Shown here: one piece after another, positions 1 through 64,000 of the stretch
How the letters are laid out: every line of letters begins with the position of its first letter
Numbering within the stretch: position 1 is the first letter of the stretch
Assembly: GCF_018141525.1 (NCBI RefSeq)
Contig: NZ_CP064655.1
Span: 2,140,501-2,204,500, forward strand
Length of the DNA stretch: 64,000 nt
From: Miltoncostaea marina
GTDB lineage: Bacteria > Actinomycetota > Thermoleophilia > Miltoncostaeales > Miltoncostaeaceae
Reading direction: 5' to 3'
Translations under genes and position numbers: made by a program
The notes under the pieces: model-generated
What the model was told of the DNA's origin: nothing
Databases searched by the model: none
What the model saw: the letters and a program-made list of their open reading frames with translations, nothing else

Positions 1-109
1 CGGGCTCCCCGGCGCCCGCGCGGAGCGTCATCGCGGCCGCGAGCAGCCCGACGAGGCCCGCGAGGAGCAGCCAGCCGCCCGGCCGGGCGCCGCCGAGACG
101 GCGCCTCAT
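1..109 (-). CDS. N-terminus of a membrane or secreted protein (runs off the window)
   Basis: Only the first 36 codons are present. They begin at an ATG at 107-109 whose first bases overlap the TGA of the upstream gene (ATGA). The N-terminus has several Arg residues followed by a run rich in Leu, Ala, Gly and Val, which looks like a signal anchor or signal peptide. Its position at the end of the response regulator and histidine kinase operon suggests a cell-envelope partner of that system, but there is too little sequence to name a family. Confidence 0.6.
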   Translation of the reverse strand, partial: MRRRLGGARPGGWLLLAGLVGLLAAAMTLRAGAGEP

Positions 110-609
110 CGCCGGCCCCCGGCGACCGCGGCGCCGCACCGCCCGCACGGGCAGCCGGGGAGGCCGCCGCCCGGGCAGCGGCCGCACGGGCGCCATGCCG
201 CGGCCGCCCAGCGGGACATCACCCGCGGCCGCAGCGCCGGCACCCGCGCCCCCGCCCCGGCGCTGAGCAGCGCCTCGAGCGATCGCACGCCGCGGTGCCC
301 CTCGAAGGCCGGATGGAGCGCCACGGCGACCGCCCAGGCGGCCCTCGGCGCGGCGCCGGGGAGGCGCAGCAGCGGCGCCGACATCAGCCGGGCGACCTGC
401 GGCAGCGCGGCGGCGCCCGGGTCGTCGCCGGCCGGGCGCGCCAGCACCACGGCCCCCGGGCCGGCCGCCTCGAGCGCCGCCACGACGTCGTCGGCCGCGA
501 CCGTCGCCCAGCGGCCGCGCCGGCGGCGGCGAGGGACCACGGCGAGCCCGCGGCCGTCCCGCCCGGCGACGAGCGCGCCGACCAGGCCCTCCACGACGAG
601 CGTGCTCAT
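106..609 (-). CDS. Hypothetical protein with a C-terminal double CxxC cluster
   Basis: A 167-residue protein whose ATG overlaps the stop of the histidine kinase gene by 4 bp and whose TGA overlaps the next gene, so it is translationally coupled on both sides. I do not recognise the family. The body is Ala/Val/Arg rich. The last 30 residues hold five cysteines (142, 145, 153, 155 and 158) arranged as two CxxC pairs, which could bind zinc or be redox active. Its place directly after the kinase suggests a role linked to that two-component system; this is inference. Confidence 0.6.
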   Translation of the reverse strand: MSTLVVEGLVGALVAGRDGRGLAVVPRRRRRGRWATVAADDVVAALEAAGPGAVVLARPAGDDPGAAALPQVARLMSAPLLRLPGAAPRAAWAVAVALHPAFEGHRGVRSLEALLSAGAGARVPALRPRVMSRWAAAAWRPCGRCPGGGLPGCPCGRCGAAVAGGRR

Positions 610-1316
610 GCCGCGCGGGGCCCGTCGTGCCCGCGGGGGGCGAGCGGGAGCGCCAGCCGGAAGCAGGCGCCCGCGCCGACCGGATCGAGGGTGAGGCGCC
701 CGCCTCCGGCCTCGGCGAGCTCGCGGGCGATCGCGAGCCCCAGCCCCCGCCCCTCCCCCGCCGGGGCGCTGCCGCGCTCGCCCGGCAGGAAGACGCGCTC
801 GCGGTAGGCGGGCGGGACGCCGTCGCCGTCGTCGCGGACGCGGACCTCCGCCCGGCGCCCGCGGACGGCGAGGGCGAGGGTGATGACGCCCCCCTCGCGG
901 CCGTGCCGCACGGCGTTCGCGAGCAGGTTGTCGAGGATGCGCTCGACGTCGCCGCGGTCGGCCGCCGCGCTGACCGGCCGGACGGCCGCCCGGACCCGCA
1001 CCGCGATCCCGCGCAGGGCGGCCGCGCCGGCGAAGCGCTCGGCGGCCTCGTCCACGAGGGCGCCGAGGTCGCAGGCCGGCAGCGGCCGCCGCGGGGCCGG
1101 CTCCATCCTGGCGATGGCGCGCAGGCCGTCGGCGAGCCGGAGGGCCTCGGCGTCGATGAGCTCGATGGCGCGACGCCGGTCCCGGCGCGCCTCGTCGCGC
1201 GCGAGCGTGGCGCACAGGCCCCGGATGACGGTGAGCGGCCCGTGGAGGTCGTGGACGACGCGGGCCATGGCGTCCGGCGCCGGCGAGGCGAAGCCGTGGA
1301 CGGTGGTGGCGGGCAC
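606..1316 (-). CDS. Soluble sensor histidine kinase
   Basis: A 236-residue kinase core without any transmembrane or sensor domain. The dimerisation H-box is at residues 20-30 with the phospho-accepting His22 (H-D-L-H-G-P-L). The ATPase domain has an N-box (D-N-L-L-A-N around 129-134), a G1 box (DDGDG, 162-166) and a G2 box (GRGLGLAIA, 189-197). It starts 3 bp after the stop of the C-terminal half of the split response regulator, so regulator and kinase were one operon before the mobile element inserted. The insertion separates this kinase from the original promoter, which lay beyond 17.5 kb. The signal it senses cannot be read from the sequence. Confidence 0.9.
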   Translation of the reverse strand: MPATTVHGFASPAPDAMARVVHDLHGPLTVIRGLCATLARDEARRDRRRAIELIDAEALRLADGLRAIARMEPAPRRPLPACDLGALVDEAAERFAGAAALRGIAVRVRAAVRPVSAAADRGDVERILDNLLANAVRHGREGGVITLALAVRGRRAEVRVRDDGDGVPPAYRERVFLPGERGSAPAGEGRGLGLAIARELAEAGGGRLTLDPVGAGACFRLALPLAPRGHDGPRAA

Positions 1317-1319
1317 GGC

Positions 1320-1766
1320 TCAGGCCTCCTCGGGCAGCAGCCGGTAGCCGATGCCCCAGACGTTGACGACCCACCGGCCGCCGCCCGCGCCGTCGGCGAG
1401 CTTGCGGCGCAGGCGGCTGGCGTGGCTGTCGACCGTGCGGGTGCGCGCGGCGGCGCGATAGCCCCAGACGTCGCGCAGCAGCTCCGCCTTGGTCATCACG
1501 CGGTTCGGCTCCCTGGCCAGGGCCTCCAGCAGGGCGAACTCCTTGCCCGACAGCTCGAGGGCGCGTCCGCCGAGCGTCGCCGTGCGCGCGTGGCGGTCGA
1601 TGACGAGGGCGCCCACCCGCAGCTCCTGGCGCATCGTGGCGCCGCGCGCCCGCCGGACGAGCGCCGCCACGCGGGCGAGCACCTCCGGGTAGTGGAACGG
1701 CTTGCCCTTCCACTTGATCTGGCCGCACCCGATTCGGCTCCGTGTGCCGTACCGACGACGTGCCAC
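1320..1766 (-). pseudogene. C-terminal (DNA-binding) half of a response regulator split by the integrated element
   Basis: Residues from F-H-Y-P onward (plus coordinate 1697 downward) are the end of a receiver domain followed by a complete OmpR/PhoB-type winged helix (G-K-E-F-A-L-L-E, T-V-D-S-H, W-G-I-G-Y-R-L). The 5' end from 1698 to 1766 is element DNA, which supplies an in-frame GTG at 1764-1766. The receiver half is at 17132-17503. Joined through GGCTTG, the two parts give a 242-residue regulator (117 plus 125 residues) without a gap. As it stands, only a DNA-binding domain could be made here, and no clear ribosome binding site precedes the GTG. Confidence 0.92.
1699..1704. other. attL core (GGCTTG)
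   Basis: This is the left copy of the 6-bp core shared with 17154-17159. Host sequence lies to its left (codons F-H-Y-P of the regulator) and element sequence to its right. Read on the minus strand the core covers the conserved Lys codon and part of the Pro codon of the receiver K-P motif. Confidence 0.85.
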
Positions 1767-1785
1767 GAGGCCAGGAAGCGCTTAG

Positions 1786-2117
1786 TGGCAGTTCTTTGGG
1801 ACTACGGGACCTGGTGCGCCTATCGGTGCACCGCCTCGCGACCTGCGAGCCGTACGTGCCCAAAGGGGGACGAGCCGCTCTCCGCACCCGATGAGGTCGT
1901 CCGCCCGGTCCAGAGTGCCCTGTACGGACGTCAGCCCTGCAACCGTCAGCCCGCGACCCACAGTCGATGGGCACCACGCACTAGGCAGGCGATCCGGCCG
2001 ACTTTGCGCATGGTTTTCCGCTATTTACGGCTATTTGTGCGCATGCTGCCCTTGCGTACGCGCATACGTATGCGCATACTTCATGCGCCCGTGAGCACCA
2101 CTGCCCCCTTCGGAGCG
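1786..2117. other. Gene-free left end of the element
   Basis: About 330 bp between the would-be end of the recombinase frame in the circular form (stop at 1783-1785) and the first element gene. I see no convincing gene. It holds two GCTATTT direct copies near 2023-2038 and the GCGCATAC palindrome cluster, so it probably contains the leftmost element promoter and operator. Confidence 0.5.
2060..2079. promoter_or_regulatory. Palindromic operator-like site upstream of the RHH gene
   Basis: Positions 2060-2075 form a perfect 16-bp palindrome (GCGCATACGTATGCGC), and an overlapping perfect 12-bp palindrome (GTATGCGCATAC) is at 2068-2079. Further GCGCAT half-sites lie at about 2039 and 2083. The cluster is about 40 bp upstream of the ATG of a ribbon-helix-helix protein. 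RHH proteins commonly bind short tandem palindromes to repress their own gene, so autoregulation is likely; this is inference from position and symmetry. Confidence 0.5.
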
Positions 2118-2654
2118 ATGCCCAACTTCAACGTCTACTTGCCGGAAGCTTTGTCTGACCGGGTCCGCGACGCCCGCGAGAGCGGCGAGGAACTGAACCT
2201 CTCTCGCCTCCTCCAGGAGGCCGTCACCAAGGAGCTGCGGCGTCTTGAGATGCGATCAAGGGATGTGCCGGCCGTTGAGGATCGGATCGACCTCGAACGG
2301 CTCGCAGCACGGATCAAGGCGCAGCGCGAGGCGGTCTACCGAGTGGGCTGGGAGGTGGCCTTGGACTGGGTCGCGGACGCCCCTTACGAACACCTCCGCT
2401 ACCTCGGGTCGGGTCCGGATTGGGAATCCGACTTCGGCGAGACCTACGACGATCGCCACAACCACGCCGCGGTGTCCGAGGGGCGTGAGGAAGCCGAGCG
2501 ACGTGCCAAGGAGCGAGATCTGCCGTGGGATCCCGGAAAGGCAACTGAGGGCTTCGTTGCGGCCGTCGAGGAGACTTGGCGACTGATCGAGCCGCCAGAG
2601 CCCGAGCCTTCCGGCTGGGCCAAGCCAGCGGAGGACGACGAGATCCCGTTCTAG
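2118..2654 (+). CDS. Ribbon-helix-helix (CcdA/CopG-like) domain protein
   Basis: A 178-residue protein. Residues 1-45 match the RHH pattern: an N-terminal beta strand (F-N-V-Y-L-P), then two amphipathic helices with a turn (R-V-R-D-A-R-E-S-G-E-E-L-N-L-S-R-L-L-Q). The remainder (46-178) is charged, with many Trp, Glu and Asp residues, and I do not recognise it. The ATG at 2118 was chosen because the RHH strand begins there and CGGAG sits just upstream, although the spacing is short. A palindrome cluster lies 40 bp upstream and a terminator hairpin follows at once, so it is a single-gene unit. It may be an autoregulator or an orphan antitoxin-like regulator; no toxin gene is adjacent. Confidence 0.65.
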   Translation: MPNFNVYLPEALSDRVRDARESGEELNLSRLLQEAVTKELRRLEMRSRDVPAVEDRIDLERLAARIKAQREAVYRVGWEVALDWVADAPYEHLRYLGSGPDWESDFGETYDDRHNHAAVSEGREEAERRAKERDLPWDPGKATEGFVAAVEETWRLIEPPEPEPSGWAKPAEDDEIPF

Positions 2655-2665
2655 CCAGAACAAAG

Positions 2666-2699
2666 AGGGCCGGACCCCGCGCCAACGAGGTCCGGCCCT
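2666..2699 (+). terminator. Hairpin terminator after the RHH gene
   Basis: A perfect 11-bp inverted repeat (AGGGCCGGACC at 2666-2676 and its complement at 2689-2699) around a 12-nt loop, 12 bp after the RHH stop codon. There is no T tract, so it may be an intrinsic terminator of the U-poor type common in GC-rich bacteria. Confidence 0.65.
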
Positions 2700-2784
2700 G
2701 AAACTAAGACCCGTAGGGCCTCAGCGTCGTTCAACCTGAGCGTAGCCCACGAGCGGGTCTCACGACCAGCCCGGAGGGCTACGC

Positions 2785-3585
2785 ATGATCACGCACGGAA
2801 CACGAACCACCCACGTCCACTTCTCGAAGTCGGCGTACGCCCGGTTCCGCGACTGCCCCCAGCGCTACGCCTACGAGAAGGTCGAGCGCCGCGAGCCCGA
2901 CGTCGAGGACGATCCCAGCCCGGCAGCACTGATCGGCAGCGCCGGCCATGAGGCGATCGCCGCGATCTTGCGGGCCGATTGCGACCCGGCGACCGACGAG
3001 CGGGCGGCGGACATCGGGCGCGCCGTTCTCAGCGAATATGCGCTTGCGCCGCGCCGCATCGAGGCTTTGGTCGAGCCGATCGTCCTCGCCGCGCAGTTGG
3101 CCTTCGCCCGCCGCGGCCGGATCGAGTACGTCGAGTCCCTCGTGAAGATGCTGCGCGTGCCCGATGCCACGGTGTGGGGCAAGTTCGACGCCGTCGTGGT
3201 CGGCGGCACCGCAGCGCCCATCGAGGTGATCGACTGGACGTTCGGTCGCGCCCGCGCCAGCCGGTCCACTGACCTCCTCGGCGACATGGGCACGATGATC
3301 TACCGACTCATCGCCGGGGACCTTTTCCCGAACGCAGCGGTGAGGCCCATCGTCGTGACCCAGGTCGCCATCGCTGAGACTTTGGTTCCGATCTCAATCG
3401 AGATGACGAACGCCGACGTGGTGAACTCGTGGAATCAGGTCAAGGCGGCCATCGACGAGATCCGGCTCGCCATCGACACGGCCGACTTCCCGCCGCGACC
3501 GGGCAACCACTGCGCTTTCTGCCCGTACCGCGAGTCGTGCCACGCGAGCGCGCCGGGCTCGAAGCTCGACGAGGTGCCGCTGTGA
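2785..3585 (+). CDS. PD-(D/E)XK nuclease-fold protein with Cas4/RecB-type Fe-S cysteines
   Basis: 266 residues. Cys24 (in R-D-C-P-Q-R-Y) and Cys243, Cys246 and Cys252 (in C-A-F-C-P-Y-R-E-S-C) form the four-cysteine frame that holds a [4Fe-4S] cluster in Cas4, AddB and RecB-like nucleases. The fold also shows the G-x-x-x-H motif near residue 51, Asp135 (G-K-F-D) and Asp150 in V-I-D-W-T. In active family members the last motif is D-x-K; here position 152 is Thr, so the catalytic lysine is missing or displaced. The start is supported by GGAGGG 8 bp upstream. A 61-residue gene overlaps its stop, and the Type III methylase gene begins 400 bp on. Likely a DNA end-processing or DNA-binding protein of the element. 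Confidence 0.75.
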   Translation: MITHGTRTTHVHFSKSAYARFRDCPQRYAYEKVERREPDVEDDPSPAALIGSAGHEAIAAILRADCDPATDERAADIGRAVLSEYALAPRRIEALVEPIVLAAQLAFARRGRIEYVESLVKMLRVPDATVWGKFDAVVVGGTAAPIEVIDWTFGRARASRSTDLLGDMGTMIYRLIAGDLFPNAAVRPIVVTQVAIAETLVPISIEMTNADVVNSWNQVKAAIDEIRLAIDTADFPPRPGNHCAFCPYRESCHASAPGSKLDEVPL

Positions 3586-3770
3586 TGGCGCGCCTGGGGA
3601 TCGCAGTACCTCTTGACCGTGCGTGCGAACTCGACGCCGCTATCCTCCGATACCGCCGAGCGTGCGAGAGCCTGAATCCCGAGTCGGTACGCGACCTCGC
3701 AACACTCGCCGACGACGTGCGGCAGGCGGCCGAGCGCTTTAGCACAGCGATACAGGCAAATCGCACCTGA
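3585..3770 (+). CDS. Small hypothetical protein coupled to the nuclease-fold gene
   Basis: 61 residues starting at an ATG that shares one base with the TGA of the preceding gene (TGATG), a sign of translational coupling. The sequence is mostly helical in character (R-Y-R-R-A-C-E-S-L-N-P-E, D-D-V-R-Q-A-A-E-R-F). No family recognised. It may be an accessory subunit of the upstream protein; that is inferred only from the coupling. Confidence 0.55.
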   Translation: MARLGIAVPLDRACELDAAILRYRRACESLNPESVRDLATLADDVRQAAERFSTAIQANRT

Positions 3771-3786
3771 GACAAATAGCCGCAGG

Positions 3787-3832
3787 CCGCCATGGCTCGC
3801 TCCATGACTACGAACGGGGACAGCCATGGCGG
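3787..3832 (+). terminator. Long-loop hairpin between the nuclease operon and mod
   Basis: Perfect 11-bp inverted repeat (CCGCCATGGCT at 3787-3797, complement at 3822-3832) with a 24-nt spacer, 17 bp after the stop of the 61-residue gene. It could terminate that transcript or be a protein-binding site ahead of mod; there is no T tract. Confidence 0.4.
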
Positions 3833-3983
3833 CGCGCGATTCGATGAGCCTCTCCTGTGGCCACATCCCCGGAGTCGGGCAAGCGAACAGGGTTGCACAA
3901 GCCCTCGACCGCCCGGGGGAGCGAGGTTAGGGTGACCGGGTCCCTAGTTTCCGTCCGCCGTCCGAGTCGCGGCTTAGATTGAG

Positions 3984-5969
3984 GTGGTGGTGTCTACGGT
4001 GTCCCAGGTCGAGCCTCTTGCGCAGCCGAAGCGACTTGAAGATCTCTCACGCGCGGAGCTTCTGGAGCTGCTTCGCGACCGCGCGGAGGGCGGCATTCGC
4101 ATTGACTTTGATGGCAAGGCGAACGCGCGACGCCTCGCGCGACTCGTTCGCCCGCGCGTCATGCGCACCGTCAAGAAATACTCGGCCGGCCCCGTGGAAG
4201 AACAGGCCAAGAACCTCGTCATCGAGGGCGACAACCTCCAGGCGATGGCGACTTTGTATCGCGAGCGCGGTCAGGTCGACCTCATTCTCACCGACCCCCC
4301 ATACAACACTGGAAACGACTGGCGCTACAACGACAAGTGGGAGGACGACCCGAACGACTCGGGTCTCGGAGAGTGGGTGAGCGCCGACGATGGCGCGCGC
4401 CACACCAAGTGGATGCGGTTCATGTGGCCGCGCCTACAAGTGATGCGGTCGATGCTGAAGCCGGGGGGCGTGCTGGCAATATGCATCGACCACCGCGAGC
4501 TGTTTCGCCTCGGCCAGATGCTAGACGAGTTGTTCAGGCAGGAGAATCGCCTCGCGATCATCAATTGGCAACGATCCGCGACCCGGCGGAACGACAAGGG
4601 CGGACAAGCGGGCCAAGGAGGCGTCTCGGTCGCTACGGAATACGTCCTCGTATATGCGCGCGATCGCGACAAGGCCATTACTGGAGTCGAGGATCGGCGC
4701 GACTACGGGTCGTATCGCAACCCGGACGGTGACCCGCAAGGCGACTGGTACGGCGTCGACCCGTTCGCACCTGGAGCGCCCACGCACCCCGGCATGGTGT
4801 ACGCCGTGCAGAGTCCGTTCACCGGCGAGTTGCACTACCCGCCCGGCAACAAGTGTTGGGCGAATGAAAAGGTCTGGGTGAAAGCGCGACTCGAAGAGTG
4901 GGGGTCCACATACGAGGAGCGGGAGCTTGGCGACGGCAGGCGGCCGGCGTTGCTCCTCAAAGGGAGCACCGATCCTCGAACCCTACAGGACCCTCTTACG
5001 GATCCTGTTGTCCTGCAGGCCCGCAAGCGGGCGCTCAAGCAACTCGACGGTGTTCTGCCTCAGCTCTATTTCACAAAAGGCGGGGCTGGACGCCCACGGA
5101 GAAAGGCGTACCGGGAGCAGATTAAGCAGGGGCTCGTGCCCACGACCTTCTGGGCAAGCGAGGAGCACGGCGACCTGGTCGAACTTGGCAGCACCAGCTG
5201 GGCGCACGCGGAATCGGGGACATCGGAGGTTGGTGCGCGCGAGCTGGGAGCCGTTGTCGGCTCTAGTCATGGCTTCGAAACGGTCAAGCCGCTCAAGCTG
5301 TTCCGGAAGATCATCCAGCTTTGGGCACCCCCAGACGGATTGGTGCTCGACCCCTTTGCGGGCTCCGGCACCACCGGCCACGCCGTATTTGCGATGAATC
5401 ATGAAGTGGAAACCACGCGCAGGTGCATCCTCATTGAGCAAGGGCGCCCGGACAAGCGAGACTCCTATGCCCGTACGTTAATGGCTGACCGCCTGCGGCG
5501 AGTAGTCAGTGGCGACTGGGAAAGCGGAAAGCGGGAGGGGCTCGGATCTGGATTCCGGTTCGTCACCCTCGACAAGAAGGTCGACGCCGACGCGCTGCTC
5601 AGCATGGAGCGTGAGGACCTAGCCGAGACCATCATCGTCTCGCATTTCGACCCGGCAACCCGCAAGCGCGACGCGCTGGTGCGTGTACCTCCTGATGCCG
5701 GCTACAAGCACCTCGTGGCCTATAACAACCAGAACGAGGGCTTCTTCCTTATCTGGAACGGCGCAAAGGGCAACACCGACTTCACCGAAGCCACCTACGA
5801 AGCGTGCGCCAAGGAAGCCAGGGCTGCTCGTCTCGGCCAGCGCTACCATGTCTATGCACGGCTCTACCGCTTCCAGACCAGTAACGTCGTTTTCTACCAG
5901 ATTCCAGACCGCATTCTAATGGACTTCGGCCTCGATCTTCGCGGTGAGCCGTACCACGACGAGTCATGA
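3984..5969 (+). CDS. mod: Type III restriction-modification methyltransferase (Mod)
   Basis: 661 residues. It transfers methyl groups from S-adenosylmethionine to adenine in a short asymmetric site, and in Type III systems also provides site recognition for Res. The catalytic motif DPPY is at residues 104-107 (L-T-D-P-P-Y-N-T-G) and the SAM-binding motif F-A-G-S-G-T-T at 458-464. DPPY before F-x-G-x-G is the beta-class order seen in Mod proteins. The long stretch between them should contain the target recognition domain. The start is ambiguous among consecutive GTG codons at 3984, 3987 and 3990. The stop overlaps the res ATG by 4 bp, so Mod and Res are translationally coupled. Confidence 0.93.
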   Translation: MVVSTVSQVEPLAQPKRLEDLSRAELLELLRDRAEGGIRIDFDGKANARRLARLVRPRVMRTVKKYSAGPVEEQAKNLVIEGDNLQAMATLYRERGQVDLILTDPPYNTGNDWRYNDKWEDDPNDSGLGEWVSADDGARHTKWMRFMWPRLQVMRSMLKPGGVLAICIDHRELFRLGQMLDELFRQENRLAIINWQRSATRRNDKGGQAGQGGVSVATEYVLVYARDRDKAITGVEDRRDYGSYRNPDGDPQGDWYGVDPFAPGAPTHPGMVYAVQSPFTGELHYPPGNKCWANEKVWVKARLEEWGSTYEERELGDGRRPALLLKGSTDPRTLQDPLTDPVVLQARKRALKQLDGVLPQLYFTKGGAGRPRRKAYREQIKQGLVPTTFWASEEHGDLVELGSTSWAHAESGTSEVGARELGAVVGSSHGFETVKPLKLFRKIIQLWAPPDGLVLDPFAGSGTTGHAVFAMNHEVETTRRCILIEQGRPDKRDSYARTLMADRLRRVVSGDWESGKREGLGSGFRFVTLDKKVDADALLSMEREDLAETIIVSHFDPATRKRDALVRVPPDAGYKHLVAYNNQNEGFFLIWNGAKGNTDFTEATYEACAKEARAARLGQRYHVYARLYRFQTSNVVFYQIPDRILMDFGLDLRGEPYHDES

Positions 5970-8290
5970 TCGAGCTCAAGGAGTATCAGAAGCAGGCGGC
6001 CGACCAGATCGCCGAGCGGTTTGCCCGCTACTACGACGAACCGCCCATGCGTGGCACTAGAAAGAACCCGCGGGTGGTGCCGTTCTTTCAATCGCTGCAC
6101 TCGATCACGGCCTCCGGCAAGACCGTCATTCTGGCTGACGCGGTCGCGACCATCGCCACACTGCTGCCACTGGCCCCAGTTGTCCTGTGGCTCAGCAAAG
6201 GGAAGGTCGTCGTCGACCAAACCAGCGCCAATCTTGCGCCGGGCGGCAAGTATCACCACCTACTTGGAGCCGCGCGCTTCGGTTACCTGGCGCAGTACGA
6301 CCAAGTAGAGGTTCGCGACGCCGAGGAACCGCTTGTCTTCTTCGCCACCGTCGGTACCTTCAACCAGAAGGACAAGGAGGAGGGCAGCCGGCTCGTCTTC
6401 AAGAGCGAGATCGACACGGCTGAGGCCAGCACGTGGGACGCGCTGAAGCTGCGGGTCGATGGCGACGGGCGTCGCCGGCCGCTCGTGATCGTCTACGACG
6501 AGGCCCACAACCTGACGGACCAGCAGATGGGTCTGCTGCTGGAACTGGAGCCCGATGGCCTGATTACCGCGAGCGCCACTATGAAGCTGCCTACCCAGCT
6601 TGGTGCGGAGATCAAGCACCTCAAGGACGAGGGTTGGACCGACGCGGATCTCGTGACGGACGTCGACGCAAAGGCCGTCGCCGACTCGGGCTTGGTGAAG
6701 AGCCAGGTCCACCTCGGCGGCTACGAGGCGCCGATGGAAGAGACGATTAACTCGCTGATCGCAGACCTGAGAGAAACTCAAATTGAAGCCTTCGCCCATG
6801 GCGTGGGCGCGCCGAAGGCCATCTACGTGTGCAAGACGAACATCGTCGAGGGCAATAGCCTCCAGATGGACGATCCGCACCAGCCGTTCTTGCAGCGGCG
6901 CTCGCCTCCGATTCTTATCTGGCGGCACCTCACCGAGCAGTGCAATGTCGAGCCCGAGAGCGTTGCCGTCTACTGCTCACTCAAGACCCACAAGGATTAT
7001 CCGCTGCCGCCGGATTTCCATCTTTTCAAGGGGGGCGACAAGGACTACGACTTGTTCATCGCGAACGACTACCAGCACGTCATCTTCAATCTAAGCTTGC
7101 AGGAAGGATGGGACGACCCGCTCGTCTATTTTGGCTACGTCGACAAGAGCATGGAGTCCAACATCCAAGTCGAGCAGATCGTCGGCCGGCTCCTTCGGCA
7201 ACCCGGCGGGAAGCGTTACCCCAGCGAACGCCTCAACTCGGCACACTTCTATATCCGTGTAGACAAACGCGGCGTCTTCAGCGACATCCTGGAGGAGGTC
7301 AATAAAAGGCTTTCAAAGGACGCTCCTGGCATCAAGCTCGTCGAATCTAAGCCAGGTAGGCCGAAGCCGGAGGCGATACCAGCCAAGACGGTGAAGCGGG
7401 TCTACGAAACGGCCTACATCACTGACCACGCCATCAGGCCGATCGCTGACCTGATCGACGGCATGATCGACTTCCGCAACGACGACGGCTCTAATATCCG
7501 AAGCGCGGGCGGGCGCACCCTGATCCAGCGCTTTATAGGCGATGACTCCGACGTTACGTTCGAGTGGGAGGAGTTCGAGCACACGAATTTGGTCGTAGCG
7601 CGCTGGCTGTTCCAACGAGAAGTTATGCGTCGCTTCCAAGGCGCACTCGGTGTGGCCCCGACCGATGCTCCGAAGTTCGATGCCCGGATCGGTTTTGGCA
7701 GCCCGGCCCACAAGGAGATTCAGAAGCTCGCGGCCGATGTGGTTGATGCCTACATCGACAACGTCTATCTCAAGCAGAAGTCGGTCGACGAATACGTGGT
7801 CGGCCCGGCGCTGGTACGACGGGACGAGATGGAAGCGTTCACTAACGCGTTGCATGAAGGTTACAGCGGATTGAATGAGTCGTTGGAGTTGCCATTCGCG
7901 CGGGCAATCGATAAGACCGGCCTTCCCTGGTACCGCAATCCCTCACGGAGCGGATACAACATTCCGCTCATTACGCTCGGCACGACCCGCAACTTCTATC
8001 CGGATTTCCTCGTTTGGAGTAAGGACAACGTCTTTGCGATTGACACTACGGGCAAACATCTGTTGGCTGACAAGACCGGTCGGAAGCTCCTAAGCATTGC
8101 TCCGCCGAAAGGCGAGGCGGGGCGGCTTGTAGTGCGCTTTCTTTCGGAGGGCACCTGGAACGCCAGACTGGAGCCGGAGGACCCGGCGGGCTACACCGTC
8201 TGGAGCCAGAAGCAGGATGGCAGCCTTCGGGCCACGGCCGCTGCAGACATGGACGACGCGGTCGCTCGGGCGTTGGCCGAGTTGGCTTAG
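5966..8290 (+). CDS. res: Type III restriction-modification endonuclease/helicase (Res)
   Basis: 774 residues. SF2 helicase motifs are clear: Walker A-like A-S-G-K-T at 49-53, D-E-A-H at 178-181, S-A-T near 200 and Q-I-V-G-R-L-L-R at 404-411. The C-terminal nuclease region has Y-P-D-F (Pro679-Asp680) followed by I-D-T-T-G-K (Asp693, Lys697), a slightly unusual form of PD-(D/E)XK. Res needs Mod and ATP, translocates or slides on DNA and cuts near unmodified sites in opposite orientation. Length and order (mod then res, ATGA overlap) fit the family, and the gene looks intact. Confidence 0.93.
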   Translation: MIELKEYQKQAADQIAERFARYYDEPPMRGTRKNPRVVPFFQSLHSITASGKTVILADAVATIATLLPLAPVVLWLSKGKVVVDQTSANLAPGGKYHHLLGAARFGYLAQYDQVEVRDAEEPLVFFATVGTFNQKDKEEGSRLVFKSEIDTAEASTWDALKLRVDGDGRRRPLVIVYDEAHNLTDQQMGLLLELEPDGLITASATMKLPTQLGAEIKHLKDEGWTDADLVTDVDAKAVADSGLVKSQVHLGGYEAPMEETINSLIADLRETQIEAFAHGVGAPKAIYVCKTNIVEGNSLQMDDPHQPFLQRRSPPILIWRHLTEQCNVEPESVAVYCSLKTHKDYPLPPDFHLFKGGDKDYDLFIANDYQHVIFNLSLQEGWDDPLVYFGYVDKSMESNIQVEQIVGRLLRQPGGKRYPSERLNSAHFYIRVDKRGVFSDILEEVNKRLSKDAPGIKLVESKPGRPKPEAIPAKTVKRVYETAYITDHAIRPIADLIDGMIDFRNDDGSNIRSAGGRTLIQRFIGDDSDVTFEWEEFEHTNLVVARWLFQREVMRRFQGALGVAPTDAPKFDARIGFGSPAHKEIQKLAADVVDAYIDNVYLKQKSVDEYVVGPALVRRDEMEAFTNALHEGYSGLNESLELPFARAIDKTGLPWYRNPSRSGYNIPLITLGTTRNFYPDFLVWSKDNVFAIDTTGKHLLADKTGRKLLSIAPPKGEAGRLVVRFLSEGTWNARLEPEDPAGYTVWSQKQDGSLRATAAADMDDAVARALAELA

Positions 8291-8387
8291 AGGCCACAAG
8301 GGACCTCTCCTGTGACGGCCGGGTTTTGGGGTAGAGCGGTGGCGCTCCACACCGCCGGCCTCGTTCGGGGCTCTCCTGCGCGCGCAG

Positions 8388-8411
8388 AACCCGTGGACGG
8401 CTCCACGGGTT
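8388..8411 (+). terminator. Intrinsic terminator downstream of res
   Basis: A perfect 10-bp stem (AACCCGTGGA at 8388-8397, complement at 8402-8411) closes a 4-nt CGGC loop and is followed by TTTG. It lies 98 bp after the res stop and is the clearest intrinsic terminator in the element. Confidence 0.75.
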
Positions 8412-8413
8412 TG

Positions 8414-9002
8414 TATCGAAGCCTTTTCTCTTCCTCGCGCTCGGTTCGGGGGACGCTTTCGGCGGCGACGAGTGCTGCGAGAACCTGGCCCGACCCTAGG
8501 CCAGCCGGGACCACCACGCCCTCGAGTTCAGTGAGTGACGAACGTGGGTGCTTGGCCCCCGGCTACCCACGCGCAGTGACGGTCAGAGCGGCCTTCGAGC
8601 CACCTGCGTCCTGCCACACCGTCCGCTGTTGTTCGACACAGTTCCCGCCGATTACAGCGGAGCGCTCCAGGACCGCTCGCTCCGGCAGCCGTTGCCGTTG
8701 CGACTCGCGAACTCGTCTCATGTTTGGCGAGCGCCATTATTAGCGGCAGAAGTGTTGGGTCTCTCGGGGTGGATACTCCCCCCATCTCGGGGCGGAAGTC
8801 GAAGCCAGGACTTGCGGCGGCGGATTAGTGCGGGCCTTCGCCCCCGCCCCGCGGCGTTGCGAGCGCTTTTTTGGTCGGCGTTTCACTTGAGAGGCCGACA
8901 CGTTTTGCGTTCGCACTGTTGTTATCTGTTGTGCCGTCCGATAAGTTGACACCTACATAGATCTGGACGTCGGGTCGGCGGCAACCGGCCCAGCGTCTCC
9001 GT
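8414..9002. other. Gene-free region between the RM operon and the small-protein operon
   Basis: About 590 bp with no open frame that looks coding on either strand. It contains a T6 run at about 8869-8874, a GTCGGC/GCCGAC inverted repeat at about 8876-8901 and a TTGACA hexamer at 8947-8952 without a clear -10 element. It probably carries the promoter for the operon starting at 9019. Confidence 0.4.
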
Positions 9003-9021
9003 CGAAGGGAGTGCTTCGATG
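9003..9021 (+). promoter_or_regulatory. Ribosome binding site displayed in a hairpin loop (copy 1)
   Basis: The 19 bp CGAAGGGAGTGCTTCGATG end with the start codon at 9019. CGAAG (9003-9007) can pair with CTTCG (9014-9018), leaving GGAGTG in the loop, so the Shine-Dalgarno sequence is displayed in a small stem-loop directly before ATG. The identical 19 bp occur at 10126-10144 in front of another element gene. Confidence 0.55.
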
Positions 9022-9162
9022 ATTGACCGCCAGCCCCGGCCGGGTCAGTACGTCGCCCGTGAGACCGTCGAGCAGCGAGACGCGCGCCGGGAGGTCATCC
9101 GCAAGCGTGCCGCCATCGTCCGAGCCCGCCGCCGCGCCGCGCGCCAGGGTGGCGCGCGATGA
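9019..9162 (+). CDS. 47-residue basic protein
   Basis: ATG at 9019 with an exact Shine-Dalgarno sequence in the hairpin leader. The product is very Arg/Ala rich and its stop overlaps the next ATG by 4 bp. Its central part (E-T-V-E-Q-R-D-A-R-R) closely resembles the C-terminal tail of the 257-residue protein at 10142-10915 (E-T-A-E-Q-R-D-A-R-R), with the same R-x-R-A spacing afterwards. No family recognised; a nucleic-acid-binding role is possible from composition alone. Confidence 0.55.
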   Translation: MIDRQPRPGQYVARETVEQRDARREVIRKRAAIVRARRRAARQGGAR

Positions 9163-9437
9163 GCACCGCCGACGAGTACAACGGCTGGACGAACCGCGAG
9201 ACGTGGGCCGTCGCCCTGCACCTCTCGAACGACGAAGGAATGTACGAAGCGGCGCGGGCGGTGCTCGGCTCTGTGGCCAGTGAGCGTGCCGCAGCGGACA
9301 CGCTGGAGGACTGGACACGGTCGCTCTTCGAAGAGCGCGGAGCCGACGCGCGAACGCTGCTCCTCATGGCCCTCGACATCGGCAGCCTCTGGCGCGTCAA
9401 CTGGCGTGAGGTGGCTGCGTCGCTAGTGAACGCGTGA
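9159..9437 (+). CDS. Phage/plasmid-type small protein with the N-G-W-x-N-x-E-T-W motif
   Basis: 92 residues. Residues 6-25 (Y-N-G-W-T-N-R-E-T-W-A-V-A-L-H-L, then S-N-D) match a motif I recall from a family of unknown function widely found in phages and plasmids (DUF7249-like, from memory). It overlaps both neighbours by a few bases, so it is co-translated with the 47-residue gene and the resolvase. Its function is unknown. Confidence 0.6.
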   Translation: MSTADEYNGWTNRETWAVALHLSNDEGMYEAARAVLGSVASERAAADTLEDWTRSLFEERGADARTLLLMALDIGSLWRVNWREVAASLVNA

Positions 9438-10081
9438 TGCGGGCCATTGGTTACGTGCGGGTGAGCACAGAACAACAAGAACGCAGCGGTCTGGGCAAGG
9501 ATGCCCAGGTCGCTGCGATCCACTCGATCGCCGACCGCGAAGGGCTAAGCGTTGTCGGGATCGCGGAGGACGTCGCGTCCGGTAAGAGCACCAGCAAGCG
9601 GCCGGGTCTAGCGGATGCCCTGGACCGGATCGAGGGCGGGGAAGCCGAAGCCCTGGTGGTCTCGAAGCTCGATCGGCTCGCCCGGTCCCTTGTCGACTTC
9701 GTCGGTCTCGCCGAGCGGGCGCGCAAGCGTGGTTGGCGGCTCGTCGTCGGCGACGTCCCGGTGGATATGTCCAGCCCGGTCGGAGAAGCGCTCGCCGGAA
9801 TCCTCGGCGTCTTCGCGCAGCTTGAGCGCCGGCTGATCTCGGAGCGCACCAAGGCAGCGAGAGCGGCCGCTCGCGCAGCAGGCCGGCCCGTGGGCGGACG
9901 CCCCGAGGGGGTGACGCGCATTCCGTCCGAAGTCCTCGCGCGCATCGCCACCGAACGGGCGGCCGGGGCGAGCTATCGGAAGATCGCCGAAGGGCTGACG
10001 GCTGACGGCATCCCCACCGCAAACGGTGCTGCCCGTTGGGCACCGGAGACCGTGCGACAGACTCACCGCAAGTTCACTTGA
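9437..10081 (+). CDS. Small serine recombinase (resolvase/invertase family)
   Basis: 214 residues from ATG 9437; a GTG at 9434 is also possible. The catalytic Ser10 is in Y-V-R-V-S-T, and the resolvase core continues through G-K-S-T-S-K-R-P-G-L and S-K-L-D-R-L-A-R-S, followed by F-A-Q-L-E-R-R-L-I-S-E-R-T. The C-terminus (A-S-Y-R-K-I-A-E-G-L onward) is a helix-turn-helix like that of Hin/Tn3-type recombinases. It may resolve multimers of the excised circle or invert DNA. It is distinct from the large recombinase at 15318, which fits the integration role better by size and position. Confidence 0.88.
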   Translation: MRAIGYVRVSTEQQERSGLGKDAQVAAIHSIADREGLSVVGIAEDVASGKSTSKRPGLADALDRIEGGEAEALVVSKLDRLARSLVDFVGLAERARKRGWRLVVGDVPVDMSSPVGEALAGILGVFAQLERRLISERTKAARAAARAAGRPVGGRPEGVTRIPSEVLARIATERAAGASYRKIAEGLTADGIPTANGAARWAPETVRQTHRKFT

Positions 10082-10090
10082 AAAGCAAGC

Positions 10091-10120
10091 GGGGGCGCGC
10101 CGCGGCAACGGCCGCCCCCC
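10091..10120 (+). terminator. Possible terminator after the resolvase
   Basis: GGGGGCG (10091-10097) can pair with CGCCCCC (about 10113-10119), 10 bp after the resolvase stop codon. The stem is 7 bp and lacks a T tract, so support is modest. Confidence 0.35.
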
Positions 10121-10125
10121 GGCAC

Positions 10126-10144
10126 CGAAGGGAGTGCTTCGATG
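10126..10144 (+). promoter_or_regulatory. Ribosome binding site displayed in a hairpin loop (copy 2)
   Basis: An exact 19-bp copy of the leader at 9003-9021, again ending in the ATG of an element gene. The CGAAG/CTTCG stem with GGAGTG in the loop is conserved. Confidence 0.55.
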
Positions 10145-10915
10145 CACACAGAGACTAGCGCCGCGCGAACGAAGACCATCGCGGGCGAGACGTGGACGGA
10201 GACCGAGCCGAACGTGTGGCGCGGCCCGGACGCCGACCCCGCCGACCATCGAACCGACGCCAACGGGTACGGGTTCGATCACCTGACCCCCCGCTACCAG
10301 CCCGACGGCACGCTCGTGATGATGTTCAGCCCCTGGACCACCAAGGGCACCGTCATGCGCCCCGTCGTGGACGCGGACGGGAACACCGTCACTCTCCCGG
10401 CCGAGGCGCGCGACGCGCGCGTCGCGCTCACGCGTGAGCGCGCGGACCTGCTGCGCGCCCGCCGCGAGGCGCTACACGCGCAGAACGTCGCGCGTGAGAT
10501 CGCCGATGCCGCTTGCGGGGTCGCGCGGATCAACGTCCCTAGGTTCGGCGAGTGCCTCTTCTCGCGCCCGGTCGAGACGCACCGGCGCGTCGCCATCCGG
10601 CGGGGCGCGGTGACGTTCACCCGGCGCGAGGGGATGTTCGCCATCCTCAACAGCGCCGGGCAGGACGTGCTGCGCACAGCGGCACGGGCGCACCTGAACG
10701 CGCCCCAGGTGGACGCTGCGCGCCAGCGTCTCGCGCGGCACTACGATCCGGCCCGCCGGGCCGCTGACGCGCAGCACGCGCGCGAGCGGTGGGCCGCGAC
10801 GGTCGCCACGGAGACGGCTGAGCAGCGCGACGCGCGCCGGGCCGCCGCGCGCGAGCGGGCCCGGCTCTACCGCGCCCGCAAGCGGGCCGAGGCGGGCGGT
10901 AGGCTCGCCGCATGA
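10142..10915 (+). CDS. Hypothetical element protein, 257 residues
   Basis: The ATG follows the duplicated hairpin ribosome binding site. The N-terminal third is Trp/Asp/Pro rich (W-T-E-T-E-P-N-V-W-R-G). The middle contains a possible helical region (A-R-E-A-L-H-A-Q-N-V), and the last 50 residues are strongly basic with the E-Q-R-D-A-R-R motif shared with the 47-residue protein at 9019. The stop overlaps the next gene by 4 bp. No family recognised. The shared leader and tail suggest the two genes are functionally or evolutionarily linked. Confidence 0.6.
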   Translation: MHTETSAARTKTIAGETWTETEPNVWRGPDADPADHRTDANGYGFDHLTPRYQPDGTLVMMFSPWTTKGTVMRPVVDADGNTVTLPAEARDARVALTRERADLLRARREALHAQNVAREIADAACGVARINVPRFGECLFSRPVETHRRVAIRRGAVTFTRREGMFAILNSAGQDVLRTAARAHLNAPQVDAARQRLARHYDPARRAADAQHARERWAATVATETAEQRDARRAAARERARLYRARKRAEAGGRLAA

Positions 10916-11142
10916 CCCGCCACGGGCCACCCCGCGCGATGACCGTCGCCGAGGCTGCGGAGCATCTCGGGCGATCGCCCGCGTTCGTTCGATCACTCAT
11001 TCACAGCGGCGCTGTGCCTTATGCCGTCCATAACCGCCGCCTCTACGTCTCTCGGGCTGCCTTGGACGACTGGCTCGCGGGCGGCGCGAAGCCGCCATCG
11101 CCGACGAAGGCTCGCGCTCCGTACGTCATGCCGATGGAGTAG
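10912..11142 (+). CDS. Excisionase/MerR-like helix-turn-helix protein
   Basis: 76 residues, with a GTG/ATG region overlapping the previous stop (ATGA). Residues 9-55 form an HTH_17-type winged helix: M-T-V-A-E-A-A-E-H-L-G, then A-F-V-R-S-L-I-H-S-G-A-V-P-Y, then R-L-Y-V-S-R-A-A-L-D-D-W-L. This is the pattern of Xis and BldC-like proteins. In an integrative element it is a plausible recombination directionality factor, but it could also be a transcriptional regulator. Confidence 0.75.
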   Translation: MTRHGPPRAMTVAEAAEHLGRSPAFVRSLIHSGAVPYAVHNRRLYVSRAALDDWLAGGAKPPSPTKARAPYVMPME

Positions 11143-11149
11143 CCACACG

Positions 11150-11183
11150 GGCACCGACCCGAAGCGGCGAGGTCGGTGCCTTT
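11150..11183 (+). terminator. Intrinsic terminator after the excisionase-like gene
   Basis: Perfect 10-bp stem (GGCACCGACC at 11150-11159, complement at 11171-11180) followed by TTT, 8 bp after the stop codon. It ends the 9019-11142 operon. Confidence 0.75.
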
Positions 11184-11187
11184 GGAG

Positions 11188-11250
11188 CTACCTCATCTTC
11201 TGCGTCAGCAGAATCAGCAGGTACAGCGCGAGAAGAATCTCGGCGTCCAT
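11188..11250 (-). CDS. Candidate 20-residue hydrophobic peptide
   Basis: On the minus strand an ATG (11248-11250) is preceded by an almost ideal Shine-Dalgarno sequence (AGGAAGGAGG, spacing about 6). It opens a 20-codon frame, M-D-A-E-I followed by an uninterrupted Leu/Ile/Tyr/Ala helix ending T-Q-K-M-R. The peptide is long enough to span a membrane. It lies between terminators and antisense to no other gene. It resembles tiny membrane toxins or regulatory membrane peptides in layout only; no homology can be claimed. Confidence 0.45.
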   Translation of the reverse strand: MDAEILLALYLLILLTQKMR

Positions 11251-11344
11251 GCCGTCCTCCTTCCTAAAGCCGCTCGGAAGGATGGCCGATGAGGGCCGTG
11301 GTCGCTTCCTGACCGTCATACCCGTCCATCCGTGAGCGGGTTTT

Positions 11345-11379
11345 CCGAAGCCCTTGGGGTGGAAGCCCAAGGGCTTCGG
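11345..11379. terminator. Strong hairpin, 14-bp perfect stem
   Basis: CCGAAGCCCTTGGG (11345-11358) pairs exactly with 11366-11379 around a 7-nt loop. TTTT flanks the left side, which places AAAA after the stem on the minus strand. It separates the small-peptide region from the gene-free stretch to the right and may act in either direction. Confidence 0.6.
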
Positions 11380-11861
11380 TCATTCTATGACTCGCCTCGA
11401 CGGCCCAGCCAGCGCGGACTCACTCTGGCTGCCGTTGGCACAGTCGCACGGAGATGCCGTAGTTCGCGTCACGCCGCATCACGGCTCACGGCTGACGAGT
11501 CACGCCGACGTCACGCGCGGTCACGATTCGGCCCGGTAGAAGCCGCGACACCAGGAGGCTCAGGCCAGCGGGCCGGCATCGCCATGTAAGCGTGGCCGGC
11601 GACCTTGGTGCCGCTGTGCTGCTGACGGAACGCGGCGCGCTGTGACCGGCTGGCACAGTGACACGGTGCGCCTCTGACCCGCTCCGCGCCGCTCCGAACC
11701 AGTGCCCGCTCCAGCGTGATCGACTCCGAACCGACCTCCGAGGTCATCGTGAGAGCGGCTCCGTTATGCGGTTCTTGCGTTCGGAGGTTCGGAACGTCCT
11801 AGAATGCGCACGGACTCCGAATAGAGAACCTCTGCTCGGAATCTGGCCGGACATTCCATAG
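11380..11861. other. Gene-free stretch with a TCACG repeat cluster
   Basis: Roughly 480 bp without a convincing gene. From about 11469 to 11525 the pentamer TCACG (or TCACGG) occurs six times at irregular 7-14 bp intervals. This could be a protein-binding array or part of an origin or accessory site. The rest shows no clear structure. Confidence 0.4.
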
Positions 11862-11886
11862 CCCCCACAGCTTGAGGCTGTGGGGG
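11862..11886 (+). terminator. Hairpin with 10-bp perfect stem
   Basis: CCCCCACAGC (11862-11871) pairs with GCTGTGGGGG (11877-11886) across a 5-nt loop TTGAG. It precedes the 115-residue gene by 120 bp. It lacks a T tract on the plus side; it may insulate the next gene or be a leader hairpin. Confidence 0.5.
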
Positions 11887-12006
11887 TGGCAGCATGGAAA
11901 TGTCTTCGGCCACGAGCCCGTTCCTGGGTCAGCGGCGCGCCGCTCCGGCGGATCGCGTCCGGCTCCGCAACTACGCTTGGGCCACCGCCAGCCATGAGGA
12001 GAACTC

Positions 12007-12354
12007 GTGCCCTTTCAGGTCGTCTGCCACCTCGGCGACAAGCGAGCCGGGCTACACGACCGCGTCGTCATGCCGGACCTCGACTCGGCGCTCCAGGCCC
12101 TCCAGGAACTTCTCGACGACTACGTGCAGCCACAGCTTCAGCGGCAAGTGATGCCGCCTGACGAGTGGGTCATGGGCTATGTCGGAATCGGACCCTCAGG
12201 CGGCCTCAAGTGGCGCAAGGCGATCTACCTGCACTTCAAAGGCGACGGCACCGCTGTGCTGCACAAAGACCGCGATGGCAAGCAGACGATCGCTCGCGGC
12301 GTGGAGGAAGATCTCCTATCGACCATTCGGCGGTGGGCCTTGACGGCTTGGTAG
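12007..12354 (+). CDS. Hypothetical element protein, 115 residues
   Basis: GTG start at 12007 with GAGGAG 5 bp upstream. The protein has a compact alpha/beta look (V-V-C-H-L-G-D-K-R, L-D-S-A-L-Q-A-L-Q-E-L-L, W-R-K-A-I-Y-L-H-F-K, D-L-L-S-T-I-R-R-W). I do not recognise the family. It stands alone and is followed by a strong shared terminator. Confidence 0.6.
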   Translation: MPFQVVCHLGDKRAGLHDRVVMPDLDSALQALQELLDDYVQPQLQRQVMPPDEWVMGYVGIGPSGGLKWRKAIYLHFKGDGTAVLHKDRDGKQTIARGVEEDLLSTIRRWALTAW

Positions 12355-12359
12355 CGGCA

Positions 12360-12400
12360 CAGCGAGACCCCGGCACGTTGAACCGACCGGGGTCTCGCTG
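12360..12400. terminator. Bidirectional terminator between convergent genes
   Basis: A perfect 14-bp stem (12360-12373 with 12387-12400) around a 13-nt loop sits between the plus-strand gene ending at 12354 and the minus-strand gene ending at 12415. That is where a two-way terminator is expected. Confidence 0.75.
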
Positions 12401-12414
12401 CGTTCCTGCCTGCG

Positions 12415-12558
12415 TCAGCGCTTCTTGCTCCCGCCCTGCTTCTTGCCGGCGTCGCTGCGCTTCTTGCGCCACTGGCCGTTCTTCTTCCGCGAGCGTGGCT
12501 GCTTTCCCCCGCCCTCGTCGTGCACGTACGGCCCCTTCCCCGCGCGTCGGTCGGCCAT
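12415..12558 (-). CDS. 47-residue Lys/Arg-rich protein
   Basis: The minus-strand ATG at 12556-12558 shares one base with the TGA of the 90-residue gene upstream (TGATG) and has AAAGGA about 7 bp before it. The product is very basic (runs such as R-S-R-K-K-N-G-Q-W-R-K-K-R and G-S-K-K-R at the end). Small basic proteins like this are common in phages and plasmids; the function is unknown. Confidence 0.55.
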   Translation of the reverse strand: MADRRAGKGPYVHDEGGGKQPRSRKKNGQWRKKRSDAGKKQGGSKKR

Positions 12559-12830
12559 CACTGTTCCTTTCGTCTCAGTGACCATCTGCGCCAGGGCAAC
12601 GAGCCGAAGGGGCGGGACGCGAGGAAGCGCACGAGGTCGCGCCTCCCCACGTACTCGGGCCGACCTCGACCATCCTCGCTGACCAGAACGACAGGGTCAT
12701 CGTTGAAGTATGGGCTGAACTCGGCCGCGATCTCGACCGCGCGGGCCTTGGTCGCGACGGCCGATCGCTTTACCTGGACGACCGCGACGCGGACGCCCTG
12801 CTCGCGGATGTAGGCGGCTGTCACCGTCAT
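12558..12830 (-). CDS. Hypothetical element protein, 90 residues
   Basis: ATG start with AAGGAGACC immediately upstream, an excellent ribosome binding site that is also one arm of a perfect inverted repeat. The middle reads like a nuclease- or Rossmann-like beta-alpha unit (R-V-A-V-V-Q-V-K-R, then K-A-R-A-V-E-I-A-A-E-F) followed by D-D-P-V-V-L-V-S-E-D-G-R-G. No family recognised. It is coupled to the basic 47-residue gene. Confidence 0.55.
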   Translation of the reverse strand: MTVTAAYIREQGVRVAVVQVKRSAVATKARAVEIAAEFSPYFNDDPVVLVSEDGRGRPEYVGRRDLVRFLASRPFGSLPWRRWSLRRKEQ

Positions 12831-12831
12831 T

Positions 12832-12889
12832 GGTCTCCTTTCAAGGAATGAGCACCCGAACGGGCGTTCCCCGCGACTCTAAGGAGACC
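12832..12889 (-). promoter_or_regulatory. Leader hairpin that can hide the ribosome binding site of the 90-residue gene
   Basis: On the minus strand, GGTCTCCTT (complement of 12881-12889) can pair perfectly over 9 bp with AAGGAGACC (complement of 12832-12840), which contains the Shine-Dalgarno sequence directly before the ATG at 12830. The 40-nt loop holds a small CCCG/CGGG hairpin. Folding would block translation, so this is a candidate translational switch or autoregulatory site. Confidence 0.5.
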
Positions 12890-12934
12890 GGCGGACTGCC
12901 TACAAGCGTTGGCTAGCCCCTCGCTCCCGGCCGG

Positions 12935-14212
12935 CTACGTACCAGCCGCTCGCAGCGAGATCCGCCACGCCGAACGCGCGCCGGCACCGTCTCGCGAAAG
13001 CTCGTATCGGTCGGGCTCGTCTTCGGCCCACTTCTTAATCGTCTTGTCGCTCGCGAGACCTGTGGCAGCCAGGTCTTTCACGAGCGCAGAGCCGCCCGCT
13101 GCGCGAAGGGCGTCAGCGAGCGCCGGCCGTTTGCCGTTTGCGGCGTCGCCGGTGATGCCGTGGCCGTCAGTGCCGAAGCACAGCGACGCAGGGTCACGAA
13201 TGACAGTGAACGGCCGAAGCTCCGGGCAGTTTCGCGCCTTCGTCTGGTGCAACGTAAGCCGATCAACGCCGCCGCCCGATCCAGCCTGCTCCACCAGGAA
13301 GGCGCTGGCGACGTTCTCCTGGAATGAGCCTCCGCGCGCCGCTTCACGGCGATTGCGCCCAGCGCCCTTCTTCGTGTGGTGGGTGAGGATCGCTGCACAG
13401 CCCGTCTCGTCGAGCAGCCGCCGAAGCGCGCACCACACCGCTTCCATTTCGCTGCTGTCGTTCTCGTTGGCGGTGTGCAACGTCCTGAACGTGTCGAGCA
13501 GCAGCACCTCGACGCCGTGTTCTTCGATATGGGCTTTGAGCAGCGCAGCATGACCCGGCACGTCGATGCGTAGCGGCACGGTGCCACCGTTGCCGAGAAC
13601 CATGTACCGCTCGGCTCCGCCTGGCTGCGCCTCAGGATGGGACTCGAACGCCGGCCGCATCGCCGCGAGACGATCGCGATGCGCCTCCTGCCTTCCCTCC
13701 CCGGTCAAGTACAGGCAGCGGTGCGGCTTCGATGGCACGAGCCCGGAACCGAGAAACGGCACCCCGTACGCGATCGCCAAACCCGCCTGCATAAGCAGGA
13801 ACGTCTTGCCGACGCCCGGAGGGCCGTAGATGCCAAGGGTCTCGCCGCGCAGGAGTTGCCCGCCGACAAGCACCTCCCCGGCTCCCTCAGGAGCCGGCAT
13901 CCGCAACAACTCTTCTGAGGAGGCAACTCGCACGGCCGGCACAGGATTCTCGTACGCGGTCAGCACGTGCCTCACTGTCTCCTTGGAGACCAGATCGCTG
14001 ACGATCGTAGCCGTTTCCGAGATCACCGCAGGCGCGCCCAATGGCGCTTCTAGTGCCTCTGCGATACGCCGAGCGACCGGAATGACGGTCTCCTGTGCCG
14101 CGAGGCGCAGGGTCTCTACGCGAGCATCGACAGAGTCCGCGCAGCAAGTCGAAGCGGACGGCGCGCCGACGGTTACGGTGCCCTTCATGGTCGTCGTCTC
14201 AGACAGGAGCAC
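12935..14212 (-). CDS. RepA-like AAA ATPase (replication or DNA transfer)
   Basis: 425 residues from GTG 14212, which has GGGAG upstream; GTG 14251 would add 13 residues. Walker A G-P-P-G-V-G-K-T is at 130-137. Walker B-like L-L-L-D-T-F-R-T-L-H and a sensor stretch (I-L-T-H-H-T-K-K-G) follow. This matches the AAA_25/RepA helicase-like family of plasmid and phage replication proteins. The C-terminal 60 residues resemble a winged helix. It is the last gene of a leftward operon headed by two XRE regulators, so the element may replicate after excision; that is inferred. Confidence 0.8.
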   Translation of the reverse strand: MLLSETTTMKGTVTVGAPSASTCCADSVDARVETLRLAAQETVIPVARRIAEALEAPLGAPAVISETATIVSDLVSKETVRHVLTAYENPVPAVRVASSEELLRMPAPEGAGEVLVGGQLLRGETLGIYGPPGVGKTFLLMQAGLAIAYGVPFLGSGLVPSKPHRCLYLTGEGRQEAHRDRLAAMRPAFESHPEAQPGGAERYMVLGNGGTVPLRIDVPGHAALLKAHIEEHGVEVLLLDTFRTLHTANENDSSEMEAVWCALRRLLDETGCAAILTHHTKKGAGRNRREAARGGSFQENVASAFLVEQAGSGGGVDRLTLHQTKARNCPELRPFTVIRDPASLCFGTDGHGITGDAANGKRPALADALRAAGGSALVKDLAATGLASDKTIKKWAEDEPDRYELSRDGAGARSAWRISLRAAGT

Positions 14213-14254
14213 GCCGCGCTCCCGCCGATGAGCGCGGCCCACTGAGTTCACGCC

Positions 14255-14662
14255 CTATTCGATCGATGGGAGCGTGCTTGGCTGTCCACCGCTCCCATCG
14301 GCCCGGGAGTCGAATGCCCGCTTCGGCGGCCACTGATCGTGCTCGTCGTCGTATAGACAGTCATCCATTGGCACAGGATCACCCCATCCCGCGCCGATGT
14401 CGCCAGCCAAGGCCTGCACCACCCGGCTCAGGTAAGCAGGCGAAGGTCTCCCCCCTTTGCCGGCCTCGACAGCTTTCACAAACTCAGGAGAGACACCGAC
14501 CGTCGCACTCAACTCCTCAACCGTCATGTCAGCGTTCTCTCGAAGCCCCCGCAGTGTTTCTCCAACCAGACGACGATCGGGCTTGCGAGACGTGTGATGG
14601 AGCGCAGCCTCTAGGAACTCAGGCGGAACTGGCAGTTGCTTCTCCGAGGCAGTGCTAGTCAT
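14255..14662 (-). CDS. XRE-family helix-turn-helix protein
   Basis: 135 residues from the ATG at 14660-14662; a longer frame to 14731 has no better start. Residues 30-85 carry the HTH (L-R-E-N-A-D-M-T-V-E-E-L-S, then V-G-V-S-P-E-F-V-K-A-V-E-A-G-K). The acidic C-terminus is of unknown role. It overlaps the upstream XRE gene by 8 bp and precedes the ATPase gene, so the three form one operon. Probably a regulator of the element's maintenance genes. Confidence 0.75.
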   Translation of the reverse strand: MTSTASEKQLPVPPEFLEAALHHTSRKPDRRLVGETLRGLRENADMTVEELSATVGVSPEFVKAVEAGKGGRPSPAYLSRVVQALAGDIGAGWGDPVPMDDCLYDDEHDQWPPKRAFDSRADGSGGQPSTLPSIE

Positions 14663-14972
14663 TTCCGATCTCGGTGCCATTCGCGGCATCGGCGAGCGCC
14701 TGCTCATACCCAGCATGGAAGCCATCACCATAGGCGCGGTCGACAGGACTCTGGAACGGCTCGTCGCCGCTCAGCTCCTCCACCGGGACATCCAATTCGT
14801 CGGCAATCCGGGCGAGGAGCGATCCCGAAATGGTCCGGGTCCCTGACTCAAAGCCAGTGATGTGCCCCGTACTAACGCCGACCTTCGCCGCCAGCTCCGT
14901 TGGCGTGATCTCCAGCATCCGCCGGACGCGGCGCACGCGCGCCCCTGGATGGTCCTTCACGGCCTCTTGCAT
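14655..14972 (-). CDS. Cro/CI-type XRE repressor
   Basis: 105 residues, ATG with GGAGAAGG just upstream. The HTH is textbook: I-T-P-T-E-L-A-A-K-V-G-V-S-T-G-H-I-T-G-F-E-S-G, then L-L-A-R-I-A-D-E-L-D-V. It heads the leftward operon and is divergent from the recombinase gene across a 350-bp regulatory region, which is the usual layout of an immunity repressor. Confidence 0.8.
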   Translation of the reverse strand: MQEAVKDHPGARVRRVRRMLEITPTELAAKVGVSTGHITGFESGTRTISGSLLARIADELDVPVEELSGDEPFQSPVDRAYGDGFHAGYEQALADAANGTEIGND

Positions 14973-15240
14973 TCCTTCTCCCTGGGGCTGTCCCCTTTCT
15001 CAAGAGCACGACGGTATGCCATGCCATTGGCCACAGTATATCATATATTTGGAGCACAATAGCGCGTCGCCACAGCTATTTCTGCAACCCCGCACGGGCT
15101 ACTCCGTCCCTACTCTCCTACTACTCCCCTACGGGGAGTAGTGGAGGTAGGAGATAGCGGGATACGGGATAGCCCGGCGATCTGCGGAATCTTTCCGCGC
15201 AACCGACCTCAACAGCGCGCCAGGGCGCGACAATGCCCCT
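14973..15240. promoter_or_regulatory. Divergent control region between the repressor and the recombinase
   Basis: It contains an AT-rich patch at about 15031-15052 (a TATATCATATAT-like sequence, unusual in this DNA), probably the -10 region of the leftward repressor promoter. It also holds a strong inverted repeat at 15120-15142 on the recombinase side. No gene is seen. Confidence 0.5.
15120..15142. promoter_or_regulatory. Inverted repeat upstream of the recombinase gene
   Basis: A perfect 10-bp inverted repeat (ACTACTCCCC at 15120-15129, complement at 15133-15142) around TAC. CTCCT and AGGAG lie beyond the arms and weakly extend the symmetry. It is about 175 bp before the recombinase ATG and may be an operator or attenuator hairpin. 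Confidence 0.45.
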
Positions 15241-15321
15241 ATGACCACAATCGACGCCCGCCCTTCATTCCTGCGCGCATCTGGACTGCCGTCGCGGAGC
15301 GACATTAGGCTTCTTCCATGA
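15241..15321 (+). CDS. Candidate 26-residue leader peptide coupled to the recombinase
   Basis: An ATG at 15241 opens a 26-codon frame whose TGA (15319-15321) overlaps the recombinase ATG (15318-15320). There is no Shine-Dalgarno sequence. However, a GACAAT hexamer (15229-15234) lies 6 bp before the ATG, the spacing seen when actinobacterial transcripts are leaderless. Since the recombinase itself has a poor ribosome binding site, coupling through this short frame is plausible. No other support. Confidence 0.3.
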   Translation: MTTIDARPSFLRASGLPSRSDIRLLP

Positions 15322-17168
15322 ACCGCTGCGCGATCTACCTGCGAGTGAGCACGCCTGGACAGGCGGAACGGTCCCTGCCGGACCAGGAAAACGCATGCCG
15401 AGCGCTCGCGGCGGAGCACGGCTTGGAGATCGTCCACGTCTTCCGAGACGACGGGATTTCCGCATGGAAGGCCGAGGCGCACCGGCCGGCGTTCGAGAAG
15501 ATGCGCGAGGCGGCCGAGGCCGGCGACTTCGACGCTCTGATCGTCTGGGACACAGACCGGCTTACCCGAGGTTCAGGCCGGAACAGTTTGCTCGCCGTCC
15601 GTTGGCAGCTCCAGGACGTTGGAGTGCGGCTGCTGAGCGTGAACCAGCCCGTTATCGACGATACGGACTTGGCGGAGCTGGTGGACGTTATCGACGGGCA
15701 GCGGGCGCAACGAGAGTCGCGGGCGAAGTCTGACCGCGCCAGGCGGGGGGCCAAGCGCCGCGCCCGGGAAGGGAAGTTCTCCGGTCACGCGCCGTTTGGG
15801 TACCGCTGGGCGAACGGAGGACTGGAGCCCGATCCCGATTCTGCGCCCCTCGTTCGACAGATTTTCGCCGACTGGCTCGACGGCGTGCCGCAGGCGGAGG
15901 TCGCACGCCGCCTCCAAGCGACCGGCATTCCAACCGCGCGAGGCGGACGGTGGCACCAAGGCACAGTGGCACAGATTCTCAAGAACCCCGTGTACGTCGG
16001 CCGCTTTCGCTACGACGGCGAGGTTCACGAGGGCGACCATCCCGCCCTCGTCACCGATGAGGACTTTCGCCGCGCCCAGGCGTTGATGGCTCCGAAGAAG
16101 GCGCGCGGTCGAGCTCATGGGCGCGTGGCAGCGCACCACCTTCTGTCGCGCATGCTCGTCTGCGGCCAGTGCGGCGAGGTCATGCTTGCGCGGGCCGGCG
16201 TACGGAACAAGGGCGGCTCGTACTACAGGACATACATCTGTCCCACGAGCAGCGGCAAGGTGGCCGGCTCGTGCTCGATGCCGCCAATCCGGCAGGCCGA
16301 CATCGACACAGCGGTGCTTGATCATTTCACGAAGCACGTGATCGACACCGAAGCTACGAAGGAGGCGTTCCGGGCGCGCCGAGACGCGACGGTGGCAAGG
16401 CTTGCGGGCGAACGCGATTCAGCAGCACGCCGATACGCGGACGCGAAGAAGCAGTTCGAGCGAGCCCGCGACCTCGCGGTCTCCGGGACACTCGATCCGT
16501 CTGACCTCGACCACTACCGGCAGCAGCGCAACGAGGCAGAGGCCGCCTCGAATGCCGCCCTCGACCGCTACAACGAGGCGCGGGCAGCGGAGCTGCCGGA
16601 GGACCTCGAAGCGAAGGTCGCCGAGAAGCTAACGGCCCTCGCTGAGACCGTGGCCGGTCGAGTCGATGGCGGGGGTGACGCTGTGGCGCGGCAGCGCGCC
16701 CAACTCCAGCAGGTGTTCGAGCGGTTCGTCGTGCACGAGGGGGACGTTGATCCTGCGAAGGTAGACCTCCAGCCGGTGTGGCCGCCCCTGTCGCCCGGCG
16801 GTGCGATCGTAGGACCGGCCGACGCCGAGGCGCTGCTCGACACGACGCCCGACCTCGACGAGAAGCGTTTGCACGATCGGATGGACGATCCTGAGTCGGC
16901 TGTCGCGGTCGGCGACGCCGACGAGGCCATCGCGTTCACCGTGCTCCCGGAGCTACGGGCTGACGTCATCGAGGGCTGGGGTCTCGCCTGCCAGCCCGTA
17001 GTTGAGCGCATGCCGCTGTCGCTCAGTGCCGCCGGGGACGTCGCCGACATCGCGGGGAGCGCAGGCACGAAAGAATCGCCCACGCCCACAGCGGACACCC
17101 TCGTCTCGGCCGAAGGTTCACCGGGGTCCGCTCACGGACGGAACAACGTAGAAGGCTTGGCGACGTAG
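15318..17168 (+). CDS. Large serine recombinase (element integrase)
   Basis: 616 residues. The catalytic domain begins M-N-R-C-A-I-Y-L-R-V-S with nucleophile Ser11 and includes D-T-D-R-L-T-R-G. A recombinase domain follows (G-H-A-P-F-G-Y-R-W at about 155). A zinc ribbon (C-G-Q-C-G near 290, and later Cys residues in Y-I-C-P-T and G-S-C-S-M) and a long coiled coil (about 350-430) come next, as in phage integrases of the phiC31/Bxb1 class. The last codons, G-L-A-T-stop, cross the right junction, so the final 2 residues and the stop are host DNA. In the excised circle the frame would instead run 27 codons further into the left end. Confidence 0.95.
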   Translation: MNRCAIYLRVSTPGQAERSLPDQENACRALAAEHGLEIVHVFRDDGISAWKAEAHRPAFEKMREAAEAGDFDALIVWDTDRLTRGSGRNSLLAVRWQLQDVGVRLLSVNQPVIDDTDLAELVDVIDGQRAQRESRAKSDRARRGAKRRAREGKFSGHAPFGYRWANGGLEPDPDSAPLVRQIFADWLDGVPQAEVARRLQATGIPTARGGRWHQGTVAQILKNPVYVGRFRYDGEVHEGDHPALVTDEDFRRAQALMAPKKARGRAHGRVAAHHLLSRMLVCGQCGEVMLARAGVRNKGGSYYRTYICPTSSGKVAGSCSMPPIRQADIDTAVLDHFTKHVIDTEATKEAFRARRDATVARLAGERDSAARRYADAKKQFERARDLAVSGTLDPSDLDHYRQQRNEAEAASNAALDRYNEARAAELPEDLEAKVAEKLTALAETVAGRVDGGGDAVARQRAQLQQVFERFVVHEGDVDPAKVDLQPVWPPLSPGGAIVGPADAEALLDTTPDLDEKRLHDRMDDPESAVAVGDADEAIAFTVLPELRADVIEGWGLACQPVVERMPLSLSAAGDVADIAGSAGTKESPTPTADTLVSAEGSPGSAHGRNNVEGLAT

Positions 17169-17503
17169 TCGTCGGCCCCCCGCTCGATGCCGCGGACGGC
17201 GGCGTGCGGGCCGGCGTCGCCGGAGATCAGCAGGATGGGCATCCCCGGGTCCCAGGGGTCGTGGGCGCCGCCGTCGCGGATGCGGCTGACGAGGTCGAGG
17301 CCGCTGAGGCCGGGGAGCCCGACGTCCACGACCGCGACGTCCGGGCGCGAGCGGGCGAGCATCTCGATCGCCTCCTCCGCGCTCGTCGCCGAGACCGGCG
17401 CGAAGCGGTCCGCGACGAGGTTCTGCGACAGGAACACCCGCGTGGGCGCGTCGTCCTCGACGACGAGGACGGAGGGCACCGCACGACCCAACCCGATCGA
17501 CAT
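17132..17503 (-). pseudogene. N-terminal (receiver) half of the response regulator split by the element
   Basis: ATG at 17503 with GGGAGG about 8 bp upstream. The 117 genuine residues form a complete receiver domain: acidic pair Glu16-Asp17 (V-E-D-D), phospho-acceptor Asp60 (V-V-D-V-G-L-P-G), Ser94 at the Thr/Ser switch position and Lys116-Pro117 (D-Y-V-A-K-P). After the Pro codon the frame enters element DNA and reads S-T-L-F-R-P before a stop at 17132. The fragment could be made as a stand-alone receiver without output domain. Its 3' end overlaps the recombinase gene on the opposite strand. Its other half is at 1320-1766. Confidence 0.93.
17154..17159. other. attR core (GGCTTG)
   Basis: Right copy of the 6-bp core, with element DNA to its left and host receiver codons to its right. 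The joined attB reads AACGGCTTGGCGACG and restores the regulator frame. Confidence 0.85.
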
Positions 17504-17610
17504 GACGGACCTCCCGAGGGTGCGCCCGGGTGCCCCGTCGGCACCCGATCCGTGTGGCGACGAGTCGCGGGAGCGACCGGTTCCACCCCCCTGGCGTCAC
17601 ACGATCCGCG

Positions 17611-18081
17611 CTACGAGCGGGAACTTCCGCACGCCGGGGCGGCGACCGGGCGGCGCAGCACGTCCCCCGGGCGGACCGCGCCCGCGAGCACGCCGGCCCG
17701 GCACTCCACGACGGCCCGCGCGCCCCGGGCCCGGCGCGCGGCGCCCCGGGGCAGCGGGTCGACCACCTCGAGCACCCGCCCCCCGCGGTCGACGAAGGCG
17801 CAGCCCACCGGCGGGCGCAGGCCGAGCGCGTGGACGGCGGCGCACGGCTCGAGCCAGAGCGCCTCGTCGGCCCGCAGGTCCGGCGTGCCGAGCAGGCCGA
17901 CCAGGCGCGCGAGCGGCGTCGCGGCCCGGTGGCAGCGCGCCGCGACGACCCGGCCGGCGCCGTCCACCAGCGGCGCGGGCGGGCGCGTCAGGCGGTCGAT
18001 GCGGAGCGCCCCCACGGCGCCATGGTCGCCCGCCGTCGGGCGCGCGGCCAGGGGCCGGCGCGATGACGGCACACCCGGCAC
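17611..18081 (-). CDS. DUF192 family protein
   Basis: 156 residues if started at 18081; a GTG near 18018 (V-G-A-L-R-I-D-R-L) is an alternative that removes a Pro/Arg-rich lead. The DUF192 signature is visible: A-R-L-V-G-L-L-G, then W-L-E-P-C-A-A-V-H-A-L-G-L, then F-V-D-R-G-G-R-V-L, then C-R-A-G near the end. The family's biochemical role is not established. It follows the formate dehydrogenase operon in the same direction after 7 bp, so it may be co-transcribed. Confidence 0.75.
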   Translation of the reverse strand: MPGVPSSRRPLAARPTAGDHGAVGALRIDRLTRPPAPLVDGAGRVVAARCHRAATPLARLVGLLGTPDLRADEALWLEPCAAVHALGLRPPVGCAFVDRGGRVLEVVDPLPRGAARRARGARAVVECRAGVLAGAVRPGDVLRRPVAAPACGSSRS

Positions 18082-18088
18082 GCGATCG

Positions 18089-20767
18089 TCACGGCCGCCG
18101 CGCCCCGTCGTCCCGGGGCGGGGCGATGCGCACCGCCGTGAGCTTGTACTGGGGGCACTCGCTGACCGGGTCGACCGCCGGGCCGACGACCCGGTTGGCG
18201 CGCGTGCGCGGGTGGTGGAACGACAGGAACAGCACGCCGGGCGGGACCCGGTCGGAGCGGCGCACGGCCACGTCGGCGTGGCCCCACCGGCTCTCCAGGC
18301 GAACCGTCGCGCCGTCGGCGAGCCCCTCGGCGTCCGCGTCGCGCGGGCTGACCTCGAGCAGGTCGCGCGGGGCGAGCGCGAGGTCGGGCGTCCGCCGCGT
18401 CATCGTGCCCACGTTGAGGTGCTCGAGCACCCGGCCAGTGACGAGCCGGTACGGGAAGCCGGGCACGTCGTGCTCGGGGCTCGGCGCGAAGTCGAGCGCC
18501 GCGAGGGGCGCGGGGCGCGCGAAGCCGTCGAGGTGCAGGCGCGGCGTGCCGGGGTGGCCGGGCGCCGGGCAGGGCCACTGGAGGCCGTCCGGCTCCAGCC
18601 GGTCGAGCCGCAGCCCGCCGAAGAGGGCCGGCGCGGCGGCGGCGACCTCGGCGAGCACCTCGCCGGGGCCCTCCTCGGGCCAGGCGGCGCCCATCGCCCG
18701 CGCGACGTCGCGCACGGCGCGCCAGTCGGGTCGCGCCTCGCCGGGCGGCGGCAATGCGGCCCGCACCCGCTGCACCCGGCGGTCCGCGTTCGTGAAGCTG
18801 CCGTCCTGCTCGAGCCAGCCCGCGGCGGGCAGGACGAGGTGGGCGTACGCGGCGGTCTCGGTCGGCAGGATGTCCTGGACCACCAGCAGGTCCAGCCGGG
18901 CGAGCGCCCGGGCGACGGTCCGCCCGTCGGCCTGGCTCTGGGCGAGGTCCTCGCCCTGCGCCCAGAGCCCGCGCAGCTCGCCGCGGTCGGCGGCGCCGAT
19001 CATGCCGGTGAGCGTCAGCCCGGGCGCGACGGGCGGCGGCGCCCCCCACAGCGCCGCCAGCCGCCCCCGCACGCCCGCGTCGGCGACCGGCTGGTAGCCG
19101 GGGGCCAGGTCGGGCCAGCAGCCCATGTCGACGGCGCCCTGGACGTTGTTCTGCCCGCGCAAAGGGAGCATGCCCGCCCCCGGGCGGCCGATGCTGCCGG
19201 TCAGCAGGCCGAGGTTGATGAGCGCCCGCACCGAGTCCACGCCCTGCACGAGCTCGGACAGGCCGAGGCCGTGCACGAACAGGACGGGGCCGCCCGCGAG
19301 GACGTCGGCGGCGGCGTCGACCGCGGCCGGCGTCACGCCCGCCCGCCGCGCCTCGTCGGCGGGGTCGCGGTCCAGCAGGTGGGCCGCCAGCGCCTCGAGG
19401 CCCGACGCGCGCTCGGCCAGGTAGGCGTGGTCGACCGCGCCCCGCGCCAGGAGCGTGGCCGCGAGCGCGTTGAGCAGCGGCACGTTGCCCCCCGGCGCCA
19501 CGGGGAGGTGCACCGCCGCGTGGCGCGCCAGCTCGATGCGCCGCGGGTCGATGACCACCAGCGGCGTGCCGGCGCGGGCCGCCTGGAGGATGCGCGCGCC
19601 GACCACCGGGTGCGCCTCCGTCGTGTTGCTGCCCGCCACCACGATCGCCCGCGCCAGCTCGATGTCGTCGAAGCAGGCGCTCGCCGCGCCCGTGCCGGTG
19701 GCCGCCTTCAGCGCGATGGCGGTCGACGAGTGGCAGACGCGGGCGCAGGAGTCGACGTTGTTGGTCCCCACGACCGCGCGCGCCAGCTTCTGGAGCAGGT
19801 AGCAGCCCTCGTTGGTGGTCCTGGCCGAGGCGACGAAGCCGAGCGCGTCGGGGCCGTGCGCGTCGCGCAGGGCGCCGATGCGGTCCGCCAGCCAGCCGAC
19901 CGCCTCATCCCAGGGGACGGGCCGCAGCCGGCCCGCCGCGTCCCGCAGCAGCGGGCCGGTGAGCCGGTCGGGCGCGGCCTGCCAGCCGTGCGCGTAGCGG
20001 CCCTTCACGCAGAGATGGCCCCGGTTGACGGCGGCGCCGGCCACCGGGTCGACCCGCGCCACCCGCCCGTCGGCGACGCCCACCGCGACCCGGCAGCCGA
20101 CGCCGCAGTAGCCGCAGGTGGTGGCGGTGGCGCGCGGCGGCGGCTGCGCGCCCCGGCGGTCGCGGTCGTCGAGCGCGCCGGTGGGGCAGGCGTCGACGCA
20201 GGCCACGCAGGCGCTCTCGGCCAGCGTCTCCGCCGCCCCGGCCACCAGCCGCGCGAGCGCGCCGCGGCCCTCGATGCCGTAGACGAACCTGCCCTGCACC
20301 TCCTCGCAGGCGCGCAGGCAGCGGCGGCACGTCACGCAGATGTCGGCGCGGAAGCGCAGGTAGGGGTGGGCGTCGTCCACCGCCCCGGGCGGCGGACCGG
20401 CCGCCGGCCCGTCGCCGAGGGGCACCCCCAGCCGGCGCGCGAGGCGCGCCAGCTCGCCGGCGCCGGCGAGCGCCCCGCGGGGGTGGGCGGCGACCTCCAG
20501 CGCCAGCACGTCGCGGCGCAGGGCGCGCAGCCCGGCGCCGTCGGTGGTCACCTCCGCGCCGTCGTGCAGGACGGTGTGGCAGGCCGCCAGCGGGCGCGGC
20601 GCGCCGGCCACCTCGACCAGGCAGAGCCGGCAGCCGCCCTGGGGGGACAGCCCGTCGCGGTGGCAGAGGGCGGGGATGTCGATGCCGGCGCGTCGCGCCG
20701 CCGCGAGGATCGTCTCCCCCGGCGCGAGCGCCACCGCCCGTCCGTCGATGCGGGCCCGGCCGGTCAC
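18089..20767 (-). CDS. fdhA: NAD-dependent formate dehydrogenase, molybdopterin catalytic subunit
   Basis: 892 residues, GTG start overlapping the upstream stop (GTGA). It oxidises formate to CO2 at a bis-MGD molybdenum or tungsten centre and passes electrons through Fe-S clusters to the NADH subunit. Order of domains: [2Fe-2S] ferredoxin (Cys35, 46, 49 and 63), a [4Fe-4S] site (C144, 147, 150, 154), a second site with only C187, C190 and C194, then the molybdopterin domain with its own cluster (C218, C221, C225 and L-C-V-K-G). The active site is C-A-R-V-C-H (Cys345-His346), Cys replacing selenocysteine. The second ferredoxin site lacks one Cys compared with the usual C-x2-C-x2-C-x3-C-P. Confidence 0.93.
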   Translation of the reverse strand: MTGRARIDGRAVALAPGETILAAARRAGIDIPALCHRDGLSPQGGCRLCLVEVAGAPRPLAACHTVLHDGAEVTTDGAGLRALRRDVLALEVAAHPRGALAGAGELARLARRLGVPLGDGPAAGPPPGAVDDAHPYLRFRADICVTCRRCLRACEEVQGRFVYGIEGRGALARLVAGAAETLAESACVACVDACPTGALDDRDRRGAQPPPRATATTCGYCGVGCRVAVGVADGRVARVDPVAGAAVNRGHLCVKGRYAHGWQAAPDRLTGPLLRDAAGRLRPVPWDEAVGWLADRIGALRDAHGPDALGFVASARTTNEGCYLLQKLARAVVGTNNVDSCARVCHSSTAIALKAATGTGAASACFDDIELARAIVVAGSNTTEAHPVVGARILQAARAGTPLVVIDPRRIELARHAAVHLPVAPGGNVPLLNALAATLLARGAVDHAYLAERASGLEALAAHLLDRDPADEARRAGVTPAAVDAAADVLAGGPVLFVHGLGLSELVQGVDSVRALINLGLLTGSIGRPGAGMLPLRGQNNVQGAVDMGCWPDLAPGYQPVADAGVRGRLAALWGAPPPVAPGLTLTGMIGAADRGELRGLWAQGEDLAQSQADGRTVARALARLDLLVVQDILPTETAAYAHLVLPAAGWLEQDGSFTNADRRVQRVRAALPPPGEARPDWRAVRDVARAMGAAWPEEGPGEVLAEVAAAAPALFGGLRLDRLEPDGLQWPCPAPGHPGTPRLHLDGFARPAPLAALDFAPSPEHDVPGFPYRLVTGRVLEHLNVGTMTRRTPDLALAPRDLLEVSPRDADAEGLADGATVRLESRWGHADVAVRRSDRVPPGVLFLSFHHPRTRANRVVGPAVDPVSECPQYKLTAVRIAPPRDDGARRP

Positions 20768-22428
20768 CGGACCGCGGGCGCACCCGCGAGGCGCTCGCCG
20801 AAGAGGTCGATGAGACCGCGCACCGCCCCGGGGATGCCCTGCCCGAAGCCGCAGAGGCTCGCCCGGGCGATCACGTCGAGCAGCCGCTCGAGCTCCGCGC
20901 GGCCGGCCGCGAGGTCGCCCTCGGCCAGCTCGAGGGCGCGCCGCGAGCCGAGGCGGCAGGGGGTGCACCGGCCGCAGGACTCGGCCGCCATGAACCGCAG
21001 CCAGCCGAGCAGCAGGTCGCGGGGATCGGCGTCGCCGGGCACCGCGACCAGGCCGCCGTGGCCGAGCACGAGGCCGCGGCGGGCCATCGCGGCGAAGCAG
21101 ACCGGCACGTCCCAGTCGGCGGGGGCGACGACGCTGCCCATGGGGCCGCCGACCAGCACCGCGGCGAGCGGCGCGGCGCCCGCCGGCCCGCCGCCCTCGT
21201 CCTCGATCACCGCGCGCAGCGGGGTGCCCGTCTCGACCTCCACCACCCCGGGCCGCGCGAAGCCGTGGTTGAGGCAGAGCGCGGCGGTGCCGGGCGTCTC
21301 GGGCGTCCCCATCGCCGCGTAGCGGTCCGGCCCGTGGGCCGCGATCCATGCCGCGCTGACCAGGGTGGCGACGTTGTCGATCACCGTGGGGCGCCCGCGC
21401 AGGCCGGCGTCGACCGGATAGGGCGGCCGCAGGCGCACCTCGCACCGGCACCCCTCGAGGCTCTCCAGGAGGGCCGTCTCCTCGCCGCAGACGTAGCTGC
21501 CGAAGCCCGGCGCGACCCGGACGTCGAAGGCGACGCCCGAGCCGAGCACCGAGCGCCCGAGGATGCCCGCCGACCGCGCCTCGGCCGCCGCCGCGCGCAG
21601 CGCCTCGGCGGCCGCCGGGTACTCGGACCGCACGAACGCGACGCCCTCCTCGGCGCCGACGGCGAGGCCGCAGAGGGCCATGCCCTCGATCACCCCGTGC
21701 GGGTCCTCCTCCATCAGCAGCCGGTCCACGAACGAGCCGGGGTCGCCCTCGTCGCCGTTGGCGACCACCACGCGCGGCCCGCGCCGGGCCGCCGCGGCCC
21801 GGCGCCACTTGGCGGCGGTCGGGAAGGCGGCCCCGCCCCGGCCGCGCAGGCCCGCCCGCTCCAGCGCCGCCGTCACCGCCGACGGCGGGCCCCGCAGGGC
21901 CCGCGCCAGGCCGGCGTAGGCGCCCGCCTCGCGGGCCGCGGCCAGGTCGGCCGGGCCGCCGCGGCCCAGGCGGGCGGTGACGACCGGCCGGCAGCGCGCC
22001 CGCACGGCCACCGGCGGCCGCGCGCCGGGCGCGGCGGCGCGCACGGCGGCGGCGTCCGCGTCGCGGCCCGGGAAGACCACCGCCCCGTCGCGGCGCAGCA
22101 CCGCCGGCGAGCGGTCGCAGTGGCCGAGGCAGTGCGCCGTGCGGGTCGGCGCGTCCGCGGCGACCCGCGCCGCCAGGCGCTCGCCGCCGGCCAGGGCGCA
22201 GGAGGTGCCGACGCAGACGCGCAGCTCGGCGGGCCCCTCGGCGAGGTCGGCGTACGAGGAGACGGCGCCCCGCACGGCGGCCACCGGCAGCGCAGCGCGC
22301 TCGGCGAGGCCGGGCAGCTCCCCGGCGCCGAGCGGGCGGCCCAGCTCCTCCACCATCGCCCGCGCCAGCTCCAGCACCGTCGGCCCGGGCGCCCCCGCCG
22401 CGGACCCTCGCTCGCCGTCGCCCGCCAT
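20764..22428 (-). CDS. NADH-dehydrogenase-like subunit: NuoE-NuoF fusion of formate dehydrogenase
   Basis: 554 residues. The N-terminal 150 residues are a thioredoxin-like NuoE domain with a [2Fe-2S] set (C-V-G-T-S-C, then C-L-G-H-C-D). The rest is NuoF: G-R-G-G-A-A-F-P-T-A-A-K-W and N-G-D-E-G-D-P-G-S-F bind NAD and FMN, an SLBB region follows, and S-C-G-R-C-T-P-C-R plus a later Cys bind [4Fe-4S]. It should pass electrons from FdhA to NAD+. The fusion matches the FdsB/HoxF/HydB-type layout. It is the first gene of the operon and is translationally coupled to fdhA. Confidence 0.92.
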   Translation of the reverse strand: MAGDGERGSAAGAPGPTVLELARAMVEELGRPLGAGELPGLAERAALPVAAVRGAVSSYADLAEGPAELRVCVGTSCALAGGERLAARVAADAPTRTAHCLGHCDRSPAVLRRDGAVVFPGRDADAAAVRAAAPGARPPVAVRARCRPVVTARLGRGGPADLAAAREAGAYAGLARALRGPPSAVTAALERAGLRGRGGAAFPTAAKWRRAAAARRGPRVVVANGDEGDPGSFVDRLLMEEDPHGVIEGMALCGLAVGAEEGVAFVRSEYPAAAEALRAAAAEARSAGILGRSVLGSGVAFDVRVAPGFGSYVCGEETALLESLEGCRCEVRLRPPYPVDAGLRGRPTVIDNVATLVSAAWIAAHGPDRYAAMGTPETPGTAALCLNHGFARPGVVEVETGTPLRAVIEDEGGGPAGAAPLAAVLVGGPMGSVVAPADWDVPVCFAAMARRGLVLGHGGLVAVPGDADPRDLLLGWLRFMAAESCGRCTPCRLGSRRALELAEGDLAAGRAELERLLDVIARASLCGFGQGIPGAVRGLIDLFGERLAGAPAVR

Positions 22429-22548
22429 GGGGCCAGCCTCCCGGCCCCGCGGCGCTCCGCGCAGCGGGGCCGCACCGCGCGGGCGTGCGGATCACCCGCA
22501 AGGCCGGGCGCGGAGGCCGTCCGAGGTGCGTTGCTAGGCTGGGCCGCG

Positions 22549-23016
22549 ATGGGTCAGGGACCGCTCGCACCGTCGTACGAAAGCGGCCACGACTTCGCCG
22601 TCGAGGTGGACGGCGTGCGCTTCCGGTTCAACGCCGACGACTTCGCCTCGCGGGTCGGCGCGGCGGCGGTCCGGCTGGGGGTGCTGACCCGCGCCCGCCT
22701 CGGGCCCCGCGAGCTGCGCGACCTGGTCGCGTTCACGGCCGACGGGGCGGTCGCCGAGCCCGAGAGCGGCCTGGCGGACCACCTCGAGGCGCTCGCCGTG
22801 GAGCTCGCCGCGGCCGGCCAGGACCCGGTCCAGTGGCTGCGGCGGCTGGTGTTCCGCGGCGCCTGGATCGACGCGCAGGTGTCGGACGGCACGCTCGCGC
22901 CGGTGTTCGAGGAGGGGGTCGGCTTCCGCTACCGCAGCGCCGCGACGGGCGAGCCCGCCGCCGAGGAGCCGGCCGTCCCGGACTGGTCGGCGAACGCGTA
23001 CGGAGGGGAGCCGTGA
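22549..23016 (+). CDS. Hypothetical protein, 155 residues
   Basis: ATG at 22549, divergent from the formate dehydrogenase operon. The protein has an ordered beta-rich start (H-D-F-A-V-E-V-D-G-V-R-F-R-F) and helices afterwards, ending in a low-complexity acidic tail. It overlaps the following coiled-coil gene by 4 bp (GTGA). I do not recognise either; they look like a co-expressed pair. Confidence 0.65.
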   Translation: MGQGPLAPSYESGHDFAVEVDGVRFRFNADDFASRVGAAAVRLGVLTRARLGPRELRDLVAFTADGAVAEPESGLADHLEALAVELAAAGQDPVQWLRRLVFRGAWIDAQVSDGTLAPVFEEGVGFRYRSAATGEPAAEEPAVPDWSANAYGGEP

Positions 23017-23381
23017 GCGCGCAGAGCCCGCAGGAGGTGCTGGAGGCGGTCCGCCGGCTGGAGGCCGACCTGGCGACCATCCGCGCCCGGGCGCGGGAGC
23101 GCGAGCGCGACATGGACGACCTGCGGCGGGCCATCGCGCAGGACGCCGCCCGCGAGCGCCAGGCGCTCGTCGAGGACATGGAGCGGCTGGTGGAGCTGGT
23201 CGGCACGAGCTGGCGCGCCACCAACGAGCAGATCACCGCCCTCGCCGGCGAGGTGCGCGGCCTGCGCGAGTTCGCCGAGCGCACCGCCCGCGGGCTGAGC
23301 GGCGCGCGCGTGGAGCTGCACCTGGCGCCCGCCCCCGTCGTGGTGAACGGGACGAACGGCACCGCAGAGCCCGCGGCCTGA
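23013..23381 (+). CDS. Coiled-coil hypothetical protein
   Basis: 122 residues, GTG start overlapping the preceding stop, with GGAGGGGAG upstream. Residues 8-95 are an almost continuous heptad-like helix rich in Glu, Arg and Leu (E-V-L-E-A-V-R-R-L-E-A-D-L and similar). The Pro/Ala/Val/Asn tail is probably disordered. It likely forms a scaffold or adaptor with the upstream product. Confidence 0.65.
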   Translation: MSAQSPQEVLEAVRRLEADLATIRARARERERDMDDLRRAIAQDAARERQALVEDMERLVELVGTSWRATNEQITALAGEVRGLREFAERTARGLSGARVELHLAPAPVVVNGTNGTAEPAA

Positions 23382-23385
23382 GCCC

Positions 23386-23411
23386 GCGGGGCGCCCGGGC
23401 GGGCGCCCCGC
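23386..23411. terminator. Bidirectional terminator
   Basis: A perfect 11-bp stem (GCGGGGCGCCC at 23386-23396, complement at 23401-23411) closes a GGGC loop between two convergent genes (ends at 23381 and 23420). Confidence 0.7.
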
Positions 23412-23419
23412 TCAGGGGA

Positions 23420-23728
23420 TCAGTCGGGCGGGTGCAGCGCGCCCTGGAGCGCGGTCATCGAGCGGGCGAAGAGCAGGCCCATGGCGTCGGCGGCCTCGTC
23501 GGGGCCGGGCTGCGGCTGCAGCGAGCCCAGCGCGGCGGAGGTCAGGACGACGGCCTGCTGGATGACCTGCCAGCGGTCGACCGCGGCCACCTGGCCGCCG
23601 GACTCGGCCTGCATCTCCTCGAACGCCTCGCGCTGGGCGCGCATGAGCTCCTTGAGGCGCTCCTTGAACTCCTCGCCCGCCCCCTCGCCGAAGGCGAAGG
23701 GGAACGGGAAGTCGGTGTCGTCGCTCAC
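23420..23728 (-). CDS. Hypothetical protein, 102 residues
   Basis: GTG start with AGGGAGG about 6 bp upstream. The N-terminus has an odd D-F-P-F-P-F-A-F-G-E-G stretch, followed by a charged helix (E-E-F-K-E-R-L-K-E-L-M-R-A-Q-R-E) and a predicted helical hairpin. No family recognised. It is the last gene of the transaldolase/glpX run (19 bp after glpX). Confidence 0.6.
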   Translation of the reverse strand: MSDDTDFPFPFAFGEGAGEEFKERLKELMRAQREAFEEMQAESGGQVAAVDRWQVIQQAVVLTSAALGSLQPQPGPDEAADAMGLLFARSMTALQGALHPPD

Positions 23729-23747
23729 GTGGTCCTCCCTGGGAGGG

Positions 23748-24734
23748 TCAGAGCCGGATCTCGCGGATGATCGTCGGGCTCAGCAGGTGCACGGTATCGA
23801 TGAACCGGACCGTGTTGCCCACGAGGTCCATGACGATCGAGTGGGTGCGCGCGCCGTCGGCGAAGTAGCGCACGCCCTTCAGCAGGTGGCCGTCGGTGAC
23901 GCCGGTGGCGATCACGTAGAGCGGGCTCGGGGCCAGGTCGCGGGTGCCGTAGACGCGCGCCTCGTCGTCCATGCCGAACTCGGCCATCTTGGCGCGGTCC
24001 TCGTCGTGGCGCGGGGCCATCCTCGCCTGGATCTCGGCGCCGAGGCACTCGAGCGCGGCGGCCGTGATGACGCCCTCGGTGGAGCCGCCCATGCCGACGT
24101 AGAGGTGGTCGCCGGTGCCGCGCACCGCCACCGACAGGCTGGCGGTGATGTCGCCGTCCGGGATGAGGCGGATGCGGGCGCCCGCCTGGCGGATCTCCTC
24201 GATGAGGTCGCGGTGGCGCGGCCGGTCGAGCACGATCGCGGTGGTGTCGCGGATCTCGCGGCCGTAGCAGCGGGCGACCACGTCGAGCGTCTCGGCGATC
24301 GGCGCCTCGAGGTCGACGCGGCCCTTCGCCGTGGCGCCCACCACGAGCTTCTGCATGTAGATGTCGGGCGCCGGCATGAGGCCGCCCGGCTCGCCGATGG
24401 CGCAGATGGCGATCGCGCCGCTGTCGCCCCGGGCCACCAGGCTCGTGCCCTCGAGCGGGTCGACCGCGATCTCGCACTCCATGCCGCCGGTGCCGAGCAC
24501 CTCGCCGACGTAGAGCTCGGGGGCCTCGTCCTTCTGCCCCTCGCCGATCACCACGGTGCCGGTGATCGGCATCTCGCCGAGCGTGGCGCGCATCGCGTCG
24601 ACCGCCGCCTGGTCGGCGGCGTGGTTGTCGCCCCGGCCCAGCCAGCGCGCGGACGAGATGGCGGCCTGCTCGGTGACCTTCAGGAAATCGACCGCCGCCA
24701 CCGACGGCCCGGCGGCCCGCTCCGTGCTCGCCAC
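23748..24734 (-). CDS. glpX: Fructose-1,6-bisphosphatase class II
   Basis: 328 residues from GTG 24734. It hydrolyses fructose 1,6-bisphosphate to fructose 6-phosphate in gluconeogenesis. GlpX motifs: G-E-G-Q-K-D-E-A-P at 64-72, V-D-P-L-E-G-T-S at 91-98 (metal and phosphate binding), and G-M-G-G-S-T-E-G-V later. It lies 5 bp downstream of the transaldolase-family gene, so the two sugar-phosphate enzymes share a transcript. Confidence 0.92.
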   Translation of the reverse strand: MASTERAAGPSVAAVDFLKVTEQAAISSARWLGRGDNHAADQAAVDAMRATLGEMPITGTVVIGEGQKDEAPELYVGEVLGTGGMECEIAVDPLEGTSLVARGDSGAIAICAIGEPGGLMPAPDIYMQKLVVGATAKGRVDLEAPIAETLDVVARCYGREIRDTTAIVLDRPRHRDLIEEIRQAGARIRLIPDGDITASLSVAVRGTGDHLYVGMGGSTEGVITAAALECLGAEIQARMAPRHDEDRAKMAEFGMDDEARVYGTRDLAPSPLYVIATGVTDGHLLKGVRYFADGARTHSIVMDLVGNTVRFIDTVHLLSPTIIREIRL

Positions 24735-24739
24735 GCCGC

Positions 24740-25399
24740 TCAGGCCTCGGCCCCGCGGGCGCGGCGGGCCTCGAAGTCCTGGGTGAAGGTGTCGATGCCC
24801 TTCGCCGTCAGGGGGTGCTGGAGCATCTGGTAGAAGACCTTCGGCGGGATCGTGGCGATGTCGGCGCCCATGCGCGCCGCCTCGGTCACGTGCACCGGGT
24901 TGCGGATCGACGCCGCGAGCACCTCGGTGTCGTGGAGCGAGGTCTCGAGCGACTCGACGATCTCGCGCAGCCGCTCGACGCCGTTCTCGCCGATGTCGTC
25001 GTAGCGGCCCAGGAACGGCGACACGAACGCGGCGCCGGCGGACGAGGCGAGCAGCGCCTGCGGCGCGGTGAAGACGAGGGTCATGTTGACCCGCACGTCG
25101 TCCTCCGCGAGCGTGGCGGTGGCGGCCAGGCCCTCGGCGCTCATCGGCAGCTTGACCACGATGTTCGGGTGGATCGCCGCGAGGCGGCGGCCCTCCTCGA
25201 CCATCTCGGCGCGCGCCTCGGCGACCACCTCGGCCGACACGGGGCCGTTCACGAGCTCGCAGACGCGCCGGTAGATGTCGTCGGGCTCGCCCTCGACCTT
25301 CGACAGCAGGGTCGGGTTCGTCGTCACCCCGTCGAGCACGCCCCACCCGGCGATCGTCTCGATGTCGTTCAGGTCCGCGGTGTCCACGAACAACTTCAT
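24740..25399 (-). CDS. Transaldolase / fructose-6-phosphate aldolase family (TalC/FSA)
   Basis: 219 residues, the short length typical of the FSA/TalC subfamily. The Schiff-base lysine is Lys83 (N-I-V-V-K-L-P-M). Other family marks are F-V-D-T-A-D-L near the start, G-V-T-T-N-P-T-L-L at 24-32 and V-S-P-F-L-G-R. GAGGAG precedes the ATG. Sequence alone does not separate transaldolase from FSA activity. Confidence 0.9.
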   Translation of the reverse strand: MKLFVDTADLNDIETIAGWGVLDGVTTNPTLLSKVEGEPDDIYRRVCELVNGPVSAEVVAEARAEMVEEGRRLAAIHPNIVVKLPMSAEGLAATATLAEDDVRVNMTLVFTAPQALLASSAGAAFVSPFLGRYDDIGENGVERLREIVESLETSLHDTEVLAASIRNPVHVTEAARMGADIATIPPKVFYQMLQHPLTAKGIDTFTQDFEARRARGAEA

Positions 25400-25462
25400 G
25401 GCGCGTCTCTCCTCGGGTCGCCGCCTGATGCCCGCCCATCGAGGCTAGCACCGGCGTGGTCG

Positions 25463-26332
25463 CTACTTCAGGACGTCGTACCAGCGCTCGGCGACCCCGG
25501 TCGCGAGCGCGTCGGCCACCCGCAGCGCGTCGCGCAGGAAGCCGACCTCGTGCACGCGGAACACCGTGGCGCCGCGCGCCCGGCACCAGACCATGCCGGC
25601 CGCGGTGCCCGCCAGCCGCTCGGCCGGTGCCCGCCCCGTGAGGGCGCCGAGCACCTTCTTGTTGGAGATCGGGACGAGGACCGGGCGGCCGAGCGCCACC
25701 ACCTCGTCGATGCGGTGCAGCAGGTCGAGGTCCTGGGCCGGCGACTTGCCCAGCCCCACCCCGGGGTCGATCACGATGCGCCCGGCCGGGATGCCCGCCT
25801 CCCCCGCCGCGGCGAGCGCCCCGCGGGCCCAGGCGGCCACCGTCGCGGGCACGTCCACGTCCGGGAACGACGCCGGCCGCACCTTGGGCGAGCCGAAGAA
25901 GTGGGTGAGCACCACGCCGACCCGCCCCGCCGCCGCGACGGCGGCCATCGCGGGGTCCCGCAGGCCGGTGGGGTCGTTGAGGATGGCGGCGCCGGCGGCG
26001 ATGGCGGCCTCGGCCACGGCGGGCTTGAAGGTGTCGACCGCGACCGGCACGTCGAGCTCGGCCGCGAGGCGCTCCACCACCGGCGCCACGCGCGCGATCT
26101 CGACGTCGGCCGGCGTGGGCTCGGCGAAGCGCAGCGACTCCCCGCCCACCTCCACCACGTCGGCCCCCTCGGCGGCCAGCCGCCGGCCGTGGGCGACGGC
26201 CCGCTCGGTGCCGGCGTGGGCGCCGCCGTCGCTGAACGAGTCGGGGTTGGCGTTGACCACCCCCACCAGGCGGCCGCGCGAGCAGTCGATCGTGCCGCGC
26301 GCGTGCTCCCAGGCCGACGCGGCCGGGCTCAC
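25463..26332 (-). CDS. folP: Dihydropteroate synthase-like enzyme
   Basis: 289 residues, GTG start overlapping the thrB stop by 4 bp. It condenses p-aminobenzoate with dihydropterin pyrophosphate in folate synthesis. The pterin-binding TIM-barrel motifs are present but divergent: N-A-N-P-D-S-F-S-D-G-G (27-37, where most enzymes have N-x-T-P-D-S-F), G-G-E-S-L-R (for E-S-T-R-P), L-N-D-P-T-G, D-P-G-V-G-L-G-K and S-N-K-K-V-L-G (for S-R-K). The position at the end of a threonine operon is unusual. Confidence 0.82.
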   Translation of the reverse strand: MSPAASAWEHARGTIDCSRGRLVGVVNANPDSFSDGGAHAGTERAVAHGRRLAAEGADVVEVGGESLRFAEPTPADVEIARVAPVVERLAAELDVPVAVDTFKPAVAEAAIAAGAAILNDPTGLRDPAMAAVAAAGRVGVVLTHFFGSPKVRPASFPDVDVPATVAAWARGALAAAGEAGIPAGRIVIDPGVGLGKSPAQDLDLLHRIDEVVALGRPVLVPISNKKVLGALTGRAPAERLAGTAAGMVWCRARGATVFRVHEVGFLRDALRVADALATGVAERWYDVLK

Positions 26333-27267
26333 CCCACCGCGCGCGCCAGGCGCAGGTCGGCCCCGCCGGTCCAGCGGGCGCGCACGCCGGCGGCGCTGGC
26401 CTTCGACGGCCGCACCCGCGCGGTGACCCCGGCGACGCGCAGCGCGCGCTCGGCGGCGGCGGCCACGGACCCCGCCGCCTCGGCGCGGCACCACAGCAGC
26501 ACCGACGGGCCCGAGCCCGAGATGGTGGCGCCGAGGCAGCCGTCGCCGTCGACCACCGTGCCGACGGCCTCGAAGGCGGGCGCCATCGGCGCCCGGTAGG
26601 GCTCGTGCAGCCGGTCGTGGAGCAGCTCGGGCAGGTCCTCCAGCCGGCCGTCGGCGAGCGCGAGCACCAGGCCGATGCCGTTGGCGAGCGTGGCCGCGAC
26701 GTCGCCGAGCGGGACCGCCTCGGGCAGCGCCCGGCGGCTGGCCGCGGTGGAGGTGCGCCCCTCGGGGATGACCGCGAGGAACACCAGCCCCTCCGGCACC
26801 GGCACCGGCCGCGCCACGGGGCCGGGCGCCACGGCCACCAGGCCGCCGGTCAGGCAGGCGGCCACGTTGTCGGCGTGGCCCTCGATCTCGGCGGCCCTGG
26901 CGAGCAGGTCGGCGGGCGCCCAGCGCAGCTGTCCGATCGCGTTGGCGGCAACCAGGCCGGAGCAGATGGCGGCGGCCGACGAGCCGAGCCCCCGGCCGAG
27001 CGGGATGCGGTTGCGGCACTCCACGTGCAGGCCGTCGAGCGAGCCGAGCCCCGCGGCGAGCGCCCGGCAGACCAGGTTGGAGGCGTCCTCGGCGACCTCG
27101 CCGGCGCCCTCGCCGGTCACCCGCACCTCCAGCGGCCCGGGGCGCCGGGTGATCACCACGGCGTTGCCCAGGTCGAGCGCGACGGCCAGGCAGTCGAAGC
27201 CGGGGCCGAGGTTGGCCGAGGTGGCCGGCGCGCTGATCGTGAGCGACTCGAGGGCGGCCTCAGGCAA
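26329..27267 (-). CDS. thrB: Homoserine kinase
   Basis: 312 residues of the GHMP kinase family. It phosphorylates homoserine for ThrC. A-P-A-T-S-A-N-L-G-P-G-F-D at 13-25 and the ATP-binding P-L-G-R-G-L-G-S-S-A-A at 89-99 are diagnostic. It overlaps thrC by 8 bp and folP by 4 bp. Confidence 0.93.
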   Translation of the reverse strand: MPEAALESLTISAPATSANLGPGFDCLAVALDLGNAVVITRRPGPLEVRVTGEGAGEVAEDASNLVCRALAAGLGSLDGLHVECRNRIPLGRGLGSSAAAICSGLVAANAIGQLRWAPADLLARAAEIEGHADNVAACLTGGLVAVAPGPVARPVPVPEGLVFLAVIPEGRTSTAASRRALPEAVPLGDVAATLANGIGLVLALADGRLEDLPELLHDRLHEPYRAPMAPAFEAVGTVVDGDGCLGATISGSGPSVLLWCRAEAAGSVAAAAERALRVAGVTARVRPSKASAAGVRARWTGGADLRLARAVG

Positions 27268-28303
27268 AGACCGCCTCCTCCACCGCGTCGAGCGTGGCCG
27301 GCAGGCGGCGCACCGGCTCGGCGTTGACGATCGCGGTGTCGGGGTCCTTCAGGCCGTGGCCGGTCAGCACGCAGACGACGGTCTCGCCGGGCGCGATGTC
27401 GCCCGCCCGGGCCCGCAGGATGAGGCCGGCGACCGAGGCGGCCGAGGCCGGCTCGCAGAAGATGCCCTCCTCGCGCGCGAGCATCGCGTAGGCCTCGAGG
27501 ATCTGCGAGTCGGTGACGGCCGCCACGGCGCCGCCCGAGTCGCGCATGGCGGCGAGCGCCTGCTCGCCGCGGGCGGGGTTGCCGATGCGGATCGCGGTGG
27601 CGACGGTCTCGGGTCGCGCCACCGGCGCGCCCTCCACCAGCGGCGCGGCGCCCGCGGCCTGGAAGCCGTAGAGGCGCGGCAGGCGGCGGGCCCGCTCGGC
27701 CTCGCGGTAGGCCTGGAAGCCGAGCCAGTAGGCGCTGATGTTGCCCGCGTTGCCGACGGGGATGCAGAGCGCGTCGGGGGCGTCGCCGAGGTCGTCGCAG
27801 ACCTCGAAGGCGGCGGTGCGCTGGCCGTCGATGCGGTACTCGTTGAGCGAGTTGACCAGCGAGATGGGGTGGCGCTCGACGAGCTCGCGCACCACGCGCA
27901 GGGCGTCGTCGAACGAGCCGTCCAGCGACAGCACCCGGGCGCCGTGCACCAGCGCCTGGGCGAGCTTGCCCGCCGCGATCTTGCCCTCGGGGATGACCAC
28001 GGCGACCGTCAGGCCGGCGCGCGCGGCGTACGCGGCGGCCGACGCGGAGGTGTTGCCGGTGGAGGCGCAGATCACCGCGGTGGCGCCCTCCTCGACGGCC
28101 TTCGAGACCGCCATCGTCATGCCGCGGTCCTTGAAGCTGCCCGTGGGGTTCATGCCCTCGTACTTGGCGAGCACCCGCACGCCGAGCCGCTCCGACAGGC
28201 GCGGCAGGGGCACGAGCGGCGTGCCGCCCTCGCCCAGCGACACCACCGGCGTCGACGGGGTCATCGGCAGGAAGTCCCGGTAGCGGTCGATCAGCGCCTT
28301 CAT
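27260..28303 (-). CDS. thrC: Threonine synthase
   Basis: 347 residues, PLP-dependent. The cofactor lysine is Lys58 in N-P-T-G-S-F-K-D-R-G-M. The phosphate-binding G-N-A-G-N-I and the C-terminal G-H-G-L-K-D-P are typical of the short bacterial class. It overlaps hom by 4 bp. Confidence 0.95.
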   Translation of the reverse strand: MKALIDRYRDFLPMTPSTPVVSLGEGGTPLVPLPRLSERLGVRVLAKYEGMNPTGSFKDRGMTMAVSKAVEEGATAVICASTGNTSASAAAYAARAGLTVAVVIPEGKIAAGKLAQALVHGARVLSLDGSFDDALRVVRELVERHPISLVNSLNEYRIDGQRTAAFEVCDDLGDAPDALCIPVGNAGNISAYWLGFQAYREAERARRLPRLYGFQAAGAAPLVEGAPVARPETVATAIRIGNPARGEQALAAMRDSGGAVAAVTDSQILEAYAMLAREEGIFCEPASAASVAGLILRARAGDIAPGETVVCVLTGHGLKDPDTAIVNAEPVRRLPATLDAVEEAVFA

Positions 28304-29613
28304 GAGCCCCCCTCCCCCGAGCCGAGCACGCGGAGCACCACCGGCTCGCCGCGCACGTCGTCGAGCGCCCGCACGCGCGCCATCGCGGCCTCCATGCGCC
28401 GCTCAAGGCCGGCGTGCAGGATCAGCACCAGGCTCGCCTCGTCGCCCGAGCCGCTCTGCACCACGGTGCGGATGGACAGCCCCTCCTCGGCGAACACGGA
28501 CGCCACCCGCGCCAGCACGCCCGGCCGGTCGGCGACCGACATGCGCACGTAGAAGGCCGAGGTGGTCTCGCCCGCCGGGGCGACGGAGCGGCCCGAGTCG
28601 ACGAGCGCGTTGTGCAGGAAGGACCACTGGGGCGTGCCGACGATCGCCAGGACGTCGGCCACCACGGCCGAGGCGGTCTCGTCGCCGCCCGCGCCGGGGC
28701 CGACCAGCATGATCTCGCGGGTGGCGCGCGACTCGATGAGCACCGCGTTGTCGGCGCCGCCCACGGAGGCGAGGCGGTGGCCGCGCGGGACGAGCGCCGG
28801 GTAGACCCGCACGCTGATCGAGCCGTCGTCGGCCCGCGCCACGCCGAGCAGCTTGACCACGAAGCCCAGCGACGCGGCGCGCTCGATGTCCTCGGACTGC
28901 AGGCGGTCGATGCCCTCGTAGGGCACGTCGTCCAGGTGCACCCGGGCGTGGAAGGCGATCGACGAGAGGATCGCCATCTTCGCCGCGGCGTCGGCGCCGC
29001 CGACGTCCTCGGTGGGGTCGGCCTCGGCGTAGCCGAGCGCCTGGGCGCGGGCGAGCACCTCGTCGTAGCCGCCGCCGCCCTTGGCCATCTCCGTGAGGAT
29101 GAAGTTGGTGGTGCCGTTGACGATGCCGGTCACCGCCGTCACCTCGGCGGCGAGCAGCGACTCGCGCAGCACCTTGATGACCGGCACGGCGCCGCAGGCC
29201 GATGCCTCGAAGCGCATCTCGCCGCCGGCCTGCTCGGCCATCGCGAGCAGCTCGGGCCCGTGGCGCGAGAGCAGCTGCTTGTTGGCGGTCACCACCGACG
29301 CGCCGCGGCGCAGCGCGGTGCGCAGGTGGTCGAGCGTCGGGTCGAGGCCGCCCATCACCTCCACCACGAGGGTGACCGAGGGGTCCTCGATCACCGCCGC
29401 CGGGTCGGTGGTGATGAGCGCCGGGTCGATGCCCGGCCGCTCCTTGCTCGGGTCGCGGACGAGGATCGGCCCGACCTCCAGCCGGTGGCCGGTCGCGCGC
29501 TCGATGGTGGCGGCGCTGCCCGTGAGCGTGCGGACGACGGCCTGCCCCACGGTGCCGCAGCCCAGCAGGCCGATGCGCACGGAGCGCCGGTCGGAGGCCC
29601 GGCGGTTCCTCAC
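28300..29613 (-). CDS. hom: Homoserine dehydrogenase with C-terminal ACT domain
   Basis: 437 residues. The NAD(P)-binding loop G-L-L-G-C-G-T-V-G is at 15-23 and the catalytic region contains G-I-V-N-G-T-T-N-F-I-L. An ACT regulatory domain (V-A-D-R-P-G-V-L-A-R-V-A onward, about 350-425) is usually the site of threonine feedback. ATGA overlap with lysA. Confidence 0.95.
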   Translation of the reverse strand: MRNRRASDRRSVRIGLLGCGTVGQAVVRTLTGSAATIERATGHRLEVGPILVRDPSKERPGIDPALITTDPAAVIEDPSVTLVVEVMGGLDPTLDHLRTALRRGASVVTANKQLLSRHGPELLAMAEQAGGEMRFEASACGAVPVIKVLRESLLAAEVTAVTGIVNGTTNFILTEMAKGGGGYDEVLARAQALGYAEADPTEDVGGADAAAKMAILSSIAFHARVHLDDVPYEGIDRLQSEDIERAASLGFVVKLLGVARADDGSISVRVYPALVPRGHRLASVGGADNAVLIESRATREIMLVGPGAGGDETASAVVADVLAIVGTPQWSFLHNALVDSGRSVAPAGETTSAFYVRMSVADRPGVLARVASVFAEEGLSIRTVVQSGSGDEASLVLILHAGLERRMEAAMARVRALDDVRGEPVVLRVLGSGEGGS

Positions 29614-30911
29614 ACGTCCCGCGCGATGAGGTCGGCGTACGTCTCGCGCCGGGTCACCACGCGCGCCTCACCGCCGTCGACGAACACCACGGCCGGGCGG
29701 GTGACGCCGTTGTAGTTGGAGGCCATCGAGACGCCGTACGCGCCCGTGGCCGGCAGGCAGACGACGTCGCCGGCGGCGACCGGCGGCAGCGCGGCCTCGC
29801 CCACCAGCACGTCGCCGCTCTCGCAGTGCTTGCCCACGAGGCGCAGCGTCTGGGTGGGCTCGTCGTCCGGGCGGTTGGCCAGCAGCGGCTCGTAGACCGC
29901 GCCGTAGAGCATGGGCCGCAGCAGGTCGCTCATGCCGCCGTCGACGGCCGCGTAGGTGCGCACGCCCGGGATGGTCTTCGTGGCGCCCACCCGGTAGAGG
30001 GTCACGCCGGCGCGGCCGACGATGCTGCGCCCGGGCTCCACCGCCACGCGCGGCATCGGCAGGCCCACGCGCGCCCACTCGGCGCGCACCGCCTCCATCA
30101 CCGCGTCGGCGTAGTCCTCCACCGCCGCCGGGTGGTCGTCGCGCGTGTAGGCGATGCCGAGGCCGCCGCCCATGTCCATCAGGCGCAGGTCGTCGCCGCC
30201 GCAGGCGGCGGCGAAGTCGGCCACGATCGCCGCGGCGGCGCCGTAGCCGGAGAGGTCGAAGAGCTGCGAGCCGATGTGGCAGTGCAGGCCCACCAGGTCG
30301 AGCGACGAGGCCGCGCGGATGGCGTCGACCGCCTCGCGCGCCGCGCCGCCCTCGATCGAGAAGCCGAATTTCGAGTCGAGCTGGCCGGTGGAGATGTACG
30401 AGTGGGTGGAGGGCTTCACGCCGGGCGTGACCCGCACGAGCAGCCGCTGGCGGACGCCGCGGGCCGACGCCTCGCGCTCCCACAGCCCGATCTCGTGCAT
30501 GTTGTCCACGATCGCGGTGCCCACGCCGGCGTCGAGCGCCTCGCCGATCTCGCGGGCGTCCTTGTTGTTGCCGTGCAGGTAGATCCGCTCCGGCGGGAAG
30601 CCGGCCGCCAGCGCCGCGTAGAGCTCGCCGCCCGAGGCGACGTCCACGCAGAGCCCCTCCTCGCACGCCAGCCGCAGCATCGCCTGGCCGAAGTAGGCCT
30701 TCGAGGCGTAGATCACGTCCACGTCGGGCGCGTGCTGGGCGAACGCCTCACGGTAGGCGCGCGCCATCCCTCGCAGGGCGCCTTCGTCGTAGACGACGAG
30801 CGGGGTGCCGTGCTCCTCGGCGAGCGCCACGAGGTCGCACCCGCCGATCGACAGGTGGCCCTCGGCGGTGATCGCTGCTGAGGGGGGCAGCACCTGGGCG
30901 AGCGGCATCAT
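29610..30911 (-). CDS. lysA: Diaminopimelate decarboxylase
   Basis: 433 residues, the last step of lysine synthesis. PLP lysine Lys71 (Y-A-S-K-A-Y-F), the glycine-rich phosphate site G-G-G-L-G and the dimer-interface C-E-S-G-D are present. Two adjacent ATG codons (30911, 30908) are possible. It heads the lysA-hom-thrC-thrB-folP operon, in which each gene overlaps the next, as in many actinobacteria except for folP. Confidence 0.94.
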   Translation of the reverse strand: MMPLAQVLPPSAAITAEGHLSIGGCDLVALAEEHGTPLVVYDEGALRGMARAYREAFAQHAPDVDVIYASKAYFGQAMLRLACEEGLCVDVASGGELYAALAAGFPPERIYLHGNNKDAREIGEALDAGVGTAIVDNMHEIGLWEREASARGVRQRLLVRVTPGVKPSTHSYISTGQLDSKFGFSIEGGAAREAVDAIRAASSLDLVGLHCHIGSQLFDLSGYGAAAAIVADFAAACGGDDLRLMDMGGGLGIAYTRDDHPAAVEDYADAVMEAVRAEWARVGLPMPRVAVEPGRSIVGRAGVTLYRVGATKTIPGVRTYAAVDGGMSDLLRPMLYGAVYEPLLANRPDDEPTQTLRLVGKHCESGDVLVGEAALPPVAAGDVVCLPATGAYGVSMASNYNGVTRPAVVFVDGGEARVVTRRETYADLIARDV

Positions 30912-30962
30912 CGACCGCAGGACGGTACCAGATCGCCCCCCGGGTCCCGGCCGCCTATCCTG

Positions 30963-31616
30963 GTGCGCCTGTCCGCCGACCGCCTCACCCTCCGCGCGCC
31001 CGGGGGCCCCGAGCTCGCCGCCCTCGCCTGGCGCGCGCCCGCGGGCTCGCCCGGGGTGCTGGTCGTCCCCGGGCTCGGCAGCCGCAAGGACAACCACGCC
31101 GACTTCGGCGAGGCGCTCGCGGCGGCGGGCATGGCCGCGCTCGCCCTCGACCTGCGCGGGCACGGCGAGAGCGGGGGCCGCCTCGACGGCGGCGCCCGCG
31201 ACGACGTGGCGGCCGGGCTCGACGCGCTGGCGGCGGCCGGCCACGCGCCGCTCGGCGTGCGGGGGTCGTCGATGGGCGGCCTGCTCGCGCTCGACGCCGC
31301 GGCCCGCGACCCGCGGGTGCGCGCGGTGGTGGCGATCTGCCCCGCCCGGCCGGAGGGCCTCGCCGGCTACGGCGAGCGGTGGGCCTTGGCGATCGACATG
31401 GAGACCGCCGTGCGGCGCGACGACGGCGTGGCCCGCGCCTACTGGCACGCCACCGGCGACGAGAAGGTGCCCTGGGGCTCGACGTTCGCCCTCGCGGGGG
31501 CCACGCCCCACCCGATGCGCCTGCGGGTCGCGATCGGCGGCGGGCACCGGTCCCTGCAGCACGACCCCCACGTCATCAGCGACTCGGTCGCCTTCCTTCG
31601 GGCGCATCTCGCCTGA
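30963..31616 (+). CDS. Alpha/beta hydrolase
   Basis: 217 residues. Elements: strand plus V-V-P-G-L-G-S-R-K-D-N-H (oxyanion region), L-D-L-R-G-H-G-E-S, nucleophile elbow G-S-S-M-G-G near residue 102, and a late acid/His pair (A-I-G-G-G-H-R-S). The substrate cannot be told. It is divergent from lysA, only 51 bp away. Confidence 0.85.
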   Translation: MRLSADRLTLRAPGGPELAALAWRAPAGSPGVLVVPGLGSRKDNHADFGEALAAAGMAALALDLRGHGESGGRLDGGARDDVAAGLDALAAAGHAPLGVRGSSMGGLLALDAAARDPRVRAVVAICPARPEGLAGYGERWALAIDMETAVRRDDGVARAYWHATGDEKVPWGSTFALAGATPHPMRLRVAIGGGHRSLQHDPHVISDSVAFLRAHLA

Positions 31617-31621
31617 CGGAG

Positions 31622-31667
31622 CGGCCGCCCACTCGGGCCGGGCACGGCCGCCCATTCGGGCCGGGCG
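31622..31667. repeat. Two tandem 23-bp repeats
   Basis: CGGCCGCCCACTCGGGCCGG continues to 31644 and is repeated at 31645-31667 with two mismatches. It lies in the short gap between the hydrolase and glycosylase genes and is probably a slippage product. Confidence 0.6.
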
Positions 31668-31712
31668 CGACCCCTCGCCCGGGCCGCGCATGACCGCTCA
31701 CCCGGGCACCGC

Positions 31713-32414
31713 GTGAGCGCCCGGCCGGGCATCGCCCGCCACGGGGCGCTCGAGGGCCGCATCGTCGCCTGCCGCGCCTGCCCCCGCCTCGTCGCCTGGC
31801 GGGAGGAGGTGGCGCGGACGAAGCGGCGGTCCTTCGCCGGCGAGCGGTACTGGGGCCGGCCGATCCCGGGGTTCGGCGACCGCGACCCCTGGCTGTTCAT
31901 CGTGGGCCTGGCGCCGGCCGCCCACGGCGCCAACCGCACCGGCCGCGTGTTCACCGGCGACCGCAGCGGCGACTTCCTGTTCGCGGCCCTCCACCGGGCG
32001 GGGCTGGCGTCCCAGCCGGCCTCCGTGCGGCCGGGCGACGGCCTGGAGCTCACCGGGTGCCGGGTGGCGGCGGCGGTGCGCTGCGCCCCGCCGGCCAACG
32101 CGCCGACGCCCGACGAGCGGGCGCGCTGCCTGCCCTACCTGCGCGAGGAGCTCGCGCTGTGCCCCGGGGTGCGGGTGGTGATGGCGCTCGGCGCGGTCGG
32201 ATGGGACGCCGCCCTGCGCGCCCTCGCGCCGCCGCGCCCGTGGCCGCGCTTCGGCCACGGCGCCGAGGCGCGGATCGGCGGCGTGACCCTGCTCGGCTGC
32301 TACCACCCGAGCCAGCAGAACACGTTCACGGGCCGCCTGACGCCCGCGATGATGGACGAGGTGCTCGCCCGGGCCCGCGCGCTGGCGGACGGGGCGCCGG
32401 AGGGCGCCGGCTAG
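31713..32414 (+). CDS. Uracil-DNA glycosylase, family 5 (UdgB type)
   Basis: 233 residues, GTG start. It removes uracil (and often hypoxanthine) from DNA. Visible: C-R-A-C-P-R-L (Cys20, Cys23) and later cysteines for a [4Fe-4S] cluster, [11 protein letters not shown], the active-site loop [21 protein letters not shown], and the minor-groove loop [11 protein letters not shown]. This combination is specific to family 5. Confidence 0.92.
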
Positions 32415-33661
32415 AGGTAGCCGAGCGGGTTGACGGCGCCGCCGTTGACCCGCACCTCGAAGTGCAGGTGCACGCCGGTCGAGCTGCCGGTGGTGCCCAT
32501 GCCGCCCACCACGGTGCCCTGGCCCACGGACTGGCCGACGGAGACCGCGATGCTCGACAGGTGGGCGTACGCGGTGGAGAGCCCGCCGCCGTGGTCGACG
32601 ACGACCATGTTCCCGTAGCCGCCGTTCCAGCCGGCCACGATCACGGTGCCGCCCTTCGCGGCCGCGATCGGCGTGCCGCTGGAGCCGGCGATGTCGATGC
32701 CCTCGTGCATCCGCCCCCAGCGGGGGCCGTAGGTCGAGGTGAGCGTTCCGCTGACCGGCCAGACCATGCCCGCGGACGACGCCGCCCCGGTGGCGACCGA
32801 GCCGCTCGGGCCGGACGAGGACGCCGACGACGACGGGCTCGCCGCCGCCTGCGCGGCGCGGATCTTCTCCGCGAGGGCGGCGGAGCGCGCCTCGAGGTCG
32901 GCGGTCGCCTCCTCGTACTCGTGGCGGTCGTGGCGCACCCGGGAGAGCAGGGCGCGCCGGCCGGAGAGGGCGGTGTTGACCTGGGTGGCCTGCACCTCGA
33001 GCTCGGCCCGCGCGGCGCGCGCCTGCTCGGCGGCCCGCTCGGCCCGCGCCTCGGACTCGGCGACCTCGGCCCGCATGGAGGCGATGGCGTCGCGCGTGCG
33101 CCTGGTCTCGTCGCGGTAGCGGCGCACGGTGCCGGCCAGGTCGCTGTCGCGGTTGGCGATGCCCTCGAGCAGGTCGGTGGTCTCGACGGCCGCGGCGAGG
33201 CTGCCGGACTCCACGAGCACGAGGATCGGGTCGGGCGTGCCGCGGGCGTAGAGCTCGCGCAGGCGCATGCCGAGCAGCTCCTGGCGATGGCGCAGCTCGG
33301 CCTCGGCCTCGGCGAGCCGCGCCTTCTCGACCTTCAGCCGCGCCGTCAGCTGCCGCAACCGCTCCTGCAGCGCGGCGAGCTCGGCGTCGAGCCGCTCGGA
33401 GCGGGCCCGCAGGGGCGCCAGCCGCGCGCGCAGGGCGCGGATGCGCTGGGAGTAGGCCGCCACCTCGGAGGTGAGCACCGACTCGCGGCCGCGCGCCTGC
33501 TGCAGGCGGTCGCGCGCCCGCTCGAGGCGCTGGTCGACGTCGGCCTTCTCGTCGGCGGGCGCCGACGTCGCGATGCCGGCGCCCGCCGCGAGCGCGGCGG
33601 CGCCGAGCAGCACCGCGAACCGGCCGGCCCTGCGGCCCGGAGCCGCGGACCGGTGGGTCAC
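32411..33661 (-). CDS. Coiled-coil M23 peptidase (EnvC/NlpD-like murein hydrolase or activator)
   Basis: 416 residues, GTG start overlapping the upstream stop. A signal peptide (1-33) is followed by a long coiled coil (about 38-265, many R-L-x-x-A-x-x-R-L units), a Ser-rich linker, and a C-terminal M23 domain (about 300-416) with M-H-E-G-I-D and V-H-L-H-F-E-V, the zinc ligands of an active LytM enzyme. Secreted; probably acts in cell separation. It pairs with the adjacent M23 gene. Confidence 0.88.
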
Positions 33662-34569
33662 CTGCGGTCGCGCGCCTGCGTCCGAGCTGTCGGATCCACG
33701 GCCACGAGGTGTGAGTACGGGTTGATCGGCCGCGATCCTGCCGGCCGGATCTCGAAGTGCAGGTGGGTCGCGCCGTAGCGGGCGTCGCCCGTGTTGCCGA
33801 CGGTGCCGATCACCTGCCCCGCCGTGACCCGCGAGCCCTCCTGCAGGCCCGCCGCGATCGACGTCATGTGCGCGTAGTAGTAGTCGGTGCCGTCCGCGCG
33901 CTGGAGCCACACGTAGATGCCGCCGAGCCCGGTCTCGCGCCGCGTGAGGCGGGACACGGTGGCGTCGGTCACGGCCACGAGCGGCGTGCCGCGGTCGGCC
34001 ATGATGTCGGTGCCCTCGTGGCTGCCCTGGTGGCGGGCGGCCCCGTAGTCGTCGCTGTAGGTGTAGTCCTGGCCGCCCACGGGGAACACGTCGAGGTACC
34101 GCGAGGCGCCGGGCACGACCGCCGCGCGGGTGGCGGCGCGGGGCGCGCCCGCGGCCATGCGGGTGCGCAGGCCGAGGCGCTTCATGAGCCTGGCGTTCGC
34201 GACGCCGGTCGGCTTCATCCGGAAGCGGCGCTGCACCTGCTTGACGGCCCGCTTGGTGGCGGGGCCGAAGGCGCCGTCGACCGCGATGCGGGCGCCGCGC
34301 CGGCGCAGCTCACGCTGCAGGTCGCGCACGATGGCGCCGCGCGCGCCCAGCCGCAGCACGACCGGCTTGGTGCGGACGCGGGCGGGGGCGCGCAGGGCGG
34401 CTGCCGCCGGCGCGGGGGCCGGGGCGGCCGCGGCGGCCGTCTGGGCCGTCGGCGCGGGGGCGGCCCCCTGGGCGGGGGTGCGGGAGACGGACGTGGGGAT
34501 CTCCACGTCCTGGGCGACAGCGACGCCGGCGGAGCCGGCGAGGGCCGCGAGCACGAGCGCGGCCGTCAC
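33658..34569 (-). CDS. M23 peptidase with peptidoglycan-binding domain
   Basis: 303 residues from GTG 34569. A signal peptide (to about residue 20, A-V-A-Q-D) and an Ala/Pro linker come first. A PG_binding_1 domain follows (L-R-L-G-A-R-G-A-I-V-R-D-L-Q, V-D-G-A-F-G-P-A-T). The M23 domain has the zinc motif H-E-G-T-D and the later H-L-H-F-E. It is secreted and cuts peptidoglycan cross-bridges. A 150-nt leader with a good promoter precedes it, suggesting RNA-level control. First gene of a two-gene operon. Confidence 0.9.
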   Translation of the reverse strand: MTAALVLAALAGSAGVAVAQDVEIPTSVSRTPAQGAAPAPTAQTAAAAAPAPAPAAAALRAPARVRTKPVVLRLGARGAIVRDLQRELRRRGARIAVDGAFGPATKRAVKQVQRRFRMKPTGVANARLMKRLGLRTRMAAGAPRAATRAAVVPGASRYLDVFPVGGQDYTYSDDYGAARHQGSHEGTDIMADRGTPLVAVTDATVSRLTRRETGLGGIYVWLQRADGTDYYYAHMTSIAAGLQEGSRVTAGQVIGTVGNTGDARYGATHLHFEIRPAGSRPINPYSHLVAVDPTARTQARDRR

Positions 34570-34718
34570 GAATGCATGACGGGACCGGCCGGGACCTCTG
34601 TGGGCACGCGTACGGGCTGAGATCCTTCGGCTCCTTTCCGCCCACGGCAGATGACCGCGGGCTGTGGGTCACCGGCCTGGGCGGGGCACGGCGCCTCTCG
34701 GAGTGCGGGGACGCGGGG
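34570..34718 (-). ncRNA. Candidate structured leader (possible c-di-AMP riboswitch) of the M23 operon
   Basis: A leader of about 145 nt lies between a good promoter and the M23 start codon. It contains a CCCAC/GTGGG hairpin and a G-C-C-G-A-A element followed by CAGC, CCGTA and a GCG near its 3' end. This recalls, incompletely, the GCCGAA...CAGC...GTAGGC end of ydaO-type c-di-AMP riboswitches, which often precede cell-wall hydrolase genes in Actinobacteria. The match is partial and made by eye, so the family is uncertain. Confidence 0.35.
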
Positions 34719-34748
34719 ACTTTACGGACCCTTCACCGAGCCGGTCAA
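34719..34748 (-). promoter_or_regulatory. Sigma70-type promoter for the M23 peptidase operon
   Basis: On the minus strand, TTGACC (34743-34748) and TAAAGT (34719-34724) are separated by 18 bp. They lie about 150 bp before the M23 start codon, implying a long untranslated leader. Confidence 0.55.
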
Positions 34749-34865
34749 GGGCGGTCAGGGCCCGCGTGACGGGTGTCAGGGGCCCGCACACGCTATTTGC
34801 CGGGGAAATCGCCCGTATCCGTTTCGGCCGCATCCGCGCGGCCTTGAGCCCCGCGACCGGCGGTG
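34749..34865. other. Upstream spacer between the M23 promoter and the CcmI-like gene
   Basis: About 115 bp without a gene, separating the end of the ccm run (34866) from the M23 promoter. It has an AT-richer patch near 34794-34820 that may take part in promoter control; nothing else is seen. Confidence 0.35.
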
Positions 34866-35153
34866 TCAGCCCCGGGTGAGCTCGTCGCGCCGTCGCATGA
34901 GCTCGACGGCGCGCGCCCGCTCGGCGCGGTCCAGCGCGGTGAAGTCCTCGTCGGAGAGGTTGCCGGCGCGGTGGTCCATCTCGATCTCCCGGACGGCCTC
35001 CAGGGAGCGGCGCAGGTCCTCCTCGAGCGCCCGGCGGGCGTCGTCCGCGGCGTCGCCGGGCGCGTCGCCGGCCGGCCGGGCCACGAGCGGCCAGGCCATG
35101 GCGGCGACCGCCGCCAGCGCCAGGGCGGCGAGGATCAGCGACGGGGCGAGCAC
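34866..35153 (-). CDS. CcmI-like small membrane protein of cytochrome c maturation
   Basis: 95 residues: one N-terminal transmembrane helix (L-I-L-A-A-L-A-L-A-A-V-A-A-M-A-W) and a charged helical tail (R-A-L-E-E-D-L-R-R-S-L-E-A-V-R-E-I-E-M-D-H). This matches the N-terminal part of CcmI/CycH, including the E-x-D-x-x-x-G-x-L-S-D-E-D-F segment. It follows ccmF by 4 bp. It lacks the TPR domain of full CcmI, so the name is by layout and motif. Confidence 0.7.
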   Translation of the reverse strand: MLAPSLILAALALAAVAAMAWPLVARPAGDAPGDAADDARRALEEDLRRSLEAVREIEMDHRAGNLSDEDFTALDRAERARAVELMRRRDELTRG

Positions 35154-35157
35154 GGCG

Positions 35158-37152
<1,995 letters not shown>

Positions 37153-37170
37153 GGTCGCGGCCTCAACGCG

Positions 37171-37584
37171 TCAGGTCTGCGTGTCGCCCGGCTCGTCGGA
37201 GAACTTCGACGGGCAGAGGGTGACGAGGGAGTCCTCGCGGGCGATGAAGCGGCCCTGCTCGTCGAGGGCGCCGGTGACCACGATCTCGCGCCCCGCCTTG
37301 AACTGGTCGGGCACCGAGCCGTGGTAGACGACATCGACCGTCTGGCCGGGGTTCTCCTTGTCGCGCAGGGTGAAGACCAGGCCCTCGTCGGTCTGGGCCC
37401 GCCCAGCCGCGTCGGCGGGCGCGCCGGGGGCGACGGTGCCGTTCAGCCGGTAGGTGGTCGCGGCCGCCAGCTCGCCGGGGCCAGCGTAGGTCTCGAGGCT
37501 GCCGCCGATGCTGGTCCAGGCCAGCCAGGCGCCCAGCACCACGGCCAGGCCGATCGCGACGATGAACCGCATCCGGGATCGCAT
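37171..37584 (-). CDS. ccmE: Heme chaperone CcmE, cysteine type
   Basis: 137 residues: an N-terminal anchor (F-I-V-A-I-G-L-A-V-V-L), then the OB-fold with V-V-Y-H-G-S-V-P-D-Q-F. In most bacteria heme is bound by a His in L-A-K-H-D-E-x-Y. Here the equivalent place reads L-V-T-L-C-P-S-K-F (Cys124...Phe128), resembling the C-x3-Y variant known from some archaea and sulfate reducers. It works with CcmF. Confidence 0.85.
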   Translation of the reverse strand: MRSRMRFIVAIGLAVVLGAWLAWTSIGGSLETYAGPGELAAATTYRLNGTVAPGAPADAAGRAQTDEGLVFTLRDKENPGQTVDVVYHGSVPDQFKAGREIVVTGALDEQGRFIAREDSLVTLCPSKFSDEPGDTQT

Positions 37585-37741
37585 CGCGGTGATCGTACAC
37601 CGGCGCCGCGACGGCGGGCGGGGACGTTGTTCCCTCTCGGCGCCGGGGCTGCAACACTGCGGCACGGCAATATCTCGAATTCCCTGGGTTTTCCGTCGTA
37701 CAATCGGGCGGGACGCCGAACGACAGACAGGAGCTGAGCCC

Positions 37742-38581
37742 ATGAGCCGACGCAACGAGGTGCTCGTGACCACCGACTGGGTGGCCGAGCACGCCGATGA
37801 TCCCGCCTATCGCCTCGTCGAGGTCGACGAGGACACCGAGGCCTACCAGGGCGGGCACATCCGCAACGCCATCGCCTGGCACTGGAAGGACGACCTCCAC
37901 GCCGCGCCGCGCCGGGACTTCCTCGACCAGGAGGGCCTGACGGAGCTGCTGCGCCGCTCCGGCATCGGCGCCGACACGACGGTCGTCCTCTACGGCGGCA
38001 ACAACAACTGGTTCGCGACCTACGCCTACTGGCTCCTCCGCTACCTGGGCTTCGACCGCGTCAAGCTCGTGGACGGCGGGCGCAAGAAGTGGGAGCTCGA
38101 GGGCCGCGAGCTGGTGACCGAGGTGCCCGAGGTCCAGCCGGCCGAGCCGGGCGCGCTCGGCGCCGTGCGCACGGAGCTGCGCGCCTACCGCGACGACGTC
38201 CTGGCCCACATCGGCGGCGAGGGCAGGACGATGGTCGACGTGCGCAGCCCCGCCGAGTACTCCGGCGAGGTCATGGCGCCGCCGCACCTGCCCCAGGAGC
38301 AGGCGCAGGTGCCCGGCCACATCCCCGGCGCGGCCAACGTGCCGTGGGCGAGCACGGCCAAGGACGACGGCTCCTTCAAGAGCGACGACGAGCTGACGAA
38401 GCTCTACTCGGACGTCGGGGTGACCCCCGACACCGACGTGATCGCCTACTGCCGCATCGGCGAGCGCTCGAGCCACAGCTGGTTCGTGCTGCACGAGATC
38501 CTCGGCTACGAGCGGGTCCGCAACTACGACGGCTCGTGGACCGAGTACGGCAGCCTCGTCGGGGTGCCGGTCGAGAGGTAG
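37742..38581 (+). CDS. Thiosulfate/3-mercaptopyruvate sulfurtransferase (two rhodanese domains)
   Basis: 279 residues, ATG with CAGGAG 9 bp upstream. The N-terminal rhodanese domain is inactive-like. The C-terminal one has the active-site loop Y-C-R-I-G-E-R-S-S-H-S-W with Cys237, the actinobacterial CysA/SseA type. V-D-V-R-S-P-A-E-Y and H-I-P-G-A are the usual domain marks. A possible -10 (TACAAT at about 37698) precedes it. Confidence 0.92.
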   Translation: MSRRNEVLVTTDWVAEHADDPAYRLVEVDEDTEAYQGGHIRNAIAWHWKDDLHAAPRRDFLDQEGLTELLRRSGIGADTTVVLYGGNNNWFATYAYWLLRYLGFDRVKLVDGGRKKWELEGRELVTEVPEVQPAEPGALGAVRTELRAYRDDVLAHIGGEGRTMVDVRSPAEYSGEVMAPPHLPQEQAQVPGHIPGAANVPWASTAKDDGSFKSDDELTKLYSDVGVTPDTDVIAYCRIGERSSHSWFVLHEILGYERVRNYDGSWTEYGSLVGVPVER

Positions 38582-38719
38582 CCGCGCCGCGCGGCGCCGG
38601 GGAGCCCGTCCCGGCGCCGCGCAGGTCGGGCCGGCCCGACCGGCGGCCGACGGCGCGGACCGCATCCTTGTGCGCCCGGCCCATGCGGGCGGCCGCGCCG
38701 TCCCGGAGCATGCGGCCGC

Positions 38720-39064
38720 GTGAGCCGCGCCCCGCAGACCGTCGAGCACGCGCTGGGGCCGATCGACCGCATCCCGCTCGGCGGGGGACGCGAGTTCGCC
38801 GTGGCCGGCGTGCGCATCGCGGTCTTCCGGCCGCGCGCCGGTGGCGTGCGCGCCACCGCGGCCGAGTGCCCGCACCGGGGCGGCCGCATGGCCGACGGCT
38901 TCACCGGCATGGGCGCCGTGGTCTGCCCCGTGCACGGCTGGGGCTTCCGCCTCGACACGGGCGAGGCGGTGGTCGGCGAGGGCGCCATCGCGTGCCACCC
39001 GGTGCGCCTCGGGCCCGGCGGGGAGATCCTCGTGACGCTGCCGGCCCCGGCCCGGACGGGGTAG
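38720..39064 (+). CDS. Rieske [2Fe-2S] ferredoxin-like protein
   Basis: 114 residues, GTG start. The cluster ligands are C-P-H-R-G-G (Cys50, His52) and C-P-V-H-G-W (Cys69, His72), spaced as in soluble Rieske ferredoxins and NirD-like proteins. No membrane anchor. The electron partner is unknown; it stands between the sulfurtransferase and the ligase genes. Confidence 0.88.
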   Translation: MSRAPQTVEHALGPIDRIPLGGGREFAVAGVRIAVFRPRAGGVRATAAECPHRGGRMADGFTGMGAVVCPVHGWGFRLDTGEAVVGEGAIACHPVRLGPGGEILVTLPAPARTG

Positions 39065-39076
39065 CGTCCGGGCCGC

Positions 39077-40024
39077 ATGGCCCTCCCCCTCCACCCGCCC
39101 CTCGCCCCGCAGCTCGCCCGCTCGGCGAAGGAGGTGCCGCGCGGGGACGGCTGGTCCTACGAGCGCAAGCTGGACGGCTTCCGCGCGATCGTCTTCGTGG
39201 ACGGCGACGCGGTCCACATCCAGTCGCGCGGCGGCAAGCCGCTCGACCGCTACTTCCCCGAGCTGCGCTTCGGCCCCGGCCGCTACGTGGTGGACGGCGA
39301 GATCGTCGTCGCGGGCGGCCGTGGCGGGCGCGAGGACTTCGGGGCGCTGCAGCAGCGCATCCACCCGGCCGAGTCGCGGGTGCGGATGCTCGCCGAGGCG
39401 ACGCCGGCCGCCTTCGCCGCCTTCGACCTGCTCGCCGAGGGGGACGCGCCCCTGCTGGAGCGGCCGTTCGCCGAGCGCCGGGCGCGGCTGGAGGCGCTCG
39501 CGCCGGGGGCCGGCCTCGCGCCGGTCGCCACGAGCACCGACCCGGAGGACGCCGCACCGTGGCTCACGGGGTCCGAGGGGGTGATCGCGAAGCGGCTCGA
39601 CGCGCCGTACCGCCCCGGCGAGCGGCAGGGCATGGTCAAGATCAAGCGGGTCCGCACGCTCGACTGCGTGGTGATGGGCTGGCGGCCGGGCAAGCTCGAG
39701 GGCACCGTGGGGTCGCTGATCCTGGGGCTCTACGACGGCGGCGCGCTGCGGCCGGTGGGCCACTGCGCCGGGTTCACCGGCGCGCGCAAGCGCGGCCTGC
39801 GCGACGAGCTGGCGCCCTACGAGACGGGCGGCCGCGGCTCGGGGGAGGCCAGTCGCTGGAGCGGCGGCCGCGACCTGGAGTGGGTCGAGATGCGCCCCGA
39901 GCTGGTCGCCGAGGTCTCGTACGACCACGCGAGCGACGGGCGCATCCGCCACGGGGCCCGCCTGCTGCGCTGGCGCCACGACCGCGACCCGCGCTCCTGC
40001 ACCGTGGACCAGCTCGAGGCGTGA
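39077..40024 (+). CDS. ATP-dependent DNA ligase
   Basis: 315 residues, the compact LigC/LigD-ligase size. Lys31 of E-R-K-L-D-G-F-R is the adenylated lysine (motif I). Motif III appears as F-D-L-L, motif IV as E-G-V-I-A-K, and motif V as V-K-I-K. The C-terminal OB-fold includes V-G-H-C-A-G-F-T and E-V-S-Y. Probably a repair or end-joining ligase. The next gene overlaps its stop. Confidence 0.92.
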   Translation: MALPLHPPLAPQLARSAKEVPRGDGWSYERKLDGFRAIVFVDGDAVHIQSRGGKPLDRYFPELRFGPGRYVVDGEIVVAGGRGGREDFGALQQRIHPAESRVRMLAEATPAAFAAFDLLAEGDAPLLERPFAERRARLEALAPGAGLAPVATSTDPEDAAPWLTGSEGVIAKRLDAPYRPGERQGMVKIKRVRTLDCVVMGWRPGKLEGTVGSLILGLYDGGALRPVGHCAGFTGARKRGLRDELAPYETGGRGSGEASRWSGGRDLEWVEMRPELVAEVSYDHASDGRIRHGARLLRWRHDRDPRSCTVDQLEA

Positions 40025-41133
40025 GCCCGCCCTCGGAGGCCGTCCTGCGCCGGTGGTGGGCGCGGTCGGGGGGCCTCTGGAGCGGCCGCGAGCGCGACGT
40101 GCCGGGGGCCGTGCGCCGCTGCGCCGGCGTGCAGGCGCAGGACTGGGGCGCCGCCCGCCTGCAGGTGCGGGCCCGCGCCCCGGCCCTGGCGGCCGACGAC
40201 GTCGACCGGGCGCTCGCCGAGGGCGCCGTGGTGCGGACCTGGGCGATGCGCGGCACGCTGCAGCTGCTGCCCGCCGAGGGGATCCGGGATCTGCTCGCGC
40301 TGTTCGCCGAGCCCAACGCCCGCCGCTACGCGCGCCGCCGCGCCGAGCTCGGCCTGGAGCCGGTCCTCGACCGGGCCGTCGCCGCGACGCGCGAGGCGCT
40401 CGCCGACCGCGGCCCCCTGCGGCGCCACGAGCTGGTCGGGGAGCTGCGCCGGCGCGGCGTGCCGATCGGCGACGACGGGCAGGCGGCCGCCCACCTGATG
40501 ATGGTGGCCGCGGCGCGCGGCATCGCCTGCCGCGGACCCGAGGGGCCCGGCGGCCGGCCCACGCTCGCCCCCCTCGACGCCCTCGTCCCCCCGGCGCCCC
40601 CGCGCGATCCCGACGCCGTCCTCGGCGACCTCGCCCTCGCCCACGCGCGCGCCTTCGGCCCGGTGGACGAGCGCGACCTCATCCGCTGGAGCGGCCTGCC
40701 GGCCGCGCTCGCCCGCCGCGGCTTCGCCCTCGCCGCCCGGCGCCTGCGGCGGGTCGCGACGCCGCTCGGGCCCCGCTGGGCGCCGCGGGGCGAGCGCCCT
40801 CCGGCGGCGCCGCGCGGGCCGCGGGTGCGCCTGCTGGGCGCCTTCGAGACCCACCTGCTCGGGCACGCCGACCGCTCACCGCTGCTGGCGCCCGCCGACG
40901 ACCGACGGGTGGCCTCGGGCGGCGTCATCCTGCCCACGGTGCTCGTCGACGGGCGCGTGGCCGGCACCTGGCGCGCCGAGCGCCGGGCGGGCCGGGTGGC
41001 CCTGCGGGTCGCCCCGTTCGCGCCGCTCGGCGACGGCGTGGCCGAGGCCCTCGCGCCCGAGGCCGCGGCCGTGGGGCGCTTCCTCGGCCTCGAGGCGACG
41101 CTCGAGGCCGAGGATCCCGTCGGCGGGGCCTAG
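40021..41133 (+). CDS. Winged-helix AlkZ-like DNA glycosylase (HTH_42 family)
   Basis: 370 residues, GTG overlapping the ligase stop. The family signature Q-A-Q (Gln38-Ala-Gln40 in G-V-Q-A-Q-D-W-G) and R-T-W-A-M-R-G-T-L are present. The family includes AlkZ and YcaQ, which unhook crosslinked or alkylated bases, so coupling to a ligase fits DNA repair. Exact substrate unknown. Confidence 0.85.
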   Translation: MSPPSEAVLRRWWARSGGLWSGRERDVPGAVRRCAGVQAQDWGAARLQVRARAPALAADDVDRALAEGAVVRTWAMRGTLQLLPAEGIRDLLALFAEPNARRYARRRAELGLEPVLDRAVAATREALADRGPLRRHELVGELRRRGVPIGDDGQAAAHLMMVAAARGIACRGPEGPGGRPTLAPLDALVPPAPPRDPDAVLGDLALAHARAFGPVDERDLIRWSGLPAALARRGFALAARRLRRVATPLGPRWAPRGERPPAAPRGPRVRLLGAFETHLLGHADRSPLLAPADDRRVASGGVILPTVLVDGRVAGTWRAERRAGRVALRVAPFAPLGDGVAEALAPEAAAVGRFLGLEATLEAEDPVGGA

Positions 41134-41522
41134 CGCCCGCGCACCCGGAAGGCCACCACGCCGCGCAGGGCGTGGCCGTCGGCGCCCCTCACGCGCCAGA
41201 CGACCCGGTAGCGGGCCGCCTGGGCCCGCCGGCCCGGCCGCGTCAGCGACACGACCACCCGCCGCGCGTCGCGCGGGTCCAGCCGCGCCCGGCGGACGAG
41301 GTCGCCGCGCCCGTCGCGGGTCACCCGGACGGCGTCCACCCGGGTGAGCGGCCCCGCGAAGGTGAGGGTCACCGTCGCCGGCACGCGCGCGACGGTCGCC
41401 CCGTGGCGCGGCGTCGACGCCTCGAGCCCGGTGTGGGCCGTCGCCTGCGTGACGGCGGCAGGCGCCGCGAGGGCCGCGAGCGCCGCGCCCGCCGCGAGCG
41501 CCACCGTGGCCCGCACCCTCAT
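41130..41522 (-). CDS. CopC-domain secreted copper-binding protein
   Basis: 130 residues. After a signal peptide the mature chain would start near His30 (T-A-H-T-G-L-E-A-S-T-P), the usual CopC copper ligand. V-T-L-T-F-A-G-P-L and W-R-V-R-G-A-D-G-H-A-L complete the fold. It lacks a fused CopD membrane domain. It is the last of a three-gene set with a SOD-like and a membrane protein. Confidence 0.85.
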   Translation of the reverse strand: MRVRATVALAAGAALAALAAPAAVTQATAHTGLEASTPRHGATVARVPATVTLTFAGPLTRVDAVRVTRDGRGDLVRRARLDPRDARRVVVSLTRPGRRAQAARYRVVWRVRGADGHALRGVVAFRVRGR

Positions 41523-42046
41523 CGGAGCGCCCCGCAGGCGAGCGGCGGGTTCGCGCCCGGCACCATCGGCGCGCCGGCCGTCGTCGGGTCCCGGTGCACC
41601 ATCAGGTAGACGCCCCTGCGCACGGCGCGCTCGGTCACCCGCTCGCGGATGACGCCGAAGGCGACGCCGTTGGCGTCGGCGACGAGGTCCGGCAGGTCCG
41701 CCAGGTGGCGGGTGGTCCGGCGCCCGGCCGGGGCGCACGCGGCCACGGGGCCGCCGACGGCGCTGCCGTGCACGTGCTCGGCGTGGCGGGAGCCCGGGGC
41801 GAGCCCCCACATCACGATGAAGCCGCGGAGCGTGCCCCCGCGCTGGGTGAGCCGGGCCACGCCCATCGGCCCGCCGGCCCGCAGCGGCCGGATGAGGACG
41901 GTGGCGTCGCCCCTGACCGCGGCGAGCGCGGCGGCTCGCGGCGACTCGGGGGCCCCCGGGTGGGCGCCGCCATGGGCGCCGGCGATGCCGGCGCCCATGG
42001 CGAGGCAGGCGACGGCCGCGCAGGCCGCGGTGATGCGTGCGTTCAC
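41519..42046 (-). CDS. Secreted Cu/Zn superoxide dismutase-like protein
   Basis: 175 residues with a signal peptide (to about A-G-A-H). Features resembling SodC: G-L-A-P-G-S-R-H-A-E-H-V-H-G, a Cys pair (about residue 108 and near the C-terminus), R-H-L-A-D-L-P-D-L and A-D-A-N-G-V-A. Some canonical metal ligands are not obvious, so it may be a structural relative rather than an active dismutase. It overlaps copC. Confidence 0.65.
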   Translation of the reverse strand: MNARITAACAAVACLAMGAGIAGAHGGAHPGAPESPRAAALAAVRGDATVLIRPLRAGGPMGVARLTQRGGTLRGFIVMWGLAPGSRHAEHVHGSAVGGPVAACAPAGRRTTRHLADLPDLVADANGVAFGVIRERVTERAVRRGVYLMVHRDPTTAGAPMVPGANPPLACGALR

Positions 42047-42107
42047 GGTGTTCCTCCGGATGATGGGGTGTGCCGCGCCCGCGGCGAGGACCGCCGGGGC
42101 GCGCCGC

Positions 42108-42671
42108 TCAGGCCCTCCGGAGGGGCGGCGGGCCGCGCGTCCGGCGGGGCGCCGCGGCCGCGGCGCGCGCGGGCCGGGGCGCCCGCGCCGCCACCCGCCC
42201 GCGCGGGGCGGACGCGGCGCCCGCGGCCGCGAACCAGCGGCCGACGGCGCGCGCGAGCGCCGCCGCGCGGGCGAGCCAGCGCTCGAGCCGCGCCACGAGC
42301 ACCGCGGTCAGGACCGCGGCGGCCAGGTGCGGGATCAGCTGGGCGGCGCCGGCCGGCGCGTGGCCGGCGTGGTCCCCCGCCACGCCCGCCGCCCACGGCG
42401 CGGCGAGCAGCACGGCGTGCGCGAGCGCCTGCAGGGCGGCCGCGACCGCGAGCGTGCGGCCGGCGCCCCGCGGGCGGAAGCGCCGGCGCGGCCCCAGGAG
42501 GGCGGCGACGGCGACCAGGCCGGCCCACGCGGCCGGCGCGACCGGCAGCACCCGCAGGCCGCCCACGGCGAGCGCGTGGGCGCCGAGGGTGGCGGCCAGC
42601 GCGCCCGCGGCAAGGACCGCCCTGCGGAGGGCGAGCGCCTGGGGCTCGGGGATCCTCGTCACGCGGGTCAC
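42108..42671 (-). CDS. Membrane protein of the CopC cluster
   Basis: 187 residues from GTG 42671, with four or five hydrophobic segments and a loop containing D-H-A-G-H-A-P. The C-terminal 50 residues are Arg/Ala rich and probably cytoplasmic. No family recognised. It lies 61 bp upstream of the SOD-like gene in the same direction, so it may serve copper or redox handling at the membrane. Confidence 0.6.
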   Translation of the reverse strand: MTRVTRIPEPQALALRRAVLAAGALAATLGAHALAVGGLRVLPVAPAAWAGLVAVAALLGPRRRFRPRGAGRTLAVAAALQALAHAVLLAAPWAAGVAGDHAGHAPAGAAQLIPHLAAAVLTAVLVARLERWLARAAALARAVGRWFAAAGAASAPRGRVAARAPRPARAAAAAPRRTRGPPPLRRA

Positions 42672-42728
42672 GCTATCCGGGCGCCGGGGGCGCCGGCGAG
42701 TGACGGCCGGCCCGCCCCGGACGCCCCG

Positions 42729-43916
42729 TCAGGCGCTCGCGAGCGGCCAGAAGCGCGACAGCGCGGCCACGCTCAGGGCGATCGCCGCCTCGGCCTCGGC
42801 CGCCGCGCGGCGGTCCCGGCCGGGGTCCGGGGCAGGGCCGCGGTCCTCGAGCCAGCGCGCCGCGGGCTCCGGGCAGCCCGCGGCGGCCGCGAGGGCGCGC
42901 CACGAGGCCGGGACCGGCCCCGCCACCGGCGCGCCGGCGAGCTCCGCCGCCAGCAGCGCCCAGGCGCGCGGCGGCGCGGTGCACGGGTCGTAGCCGCCGC
43001 CGCCCAGCGCGACGATCCGGCCGCCGCAGGTCGCGTCGGCCAGCTCGCGCAGGGCGCGCCACAGCTCGGGGTAGAGCGGCATCGTGGTGAGCATGTGGCT
43101 GAGCGGGTCGGCGTGGTGGTGGTCGACCCCGCACTGGGCCACGATCGCGTCCGGCCCGAAGGCGCGCACGACCGGGACGACCACCGCCTCCATCGCCCGC
43201 CGGTAGGCGTCGTCGCCGGCGAACGGCGGCAGCGCCACGTTGGCGCTCGAGCCGCGGGCGGCCGCCCCGCCGGTCTCGGCGGCGAACCCCGAGCCCGGGA
43301 AGAGGTGGCGGCCGCTCTCGTGCACCGACACGGTCAGGACGTCGGGATCGTCGTAGAACATCCACTGGGTGCCGTTGCCGTGGTGGACGTCGAGGTCGAC
43401 GTAGGCCACCCGCCGCGCGCCGGCGTCGCGCAGCGCGCGGATGGCGACGGCCGTCTCGTTGTAGATGCCGAAGCCCCACGCCCGGTTGGCGAGCCCGTGG
43501 TGGGCGCCGCCCGCCGGCACCAGCGCGGCGCGCGCCCTCCCCCGGCCCACGGCGTCCGCCGCCGCGGCGCACGCCGCGCAGGCGCGGGCGGAGTCCTCGT
43601 GCATGCCCGCGTAGGGCGTCAGGTCGCCGCCGATCCCCCACTGGCGCGCCTCGGGCTCGGCCGCGAGCACCGGCCGCGCGCTGTAGCGGCGCACGGCCCG
43701 GATGAAGGCGGGCGCGAAGGTCCGCGCGAGCTCCTCGTCGGGCATCGGCCCGGGGGCGCCGTCGAACGCCACCCCCTCGGCCGCCAGGATGCCGGCCTCG
43801 CGGCACAGCGCCACGGCCAGCCGGTGGCGGCGCGGGTCGGTGGGGTGGTCGCCGCCGAACCGCATCCCGAGCGCGTCGTCGTGCACGACGAGCAGCCGGG
43901 CCGGCGGCGCGTCCAC
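42729..43916 (-). CDS. Acetoin utilisation protein AcuC / class I histone deacetylase family
   Basis: 395 residues, a zinc deacetylase fold. Motifs: H-H-G-L-A-N-R-A-W-G-F-G-I-Y-N, D-L-D-V-H-H-G-N-G-T-Q (zinc ligands Asp and His), G-V-D-H-H-H-A-D-P-L, and G-G-G-G-Y near the C-terminus. In bacteria such enzymes deacetylate acetyl-CoA synthetase or small amines. No acs gene is in the window. Confidence 0.9.
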   Translation of the reverse strand: MDAPPARLLVVHDDALGMRFGGDHPTDPRRHRLAVALCREAGILAAEGVAFDGAPGPMPDEELARTFAPAFIRAVRRYSARPVLAAEPEARQWGIGGDLTPYAGMHEDSARACAACAAAADAVGRGRARAALVPAGGAHHGLANRAWGFGIYNETAVAIRALRDAGARRVAYVDLDVHHGNGTQWMFYDDPDVLTVSVHESGRHLFPGSGFAAETGGAAARGSSANVALPPFAGDDAYRRAMEAVVVPVVRAFGPDAIVAQCGVDHHHADPLSHMLTTMPLYPELWRALRELADATCGGRIVALGGGGYDPCTAPPRAWALLAAELAGAPVAGPVPASWRALAAAAGCPEPAARWLEDRGPAPDPGRDRRAAAEAEAAIALSVAALSRFWPLASA

Positions 43917-43922
43917 CGGCGG

Positions 43923-44048
43923 CTAGGGCTGGAGCGGCTCGAGCACGCCGAGCAGGTCGAGGGCGCCGAGCAGCAGCAGCACGCCGGCGGCCAGCGCGTA
44001 CCAGACCCACGCGGGGTCGCGGCGCCGGGCTGGGGCGGGATCGCTCAC
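43923..44048 (-). CDS. Small single-span membrane protein
   Basis: 41 residues from a GTG at 44048: M-S-D-P-A-P-A-R-R-R-D-P, then a hydrophobic helix (V-W-Y-A-L-A-A-G-V-L-L-L-L-G-A-L), then a short tail ending at TAG 43923, 6 bp before the acuC start. Spacing and composition suggest a real small gene co-transcribed with acuC; no homology claimed. Confidence 0.5.
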   Translation of the reverse strand: MSDPAPARRRDPAWVWYALAAGVLLLLGALDLLGVLEPLQP

Positions 44049-44055
44049 GGGGGCA

Positions 44056-44484
44056 TCATCGCAGAGGCTCGCCCCAGAGCGTCGCGGTGAGCGTGCGCGG
44101 CCCGCCGTCGTCGCGGTGCTCGAGCAGGTGGACGCCCTGCCAGGTGCCGAGCTCCAGGCGGCCGTCGCCGACCGGCAGGGTCAGCGACTCGCCGACGATG
44201 ACGGCCTTCACGTGGGCGGGCATGTCGTCGGGGCCCTCCAGCGTGTGGCGGAACCCGGGCCAGCCGTCCGGCACGGCGCTCGACATCCAGGCCTCCAGGT
44301 CGGCGCGCACCTCCGGGCTGGCGTTCTCGTTGAGGGCGAGCGACGCGGAGGTGTGGCGGATGAACAGGTGCAGCAGCCCCACCCGCACGCGGGCGAGCGC
44401 TGGGAGCGCCTCGACCACCTCGCGGGTGACGAGGTGCACGCCGCGCGGCCGCGGCCGCAGCGTGATGGTGGCCCGCTCCCACAC
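44056..44484 (-). CDS. YjbQ/UPF0047 family protein
   Basis: 142 residues. The family core is clear: H-L-F-I-R-H-T-S-A-S-L-A-L-N-E-N-A, then H-V-K-A-V-I-V-G-E-S-L-T-L-P-V, then L-G-T-W-Q-G-V-H-L-L-E-H-R. Some members complement thiamine phosphate synthase mutants; the physiological role is uncertain. Confidence 0.9.
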   Translation of the reverse strand: MWERATITLRPRPRGVHLVTREVVEALPALARVRVGLLHLFIRHTSASLALNENASPEVRADLEAWMSSAVPDGWPGFRHTLEGPDDMPAHVKAVIVGESLTLPVGDGRLELGTWQGVHLLEHRDDGGPRTLTATLWGEPLR

Positions 44485-44604
44485 GCGCCCAGCATCACAG
44501 ACGGGCGCCCGGCCGGCCCGCCGGCGGGCCCCCGGCGGGCCGGCCGGCGGAGGTCTACGCTGCGGGCGGAGGGAAACCGCCCAGCGAGGCGAAGAGTCGT
44601 CGTC

Positions 44605-44775
44605 ATGAAGGTGCTCTTCATCGTCATCGGCGTGGTCGTGATCTTCGGCCTGCTCATCAACAGCGGCGCGCTCTCCGGCGAGGTCTGCATCGGCAACGTC
44701 GGGTGCGTGCGCACCACCGACGGCGGGCTGACGGTCCAGGGCGACGACTCGGGCCAGATCTCGCCCCGTCCGTGA
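44605..44775 (+). CDS. Small membrane-anchored protein, 56 residues
   Basis: ATG 44605 preceded by GCGAAGAG. An N-terminal hydrophobic helix (V-L-F-I-V-I-G-V-V-V-I-F-G-L-L-I) is followed by an extracytoplasmic tail with two Cys (V-C-I-G-N-V-G-C). The stop overlaps the next GTG. Unknown family. Confidence 0.6.
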   Translation: MKVLFIVIGVVVIFGLLINSGALSGEVCIGNVGCVRTTDGGLTVQGDDSGQISPRP

Positions 44776-45311
44776 CCGCCAGGCGGTCCATCCCGCTCGG
44801 GGCGGATCGCAAGGACCCGCCGTGGCAGTGGGGCGCCTTCTTCGTGGGGCTGTGCGCGATCGCGGTGCTGGTCTGGATCGCGACGTTCGGCGACATCGAC
44901 CTCGTCTGGAACCGCTGGTGGTTCGTCTCCCTCGCGCTCGGCGTGCTGTTCAGCCTCCGCTACGGCCTGGCGTGGCGGCGGGGCGAGGACCTCGGGCGCG
45001 AGCGGCGCCCCCGCCGGCACGAGCCGGTGGTCGACGTGCGGGGGCAGGCCGGCAGCACCTACGTCGTGGTCGAGGGCGGGCGGTCGAGGGCCCGGGTGCG
45101 CCCGCGCGAGTTCACCCCCGGCTGGTGGGCGCTCTACTCGGCGTTCGTGCGGGCGCCGATGGCGCTCGGCGACCTGGTGCTGACCCAGGCATGGCGCATG
45201 ACCGGCGGGTTCGGCGGCAACGGCACCACGGCGCTGGCCCGCGAGCTGGAGGACGAGCTGGAGGCGGAGCGCGAGGAGGCGGCCGGGCGGCCCGACCGGG
45301 AGCGCTTCTGA
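44772..45311 (+). CDS. Membrane protein with two transmembrane segments
   Basis: 179 residues, GTG overlapping the previous stop. Two hydrophobic helices (W-G-A-F-F-V-G-L-C-A-I-A-V-L-V-W-I and W-W-F-V-S-L-A-L-G-V-L-F) are followed by a cytoplasmic basic/acidic region with V-V-V-E-G-G-R-S-R-A-R. No family recognised; co-expressed with the 56-residue protein. Confidence 0.65.
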   Translation: MTARRSIPLGADRKDPPWQWGAFFVGLCAIAVLVWIATFGDIDLVWNRWWFVSLALGVLFSLRYGLAWRRGEDLGRERRPRRHEPVVDVRGQAGSTYVVVEGGRSRARVRPREFTPGWWALYSAFVRAPMALGDLVLTQAWRMTGGFGGNGTTALARELEDELEAEREEAAGRPDRERF

Positions 45312-45436
45312 GCGCCGGACGCGCTATCCTCGCGCCGATCCGCCAGATCCGCCGGCCGTGAGGGCGGCGGGAGGCCACCGCGCGCGGGCCCTGCGACGCT
45401 GTGCGGGCGAGGCGTGAGCCGCGGGGGAGGAGTCGG

Positions 45437-47137
45437 GTGAGCGCGACGAGGACGGGTGGCATCGGCGACGAGCCGATCGTCATGGAGCTCGACCGGGAGC
45501 TCCGCCACGTCCGCGCCAGCGACGCGGCGCTCGCCATGGTCGGGCTGCCGGCCGACGCGCTGGTCGGCCGCACCTCCGGCGAGGCCGGCCTGCCCCCCGA
45601 GGTGGTCGAGCCGCTCGAGCGCGAGCTGCGCGCCGTCGTCCGCACCGGCCGGGAGCGGCGGCTGGAGCTGCGGATGCCGACGGCCGGGGGCGTGCGCTGG
45701 CTGCGCCTGCGCGTGCGGCCCGGCGGCGGCGACGACGGGGGGCCCGCCGTCACCGTGGTGGCGACCGACATCACCGAGCGCAAGCTGGCCGAGCTGCGGC
45801 TGAGCGGCGGCAACGCCGCGTTCCGGGCGCTCGTCGAGGACTCGCCCGACCCCATCGCCCTGCTCGACCGCGAGCTGCGGGTGGCGTTCGTCAACGACGC
45901 CCTCGAGCACGCCGCCGGCCGGCCGGCCGGGTCGCTGCTCGGCTGCTCCCTCCGCGAGGCCGGCACGCCGGACGACGTGGCCGCGCGGCTCGAGGAGGCC
46001 GCGCGCCGGGTGCTCGACACCGGCGAGCGCGCCGGCCTGGAGCTCCACCTGCCGACGCCCCAGGGGCTCCGCTGGTACAGCGGCCGGCTGCTGCCCGTGT
46101 CGGGCGAGGGGGCGGGCAACGTGATCCTGATCTGCACCGACATCACGGAGCGGGTCAACCGCGAGGCCGAGCAGGCGGCGCTGCGCCGGGTGGCGACCGT
46201 CGTGGCGCGCGAGGCCGACCTGGAGGAGATCGCCCGGGTCGTCGCCCAGGAGGCCGCGACCCTGCTCGACGCCACCTCGAGCGCCGTCTACCGCTTCGAG
46301 TCGGAGGACACCGCGACCTGCATCGCCGCCCACCCGCCGGTGGGCGCCGGGGTGGCGGTGGGGCTCACGGCCGCGAGCGCCACCGGCCGCACCGCCCGCT
46401 CGGGGCTGGCGGCCCGGGTCGACGACTACCTCGAGGACGTGGGCGACAGCTCGGTGCGCGAGGTGGTCGAGGGCGGCCTGCGCAGCGGCATCTCCGCGCC
46501 CCTGTGGACGCGGGGGCGCCTGTGGGGCGCGCTGACGGCCGGCTCCGCCGAGCCCGGCGCCTTCGGAACCGCCGAGGAGCGCCGCCTGGCGGCCTTCGCC
46601 GAGCTGGCCGCGATCGCCGTCGCGAACGCCGAGACCCGCGAGGAGCTCGACCGGCTCGTCGCGACCGACCCGCTCACCGGCCTCGCCAACCGGCGCGCCT
46701 TCACGCGGCGCCTGGCCGGCGAGGTGGAGCGCGCGCGGCGCTACGGGCACCCGCTGTCGCTGGCGATCCTCGACCTCGACGACTTCAAGCTGATCAACGA
46801 CACGCTCGGCCACCAGACCGGCGACGCCGTGCTGGCCGCGGTGGGCGCCCTCCTGCAGGGCACCTCGCGGGCGGGCGAGATGGTGGCCCGGATGGGCGGC
46901 GAGGAGTTCGCCTGGATCCTGCCCGAGGTCGACGTGGCCGGCGGGGTCGTGGCCGTGCAGCGCGCCTGCGCGCAGATCGCGGACCTGGTGGTGGACGGCG
47001 GCGCGCGGGTCACCTGCTCCGCCGGCGTCTGCGACCTCGAGACGGCGCCCGACGCCGACGAGCTGATGCGCCAGGCCGACCGCGCCCTCTACCGGGCCAA
47101 GCGCGCCGGGCGGGACCGGGTGGAGGCCGCCGGCTGA
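45437..47137 (+). CDS. Diguanylate cyclase with PAS-PAS-GAF sensor modules
   Basis: 566 residues, GTG start with GGGGGAGGAG upstream. Two PAS domains (about 10-118 and 128-245, each ending D-I-T-E-R), a GAF domain (about 255-400) and a GGDEF domain (from T-D-P-L-T-G-L-A-N-R-R) with G-G-E-E-F at 487-491. It should make c-di-GMP. The usual RxxD inhibitory site before GGEEF is R-A-G-E, so product inhibition may be weak. No membrane segments. A PilZ receptor gene is 4 kb away. Confidence 0.93.
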   Translation: MSATRTGGIGDEPIVMELDRELRHVRASDAALAMVGLPADALVGRTSGEAGLPPEVVEPLERELRAVVRTGRERRLELRMPTAGGVRWLRLRVRPGGGDDGGPAVTVVATDITERKLAELRLSGGNAAFRALVEDSPDPIALLDRELRVAFVNDALEHAAGRPAGSLLGCSLREAGTPDDVAARLEEAARRVLDTGERAGLELHLPTPQGLRWYSGRLLPVSGEGAGNVILICTDITERVNREAEQAALRRVATVVAREADLEEIARVVAQEAATLLDATSSAVYRFESEDTATCIAAHPPVGAGVAVGLTAASATGRTARSGLAARVDDYLEDVGDSSVREVVEGGLRSGISAPLWTRGRLWGALTAGSAEPGAFGTAEERRLAAFAELAAIAVANAETREELDRLVATDPLTGLANRRAFTRRLAGEVERARRYGHPLSLAILDLDDFKLINDTLGHQTGDAVLAAVGALLQGTSRAGEMVARMGGEEFAWILPEVDVAGGVVAVQRACAQIADLVVDGGARVTCSAGVCDLETAPDADELMRQADRALYRAKRAGRDRVEAAG

Positions 47138-47330
47138 GGCGCGACGGCGCCCGGGGGGGCGCTCGGGTACCCTCCCGCCGGATGCCACCTGACCGCGAGC
47201 GCCGCGGCGCCCGCGCCGAGCGGCGCGCACGCACCGACGCCGTCGACGGCCCCCGCCCCCGCCGGGCGGCCCCGCCCGGCCCGCGCCCCGCGCCGGCGGG
47301 CCGCGCCACGCCTGGCTGCGGGTCGCCGCC

Positions 47331-48881
47331 GTGGCCCTCGGCGCGCTCGCCTTCGGCTTCCTGTGCGGCTTCGCCATGCGCGGCTCGGCGCCCCAGCTCG
47401 CGACGGTGGGGCCCGCCGAGGGCGCCGTCCTGGGCCCGCACGCCACGGACGACCTGCGCTTCCGCATCGAGTCGGACGTGCCGGACCTGATGGGGACGGC
47501 GACGCTCGAGTACGACGGCGCGGACGTGCTCGACGCGGCCTACGTGGGCGACGGCGTGCTCACCTTCCGGCCGGAGGACCTCTCCGAGGGCCCCCACCGC
47601 CTGGAGTTCAGCATCGACCAGCCCCTCGTGCCGTGGCCGGCGCGCCGCGAGTGGCGCTTCACCATCGACCACACGCGCCCGCGCATCGAGATCACCGGGC
47701 CCGACCGCCCGGCCGTGCGGGGGGCGCCGGTGGTGTTGAGCGGCCGGGTCAACGAGCCGGCGACCGTGACGGTCGACGGCCGGCCGGTGGAGGTCGCCGC
47801 CGACGGCACGTTCGCCCACACCTTCGAGGAGCCGCCGCCTGGCGCGATCGCCGTGCGGGCGGTCGACCGGGCCGGCAACTCGCGCGGCCTGCGCACGAGC
47901 ATCCCGCTCGTCACCCGGCGGCCCATCGAGGGCACCCGCGCCGTCCACATGACCGCCATCTCGTGGGCCACGCCCAGCCTGCGCGAGCCGGTGCTCGACA
48001 TGCTGCGTCGGGGCGAGATCAACACCATCGAGCTCGACCTGAAGGACGAGTCGGGCATCGTGGGCTACGACTCGGAGCTGCCGTTCGCGCGCCGCATCGG
48101 GGCCGTCCGGCCGGAGTACGACCTCGAGGAGGCGGTGGCCACCATCCGCGCCCTCGGCGGCCGGGTGATGGGCCGGGTGGTGGCGTTCCGCGACCCCGTG
48201 CACGCCGCCTGGGCCTGGGACAACGGCTTCCGCGACCAGGTGGTGCAGACGCCCTCGGGCGACGCCTACGCCGGCTACGGCGGCTTCACCAACTTCGCCC
48301 ACCCGGTCGTCCGCGACTACAACATGGACGTGGCCCAGGAGGCGGCCGAGCGCGGCGTCGAGGACATCCTCTACGACTACATCCGCCGCCCGGACGGCCC
48401 GCTCGACACCATGCGCTTCCCCGGCCTGCGTGGCGGCGCGCAGCAGTCGATCGTCGACTTCCTGGGCGAGGTGCGCGAGCGCCTGGAGCCGTCGGGGACG
48501 TTCCTCGGCGCCTCGCTGTTCGGCATCGCCGCGTTCCGGCCCGAGGACGTCGCCCAGGACGTGCGCCGCATCGCCCGCAACGTCGACTACGTGGCCCCGC
48601 TCATCTACCCCTCGCACTGGGGGGCGGGCGCCTACGACATCGACGACCCCGAGGCGAGCCCGAAGGAGATCATCGCCGCGTCGGTGCGCCACTTCAACGA
48701 GCTGATGGAGGGCACGGGGGCGCGCCAGGTGCCCTGGCTGCAGGACTTCTCGCTGCGCGTGCCCTACGAGGCCGACGAGGTGTGCGCCCAGATCGAGGGC
48801 GCCCGCTCCCAGGGGGTCGAGGAGTGGATCATGTGGGACGCGGAGGTGACCTACACCCGGGCGGCCTGCCTGCGCGGCTGA
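47331..48881 (+). CDS. DUF4015 putative glycoside hydrolase, membrane anchored
   Basis: 516 residues from GTG 47331, beginning with a transmembrane helix (A-L-G-A-L-A-F-G-F-L-C-G-F), an Ig-like region (about 60-190) and a TIM-barrel domain (about 200-510: N-T-I-E-L-D-L-K-D-E-S-G, L-Y-D-Y-I-R-R-P-D-G, A-P-L-I-Y-P-S-H-W). This is the pattern of PF13200. The start is poor: no ribosome binding site. An Arg-rich ATG frame at 47182 would join only after a frameshift near 47300. Confidence 0.82.
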   Translation: MALGALAFGFLCGFAMRGSAPQLATVGPAEGAVLGPHATDDLRFRIESDVPDLMGTATLEYDGADVLDAAYVGDGVLTFRPEDLSEGPHRLEFSIDQPLVPWPARREWRFTIDHTRPRIEITGPDRPAVRGAPVVLSGRVNEPATVTVDGRPVEVAADGTFAHTFEEPPPGAIAVRAVDRAGNSRGLRTSIPLVTRRPIEGTRAVHMTAISWATPSLREPVLDMLRRGEINTIELDLKDESGIVGYDSELPFARRIGAVRPEYDLEEAVATIRALGGRVMGRVVAFRDPVHAAWAWDNGFRDQVVQTPSGDAYAGYGGFTNFAHPVVRDYNMDVAQEAAERGVEDILYDYIRRPDGPLDTMRFPGLRGGAQQSIVDFLGEVRERLEPSGTFLGASLFGIAAFRPEDVAQDVRRIARNVDYVAPLIYPSHWGAGAYDIDDPEASPKEIIAASVRHFNELMEGTGARQVPWLQDFSLRVPYEADEVCAQIEGARSQGVEEWIMWDAEVTYTRAACLRG

Positions 48882-48901
48882 CCGGGGCCGCGCAGGCAGG
48901 C

Positions 48902-49399
48902 CTACGAGGTGTAGTCGGCCGTCACCACCGTGAACCCCGTGCGGGCGTTGCACGCGACGCCCGCGCCCGCCAGCCGCAGGCGGCGGTCCAGCACGTTGGC
49001 CCGGTGCGCCGGGCTGTTCATCCACATGCGCACGGTGCGCCGGGCGGCGGCGCGCCCGCAGCCGTCGACCATGGCGATGTTCTCGGCCATGCGCCGGGTG
49101 CGCGGGAAGCCGGCCGCCACGATGCGCGACCAGAACGGCGCCCCCTTCGGGCCGTCGTGGCTCAGCACCCCCCGCCGCTGCAGCGAGCGGCTGTGGGCGC
49201 GCGCGGCGCGCGCCAGGCGCGGGTTGCCGCGCACCCGGGGGCGGCTGTGCTTGGCGCGCACCGCGTTCATCTCGGCCACCACGGCGCGCTCCATGGCGCG
49301 GGAGGGCGGCGCGGGGGCCGCCGCGGCGGGCACGGCGACGGCGGGGACCAGGGCGGCGCCGACGACGCCGGTGATGAGGACGCGGCACAGGTTCGTCAT
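48902..49399 (-). CDS. Secreted CAP/SCP-domain protein
   Basis: 165 residues with a signal peptide (to about A-A-A-A-P). CAP motifs: M-N-A-V-R-A-K-H, L-S-H-D-G, A-E-N-I-A, and W-M-N-S-P-A-H-R-A-N-V-L. Such proteins are secreted with varied roles. It is divergent from the subtilisin-like gene across a 125-bp shared promoter region. Confidence 0.9.
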   Translation of the reverse strand: MTNLCRVLITGVVGAALVPAVAVPAAAAPAPPSRAMERAVVAEMNAVRAKHSRPRVRGNPRLARAARAHSRSLQRRGVLSHDGPKGAPFWSRIVAAGFPRTRRMAENIAMVDGCGRAAARRTVRMWMNSPAHRANVLDRRLRLAGAGVACNARTGFTVVTADYTS

Positions 49400-49523
49400 G
49401 CCTCTGTGATCGGAGCGTTCCGCGCGGCGCTTGATCCCCGGTGCCGGCCAATTCCCGCCGGGGCCCGGAATGATTTCTGCCGGAACCCTCAGGATCGCCC
49501 CCCGGCGCACCGAGGCGGGGGAC

Positions 49524-51281
49524 GTGAGCACCGACGCCCCCCTCCCCTCCCCCCGCCGCCGCGCCGGCCGCGCCCCGGCCGGGCTGGCCGCCGCCCTCGT
49601 CGCCTGCCTGCTCGCGCCCGCCGCCGCGAGCGCGGGCGTGAGCGCGCCGCTCGACCGGGAGCTGGCCCGCACGGCGCCCGGCGAGCGCGTGCCCGTCATC
49701 GTCACCCTGCGCGACCAGGTCGACCCGTCGGCGCACGGCGGCTCCCCCGCCGGCCTGCGGCGGGCCCTGCGCGCCGCCGCCGCGCGCACCCAGCCCGACC
49801 TGGTCGCGCCGGGCGCGGCCGGGGTCGAGCGCTTCTGGATCGTCAACGCGATCGCCCTGCGCGCCACCCCGCGCCGCATCGCCCGCCTGGCCGCCGACCC
49901 GCGGGTGGCCGAGGTGTCGCTGGACGCCGTCGTGCGCACCGCCCAGGTGCCGGCCGGCCGCGCGGCCACGTGGGGCCTGGACGCGATCCGGGCGCCGGAG
50001 GCCTGGCGGGCCACCGGGCTCACCGGTGCTGGCGTGCGCATCGGCAGCATCGACACCGGCGTGGACGCCGCGCACCCGGCGCTGGCCGGCCGCATCGCCG
50101 CCTGGCGCGACTTCGTGGCCGGCGCGCCGGCCCCCTACGACGACAACGGCCACGGCACCCACACGGTGGGCACGATGGTCGGCGGCGGCGCCACGCCGAT
50201 CGGCGTGGCGCCGGGCGCGACCGTCGTCGTCGCCAAGGCGATGGGCCGCGACGGCGCCGGACGCGGCAGCGACATCCTCGCGGCCGCCCAGTGGATGGCC
50301 GACCCCGACGGCGACCCGGCCACGGCCGACCAGCCCCAGGTCGTGAACAACTCGTGGGGCACGACCGTGCGCGACGACCCGTGGTTCCGCCCCATGGTGC
50401 AGCGCTGGATCGCGCTCGGCATCGTGCCGGTCTTCTCCGCGGGCAACACCGGCCCGGGACCGGGCACGATCGGCAGCCCCGCCGACGACCCGGAGACGCT
50501 CGCCGTGGGCGCGGTCGACGCGCGCGGCGAGATCGCGCCGTTCTCCTCGCGCGGCCTGCCGGGCGGCGTCGCCAAGCCCGACCTCGTGGCGCCCGGCGTC
50601 GGCGTGGTCTCCAGCGTGCCGGGCGGCGGTGAGGCGTCGTACTCCGGCACCTCCATGGCCGCCCCGCACGTCACGGGCGCCGCCGCCCTGGTGCGGCAGG
50701 CCGCGCCCGGGCTCGCCCCCGGGGCGGTCATGGACCTGCTGCGCCGCACCGCGACCGACCGCGGCCCGGCCGGCTTCGACACGGCGTACGGCGCCGGCCT
50801 GCTCGACGTGCCCGCCGCGCTCGCCGCCGCCGGCGTCGCCGTGCCGGCGCCGGCCGCGTCGCCGCCGGCGCCCGCGCAGCCCGCCGCGCGCCGGGCGGCG
50901 CCCGCCGCTGCGGGCGTCAGCCTGGCGTCGATGCGCGCCGCGCGCAGGATCGCCCTGACGGCCGACCGCCGCGCGCGGGCGATCGAGCGCCGGGTGACCG
51001 GCCGCCGGGTGGCCGGCCCGCGGGGCGCCGCGCCGGCGTCGGTCCGCCTGCGTCCGGCCGACCTGGCGCGCACCCGCGCCATCGCCCTCGGCGCCATCAG
51101 GCGCGCCGACCGCCTGGACGCCCGTCTGCGCGGGCGCCCCGTGCGCACGGCGCAGCGCGCCTCGGCCGCGCGGTCGCACGCCGCGCTCTCCCCCGCCCGG
51201 ATGCGCGCCACGACGCGGCTCGCCCGGAACGCCCTGGACCGTACCGGCCGGCTCGCCCGGCTGGTCAGGCACTCCCGCTGA
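49524..51281 (+). CDS. Secreted subtilisin-like (S8) serine protease with a repeated basic C-terminal domain
   Basis: 585 residues from a GTG with GGGGGA upstream. Signal peptide (R-R-R-A-G-R then hydrophobic, cut near A-S-A at 37), an inhibitor-type prodomain (about 45-140), then the S8 domain with Asp177 (S-I-D-T-G), His210 (N-G-H-G-T-H), oxyanion Asn308 (S-A-G-N) and Ser377 (G-T-S-M-A-A-P). After about residue 465 the chain is Arg/Ala rich and holds three related repeats of about 40 residues with a R-A-x-R-I-A...R-L-x-x-R pattern. Confidence 0.92.
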   Translation: MSTDAPLPSPRRRAGRAPAGLAAALVACLLAPAAASAGVSAPLDRELARTAPGERVPVIVTLRDQVDPSAHGGSPAGLRRALRAAAARTQPDLVAPGAAGVERFWIVNAIALRATPRRIARLAADPRVAEVSLDAVVRTAQVPAGRAATWGLDAIRAPEAWRATGLTGAGVRIGSIDTGVDAAHPALAGRIAAWRDFVAGAPAPYDDNGHGTHTVGTMVGGGATPIGVAPGATVVVAKAMGRDGAGRGSDILAAAQWMADPDGDPATADQPQVVNNSWGTTVRDDPWFRPMVQRWIALGIVPVFSAGNTGPGPGTIGSPADDPETLAVGAVDARGEIAPFSSRGLPGGVAKPDLVAPGVGVVSSVPGGGEASYSGTSMAAPHVTGAAALVRQAAPGLAPGAVMDLLRRTATDRGPAGFDTAYGAGLLDVPAALAAAGVAVPAPAASPPAPAQPAARRAAPAAAGVSLASMRAARRIALTADRRARAIERRVTGRRVAGPRGAAPASVRLRPADLARTRAIALGAIRRADRLDARLRGRPVRTAQRASAARSHAALSPARMRATTRLARNALDRTGRLARLVRHSR

Positions 51282-51903
51282 GTCGCCCGCGCGGCCCGTC
51301 GGCCGCGCGGTGGAGGTCCGCGATGGCGTGCGTCAGCATCCGGGCGGTGGGCGGCTCCTCCGGCGGATCGAGGCCCAGCTCGCGCGCGAGGCCCGCGAGC
51401 CAGCGCACCATGCCGGCCGGCGCCGGCGCCTCGGGCTCGAGCATCGCGAGCTCGAGGGCCCGCGTGCCGAGCGCCCGCAGCTCGAGGCGGATCTCCTCCG
51501 GCGGGCGCCGCGCCGCCGGACGCGCCCGGCTGGGGCGCACCCGCCGGCCGTAGACCCGGCGGGGACCGGTGCCGGCGGTGCGCGCCAGGGCCCGGCCGCC
51601 GGGGTCGTCGGCGAAGCGCAGCGCCAGCAGCAGGGCGCCGTCCTCCGACAGGCCGCGGCGCACGACGTCCGCCTCGACGGTGACGACGCCGCCGCCGTCG
51701 GGCAGCGCCACCTCGAGGCCCACCTGGTGGGCGAGGAACGACAGGGGACCGTCCAGCCGCACCAGCACGCCGCTCGCCGACGCGTCGACCGTGCGGCCGC
51801 GCGCGCTGCGCTCGCGCGCGCGCACGACGACCTCCGCCCCCAGCGGCAGGCGCGGGTCGGTGCGGCGCTCGGCGTCCCTGTGTGCTTGCGTTTCACGACG
51901 CAT
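51265..51903 (-). CDS. PilZ-domain c-di-GMP receptor protein
   Basis: 212 residues. The ligand motifs R-x3-R (Arg14 to Arg18) and D-x-S-x2-G (D-A-S-A-S-G, 40-45) are intact, so it should bind c-di-GMP. The C-terminal half is Ala/Glu/Leu-rich helix of unknown role. Its 3' end overlaps the protease gene convergently by 17 bp. Confidence 0.85.
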   Translation of the reverse strand: MRRETQAHRDAERRTDPRLPLGAEVVVRARERSARGRTVDASASGVLVRLDGPLSFLAHQVGLEVALPDGGGVVTVEADVVRRGLSEDGALLLALRFADDPGGRALARTAGTGPRRVYGRRVRPSRARPAARRPPEEIRLELRALGTRALELAMLEPEAPAPAGMVRWLAGLARELGLDPPEEPPTARMLTHAIADLHRAADGPRGRLSGSA

Positions 51904-51946
51904 ACGGCGGTCCTACCGTACCCGGCCGCGAGCGATGCGGCGGCGG

Positions 51947-54399
51947 TCACTCCACGAGACGCAGGGCGCTCGGGATGTCCATCCGGCGCAGACGGCCCAC
52001 CAGGAGCAGCGGGGCCGCCGCGACCGCGGCCAGCCCGATCGCGACGGCGAGGCCGAGCGTCGAGGCGGCGAGCGTCGCCTCGACGCCCACGTCCGGCACG
52101 GAGGTGCCGGCCAGCGACCGCAGCATCCAGCCGAGGACGAGCCGCCCCGCGCCGATGCCGATGGCCGTGGCGACCGCGCCGACGATTAGGCTCTCTGCGA
52201 CGACCACGCCGACCACCGACCGCAGCGGCAGGCCGAAGGCCCGCATCGTGGCGTGCTCGCGCCGGCGCTCCTCGACCGTGATGCGGGACGCGTTGAGCGC
52301 GATCAGCAGCGCGAGCGCCAGCACGGCGGCCGCGGTGATCGCCAGGAAGCCCGTGAACTGGTCGAGGGCGTCGTCGAAGGCCCCGCTCACCCGCGCCACC
52401 GGCTGGCTCGAGGCGACGCCGGGCAGCGCGAACACGTCACGCTGCACCTCGGCGGGCGTGGCCCCCGGGGCGGGGTAGGCGTGGACGAGGTTCACGACCC
52501 CCGCCAGGCCGAAGCGGGCCGCCGCGCGGAGGTCCATGTACGCGAAGCCGCGCAGCGGGTTGCCGTGGACGGCGGTCACGCGCACGGGCGCGCGCACGAG
52601 GCCGAGGGTGCCGTCCGGCCGCCGCGCGGGGTGGCGCACGACGAGCAGGTCGCCCACCCCCACCCCCAGGTCGCGCGCCGCCTTGCGGGCCAGCGCGACG
52701 CCGTCGCCGAGCGGGGCGCCGCCCGTCGTGGGCGTCCACGCCGCCCGCCGCGTGTCCACGAGCTCCAGCAGCAGCGGCAGGTCCTCGCCGCCGGGCCCCG
52801 CGAGGGCGGTGACCGGCAGGCGCAGGCCGGCGTCGACGCGGCCGACCGCCGGCGCCGCCGCGATCGACGCGACCACCCCCGAGCCGGCCGCGTGCAGCCC
52901 GTCGAGCTGCACGAGCACCCGCCCCGGCGCGCCGCGCGAGAGCTCCGCGTCGCCCTGCGCGATCGTCCGCTGGAAGCTGTCGAGCATCCCGAGCGTCGCG
53001 ACCAGCGCCGTGATCGCGGCGCCGACGCTCACGGCCGTCAGCAGCGTGCGCCGCGGGGTGCGCAGGGCGTTGCGCACGGGCATCTGGACGAGGCTCGAGC
53101 CGGGCAGGCGCAGGCGGCGGGTCCAGTCGCCGAGGCGCCCCCGCCGCGCGGCGAGATGGCCGGTCCGGATCGCCTCGATCGGCTCCACCCGCAGCGCGCG
53201 CCAGACGGGCAGGGCGCTCGCCAGCAGCGGGATGGCGATGCCGAGCGCCGCGGCCCGCCCGAAGGCGTCCAGCTGGAAGGGCGCCCGCTGGACCGGCAGG
53301 GGCAGGATGTCCCGCAGCAGGCCCTTCATCGCCTCGCCCACCAGCAGGCCCACGCCGAGGCCGGCCAGCGTGCCGAGCAGGGCGACCTGCGCCCCCACCA
53401 GCATCGGCCGCACGGCGAGGCGACGCCGGGGCACGCCGAGGGCCATGCCGATGCCGATCTCCCGCCGCTGCGCCTCGACGACCCGGCTCACGAGGCTGAA
53501 CGCGGCGATCGCGGCGGCGCCCAGCACGAGCGCCGACAGGGCGTCCCACATCCGCTGATCGTTCCCGATGTCCTCGTACAGGGTGCGCACCGCGAACGCG
53601 TCCTCGCGCGGGGACACCGTCGCGGCGAGCCCCCGGGCGGCGAGCGCGGCCGTGAGCTGCGTCGCCACCCGCCCGCCGTCCGCGCCGGGCGCCAGGCGCA
53701 CGACCAGGTCGTTCACCCGCCCCGGCCGGCCCGTCACCCGCTGCGCCCCGGCGAGCGGCATGTACACGGGCGCGAGCTCGCCCGCGTTGATGATCAGCCC
53801 CTCCGGCCCCTCGTAGTAGAAGTCCTCCGGGATCATCCCGACGCCCGTGTAGTCGACCCGGCGGCCGCCCGCGACCAGCAGCGAGCCGGCCGGCGGCAGG
53901 CCGCGGTCGGTCGCGAACTTGGCCTCGAGCACCGCCTGCGGGCGCGCGGCGGCGGGGTCGGGCTGCGCGCCGCGCTCGACCCAGAGGGCGTCGACCGCCT
54001 GCCGGGCGCCGGTGCCCATGCCCACGATCCGGGCCACGACGAGCACCGGGCCCTCGTCGCCGGTCGCGGCGACCTGGCTGTCGACCACCAGCCGCTCGGA
54101 GGCGGCGGCGATCGCGTCGCCGTCGTCGATGCCGCGCGCCGCCCGCAGCAGGGTCCCCTCGCGCGCCACGACGCCCGGGGCGAGCGTCGCCCGCAGGTCG
54201 TGCATCCGCAGGGCGGCGAAGCTCTCGTCGTTCGACAGCCGGCGCCAGGTCGAGGTGCTGCCCAGCCCCGCGAAGACGCCGATGCCGATCGCCATCACGA
54301 GGGCGATCGCCACGACGGCGCCGGCGCGGTCGCGCAGGTCGCGCCACGACAGCCGGAGCCACGTCCAGCGGCCGCTCGGCAGCCCCCGGCGGCGGCGCG

Positions 54400-54406
<7 letters not shown>
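51947..54406 (-). CDS. ABC transporter permease, FtsX/MacB type (two FtsX domains)
   Basis: 819 residues. An N-terminal transmembrane helix (V-V-A-I-A-L-V-M-A-I-G-I-G-V-F-A) is followed by a large extracytoplasmic domain, a first FtsX block of three helices (about 280-410), a second extracytoplasmic domain, and a second FtsX block at the C-terminus. This is the layout of mechanotransmission-type exporters. The start overlaps the stop of the ATPase gene. Confidence 0.9.
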
Positions 54407-55173
<767 letters not shown>

Positions 55174-55299
55174 CGCACCCCCCGCCCTCGCCCGCCGGAT
55201 GGAATGAGCGTCGGCCGCAGCGCCGGCCGGCGCATCGGTGGGCGCCGCGATCCGGCTGCGGCTTTCCCGGCGGGCCGGCCCTGCGAGGATGGTCACGCC

Positions 55300-56649
55300 A
55301 TGAGGGCCGCCGTCGTCCTGTTCACGCGCGACCTGCGCGTGCACGACCACCCCGCGCTCGCGGCCGCCGCGCGCGAGGCGGAGCTCGTCCTGCCCCTGTT
55401 CGTGCTCGACGACGCGGTGCTGGCCGGGGCGGGCGCCAACCGGCGCGCGTTCCTGGCCGACTCGCTGGCCGCCCTCGACGAGGCGCTGCGCGCGCGGGGC
55501 GCCGCCCTGCACGTGCGGCGCGGCGACCCGGCACGCGAGGCCGTCGCGGCCGCCCGCGAGGCCGGCGCCGGGGCGATCCTGCTGTCCGACGACGTGAGCG
55601 GCCACGCGCAGCGACGGCTGCGCCGGCTGCGCGCCGCCGCGGGCCCCGAGCGCATCGAGGTGCGGCCGATGCCGGGCGTTGCCGTGGTGCCGGCGGGCGA
55701 GCTGCGGCCCGCGGCCGGGCCCGCGTACGAGGTCTTCACGCCGTACCACCGCCGATGGGCCGAGCAGCCGCGCCGGCCGCTCGAGCTCCCGCTCGAGCGG
55801 CTGCGGGCGCCCGGCGCCGCCCCCGCCGCGCCGGCGGCGGCGCTCGACGCGCTGCGCGCCGGCGGGCGGCCCAGCCCGGGGCGCCCGCCGGGCGGCGAGC
55901 CGGCGGGCCGCGCCCGGCTGGCCGCCTGGGCCGCCGAGGGCGTCGCGGGCTACAGGTCGGCGCGCGACGACCTCGCCGCCGACGCCACCTCGCGGCTGTC
56001 GGCGTACCTGCACCTCGGCTGCCTGTCGCCGCTCGAGGCCCTCGAGCGGGCCGGGGACGGCCCCGGCCCGGCGGCCTTCGCCCGGCAGCTCTGCTGGCGC
56101 GACTTCCACGCCCAGCTGCTCGCCGCGCGGCCGTGGATCGCGGGCGAGGACATGCACCCCGCCGCCGGCGGGTGGCGCGACGACGACGCGCTACTCGACG
56201 CGTGGACGCGCGGGGCGACCGGCTACCCGCTCGTCGACGCCGGCATGCGCCAGCTGCGCGAGGAGGGCTTCATGCACAACCGCGCCCGCCTGGTGGTGGC
56301 GTCGTTCCTCACGAAGGACCTCGGCATCGACTGGCGGCGCGGCGCCGCCCACTTCATGGACCTCCTCGCCGACGGCGACGTGGCCAGCAACGCCGGCAAC
56401 TGGCAGTGGGTCGCGGGCACGGGTGCCGACACCCGCCCGGGGCGGATGCTCAACCCGACCCTGCAGGCGCGCCGGTACGACCCCGACGGCGCCTACGTGC
56501 GCCGTCACGTGCCGGAGCTCGCCGGCGTCGAGGGACCCGCCGTCCACGAGCCGTGGGACCTCGGCCTGCTGCGTCCGGGGGGCTACCCCGAGCCGGTCGT
56601 CGACCATCGGGCGGCCGCGGCGGCGCACCGCGCCCGCCGCCGGCGCTGA
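55300..56649 (+). CDS. phrB: Deoxyribodipyrimidine photolyase
   Basis: 449 residues. N-terminal photolyase domain (V-V-L-F-T-R-D-L-R-V-H-D-H-P-A-L) and C-terminal FAD domain with L-S-A-Y-L-H-L-G-C-L-S, the T-G-Y-P-L-V-D-A-G-M-R-Q-L near 307, F-M-H-N-R-A-R and N-W-Q-W-V-A-G-T-G. It repairs UV pyrimidine dimers with blue light. ATG 55300 puts the protein start at the conserved strand; ATG 55204 is an in-frame alternative. Confidence 0.93.
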   Translation: MRAAVVLFTRDLRVHDHPALAAAAREAELVLPLFVLDDAVLAGAGANRRAFLADSLAALDEALRARGAALHVRRGDPAREAVAAAREAGAGAILLSDDVSGHAQRRLRRLRAAAGPERIEVRPMPGVAVVPAGELRPAAGPAYEVFTPYHRRWAEQPRRPLELPLERLRAPGAAPAAPAAALDALRAGGRPSPGRPPGGEPAGRARLAAWAAEGVAGYRSARDDLAADATSRLSAYLHLGCLSPLEALERAGDGPGPAAFARQLCWRDFHAQLLAARPWIAGEDMHPAAGGWRDDDALLDAWTRGATGYPLVDAGMRQLREEGFMHNRARLVVASFLTKDLGIDWRRGAAHFMDLLADGDVASNAGNWQWVAGTGADTRPGRMLNPTLQARRYDPDGAYVRRHVPELAGVEGPAVHEPWDLGLLRPGGYPEPVVDHRAAAAAHRARRRR

Positions 56650-56692
56650 CGCCGCCGGTGCGCGCCGCGCGGGCACCCCGGGGGCGCGCGGC

Positions 56693-57379
56693 GTGATCGC
56701 GCTCCTGTGGCTGCTGCTGATCGTGCCGCTGTTCGCCGGCCTGCTCGCCCAGGACCGCGTCCGTGCCCGGTTCGCCCGCTACCGGGCGATGCCCAACGGC
56801 GCGCGCCTGACCGGCGCGGAGGCGGCCCGGGCGCTGCTCGACGCGCTGGGGCTGCGCCGCGTGCGGGTCGAGGTGGTCCCCGGGGCGCTGACCGATCACT
56901 ACGACGGCGCGGCGGGCGCCCTGCGGCTGTCCCGCGAGGTGGCGCTCGAGCCGAGCGTCGCGGCGCTCGCCATCGCCGCCCACGAGGTCTCCCACGCCCA
57001 CCAGGACGCGTCCGGCAGCCGCGCCTACCGCCTGCGCATGACGGTGGGCGAGCCGCTCGGCCGGCTGGCGCCCTGGTCGGGGCTCTTCTTCATCGGCGGC
57101 TTCTGGCTCGGGATCCCCGTGCTGATGACCCTGTCGCTGCTCTACGTGGGCGGCCTCGTCGCATTCGCCCTCGCGACCCTGCCGGTCGAGATCGGCGCGA
57201 GCCGCTTCGCCCTGCGGATGCTCGCCGACGCGGGGCTGACGGCACCTGCCGAGGCCGGCGCCGTGCGGCGGGTGCTGCGGGCCGCGGCGCTGACCTACGT
57301 GGTCGGGCTGCTGCGCCAGGTGGGGCTGTTCCTCGCGCTCGTGCTCATCCTCGAGGCCACGCGCCGCGGACTCGGCTGA
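56693..57379 (+). CDS. Membrane zinc metallopeptidase (YugP-like)
   Basis: 228 residues. N-terminal transmembrane helix (L-L-W-L-L-L-I-V-P-L-F-A-G-L-L), zinc motif H97-E-V-S-H101 in A-A-H-E-V-S-H-A-H-Q, then three hydrophobic segments, as in the DUF2227/YugP neutral Zn peptidase family. Y-D-G-A-A-G-A-L-R-L-S before the motif also fits. Function in the family is largely unknown. Confidence 0.88.
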   Translation: MIALLWLLLIVPLFAGLLAQDRVRARFARYRAMPNGARLTGAEAARALLDALGLRRVRVEVVPGALTDHYDGAAGALRLSREVALEPSVAALAIAAHEVSHAHQDASGSRAYRLRMTVGEPLGRLAPWSGLFFIGGFWLGIPVLMTLSLLYVGGLVAFALATLPVEIGASRFALRMLADAGLTAPAEAGAVRRVLRAAALTYVVGLLRQVGLFLALVLILEATRRGLG

Positions 57380-57386
57380 GCGGCGG

Positions 57387-58250
57387 TCAGGGCGCCTGGG
57401 GCAGCCGCGCCGCACCGCGCCGGGCGGGCTTCGCCGACGGCGGCGGCACGACCGGCCCGATGTCGCCGTCGGGCGCCTCGTCGAGGTCGACGATCACCGG
57501 CGCATGGTCGCTGGGCCCGCTGCCCTTGCGCGCCTGGCGGTCCACCCAGGCGGCGCGCACCCGCTCGGCGACCGGCGCCGAGGCGAGCACCAGGTCGATC
57601 CGCATGCCGAGGTCCTTGTGGAACATGCCGGCGCGGTAGTCCCAGTAGGTGAAGATGCGCTCCGACGGCCAGCGCTCGCGCACCACGTCGCGCAGCCCGA
57701 GCCGCGTCAGCTCGGCGAGCGCCTCCCGCTCGGGCGGCGTGACGTGCGTCTGGCCGACGTACGCGTCGGGGTCGAACACGTCGGCGTCGGCCGGCGCCAC
57801 GTTGACGTCGCCGCAGACGACCGCCGCCTCGGGGCCGTCGCGCACCACGTCGCGCAGCGCGGCCAGCCAGGCCAGCTTGTAGCGGTAGTGGTCCGAGCCG
57901 GGCGACCGGCCGTTGGGCACGTAGACGCTGTGCACCCGCACCGCGTCGCAGGTCGCGGCCACCGCGCGCGCCTCGGGCCGCGACCAGGCGGGCTCGCCGG
58001 CCAGCCCGGTCGCCACGTCCGCCAGGCCCACCCGGGAGAGGATCGCCACGCCGTTCCACCCGCCCTGCCCGTGCGCGGCCACCTCGTAGCCGCGCCGCCC
58101 GAGCTCCTCGCCGAGCAGCTCGGCGAAGGCGGCGTCGGCGAGCTTCGTCTCCTGCAGGCACACCACGTCAGGGCGCCGCTCGTCCAGCCAGGGCAGCAGG
58201 CGCGGCATCCGCTGCCGCACCGAGTTGACGTTCCAGGTGGCGATCCGCAT
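57387..58250 (-). CDS. xth: Exodeoxyribonuclease III
   Basis: 287 residues from ATG 58250. Motifs: A-T-W-N-V-N-S-V (Asn7), L-Q-E-T-K (Glu34), Y-V-P-N-G, G-D-V-N-V-A-P, and S-D-H-A-P-V (catalytic His) near the end, all as in ExoIII/AP endonuclease. The last 35 residues are an extra Pro/Arg tail. Repairs abasic sites. Confidence 0.93.
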   Translation of the reverse strand: MRIATWNVNSVRQRMPRLLPWLDERRPDVVCLQETKLADAAFAELLGEELGRRGYEVAAHGQGGWNGVAILSRVGLADVATGLAGEPAWSRPEARAVAATCDAVRVHSVYVPNGRSPGSDHYRYKLAWLAALRDVVRDGPEAAVVCGDVNVAPADADVFDPDAYVGQTHVTPPEREALAELTRLGLRDVVRERWPSERIFTYWDYRAGMFHKDLGMRIDLVLASAPVAERVRAAWVDRQARKGSGPSDHAPVIVDLDEAPDGDIGPVVPPPSAKPARRGAARLPQAP

Positions 58251-58300
58251 GCGTCCGCCTGGCATTGTGCACGCTCCACGACCACGACGGAGAGGACGCC

Positions 58301-58510
58301 ATGGCCGTTCACCTGACCCCGGACGAGATCGCCGTCATGCTCGAGGCCGAGCCGGACGCCGTCGTCGAGGCCGCCCAGGACGTCGACGTGCCGGTCTTCC
58401 AGGGCCGCATCGACCGGGTGCTGCTGGCCGAGGCGCTCGGCCGGGCGGGCCACCCCCTCGCCCCCGTGGCCCGCGAGCGGCTGCTGCGCGACGGGGACGT
58501 CTCGGGCTGA
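58301..58510 (+). CDS. Small hypothetical protein, 69 residues
   Basis: ATG with GGAGAGG 5 bp upstream, divergent from xth. Two short helices around E-I-A-V-M-L-E-A-E-P-D-A-V-V-E-A-A; no family recognised. Convergent with the next small gene, ends 3 bp apart. Confidence 0.6.
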   Translation: MAVHLTPDEIAVMLEAEPDAVVEAAQDVDVPVFQGRIDRVLLAEALGRAGHPLAPVARERLLRDGDVSG

Positions 58511-58513
58511 CGG

Positions 58514-58726
58514 TCAGCCCCCGGCGCGGCGCACGACCTCGAGCAGCTCGACGAGGTCGTGCCAGTAGGTGAACACGTAGACGGGCGGCAGCGCCGCCGA
58601 GCCGCGCAGCGCCAGGAAGTCGGCGGTCGTCATGGAGAGCTCCTCCTCGAGCGCGCCGATCGCGTCGCGGATCGTCGTCTCGCTGAGCGGCGGGGAGCCG
58701 TGCTGGCACCAGGGACACGAGCCCAT
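58514..58726 (-). CDS. Small hypothetical protein with a CPWC motif, 70 residues
   Basis: ATG 58726; the N-terminus reads M-G-S-C-P-W-C-Q-H-G, a possible zinc or redox site, followed by a helix (I-G-A-L-E-E-E-L-S-M-T) and V-Y-V-F-T-Y-W-H-D-L-V-E-L-L. The family is unknown. The end is fixed by the TGA at 58514. Confidence 0.6.
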   Translation of the reverse strand: MGSCPWCQHGSPPLSETTIRDAIGALEEELSMTTADFLALRGSAALPPVYVFTYWHDLVELLEVVRRAGG

Positions 58727-58751
58727 GCGTCCGGCATCGGCATCCGCCGGG

Positions 58752-59435
58752 TCACGATGAGGCGCGGGGCGGGGCCGCCGTCGCGCGGGACCCGCCGGCG
58801 GCCGCCGGCGACCGGCTGCGCGAGGCGGTGCGCACGGCGAGGGTGCAGGCCGCGGCGAGGAGCAGGAGGCCCTCGAGCACGAGCCCGGAGGCGTCGCCGA
58901 GCTCCCCGAGCACCATCGTCGCGACGCGGGGCCGGCGGCCCCGATCGCGACGGGGACGGCCGCGCGGTTCGGGACGTCGCCCGCCCTCCCCGCCGCGAGC
59001 TCGAGCGTCAGGCCGACCGCCCGGAGGCGGACCGCGGCGAGGGCGAGGCCGAACGGGCGCCAGGCCGGGTCGTCGCCGGATCGCATCGCCGCCGGCGGCG
59101 GCATCATGATCGCGGCCGCCGCCAGCGTCACGCGGCGCACGGCGCGCCGTGCGGTCCGCCGGGTCGAGGCGGATCGGCGCCCGGCCGCCGTGTGACGCGT
59201 CGCCCGCGCCTGCCGGGCGCGCCACGACGCGTCGGCGGGCAGGCCCCGGAGCGCCTGGGAGAGGACGCCGAGCGCGATGCGCCGCTCCGGGTCCCGCGGG
59301 CGCGCTCGTGCGCCATGTGATCGTGTAGGTCGGCGCGGACCCCGCCGATGCGCCGCTCCGCCACGGGGCCGGGCAGGCGGCGCGTGCACGCCGCACCCAC
59401 CCGGTGACCAGCGCCGCGGTCCGCTCCGGGCTCAC
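58752..59435 (-). pseudogene. Decayed permease-prefix-domain membrane protein (three frameshifts)
   Basis: Read from the GTG at 59435 the sequence starts V-S-P-E-R-T-A-A-L-V-T-G-W-V-R, then must change frame to continue R-L-P-G-P-V-A-E-R-R-I-G-G-V-R-A-D-L-H-D-H-M-A-H-E. It changes again for R-R-I-A-L-G-V-L-S-Q-A-L-R-G-L-P-A-D-A-S-W-R, and again for V-L-E-G-L-L-L-L-A-A-A-C. Together these match the permease-prefix protein often paired with a PadR regulator. The GTGA overlap with the PadR remnant is still intact, so the pair decayed in place. Confidence 0.75.
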
Positions 59436-59631
59436 GCGGGATCCGAGGCGGGTCGTGGCGACGGCGCGGCGGCGGCGAAGGCCCTGGCGCGCTCGGTCGC
59501 CGCCGCGCCCCGGCTCGTGGCCGCGTAGCAGCGCCGACGCGGCCGCCCCTGCACGCCCGCCGCTTCCTCCCACCGCGAGGTCAGCACCCCGGACTCCTCG
59601 CGCCTGCCCAGCGCCCTGTCGGGCGTCCCGC
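59432..59631 (-). pseudogene. PadR-family regulator remnant (C-terminal part)
   Basis: About 65 residues still read like the end of a PadR winged helix: L-G-R-R-E-E-S-G-V-L-T-S-R-W-E-E, then G-R-P-R-R-R-C-Y-A-A-T-S-R-G-A-A-A-T-E-R-A-R-A-F. The upstream part that should hold the recognition helix is not recognisable in any frame. Its stop overlaps the GTG of the decayed membrane gene. Confidence 0.6.
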
Positions 59632-59764
59632 GGGCCGTCAGCCGACGCGACCCGGCCCGCTTCCGAATCGTCCACCGGGTGGCAGGCGGCAGCGGGCGCA
59701 GCACACCAGGCGCTCGCCCGGCGGGCCTGAGCGAGGCCCCCGGACCGCAGCGCAGCCGCTTGAC

Positions 59765-59810
59765 GTCAGACAGTGGTGTCTGGTTTATATTCCAGACACC
59801 ACTGTCTGAC
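59765..59810. promoter_or_regulatory. TetR-type operator: 19-bp perfect inverted repeat before the MFS pump
   Basis: GTCAGACAGTGGTGTCTGG (59765-59783) and its exact complement (59792-59810) flank TTTATATT. Each arm is itself a dyad (CAGACA-N4-TGTCTG), so two repressor sites may sit side by side over an AT-rich -10-like centre. It ends 18 bp before the MFS ATG; the TetR gene lies just downstream of the pump gene. Confidence 0.85.
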
Positions 59811-59828
59811 CTATCGGAAGGGGCCGCC

Positions 59829-61286
59829 ATGCACGACCACCGGAATTGTCACCGGCCGGCCACGGCGCGGGGATCGGCCGGCACACGGAAGGGTGCGCTG
59901 CTGCTCGTGCTGCTGGTGGCCCAGCTGATGGTCATCCTCGACATCACCGCGGTGAACATCGCGCTGCCGAGCCTCGCGGCGGACCTGGAGCTCACCGGCT
60001 CGGCGATCAGCTGGACGATCACCAGCTACTCGCTCGTCTTCGGCAGCCTGCTGCTCCTCGGCGGCCGGGCCGCCGACCTCCTGGGGCGCCGGCGGATGTT
60101 CCTCACCGGCCTCGGCCTCTTCACGCTCTCGTCGCTGGCGACCGCCACGGCGGGCAGCGCGGAGGCCCTCTTCGCCGCGCGGGCCGGCCAGGGCCTGGGT
60201 GCCGCGATGCTCTCCCCCGCGGCCCTCGCGATCATCATGGGCGCCTTCGAGGGCGCCGCGCGCGCCAGGGCGCTCGCCGCCTGGAGTGCCGTCGGCGGGG
60301 CGGGCGCGGCCGTCGGCGTCCTCGTGGGCGGCGTGCTGACCGAGGTGGCCGACTGGCGCAGCATCTTCGCCGTCAACCTCCCCGTGGCCGCCGCGCTCGC
60401 CGTCGGGGCCCGGGTGGTCGTGCCGGCCGACGCCTCGACGCCGCGCTGGAGGGGACTGGACGCGCGCGGGGCCGTGCTGGCCACCGCGAGCCTCGCGTCG
60501 ATCGTCGTCGCCATCACGCAGGCCGAGGCCGCGGGCTGGGCATCCGCCCGGACGCTCGTCGCCGGCCTCGGCGGGGTCGCCGGGCTCGCCGCGTTCGCGG
60601 CGCTCGAGCGCCGCACCGCCGCGCCGCTCCTGCGGATCGAGCGGCTGGCCGACCGCGCGGCCGGCGGCGGCCTGGTCCTCATGATCGCCGCAGCCGGCTC
60701 GATCTTCGGGCTCTTCCTCCTCAGCTCGCTCTACCTGCAGAACGCCCTCGGGATGGGGCCGCTGGCGACGGGGCTCGCCTTCGTCCCGCTCGCCCTCGCC
60801 GTGGGCGCCGGCGCCCACGTGGCCGGGCACGTCGTCGGCCGGCACGGCGTGCGCGGCCCGCTCGCCGCCGCGTTCCTCGTGGCCGCGGCCGGGATGACGC
60901 TGCTCGCCCACGTCGCCGAGGACGGGGACTACGTGCGGGACGTCCTGCCGGGGATGCTCGTCGCCGGGGCCGGCCTCGGCGTCGCCGTCGTCGCGGTCTC
61001 GATCGCCATCCTCACGGGGGCGCGCGACGGCGAGGCGGGGATGATGTCCGGGATCACCACGACGGGACACGAGATCGGCGGCACGATCGGCATCGCCGCC
61101 CTCTCCGCGGTCGCCGCCGCGGGCGGCGCCGTCGCCGGCCCCGGTACGGCGGCGGGGATCGCCCTGGCGTTCGTCGCGGCCGCGATCATCGCTATCGTCG
61201 CGGGCGTCGTCGCCCTGTTCGTCCTCCCCCCCGCCCGCCACTTCGTGCCGCGGCTGCAGGCCCCCGGCGCGATGCCCGTCCACTGA
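59829..61286 (+). CDS. MFS drug exporter, DHA2 (EmrB/QacA) family
   Basis: 485 residues with about 14 transmembrane segments. Motif D1 L-D-I-T-A-V-N-I-A-L-P at 38-48, motif A G-R-A-A-D-L-L-G-R-R-R at about 82-92, and G-x-L-x-x-x-x-x-G motif C in helix 5 identify a proton-driven multidrug pump. It has its own operator and is followed by its TetR regulator 2 bp downstream. GGAAGG precedes the ATG. Confidence 0.93.
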   Translation: MHDHRNCHRPATARGSAGTRKGALLLVLLVAQLMVILDITAVNIALPSLAADLELTGSAISWTITSYSLVFGSLLLLGGRAADLLGRRRMFLTGLGLFTLSSLATATAGSAEALFAARAGQGLGAAMLSPAALAIIMGAFEGAARARALAAWSAVGGAGAAVGVLVGGVLTEVADWRSIFAVNLPVAAALAVGARVVVPADASTPRWRGLDARGAVLATASLASIVVAITQAEAAGWASARTLVAGLGGVAGLAAFAALERRTAAPLLRIERLADRAAGGGLVLMIAAAGSIFGLFLLSSLYLQNALGMGPLATGLAFVPLALAVGAGAHVAGHVVGRHGVRGPLAAAFLVAAAGMTLLAHVAEDGDYVRDVLPGMLVAGAGLGVAVVAVSIAILTGARDGEAGMMSGITTTGHEIGGTIGIAALSAVAAAGGAVAGPGTAAGIALAFVAAAIIAIVAGVVALFVLPPARHFVPRLQAPGAMPVH

Positions 61287-61288
61287 CG

Positions 61289-61894
61289 ATGCCGCCCCGC
61301 GCCACACCGAGCCCCTCCCCGCGCAGGCCGCGTCGCGCCGACGCCGAGCGCAGCGTCGCCGCCATCCTCGACGCGGCGCTGGAGGGGCTGGCGGGCGATC
61401 CCGACGTGTCGATGGCGGAGATCGCCCGCCGCGCCGGCGTCAGCCGCGCGACGACATACGTGCACTTCCCCACCCGGGAGGCGCTCGTCACCGCCGTGAC
61501 CGAGCGCGCGATCGCCGACGTGGCGGCGATCCTCGCCACCGCCGACCCCGCGGCCGGCGACGCTGCCGACGCGCTGCGCCGCGTGCTCCGCGCGGCGTGG
61601 CGGGAGCTCGACCGCTTCCACGCCCTGGTCGCGATCAACGCCCGGCTCCCGCGCGAGGAGTTCCACCGCCTCCACGTCCCGGTGCTGACGCATCTCGCCC
61701 CCCTGATCGCGCGCGGCCAGCAGGAGGGCGCCTTCCGCGCGGACGTGCCGGTCGCCTGGCACCTGTCGATGCTGCTGGCCATCGTCCACGCCGCGAGCGG
61801 CGAGCTGCGCGCGGGCCGCGTGGCGGCGGACGACGTGGAGGGGGTCATGGTCGCCACGGTGCTCGGAGCGGTCGGCGCGCACGCCACCGCGTGA
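61289..61894 (+). CDS. TetR-family repressor of the MFS pump
   Basis: 201 residues. HTH at about 40-62: V-S-M-A-E-I-A-R-R-A-G-V-S-R-A-T-T-Y-V-H-F, then P-T-R-E-A-L. The C-terminal ligand domain is divergent, as usual. Co-transcribed with the pump (2-bp gap). It very likely binds the 59765-59810 operator and so represses both genes; inferred from position. Confidence 0.9.
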   Translation: MPPRATPSPSPRRPRRADAERSVAAILDAALEGLAGDPDVSMAEIARRAGVSRATTYVHFPTREALVTAVTERAIADVAAILATADPAAGDAADALRRVLRAAWRELDRFHALVAINARLPREEFHRLHVPVLTHLAPLIARGQQEGAFRADVPVAWHLSMLLAIVHAASGELRAGRVAADDVEGVMVATVLGAVGAHATA

Positions 61895-62031
61895 GCGGCG
61901 GCGGCGTCCGTCGCCCGGCGGAACGCGACCGCCCCCGACGGGCATCCTCCCCGCGCCGACCAGGAGGCGGCGACAGCATCGAGACGACGCGAGCGGGGCT
62001 GGGAACGGCCGGCGATCGTCGCCTCGGCGAA

Positions 62032-62103
62032 GCGGACGACGGGGTTCGAACCCGCGACCTTCGGCTTGGGAAGCCGACGCTCTACCAACTGAGCTACATC
62101 CGC
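62032..62103 (-). tRNA. tRNA-Gly (anticodon CCC)
   Basis: 72 nt on the minus strand folding into a full cloverleaf: acceptor GCGGATG/CGTCCGC (one G-T pair), D-stem GCTC/GAGC, anticodon stem TCGGC/GCCGA with loop TTCCCAA, and T-arm GCGGG-TTCGAAC-CCCGT. The anticodon CCC reads GGG. The 3' CCA is not encoded. Confidence 0.95.
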
Positions 62104-62209
62104 GACGTGCCCTCAACGGTACCACGGCTCCGCGCGCCGTCGAGGGGGTTGACGGGCCCCGGCGGGCGGGCGTAGACCGGCCCCACGGCGACGTCGCGAG
62201 GGGGCGGTC

Positions 62210-63022
62210 GTGGACGAGCTCGAGTCGGTGCGGGCGGCGCAGCGCGCGATGTGGGGCGCCGGCGACTTCACGCCCTTCGCGGCGCGGATCCGGCCGGTGG
62301 GCGCCCGCCTGGTCCGGGCCGTCGGCGCGGGGCCGGGCACGGAGCTGCTCGACGTCGGCTGCGGCACGGGCAACGTGGCGATCCAGGCGGCGCAGGCCGG
62401 GGCGCGGGTGACCGGGGTGGACCTGGCGCCCGAGATGCTGGCCCGGGCCCGCGCGCAGGCCGAGGCGGCGGGCGTGGAGGTGGCCTGGGTGGAGGGCGAC
62501 GCCGAGGACCTGCCGGTCGCCGACCGCAGCGTCGACGCGGTGGTCTCGTCGTTCGGCTGCATGTTCGCGCCGCGGCACGAGGTGGCGGCCGCGGAGATCG
62601 CGCGGGTGCTGCGGCCGGGCGGGCGGATGGCGGTCGCCGCGTGGCGGCCCGACGGCGCGATCGCGGCGTTCATGCGCGTGGGCGCGGCGCACATGCCCCC
62701 GCCGCCGGCGTCGGCGAGCCCGCCGGTGCTGTGGGGCGACGAGGCGCACGTGCGCGAGATCTTCGCGGGGACCGGTGTGGATCTCGGCTTCGAGGACGGA
62801 CACGTCGACATGGTGTTCGCCTCGGCCGGCGACGCCGTGCGCGAGCACCTGACCGGCTTCGGCCCGCTGCTGGCCGCGCGACGGGTGCTCGAGCCGGAGG
62901 GCCGCTGGCAGGCGCTCGCCGACGACGTCGCCGCCTTCTTCGCGCGCCTCCCCGCGCGGGAGGGCGGCGAGGTCGCGATGCCGGGCGACTACGTGGTGAT
63001 CACCGGGCGCGCCCCCGGCTGA
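62210..63022 (+). CDS. Class I SAM-dependent methyltransferase
   Basis: 270 residues, GTG start. SAM motif I L-L-D-V-G-C-G-T-G-N-V-A at 46-57, then V-D-L-A-P-E-M-L, G-D-A-E-D-L-P-V and L-R-P-G-G-R-M-A-V-A-A-W, as in UbiE/MenG-like small-molecule methyltransferases. The substrate is not evident. Confidence 0.88.
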   Translation: MDELESVRAAQRAMWGAGDFTPFAARIRPVGARLVRAVGAGPGTELLDVGCGTGNVAIQAAQAGARVTGVDLAPEMLARARAQAEAAGVEVAWVEGDAEDLPVADRSVDAVVSSFGCMFAPRHEVAAAEIARVLRPGGRMAVAAWRPDGAIAAFMRVGAAHMPPPPASASPPVLWGDEAHVREIFAGTGVDLGFEDGHVDMVFASAGDAVREHLTGFGPLLAARRVLEPEGRWQALADDVAAFFARLPAREGGEVAMPGDYVVITGRAPG

Positions 63023-63083
63023 GGCCTCCACGATCTGTCCATGCGGCGTGGCGCGCGACGGCGCGCCGGCCGATGCGCTGGGT

Positions 63084-64000
63084 GTGAGCCTCCCCCTCGC
63101 AGCGGCGCCGGCCGCCCCCGGCCGCGGGCACGCACCCTGGCGCCCGGCGCCGGGGGCCGGCGCGCAGGGGGTCGAGGCGGGCACGCTGCTGGGCGTCGGC
63201 GGCGACGCCGCGCGGGAGGGCGCCGGCGAGGGCGTGGTGGCGGTGGAGCGCCCGGGCGGCCGCGTGGAGCTGCGGGCGGCGCGCGACGGCGCCCCGCGCG
63301 TCGCGGACGGCCGCCTGATCGTCGACGCGCTGCGGGTCGTGGAGGGGCACGTCGACCGCTCGCGGGGCGACCTGGCGGTGCACGGCGCGCTGGTGGTGGA
63401 GGGTCAGATCGCGCCCGGCCGAACCGTCGCCGCCACGGGCGGCCTGCGGGTGGCCGGCAACGCCGACCGGGCCGTCGTGACCGCCGGCGGGGCGCTCGTG
63501 CTGGAGGGGCGCGTGAGCGCCTCGCACCTGCGCGGCGGCCAGGCGGCCGCGCTGCGGCGCCGCCTGGCGCGGCCGCTGGGGGGCCTCGGCCCCCAGCTGG
63601 ACGCGCTGGCCGAGACGGCCCGTGTGCTGGCGGGCGCCGCGGCGGCCCGGGGCCGGGCGGTGTCGGACGCCGACGCCCTGGCCGCGCTGGCCGGTGCGCG
63701 GTTCCCCGGGCTTGCCGAGCGCATCGCCGAGGGCGCCGAGGCCGCGGCGGCCGCCTCCGGCGACGACCGCGGGCGCCCGGGCATCGCCGCGGTCGTGCGC
63801 GCGGCGCGCCGTGCGGTCGAGGCCCCGGCCTCGGTCGCCGACCCCCTGGCCGCCATCGACGAGGCGGCCGGCGTCCTGGCCGCCGCGCTGCCGAGCGCCC
63901 GGCCGCCGGCCGAGCCGGCCATGCGCGTGGCGCTCGCCGCCTCGTGCGCGATCGAGGCGGCCGGATCCCTGTGGCTCACGGGGGCCGGCGCGACCGACTG
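63084..64000 (+). CDS. FapA/DUF342-like or bactofilin-like polymer protein (incomplete)
   Basis: The GTG at 63084 opens a frame that runs to the window edge. After about 70 residues comes a beta-helix-like section with repeated short turns (L-R-V-V-E-G-H-V, L-A-V-H-G-A-L-V-V-E-G-Q-I, L-R-V-A-G-N, L-V-L-E-G-R-V), which is the DUF342/FapA pattern. A long Ala-rich helical region follows. There is no clear ribosome binding site, so an upstream start such as GTG 63082 in another frame was rejected. Confidence 0.6.
   Translation, partial: MSLPLAAAPAAPGRGHAPWRPAPGAGAQGVEAGTLLGVGGDAAREGAGEGVVAVERPGGRVELRAARDGAPRVADGRLIVDALRVVEGHVDRSRGDLAVHGALVVEGQIAPGRTVAATGGLRVAGNADRAVVTAGGALVLEGRVSASHLRGGQAAALRRRLARPLGGLGPQLDALAETARVLAGAAAARGRAVSDADALAALAGARFPGLAERIAEGAEAAAAASGDDRGRPGIAAVVRAARRAVEAPASVADPLAAIDEAAGVLAAALPSARPPAEPAMRVALAASCAIEAAGSLWLTGAGATD

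Follow-up and report, generated by a model that had tools for sequence, protein, structure and literature searches.

A structured leader RNA, a strong Shine-Dalgarno sequence and a probable AUC start codon at an M23 peptidase gene of Miltoncostaea marina and its relatives

We found that the gene of an M23 peptidase with a signal peptide in Miltoncostaea marina is preceded by a conserved and structured leader RNA, which aligns across genera beyond chance, and that its translation probably begins at an AUC codon (34623) behind an unusually strong Shine-Dalgarno (SD) sequence. From sequence comparison we propose, with moderate confidence, that the leader is a translational-control element placed before a strong SD that would drive initiation at a near-cognate codon. 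Positions below are those of the window, that is, the whole stretch of 64,000 nucleotides analyzed, which belongs to a genome (G000) of 3.37 Mb in a single contig. The family to which it belongs (f1) was taken by inference as Miltoncostaeaceae (order Miltoncostaeales, class Thermoleophilia). The M23 gene lies on the minus strand, and the second hydrolase frame is perhaps co-transcribed with it. The features are as follows.

34743–34748, minus strand: −35 box TTGACC (promoter scan; like the promoters 5' of the relatives' genes)
34719–34724, minus strand: −10 box TAAAGT, 18 bp from the −35 box (promoter scan, relatives)
34610–34716, minus strand: match of covariance model R1, spanning the whole leader and the initial codons (E 1.0e-12; R1 was built from 19 leaders, this one among them)
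34700–34702, minus strand: 5' strand of P0, UCC (alignment A2, RNAalifold)
34689–34697, minus strand: 5' strand of P1 (register read from A2; two mismatches in this leader)
34666–34674, minus strand: 3' strand of P1, ending GACCC (register read from A2; GACCU in most relatives)
34655–34662, minus strand: 5' strand of P2, GCCCGCGG (A2, covariation test)
34640–34647, minus strand: 3' strand of P2, CCGTGGGC (A2, covariation test)
34637–34639, minus strand: 3' strand of P0, GGA, which shares two bases with the start of the SD run
34631–34638, minus strand: SD GAAAGGAG, 7 nt 5' of the ATC
34621–34623, minus strand: putative start codon ATC (from SD, reading frame and ortholog comparison)
33658–34623, minus strand: M23 peptidase gene, 321 aa from the ATC (the coordinates take in the stop codon); signal peptide ISARTRAHRGPGRSRHAFVTAALVLAALAGSAGVAVA in frame with the ATC, then PG_binding_1 and Peptidase_M23 domains
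32411–33910, minus strand: open frame of the second hydrolase, a probable coiled coil followed by Peptidase_M23 (domain search, ORF list)

The promoter TTGACC-18 bp-TAAAGT, which had been pointed out in the initial annotation, was confirmed on the minus strand at 34748–34719. It is the sole promoter-like site between 34300 and 35200 (mean of 0.0 in shuffled sequences), and a pattern search found a similar promoter 5' of the M23 gene at 27 of the 33 related loci, with close variants recognized by eye in three more of them. Transcription would start at about 34712, and the ATC begins 95 nt past the −10 box.

The orthologous leaders share the pattern UCC-GA-GGG-[P1]-GACCU-ACA-GCC-[P2]-GGC-GGAAAGG, and the segments that join the helices, CUCCGAGGGG, GACCUACAGCC and GGCGGAAAGG, are also conserved among them. 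We examined two alignments: A2, a MAFFT alignment of 19 leaders without L009–L011 and L015, and A1, with 20 leaders including three more from the same genus as our species and without L016, L017 and L032; L003, L012, L013, L023 and L035 are in neither. The structure scored on A2, which was drawn from reading the leaders, had 86.2% of 376 cells paired, versus 39.1–47.6% when it was slid by 1–3 columns, and its covariation score was 0.340, versus 0.169 for shuffled alignments (0/500) and at most 0.113 for the slid structures; ten pairs changed on both sides, a number reached by 45 of 500 shuffles. On A1, 90.6% of 308 cells were paired and the covariation score was 0.324 versus at most 0.120 after sliding; the pairs changed on both sides (34/500 shuffles) and the further pair types (118/500) were not beyond shuffles in this alignment. 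RNAalifold, without any structure supplied, recovered P0, P1 and P2 on both alignments, and on A2 it added two pairs extending P0 to the GG of the SD core, one of which is possible in this leader. The leader is thus likely to form a three-way junction, in which P1 and P2 have good covariation support. P0 (UCC/GGA) is about 95% paired; being nearly invariant, it shows no covariation itself, and here it covers some of the SD bases, not all. Single-sequence folding gave z-scores of −1.98 for this leader and −1.83, −3.82, −0.12, −0.14 and −0.69 for five others. For this leader, the fold of lowest energy differs from the three-way junction. By eye, GACCU of the P1 3' strand could also pair with GGAUC at the start codon.

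These results bear on what had been noticed previously in the leader. Its CCCAC (34668–34664) and GTGGG (34645–34641) can indeed pair as annotated, but the conserved helix uses another register, GCCCGCGG/CCGTGGGC. The idea of a new leader motif was supported: the leader has a structure backed by covariation and matches no Rfam family; the leader alignment of related M23 genes, put forward as a check, was carried out, and P1 and P2 covary above both the shuffled and the slid controls. With a covarying structure lying between a promoter and the start of one set of orthologs, the element has the features of a cis-regulatory leader RNA, as far as can be judged by comparative analysis.

We then consider where the leader occurs. 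Matches with E below 1e-9 were regarded as strong, and model R2 was used for the phylum set and R1 for the other sets. R1 gave strong matches in 20 of 61 genomes, one in each, all of them within the 37 genomes of the family and none in the 24 others; among 199 genomes of the class there were 24 strong matches, all in f1 and all directly 5' of this M23 gene. Of 396 phylum genomes searched with R2, seven had matches, again all in f1. Weak R1 matches were also seen: four in f1 (E 0.0014–0.09) at loci without such an M23 gene, as was the case for the weak-hit loci L066–L069 and L074, and two in the search over the 199 class genomes, one of which lies outside f1 (G122, E 0.0076). The leaders of L009–L011, from the same genus as our species, were seen by eye and in A1 and scored poorly with R1. 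Because the filters were stricter and few candidates were scored per genome, a missing match does not prove absence. A search of 16 loci against Rfam (E up to 5) gave no match at the gathering score or on the leader. In two orthologs of genus g7 (L012, L013), the AUC start and the conserved promoter are present, but the leader is of another kind and its hairpins differ.

The start of the M23 gene had been listed at GTG 34569, which is probably wrong; the ATC at 34623 is favored by its SD and by the signal peptide. Starting at the GTG, which has no SD, would remove the charged beginning of the signal peptide, and a gene caller restricted to ATG, GTG and TTG would place the start of the hydrolase there, within the signal peptide. 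Past the SD and its spacer, the sequence reads ATC TCA GCC. With 8 nt, the SD is the longest among 116 sampled ORFs of this genome, and an ATC with an SD of at least 6 nt and no canonical codon upstream was found in this gene and in one other frame of the 116 (L127), which was judged from its composition to be non-coding. A count over the genome gave two cases of AAAGGAG-N4-9-ATY, one of them at this gene (reversed-pattern control, 1), and six of AAAGGAG-N4-9-RTG (control, 4); these counts are near those of the controls and therefore tell little about the general use of AUC. An assembly error is unlikely, because the ATC codon recurs in many genomes. Two other explanations were tried and rejected: a frameshift from an upstream GTG, since the GTG and the ATC are 22 nt apart here but 20 nt apart in L026 and do not keep a constant frame, and an upstream small ORF, whose ATG lies in AATGACCTCC or CATGACCTCC (genus g10) with variable frame and length and which is absent from this genome. 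Elsewhere in the genome, at about position 1500 of locus L119 (G000:C1:363145, minus strand), we noticed by eye AAAGGAGGTG followed by a TTG-started frame of 10 codons (LHSTSGGGSS) near a tRNA, possibly a short peptide gene; no Rfam family besides the tRNA was found in that region.

For comparison among relatives, we took the best M23 match of each f1 genome with a usable 5' end, which gave 32 orthologs from 37 genomes; G004, G020 and G023 (no usable best hit), G007 (cut by the contig) and G024 (no match) were left out. In 29 of the 32, an in-frame ATC or ATT has a longer SD than any ATG, GTG or TTG ahead of the hydrophobic core, under a rule that ignores codons within that core (if they are counted, L024 goes to GTG and L012 becomes a tie). 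L017 and L032 are ties with the TTG at the next codon, and L037 has neither and does not fit. The SD before the ATC or ATT is 6–8 nt long in 26 of the 32, the two ties counted. When a like rule was applied to 110 ORFs of our genome, a single genome with a slightly different search span, the SD was longer for ATY in 9, tied in 35 and longer for a canonical codon in 66; three of the nine, probably including this gene, had an SD of at least 6 nt. These 110 are the 116 sampled ORFs minus six in which the span contained no canonical codon, and probably include this gene. The ATC or ATT start was found in 10 of the 12 genera of f1; g12 does not have it, g5 is cut, and both cases in g8 are the ties. 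A near-cognate AUC or AUU with a strong SD is thus conserved among the orthologs, with no canonical codon at that place.

The substitution pattern points in the same direction. In 22 pairs of close relatives, which are not independent, substitutions at codon positions 1, 2 and 3 numbered 126, 90 and 182 after the ATY versus 72, 73 and 86 before it, so that a coding signature is seen 3' of the AUC and not 5' of it in the larger of the groups compared; the third-position excess is absent when the pairs L010/L011 and L014/L016 are taken alone. In L014 and L016, unlike in other genera, a small GCCGA..UCGGC-like hairpin follows the SD and holds the AUU in its loop. Paralogs were also inspected: L075, L137 and L076 have ATC after AAGGAG, L003 and L004 have ATG, L077 has TTG and L079 has GTG, and no clear start was seen in L080, L081, L082 and L085. 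Another paralogous M23 gene, L078 (G018), has no canonical or ATC/ATT start with an SD ahead of the hydrophobic core, and its best option is a CTG after GGAGGT.

The translational-control reading that we favor would work as follows. The conserved promoter would yield a leader RNA of about 90 nt that folds into the three-way junction, closed by P0 and carrying the hairpins P1 and P2. In P0, the 5' UCC would pair with the GGA of GGAAAGGAG at the beginning of the SD, so that access to the ribosome-binding site should be reduced while the junction is closed. Its opening, by a ligand, a protein or some other signal, would free the unusually strong SD, which would then drive initiation at the near-cognate AUC, or at AUU in some species, instead of AUG. 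Combining a weak start codon with a strong SD that can be masked may limit leaky synthesis of a dangerous hydrolase and sharpen the switch; for a secreted endopeptidase, little leakage would plausibly be an advantage.

Several rival explanations were weighed against this reading. The leader had been suggested to resemble partly the c-di-AMP ydaO/yuaA element (RF00379), perhaps as a divergent subtype, an assignment that we regard as extremely improbable. Its appeal lies in the position before a cell-wall hydrolase: a c-di-AMP riboswitch that probably acts on translation precedes nlpC in Corynebacterium glutamicum, according to PMC9960051, and when one neighboring frame was examined at each of eight RF00379 loci of the class, two were PG_binding_1, one transglycosylase-like (Rpf-like by our reading), one an amino-acid permease and one TrkH; of the remaining frames, one was a polysaccharide lyase (at the f1 locus) and two were without a family. 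However, the proposed RF00379 search gave no match, either in the window at the gathering score, where the one Rfam match is a tRNA, or between 34300 and 34900 at E up to 10, where two chance matches to Rfam appeared. RF00379 was absent from the whole genome as well, in a search that was positive in the Bacillus subtilis and C. glutamicum controls. The conserved core and the fold of the leader are also different. The letters GCCGAA...CAGC...CCGTA...GCG, likened in part to ydaO by the initial annotation, in fact run from the final base of the SD through the spacer and the ATC into the first signal-peptide codons (34631–34607), and the GCCGAA-like letters behind the resemblance belong to the SD/start region. 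Moreover, the diadenylate cyclase domain PF02457 was found in none of 25 genomes of the family versus 11 of 16 others of the class, and RF00379 was present in 6 of these 41 genomes, that is, in 1 of the 25 and 5 of the 16. The family thus appears to have no c-di-AMP synthase, and the regulatory position of its hydrolase gene is similar, but another leader fills it. The sole RF00379 match in the 25 f1 genomes (L040, G015:C212) comes from a genome in which no diadenylate cyclase was matched, and may be a remnant, a sign of a missed cyclase or contamination.

Another rival concerns the start itself: translation might begin at a canonical codon further upstream, the leader being partly coding and the AUC an internal isoleucine codon. 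An in-frame ATG, GTG or TTG with no intervening stop does exist upstream in 17 of 27 leader-bearing genes, and these may have an N-terminal extension, but no such codon is reachable in the other ten (L001, L009, L014, L016, L017, L024, L029, L032, L034 and L071), this gene among them, and L009 has no canonical codon even among the first 20 codons from the ATC. The candidate codons vary in position from −21 to −102 and have an SD of at most 4 nt where examined, at least 5 nt at none (the −102 ATG of L073 is outside the span); L018, L022 and L026 each have the conserved GACCUACAGCC block in another frame, and the codon-position bias 5' of the ATC is small. We consider this upstream start very unlikely. 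An RNA thermometer, in which warmth would melt P0 and free the SD, is slightly less doubtful and still unlikely: the shortness of P0 and its pairing at the SD would suit a thermometer, yet CUCCGAGGGG, GACCUACAGCC and GGCGGAAAGG are conserved more than a simple zipper needs. A weightier possibility, though a less probable one than translational control, is that the structure serves in protection or processing of the mRNA or as the binding site of a regulatory protein, and that low expression is set by the AUC alone, with no small-molecule switch. Strong matches before one gene, one per genome and in one family, are like those of protein-bound leaders, and AUC or AUU with an SD of at least 5 nt occurs also at loci without a model-found leader (e.g., L012, L013, L035, L083 and L086, and L075, L076 and L137). 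The contact of P0 with the SD, on the other hand, suggests translational control.

If the leader does control translation in this way, it may even represent a new riboswitch class confined to Miltoncostaeaceae that, in bacteria with no recognizable c-di-AMP synthase, has replaced the translational control of cell-wall hydrolases by c-di-AMP riboswitches known from other Actinomycetota, its output being a strong, maskable SD with an obligate AUC or AUU; we put this forward tentatively, as one possibility among several. The spread over different genes that is common, not obligatory, for riboswitches was not seen, the strong matches being found at this M23 gene only. The element is in any case a candidate orphan regulatory RNA in bacteria apparently without a c-di-AMP synthase, and the gene offers a natural case for an AUC start with an extended SD in a high-GC actinobacterium. 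In the literature searched (mostly without subscription papers), nothing among the matches listed concerned this leader or its AUC start, and nothing there linked a leader structured at its SD to a start codon that is near-cognate in most genera of a family. The AUC start codon in PMC10303841 is an engineered mutation.

Among known systems, infC starts with AUU and is governed by IF3, and the present gene is similar in using a near-cognate codon. Control of the IF3 type, inferred from infC, was considered and rejected: in the family, the 18 infC loci of 19 that could be parsed seem, from a list of codons, to begin with TTG or GTG. At three infC loci in another family of the class (L089–L091), GGGGAGGTG is followed by an in-frame ATA, and L089 has no canonical start in the open frame ahead of the conserved domain; an AUA start is possible there, like that reported for infC of Staphylococcus aureus in PMC13009471. 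The same report describes conserved non-canonical starts with an extended SD in S. aureus cvfC1 (AUU), ccpN (AUA) and infC (AUA); in poor medium, reporters of cvfC1, ccpN and citZ reached about 10% of the output obtained with AUG, and in rich medium that of ccpN gave up to 30%. The M23 gene resembles this set in its conserved near-cognate AUN codon and extended SD. The genes and the phylum are different, the codon here is AUC or AUU at a cell-wall hydrolase with a structured leader, and its start is predicted from sequence. The closest parallel in position is the C. glutamicum nlpC leader (RF00379), which is reported in PMC9960051 to act probably on translation, its CTCC being suggested by the authors to pair with the GGAG of the ribosome-binding site. 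Both leaders stand before a cell-wall peptidase gene in Actinomycetota, but the leader described here has another fold and sequence, does not match RF00379 and belongs to a family in which no diadenylate cyclase domain was found.
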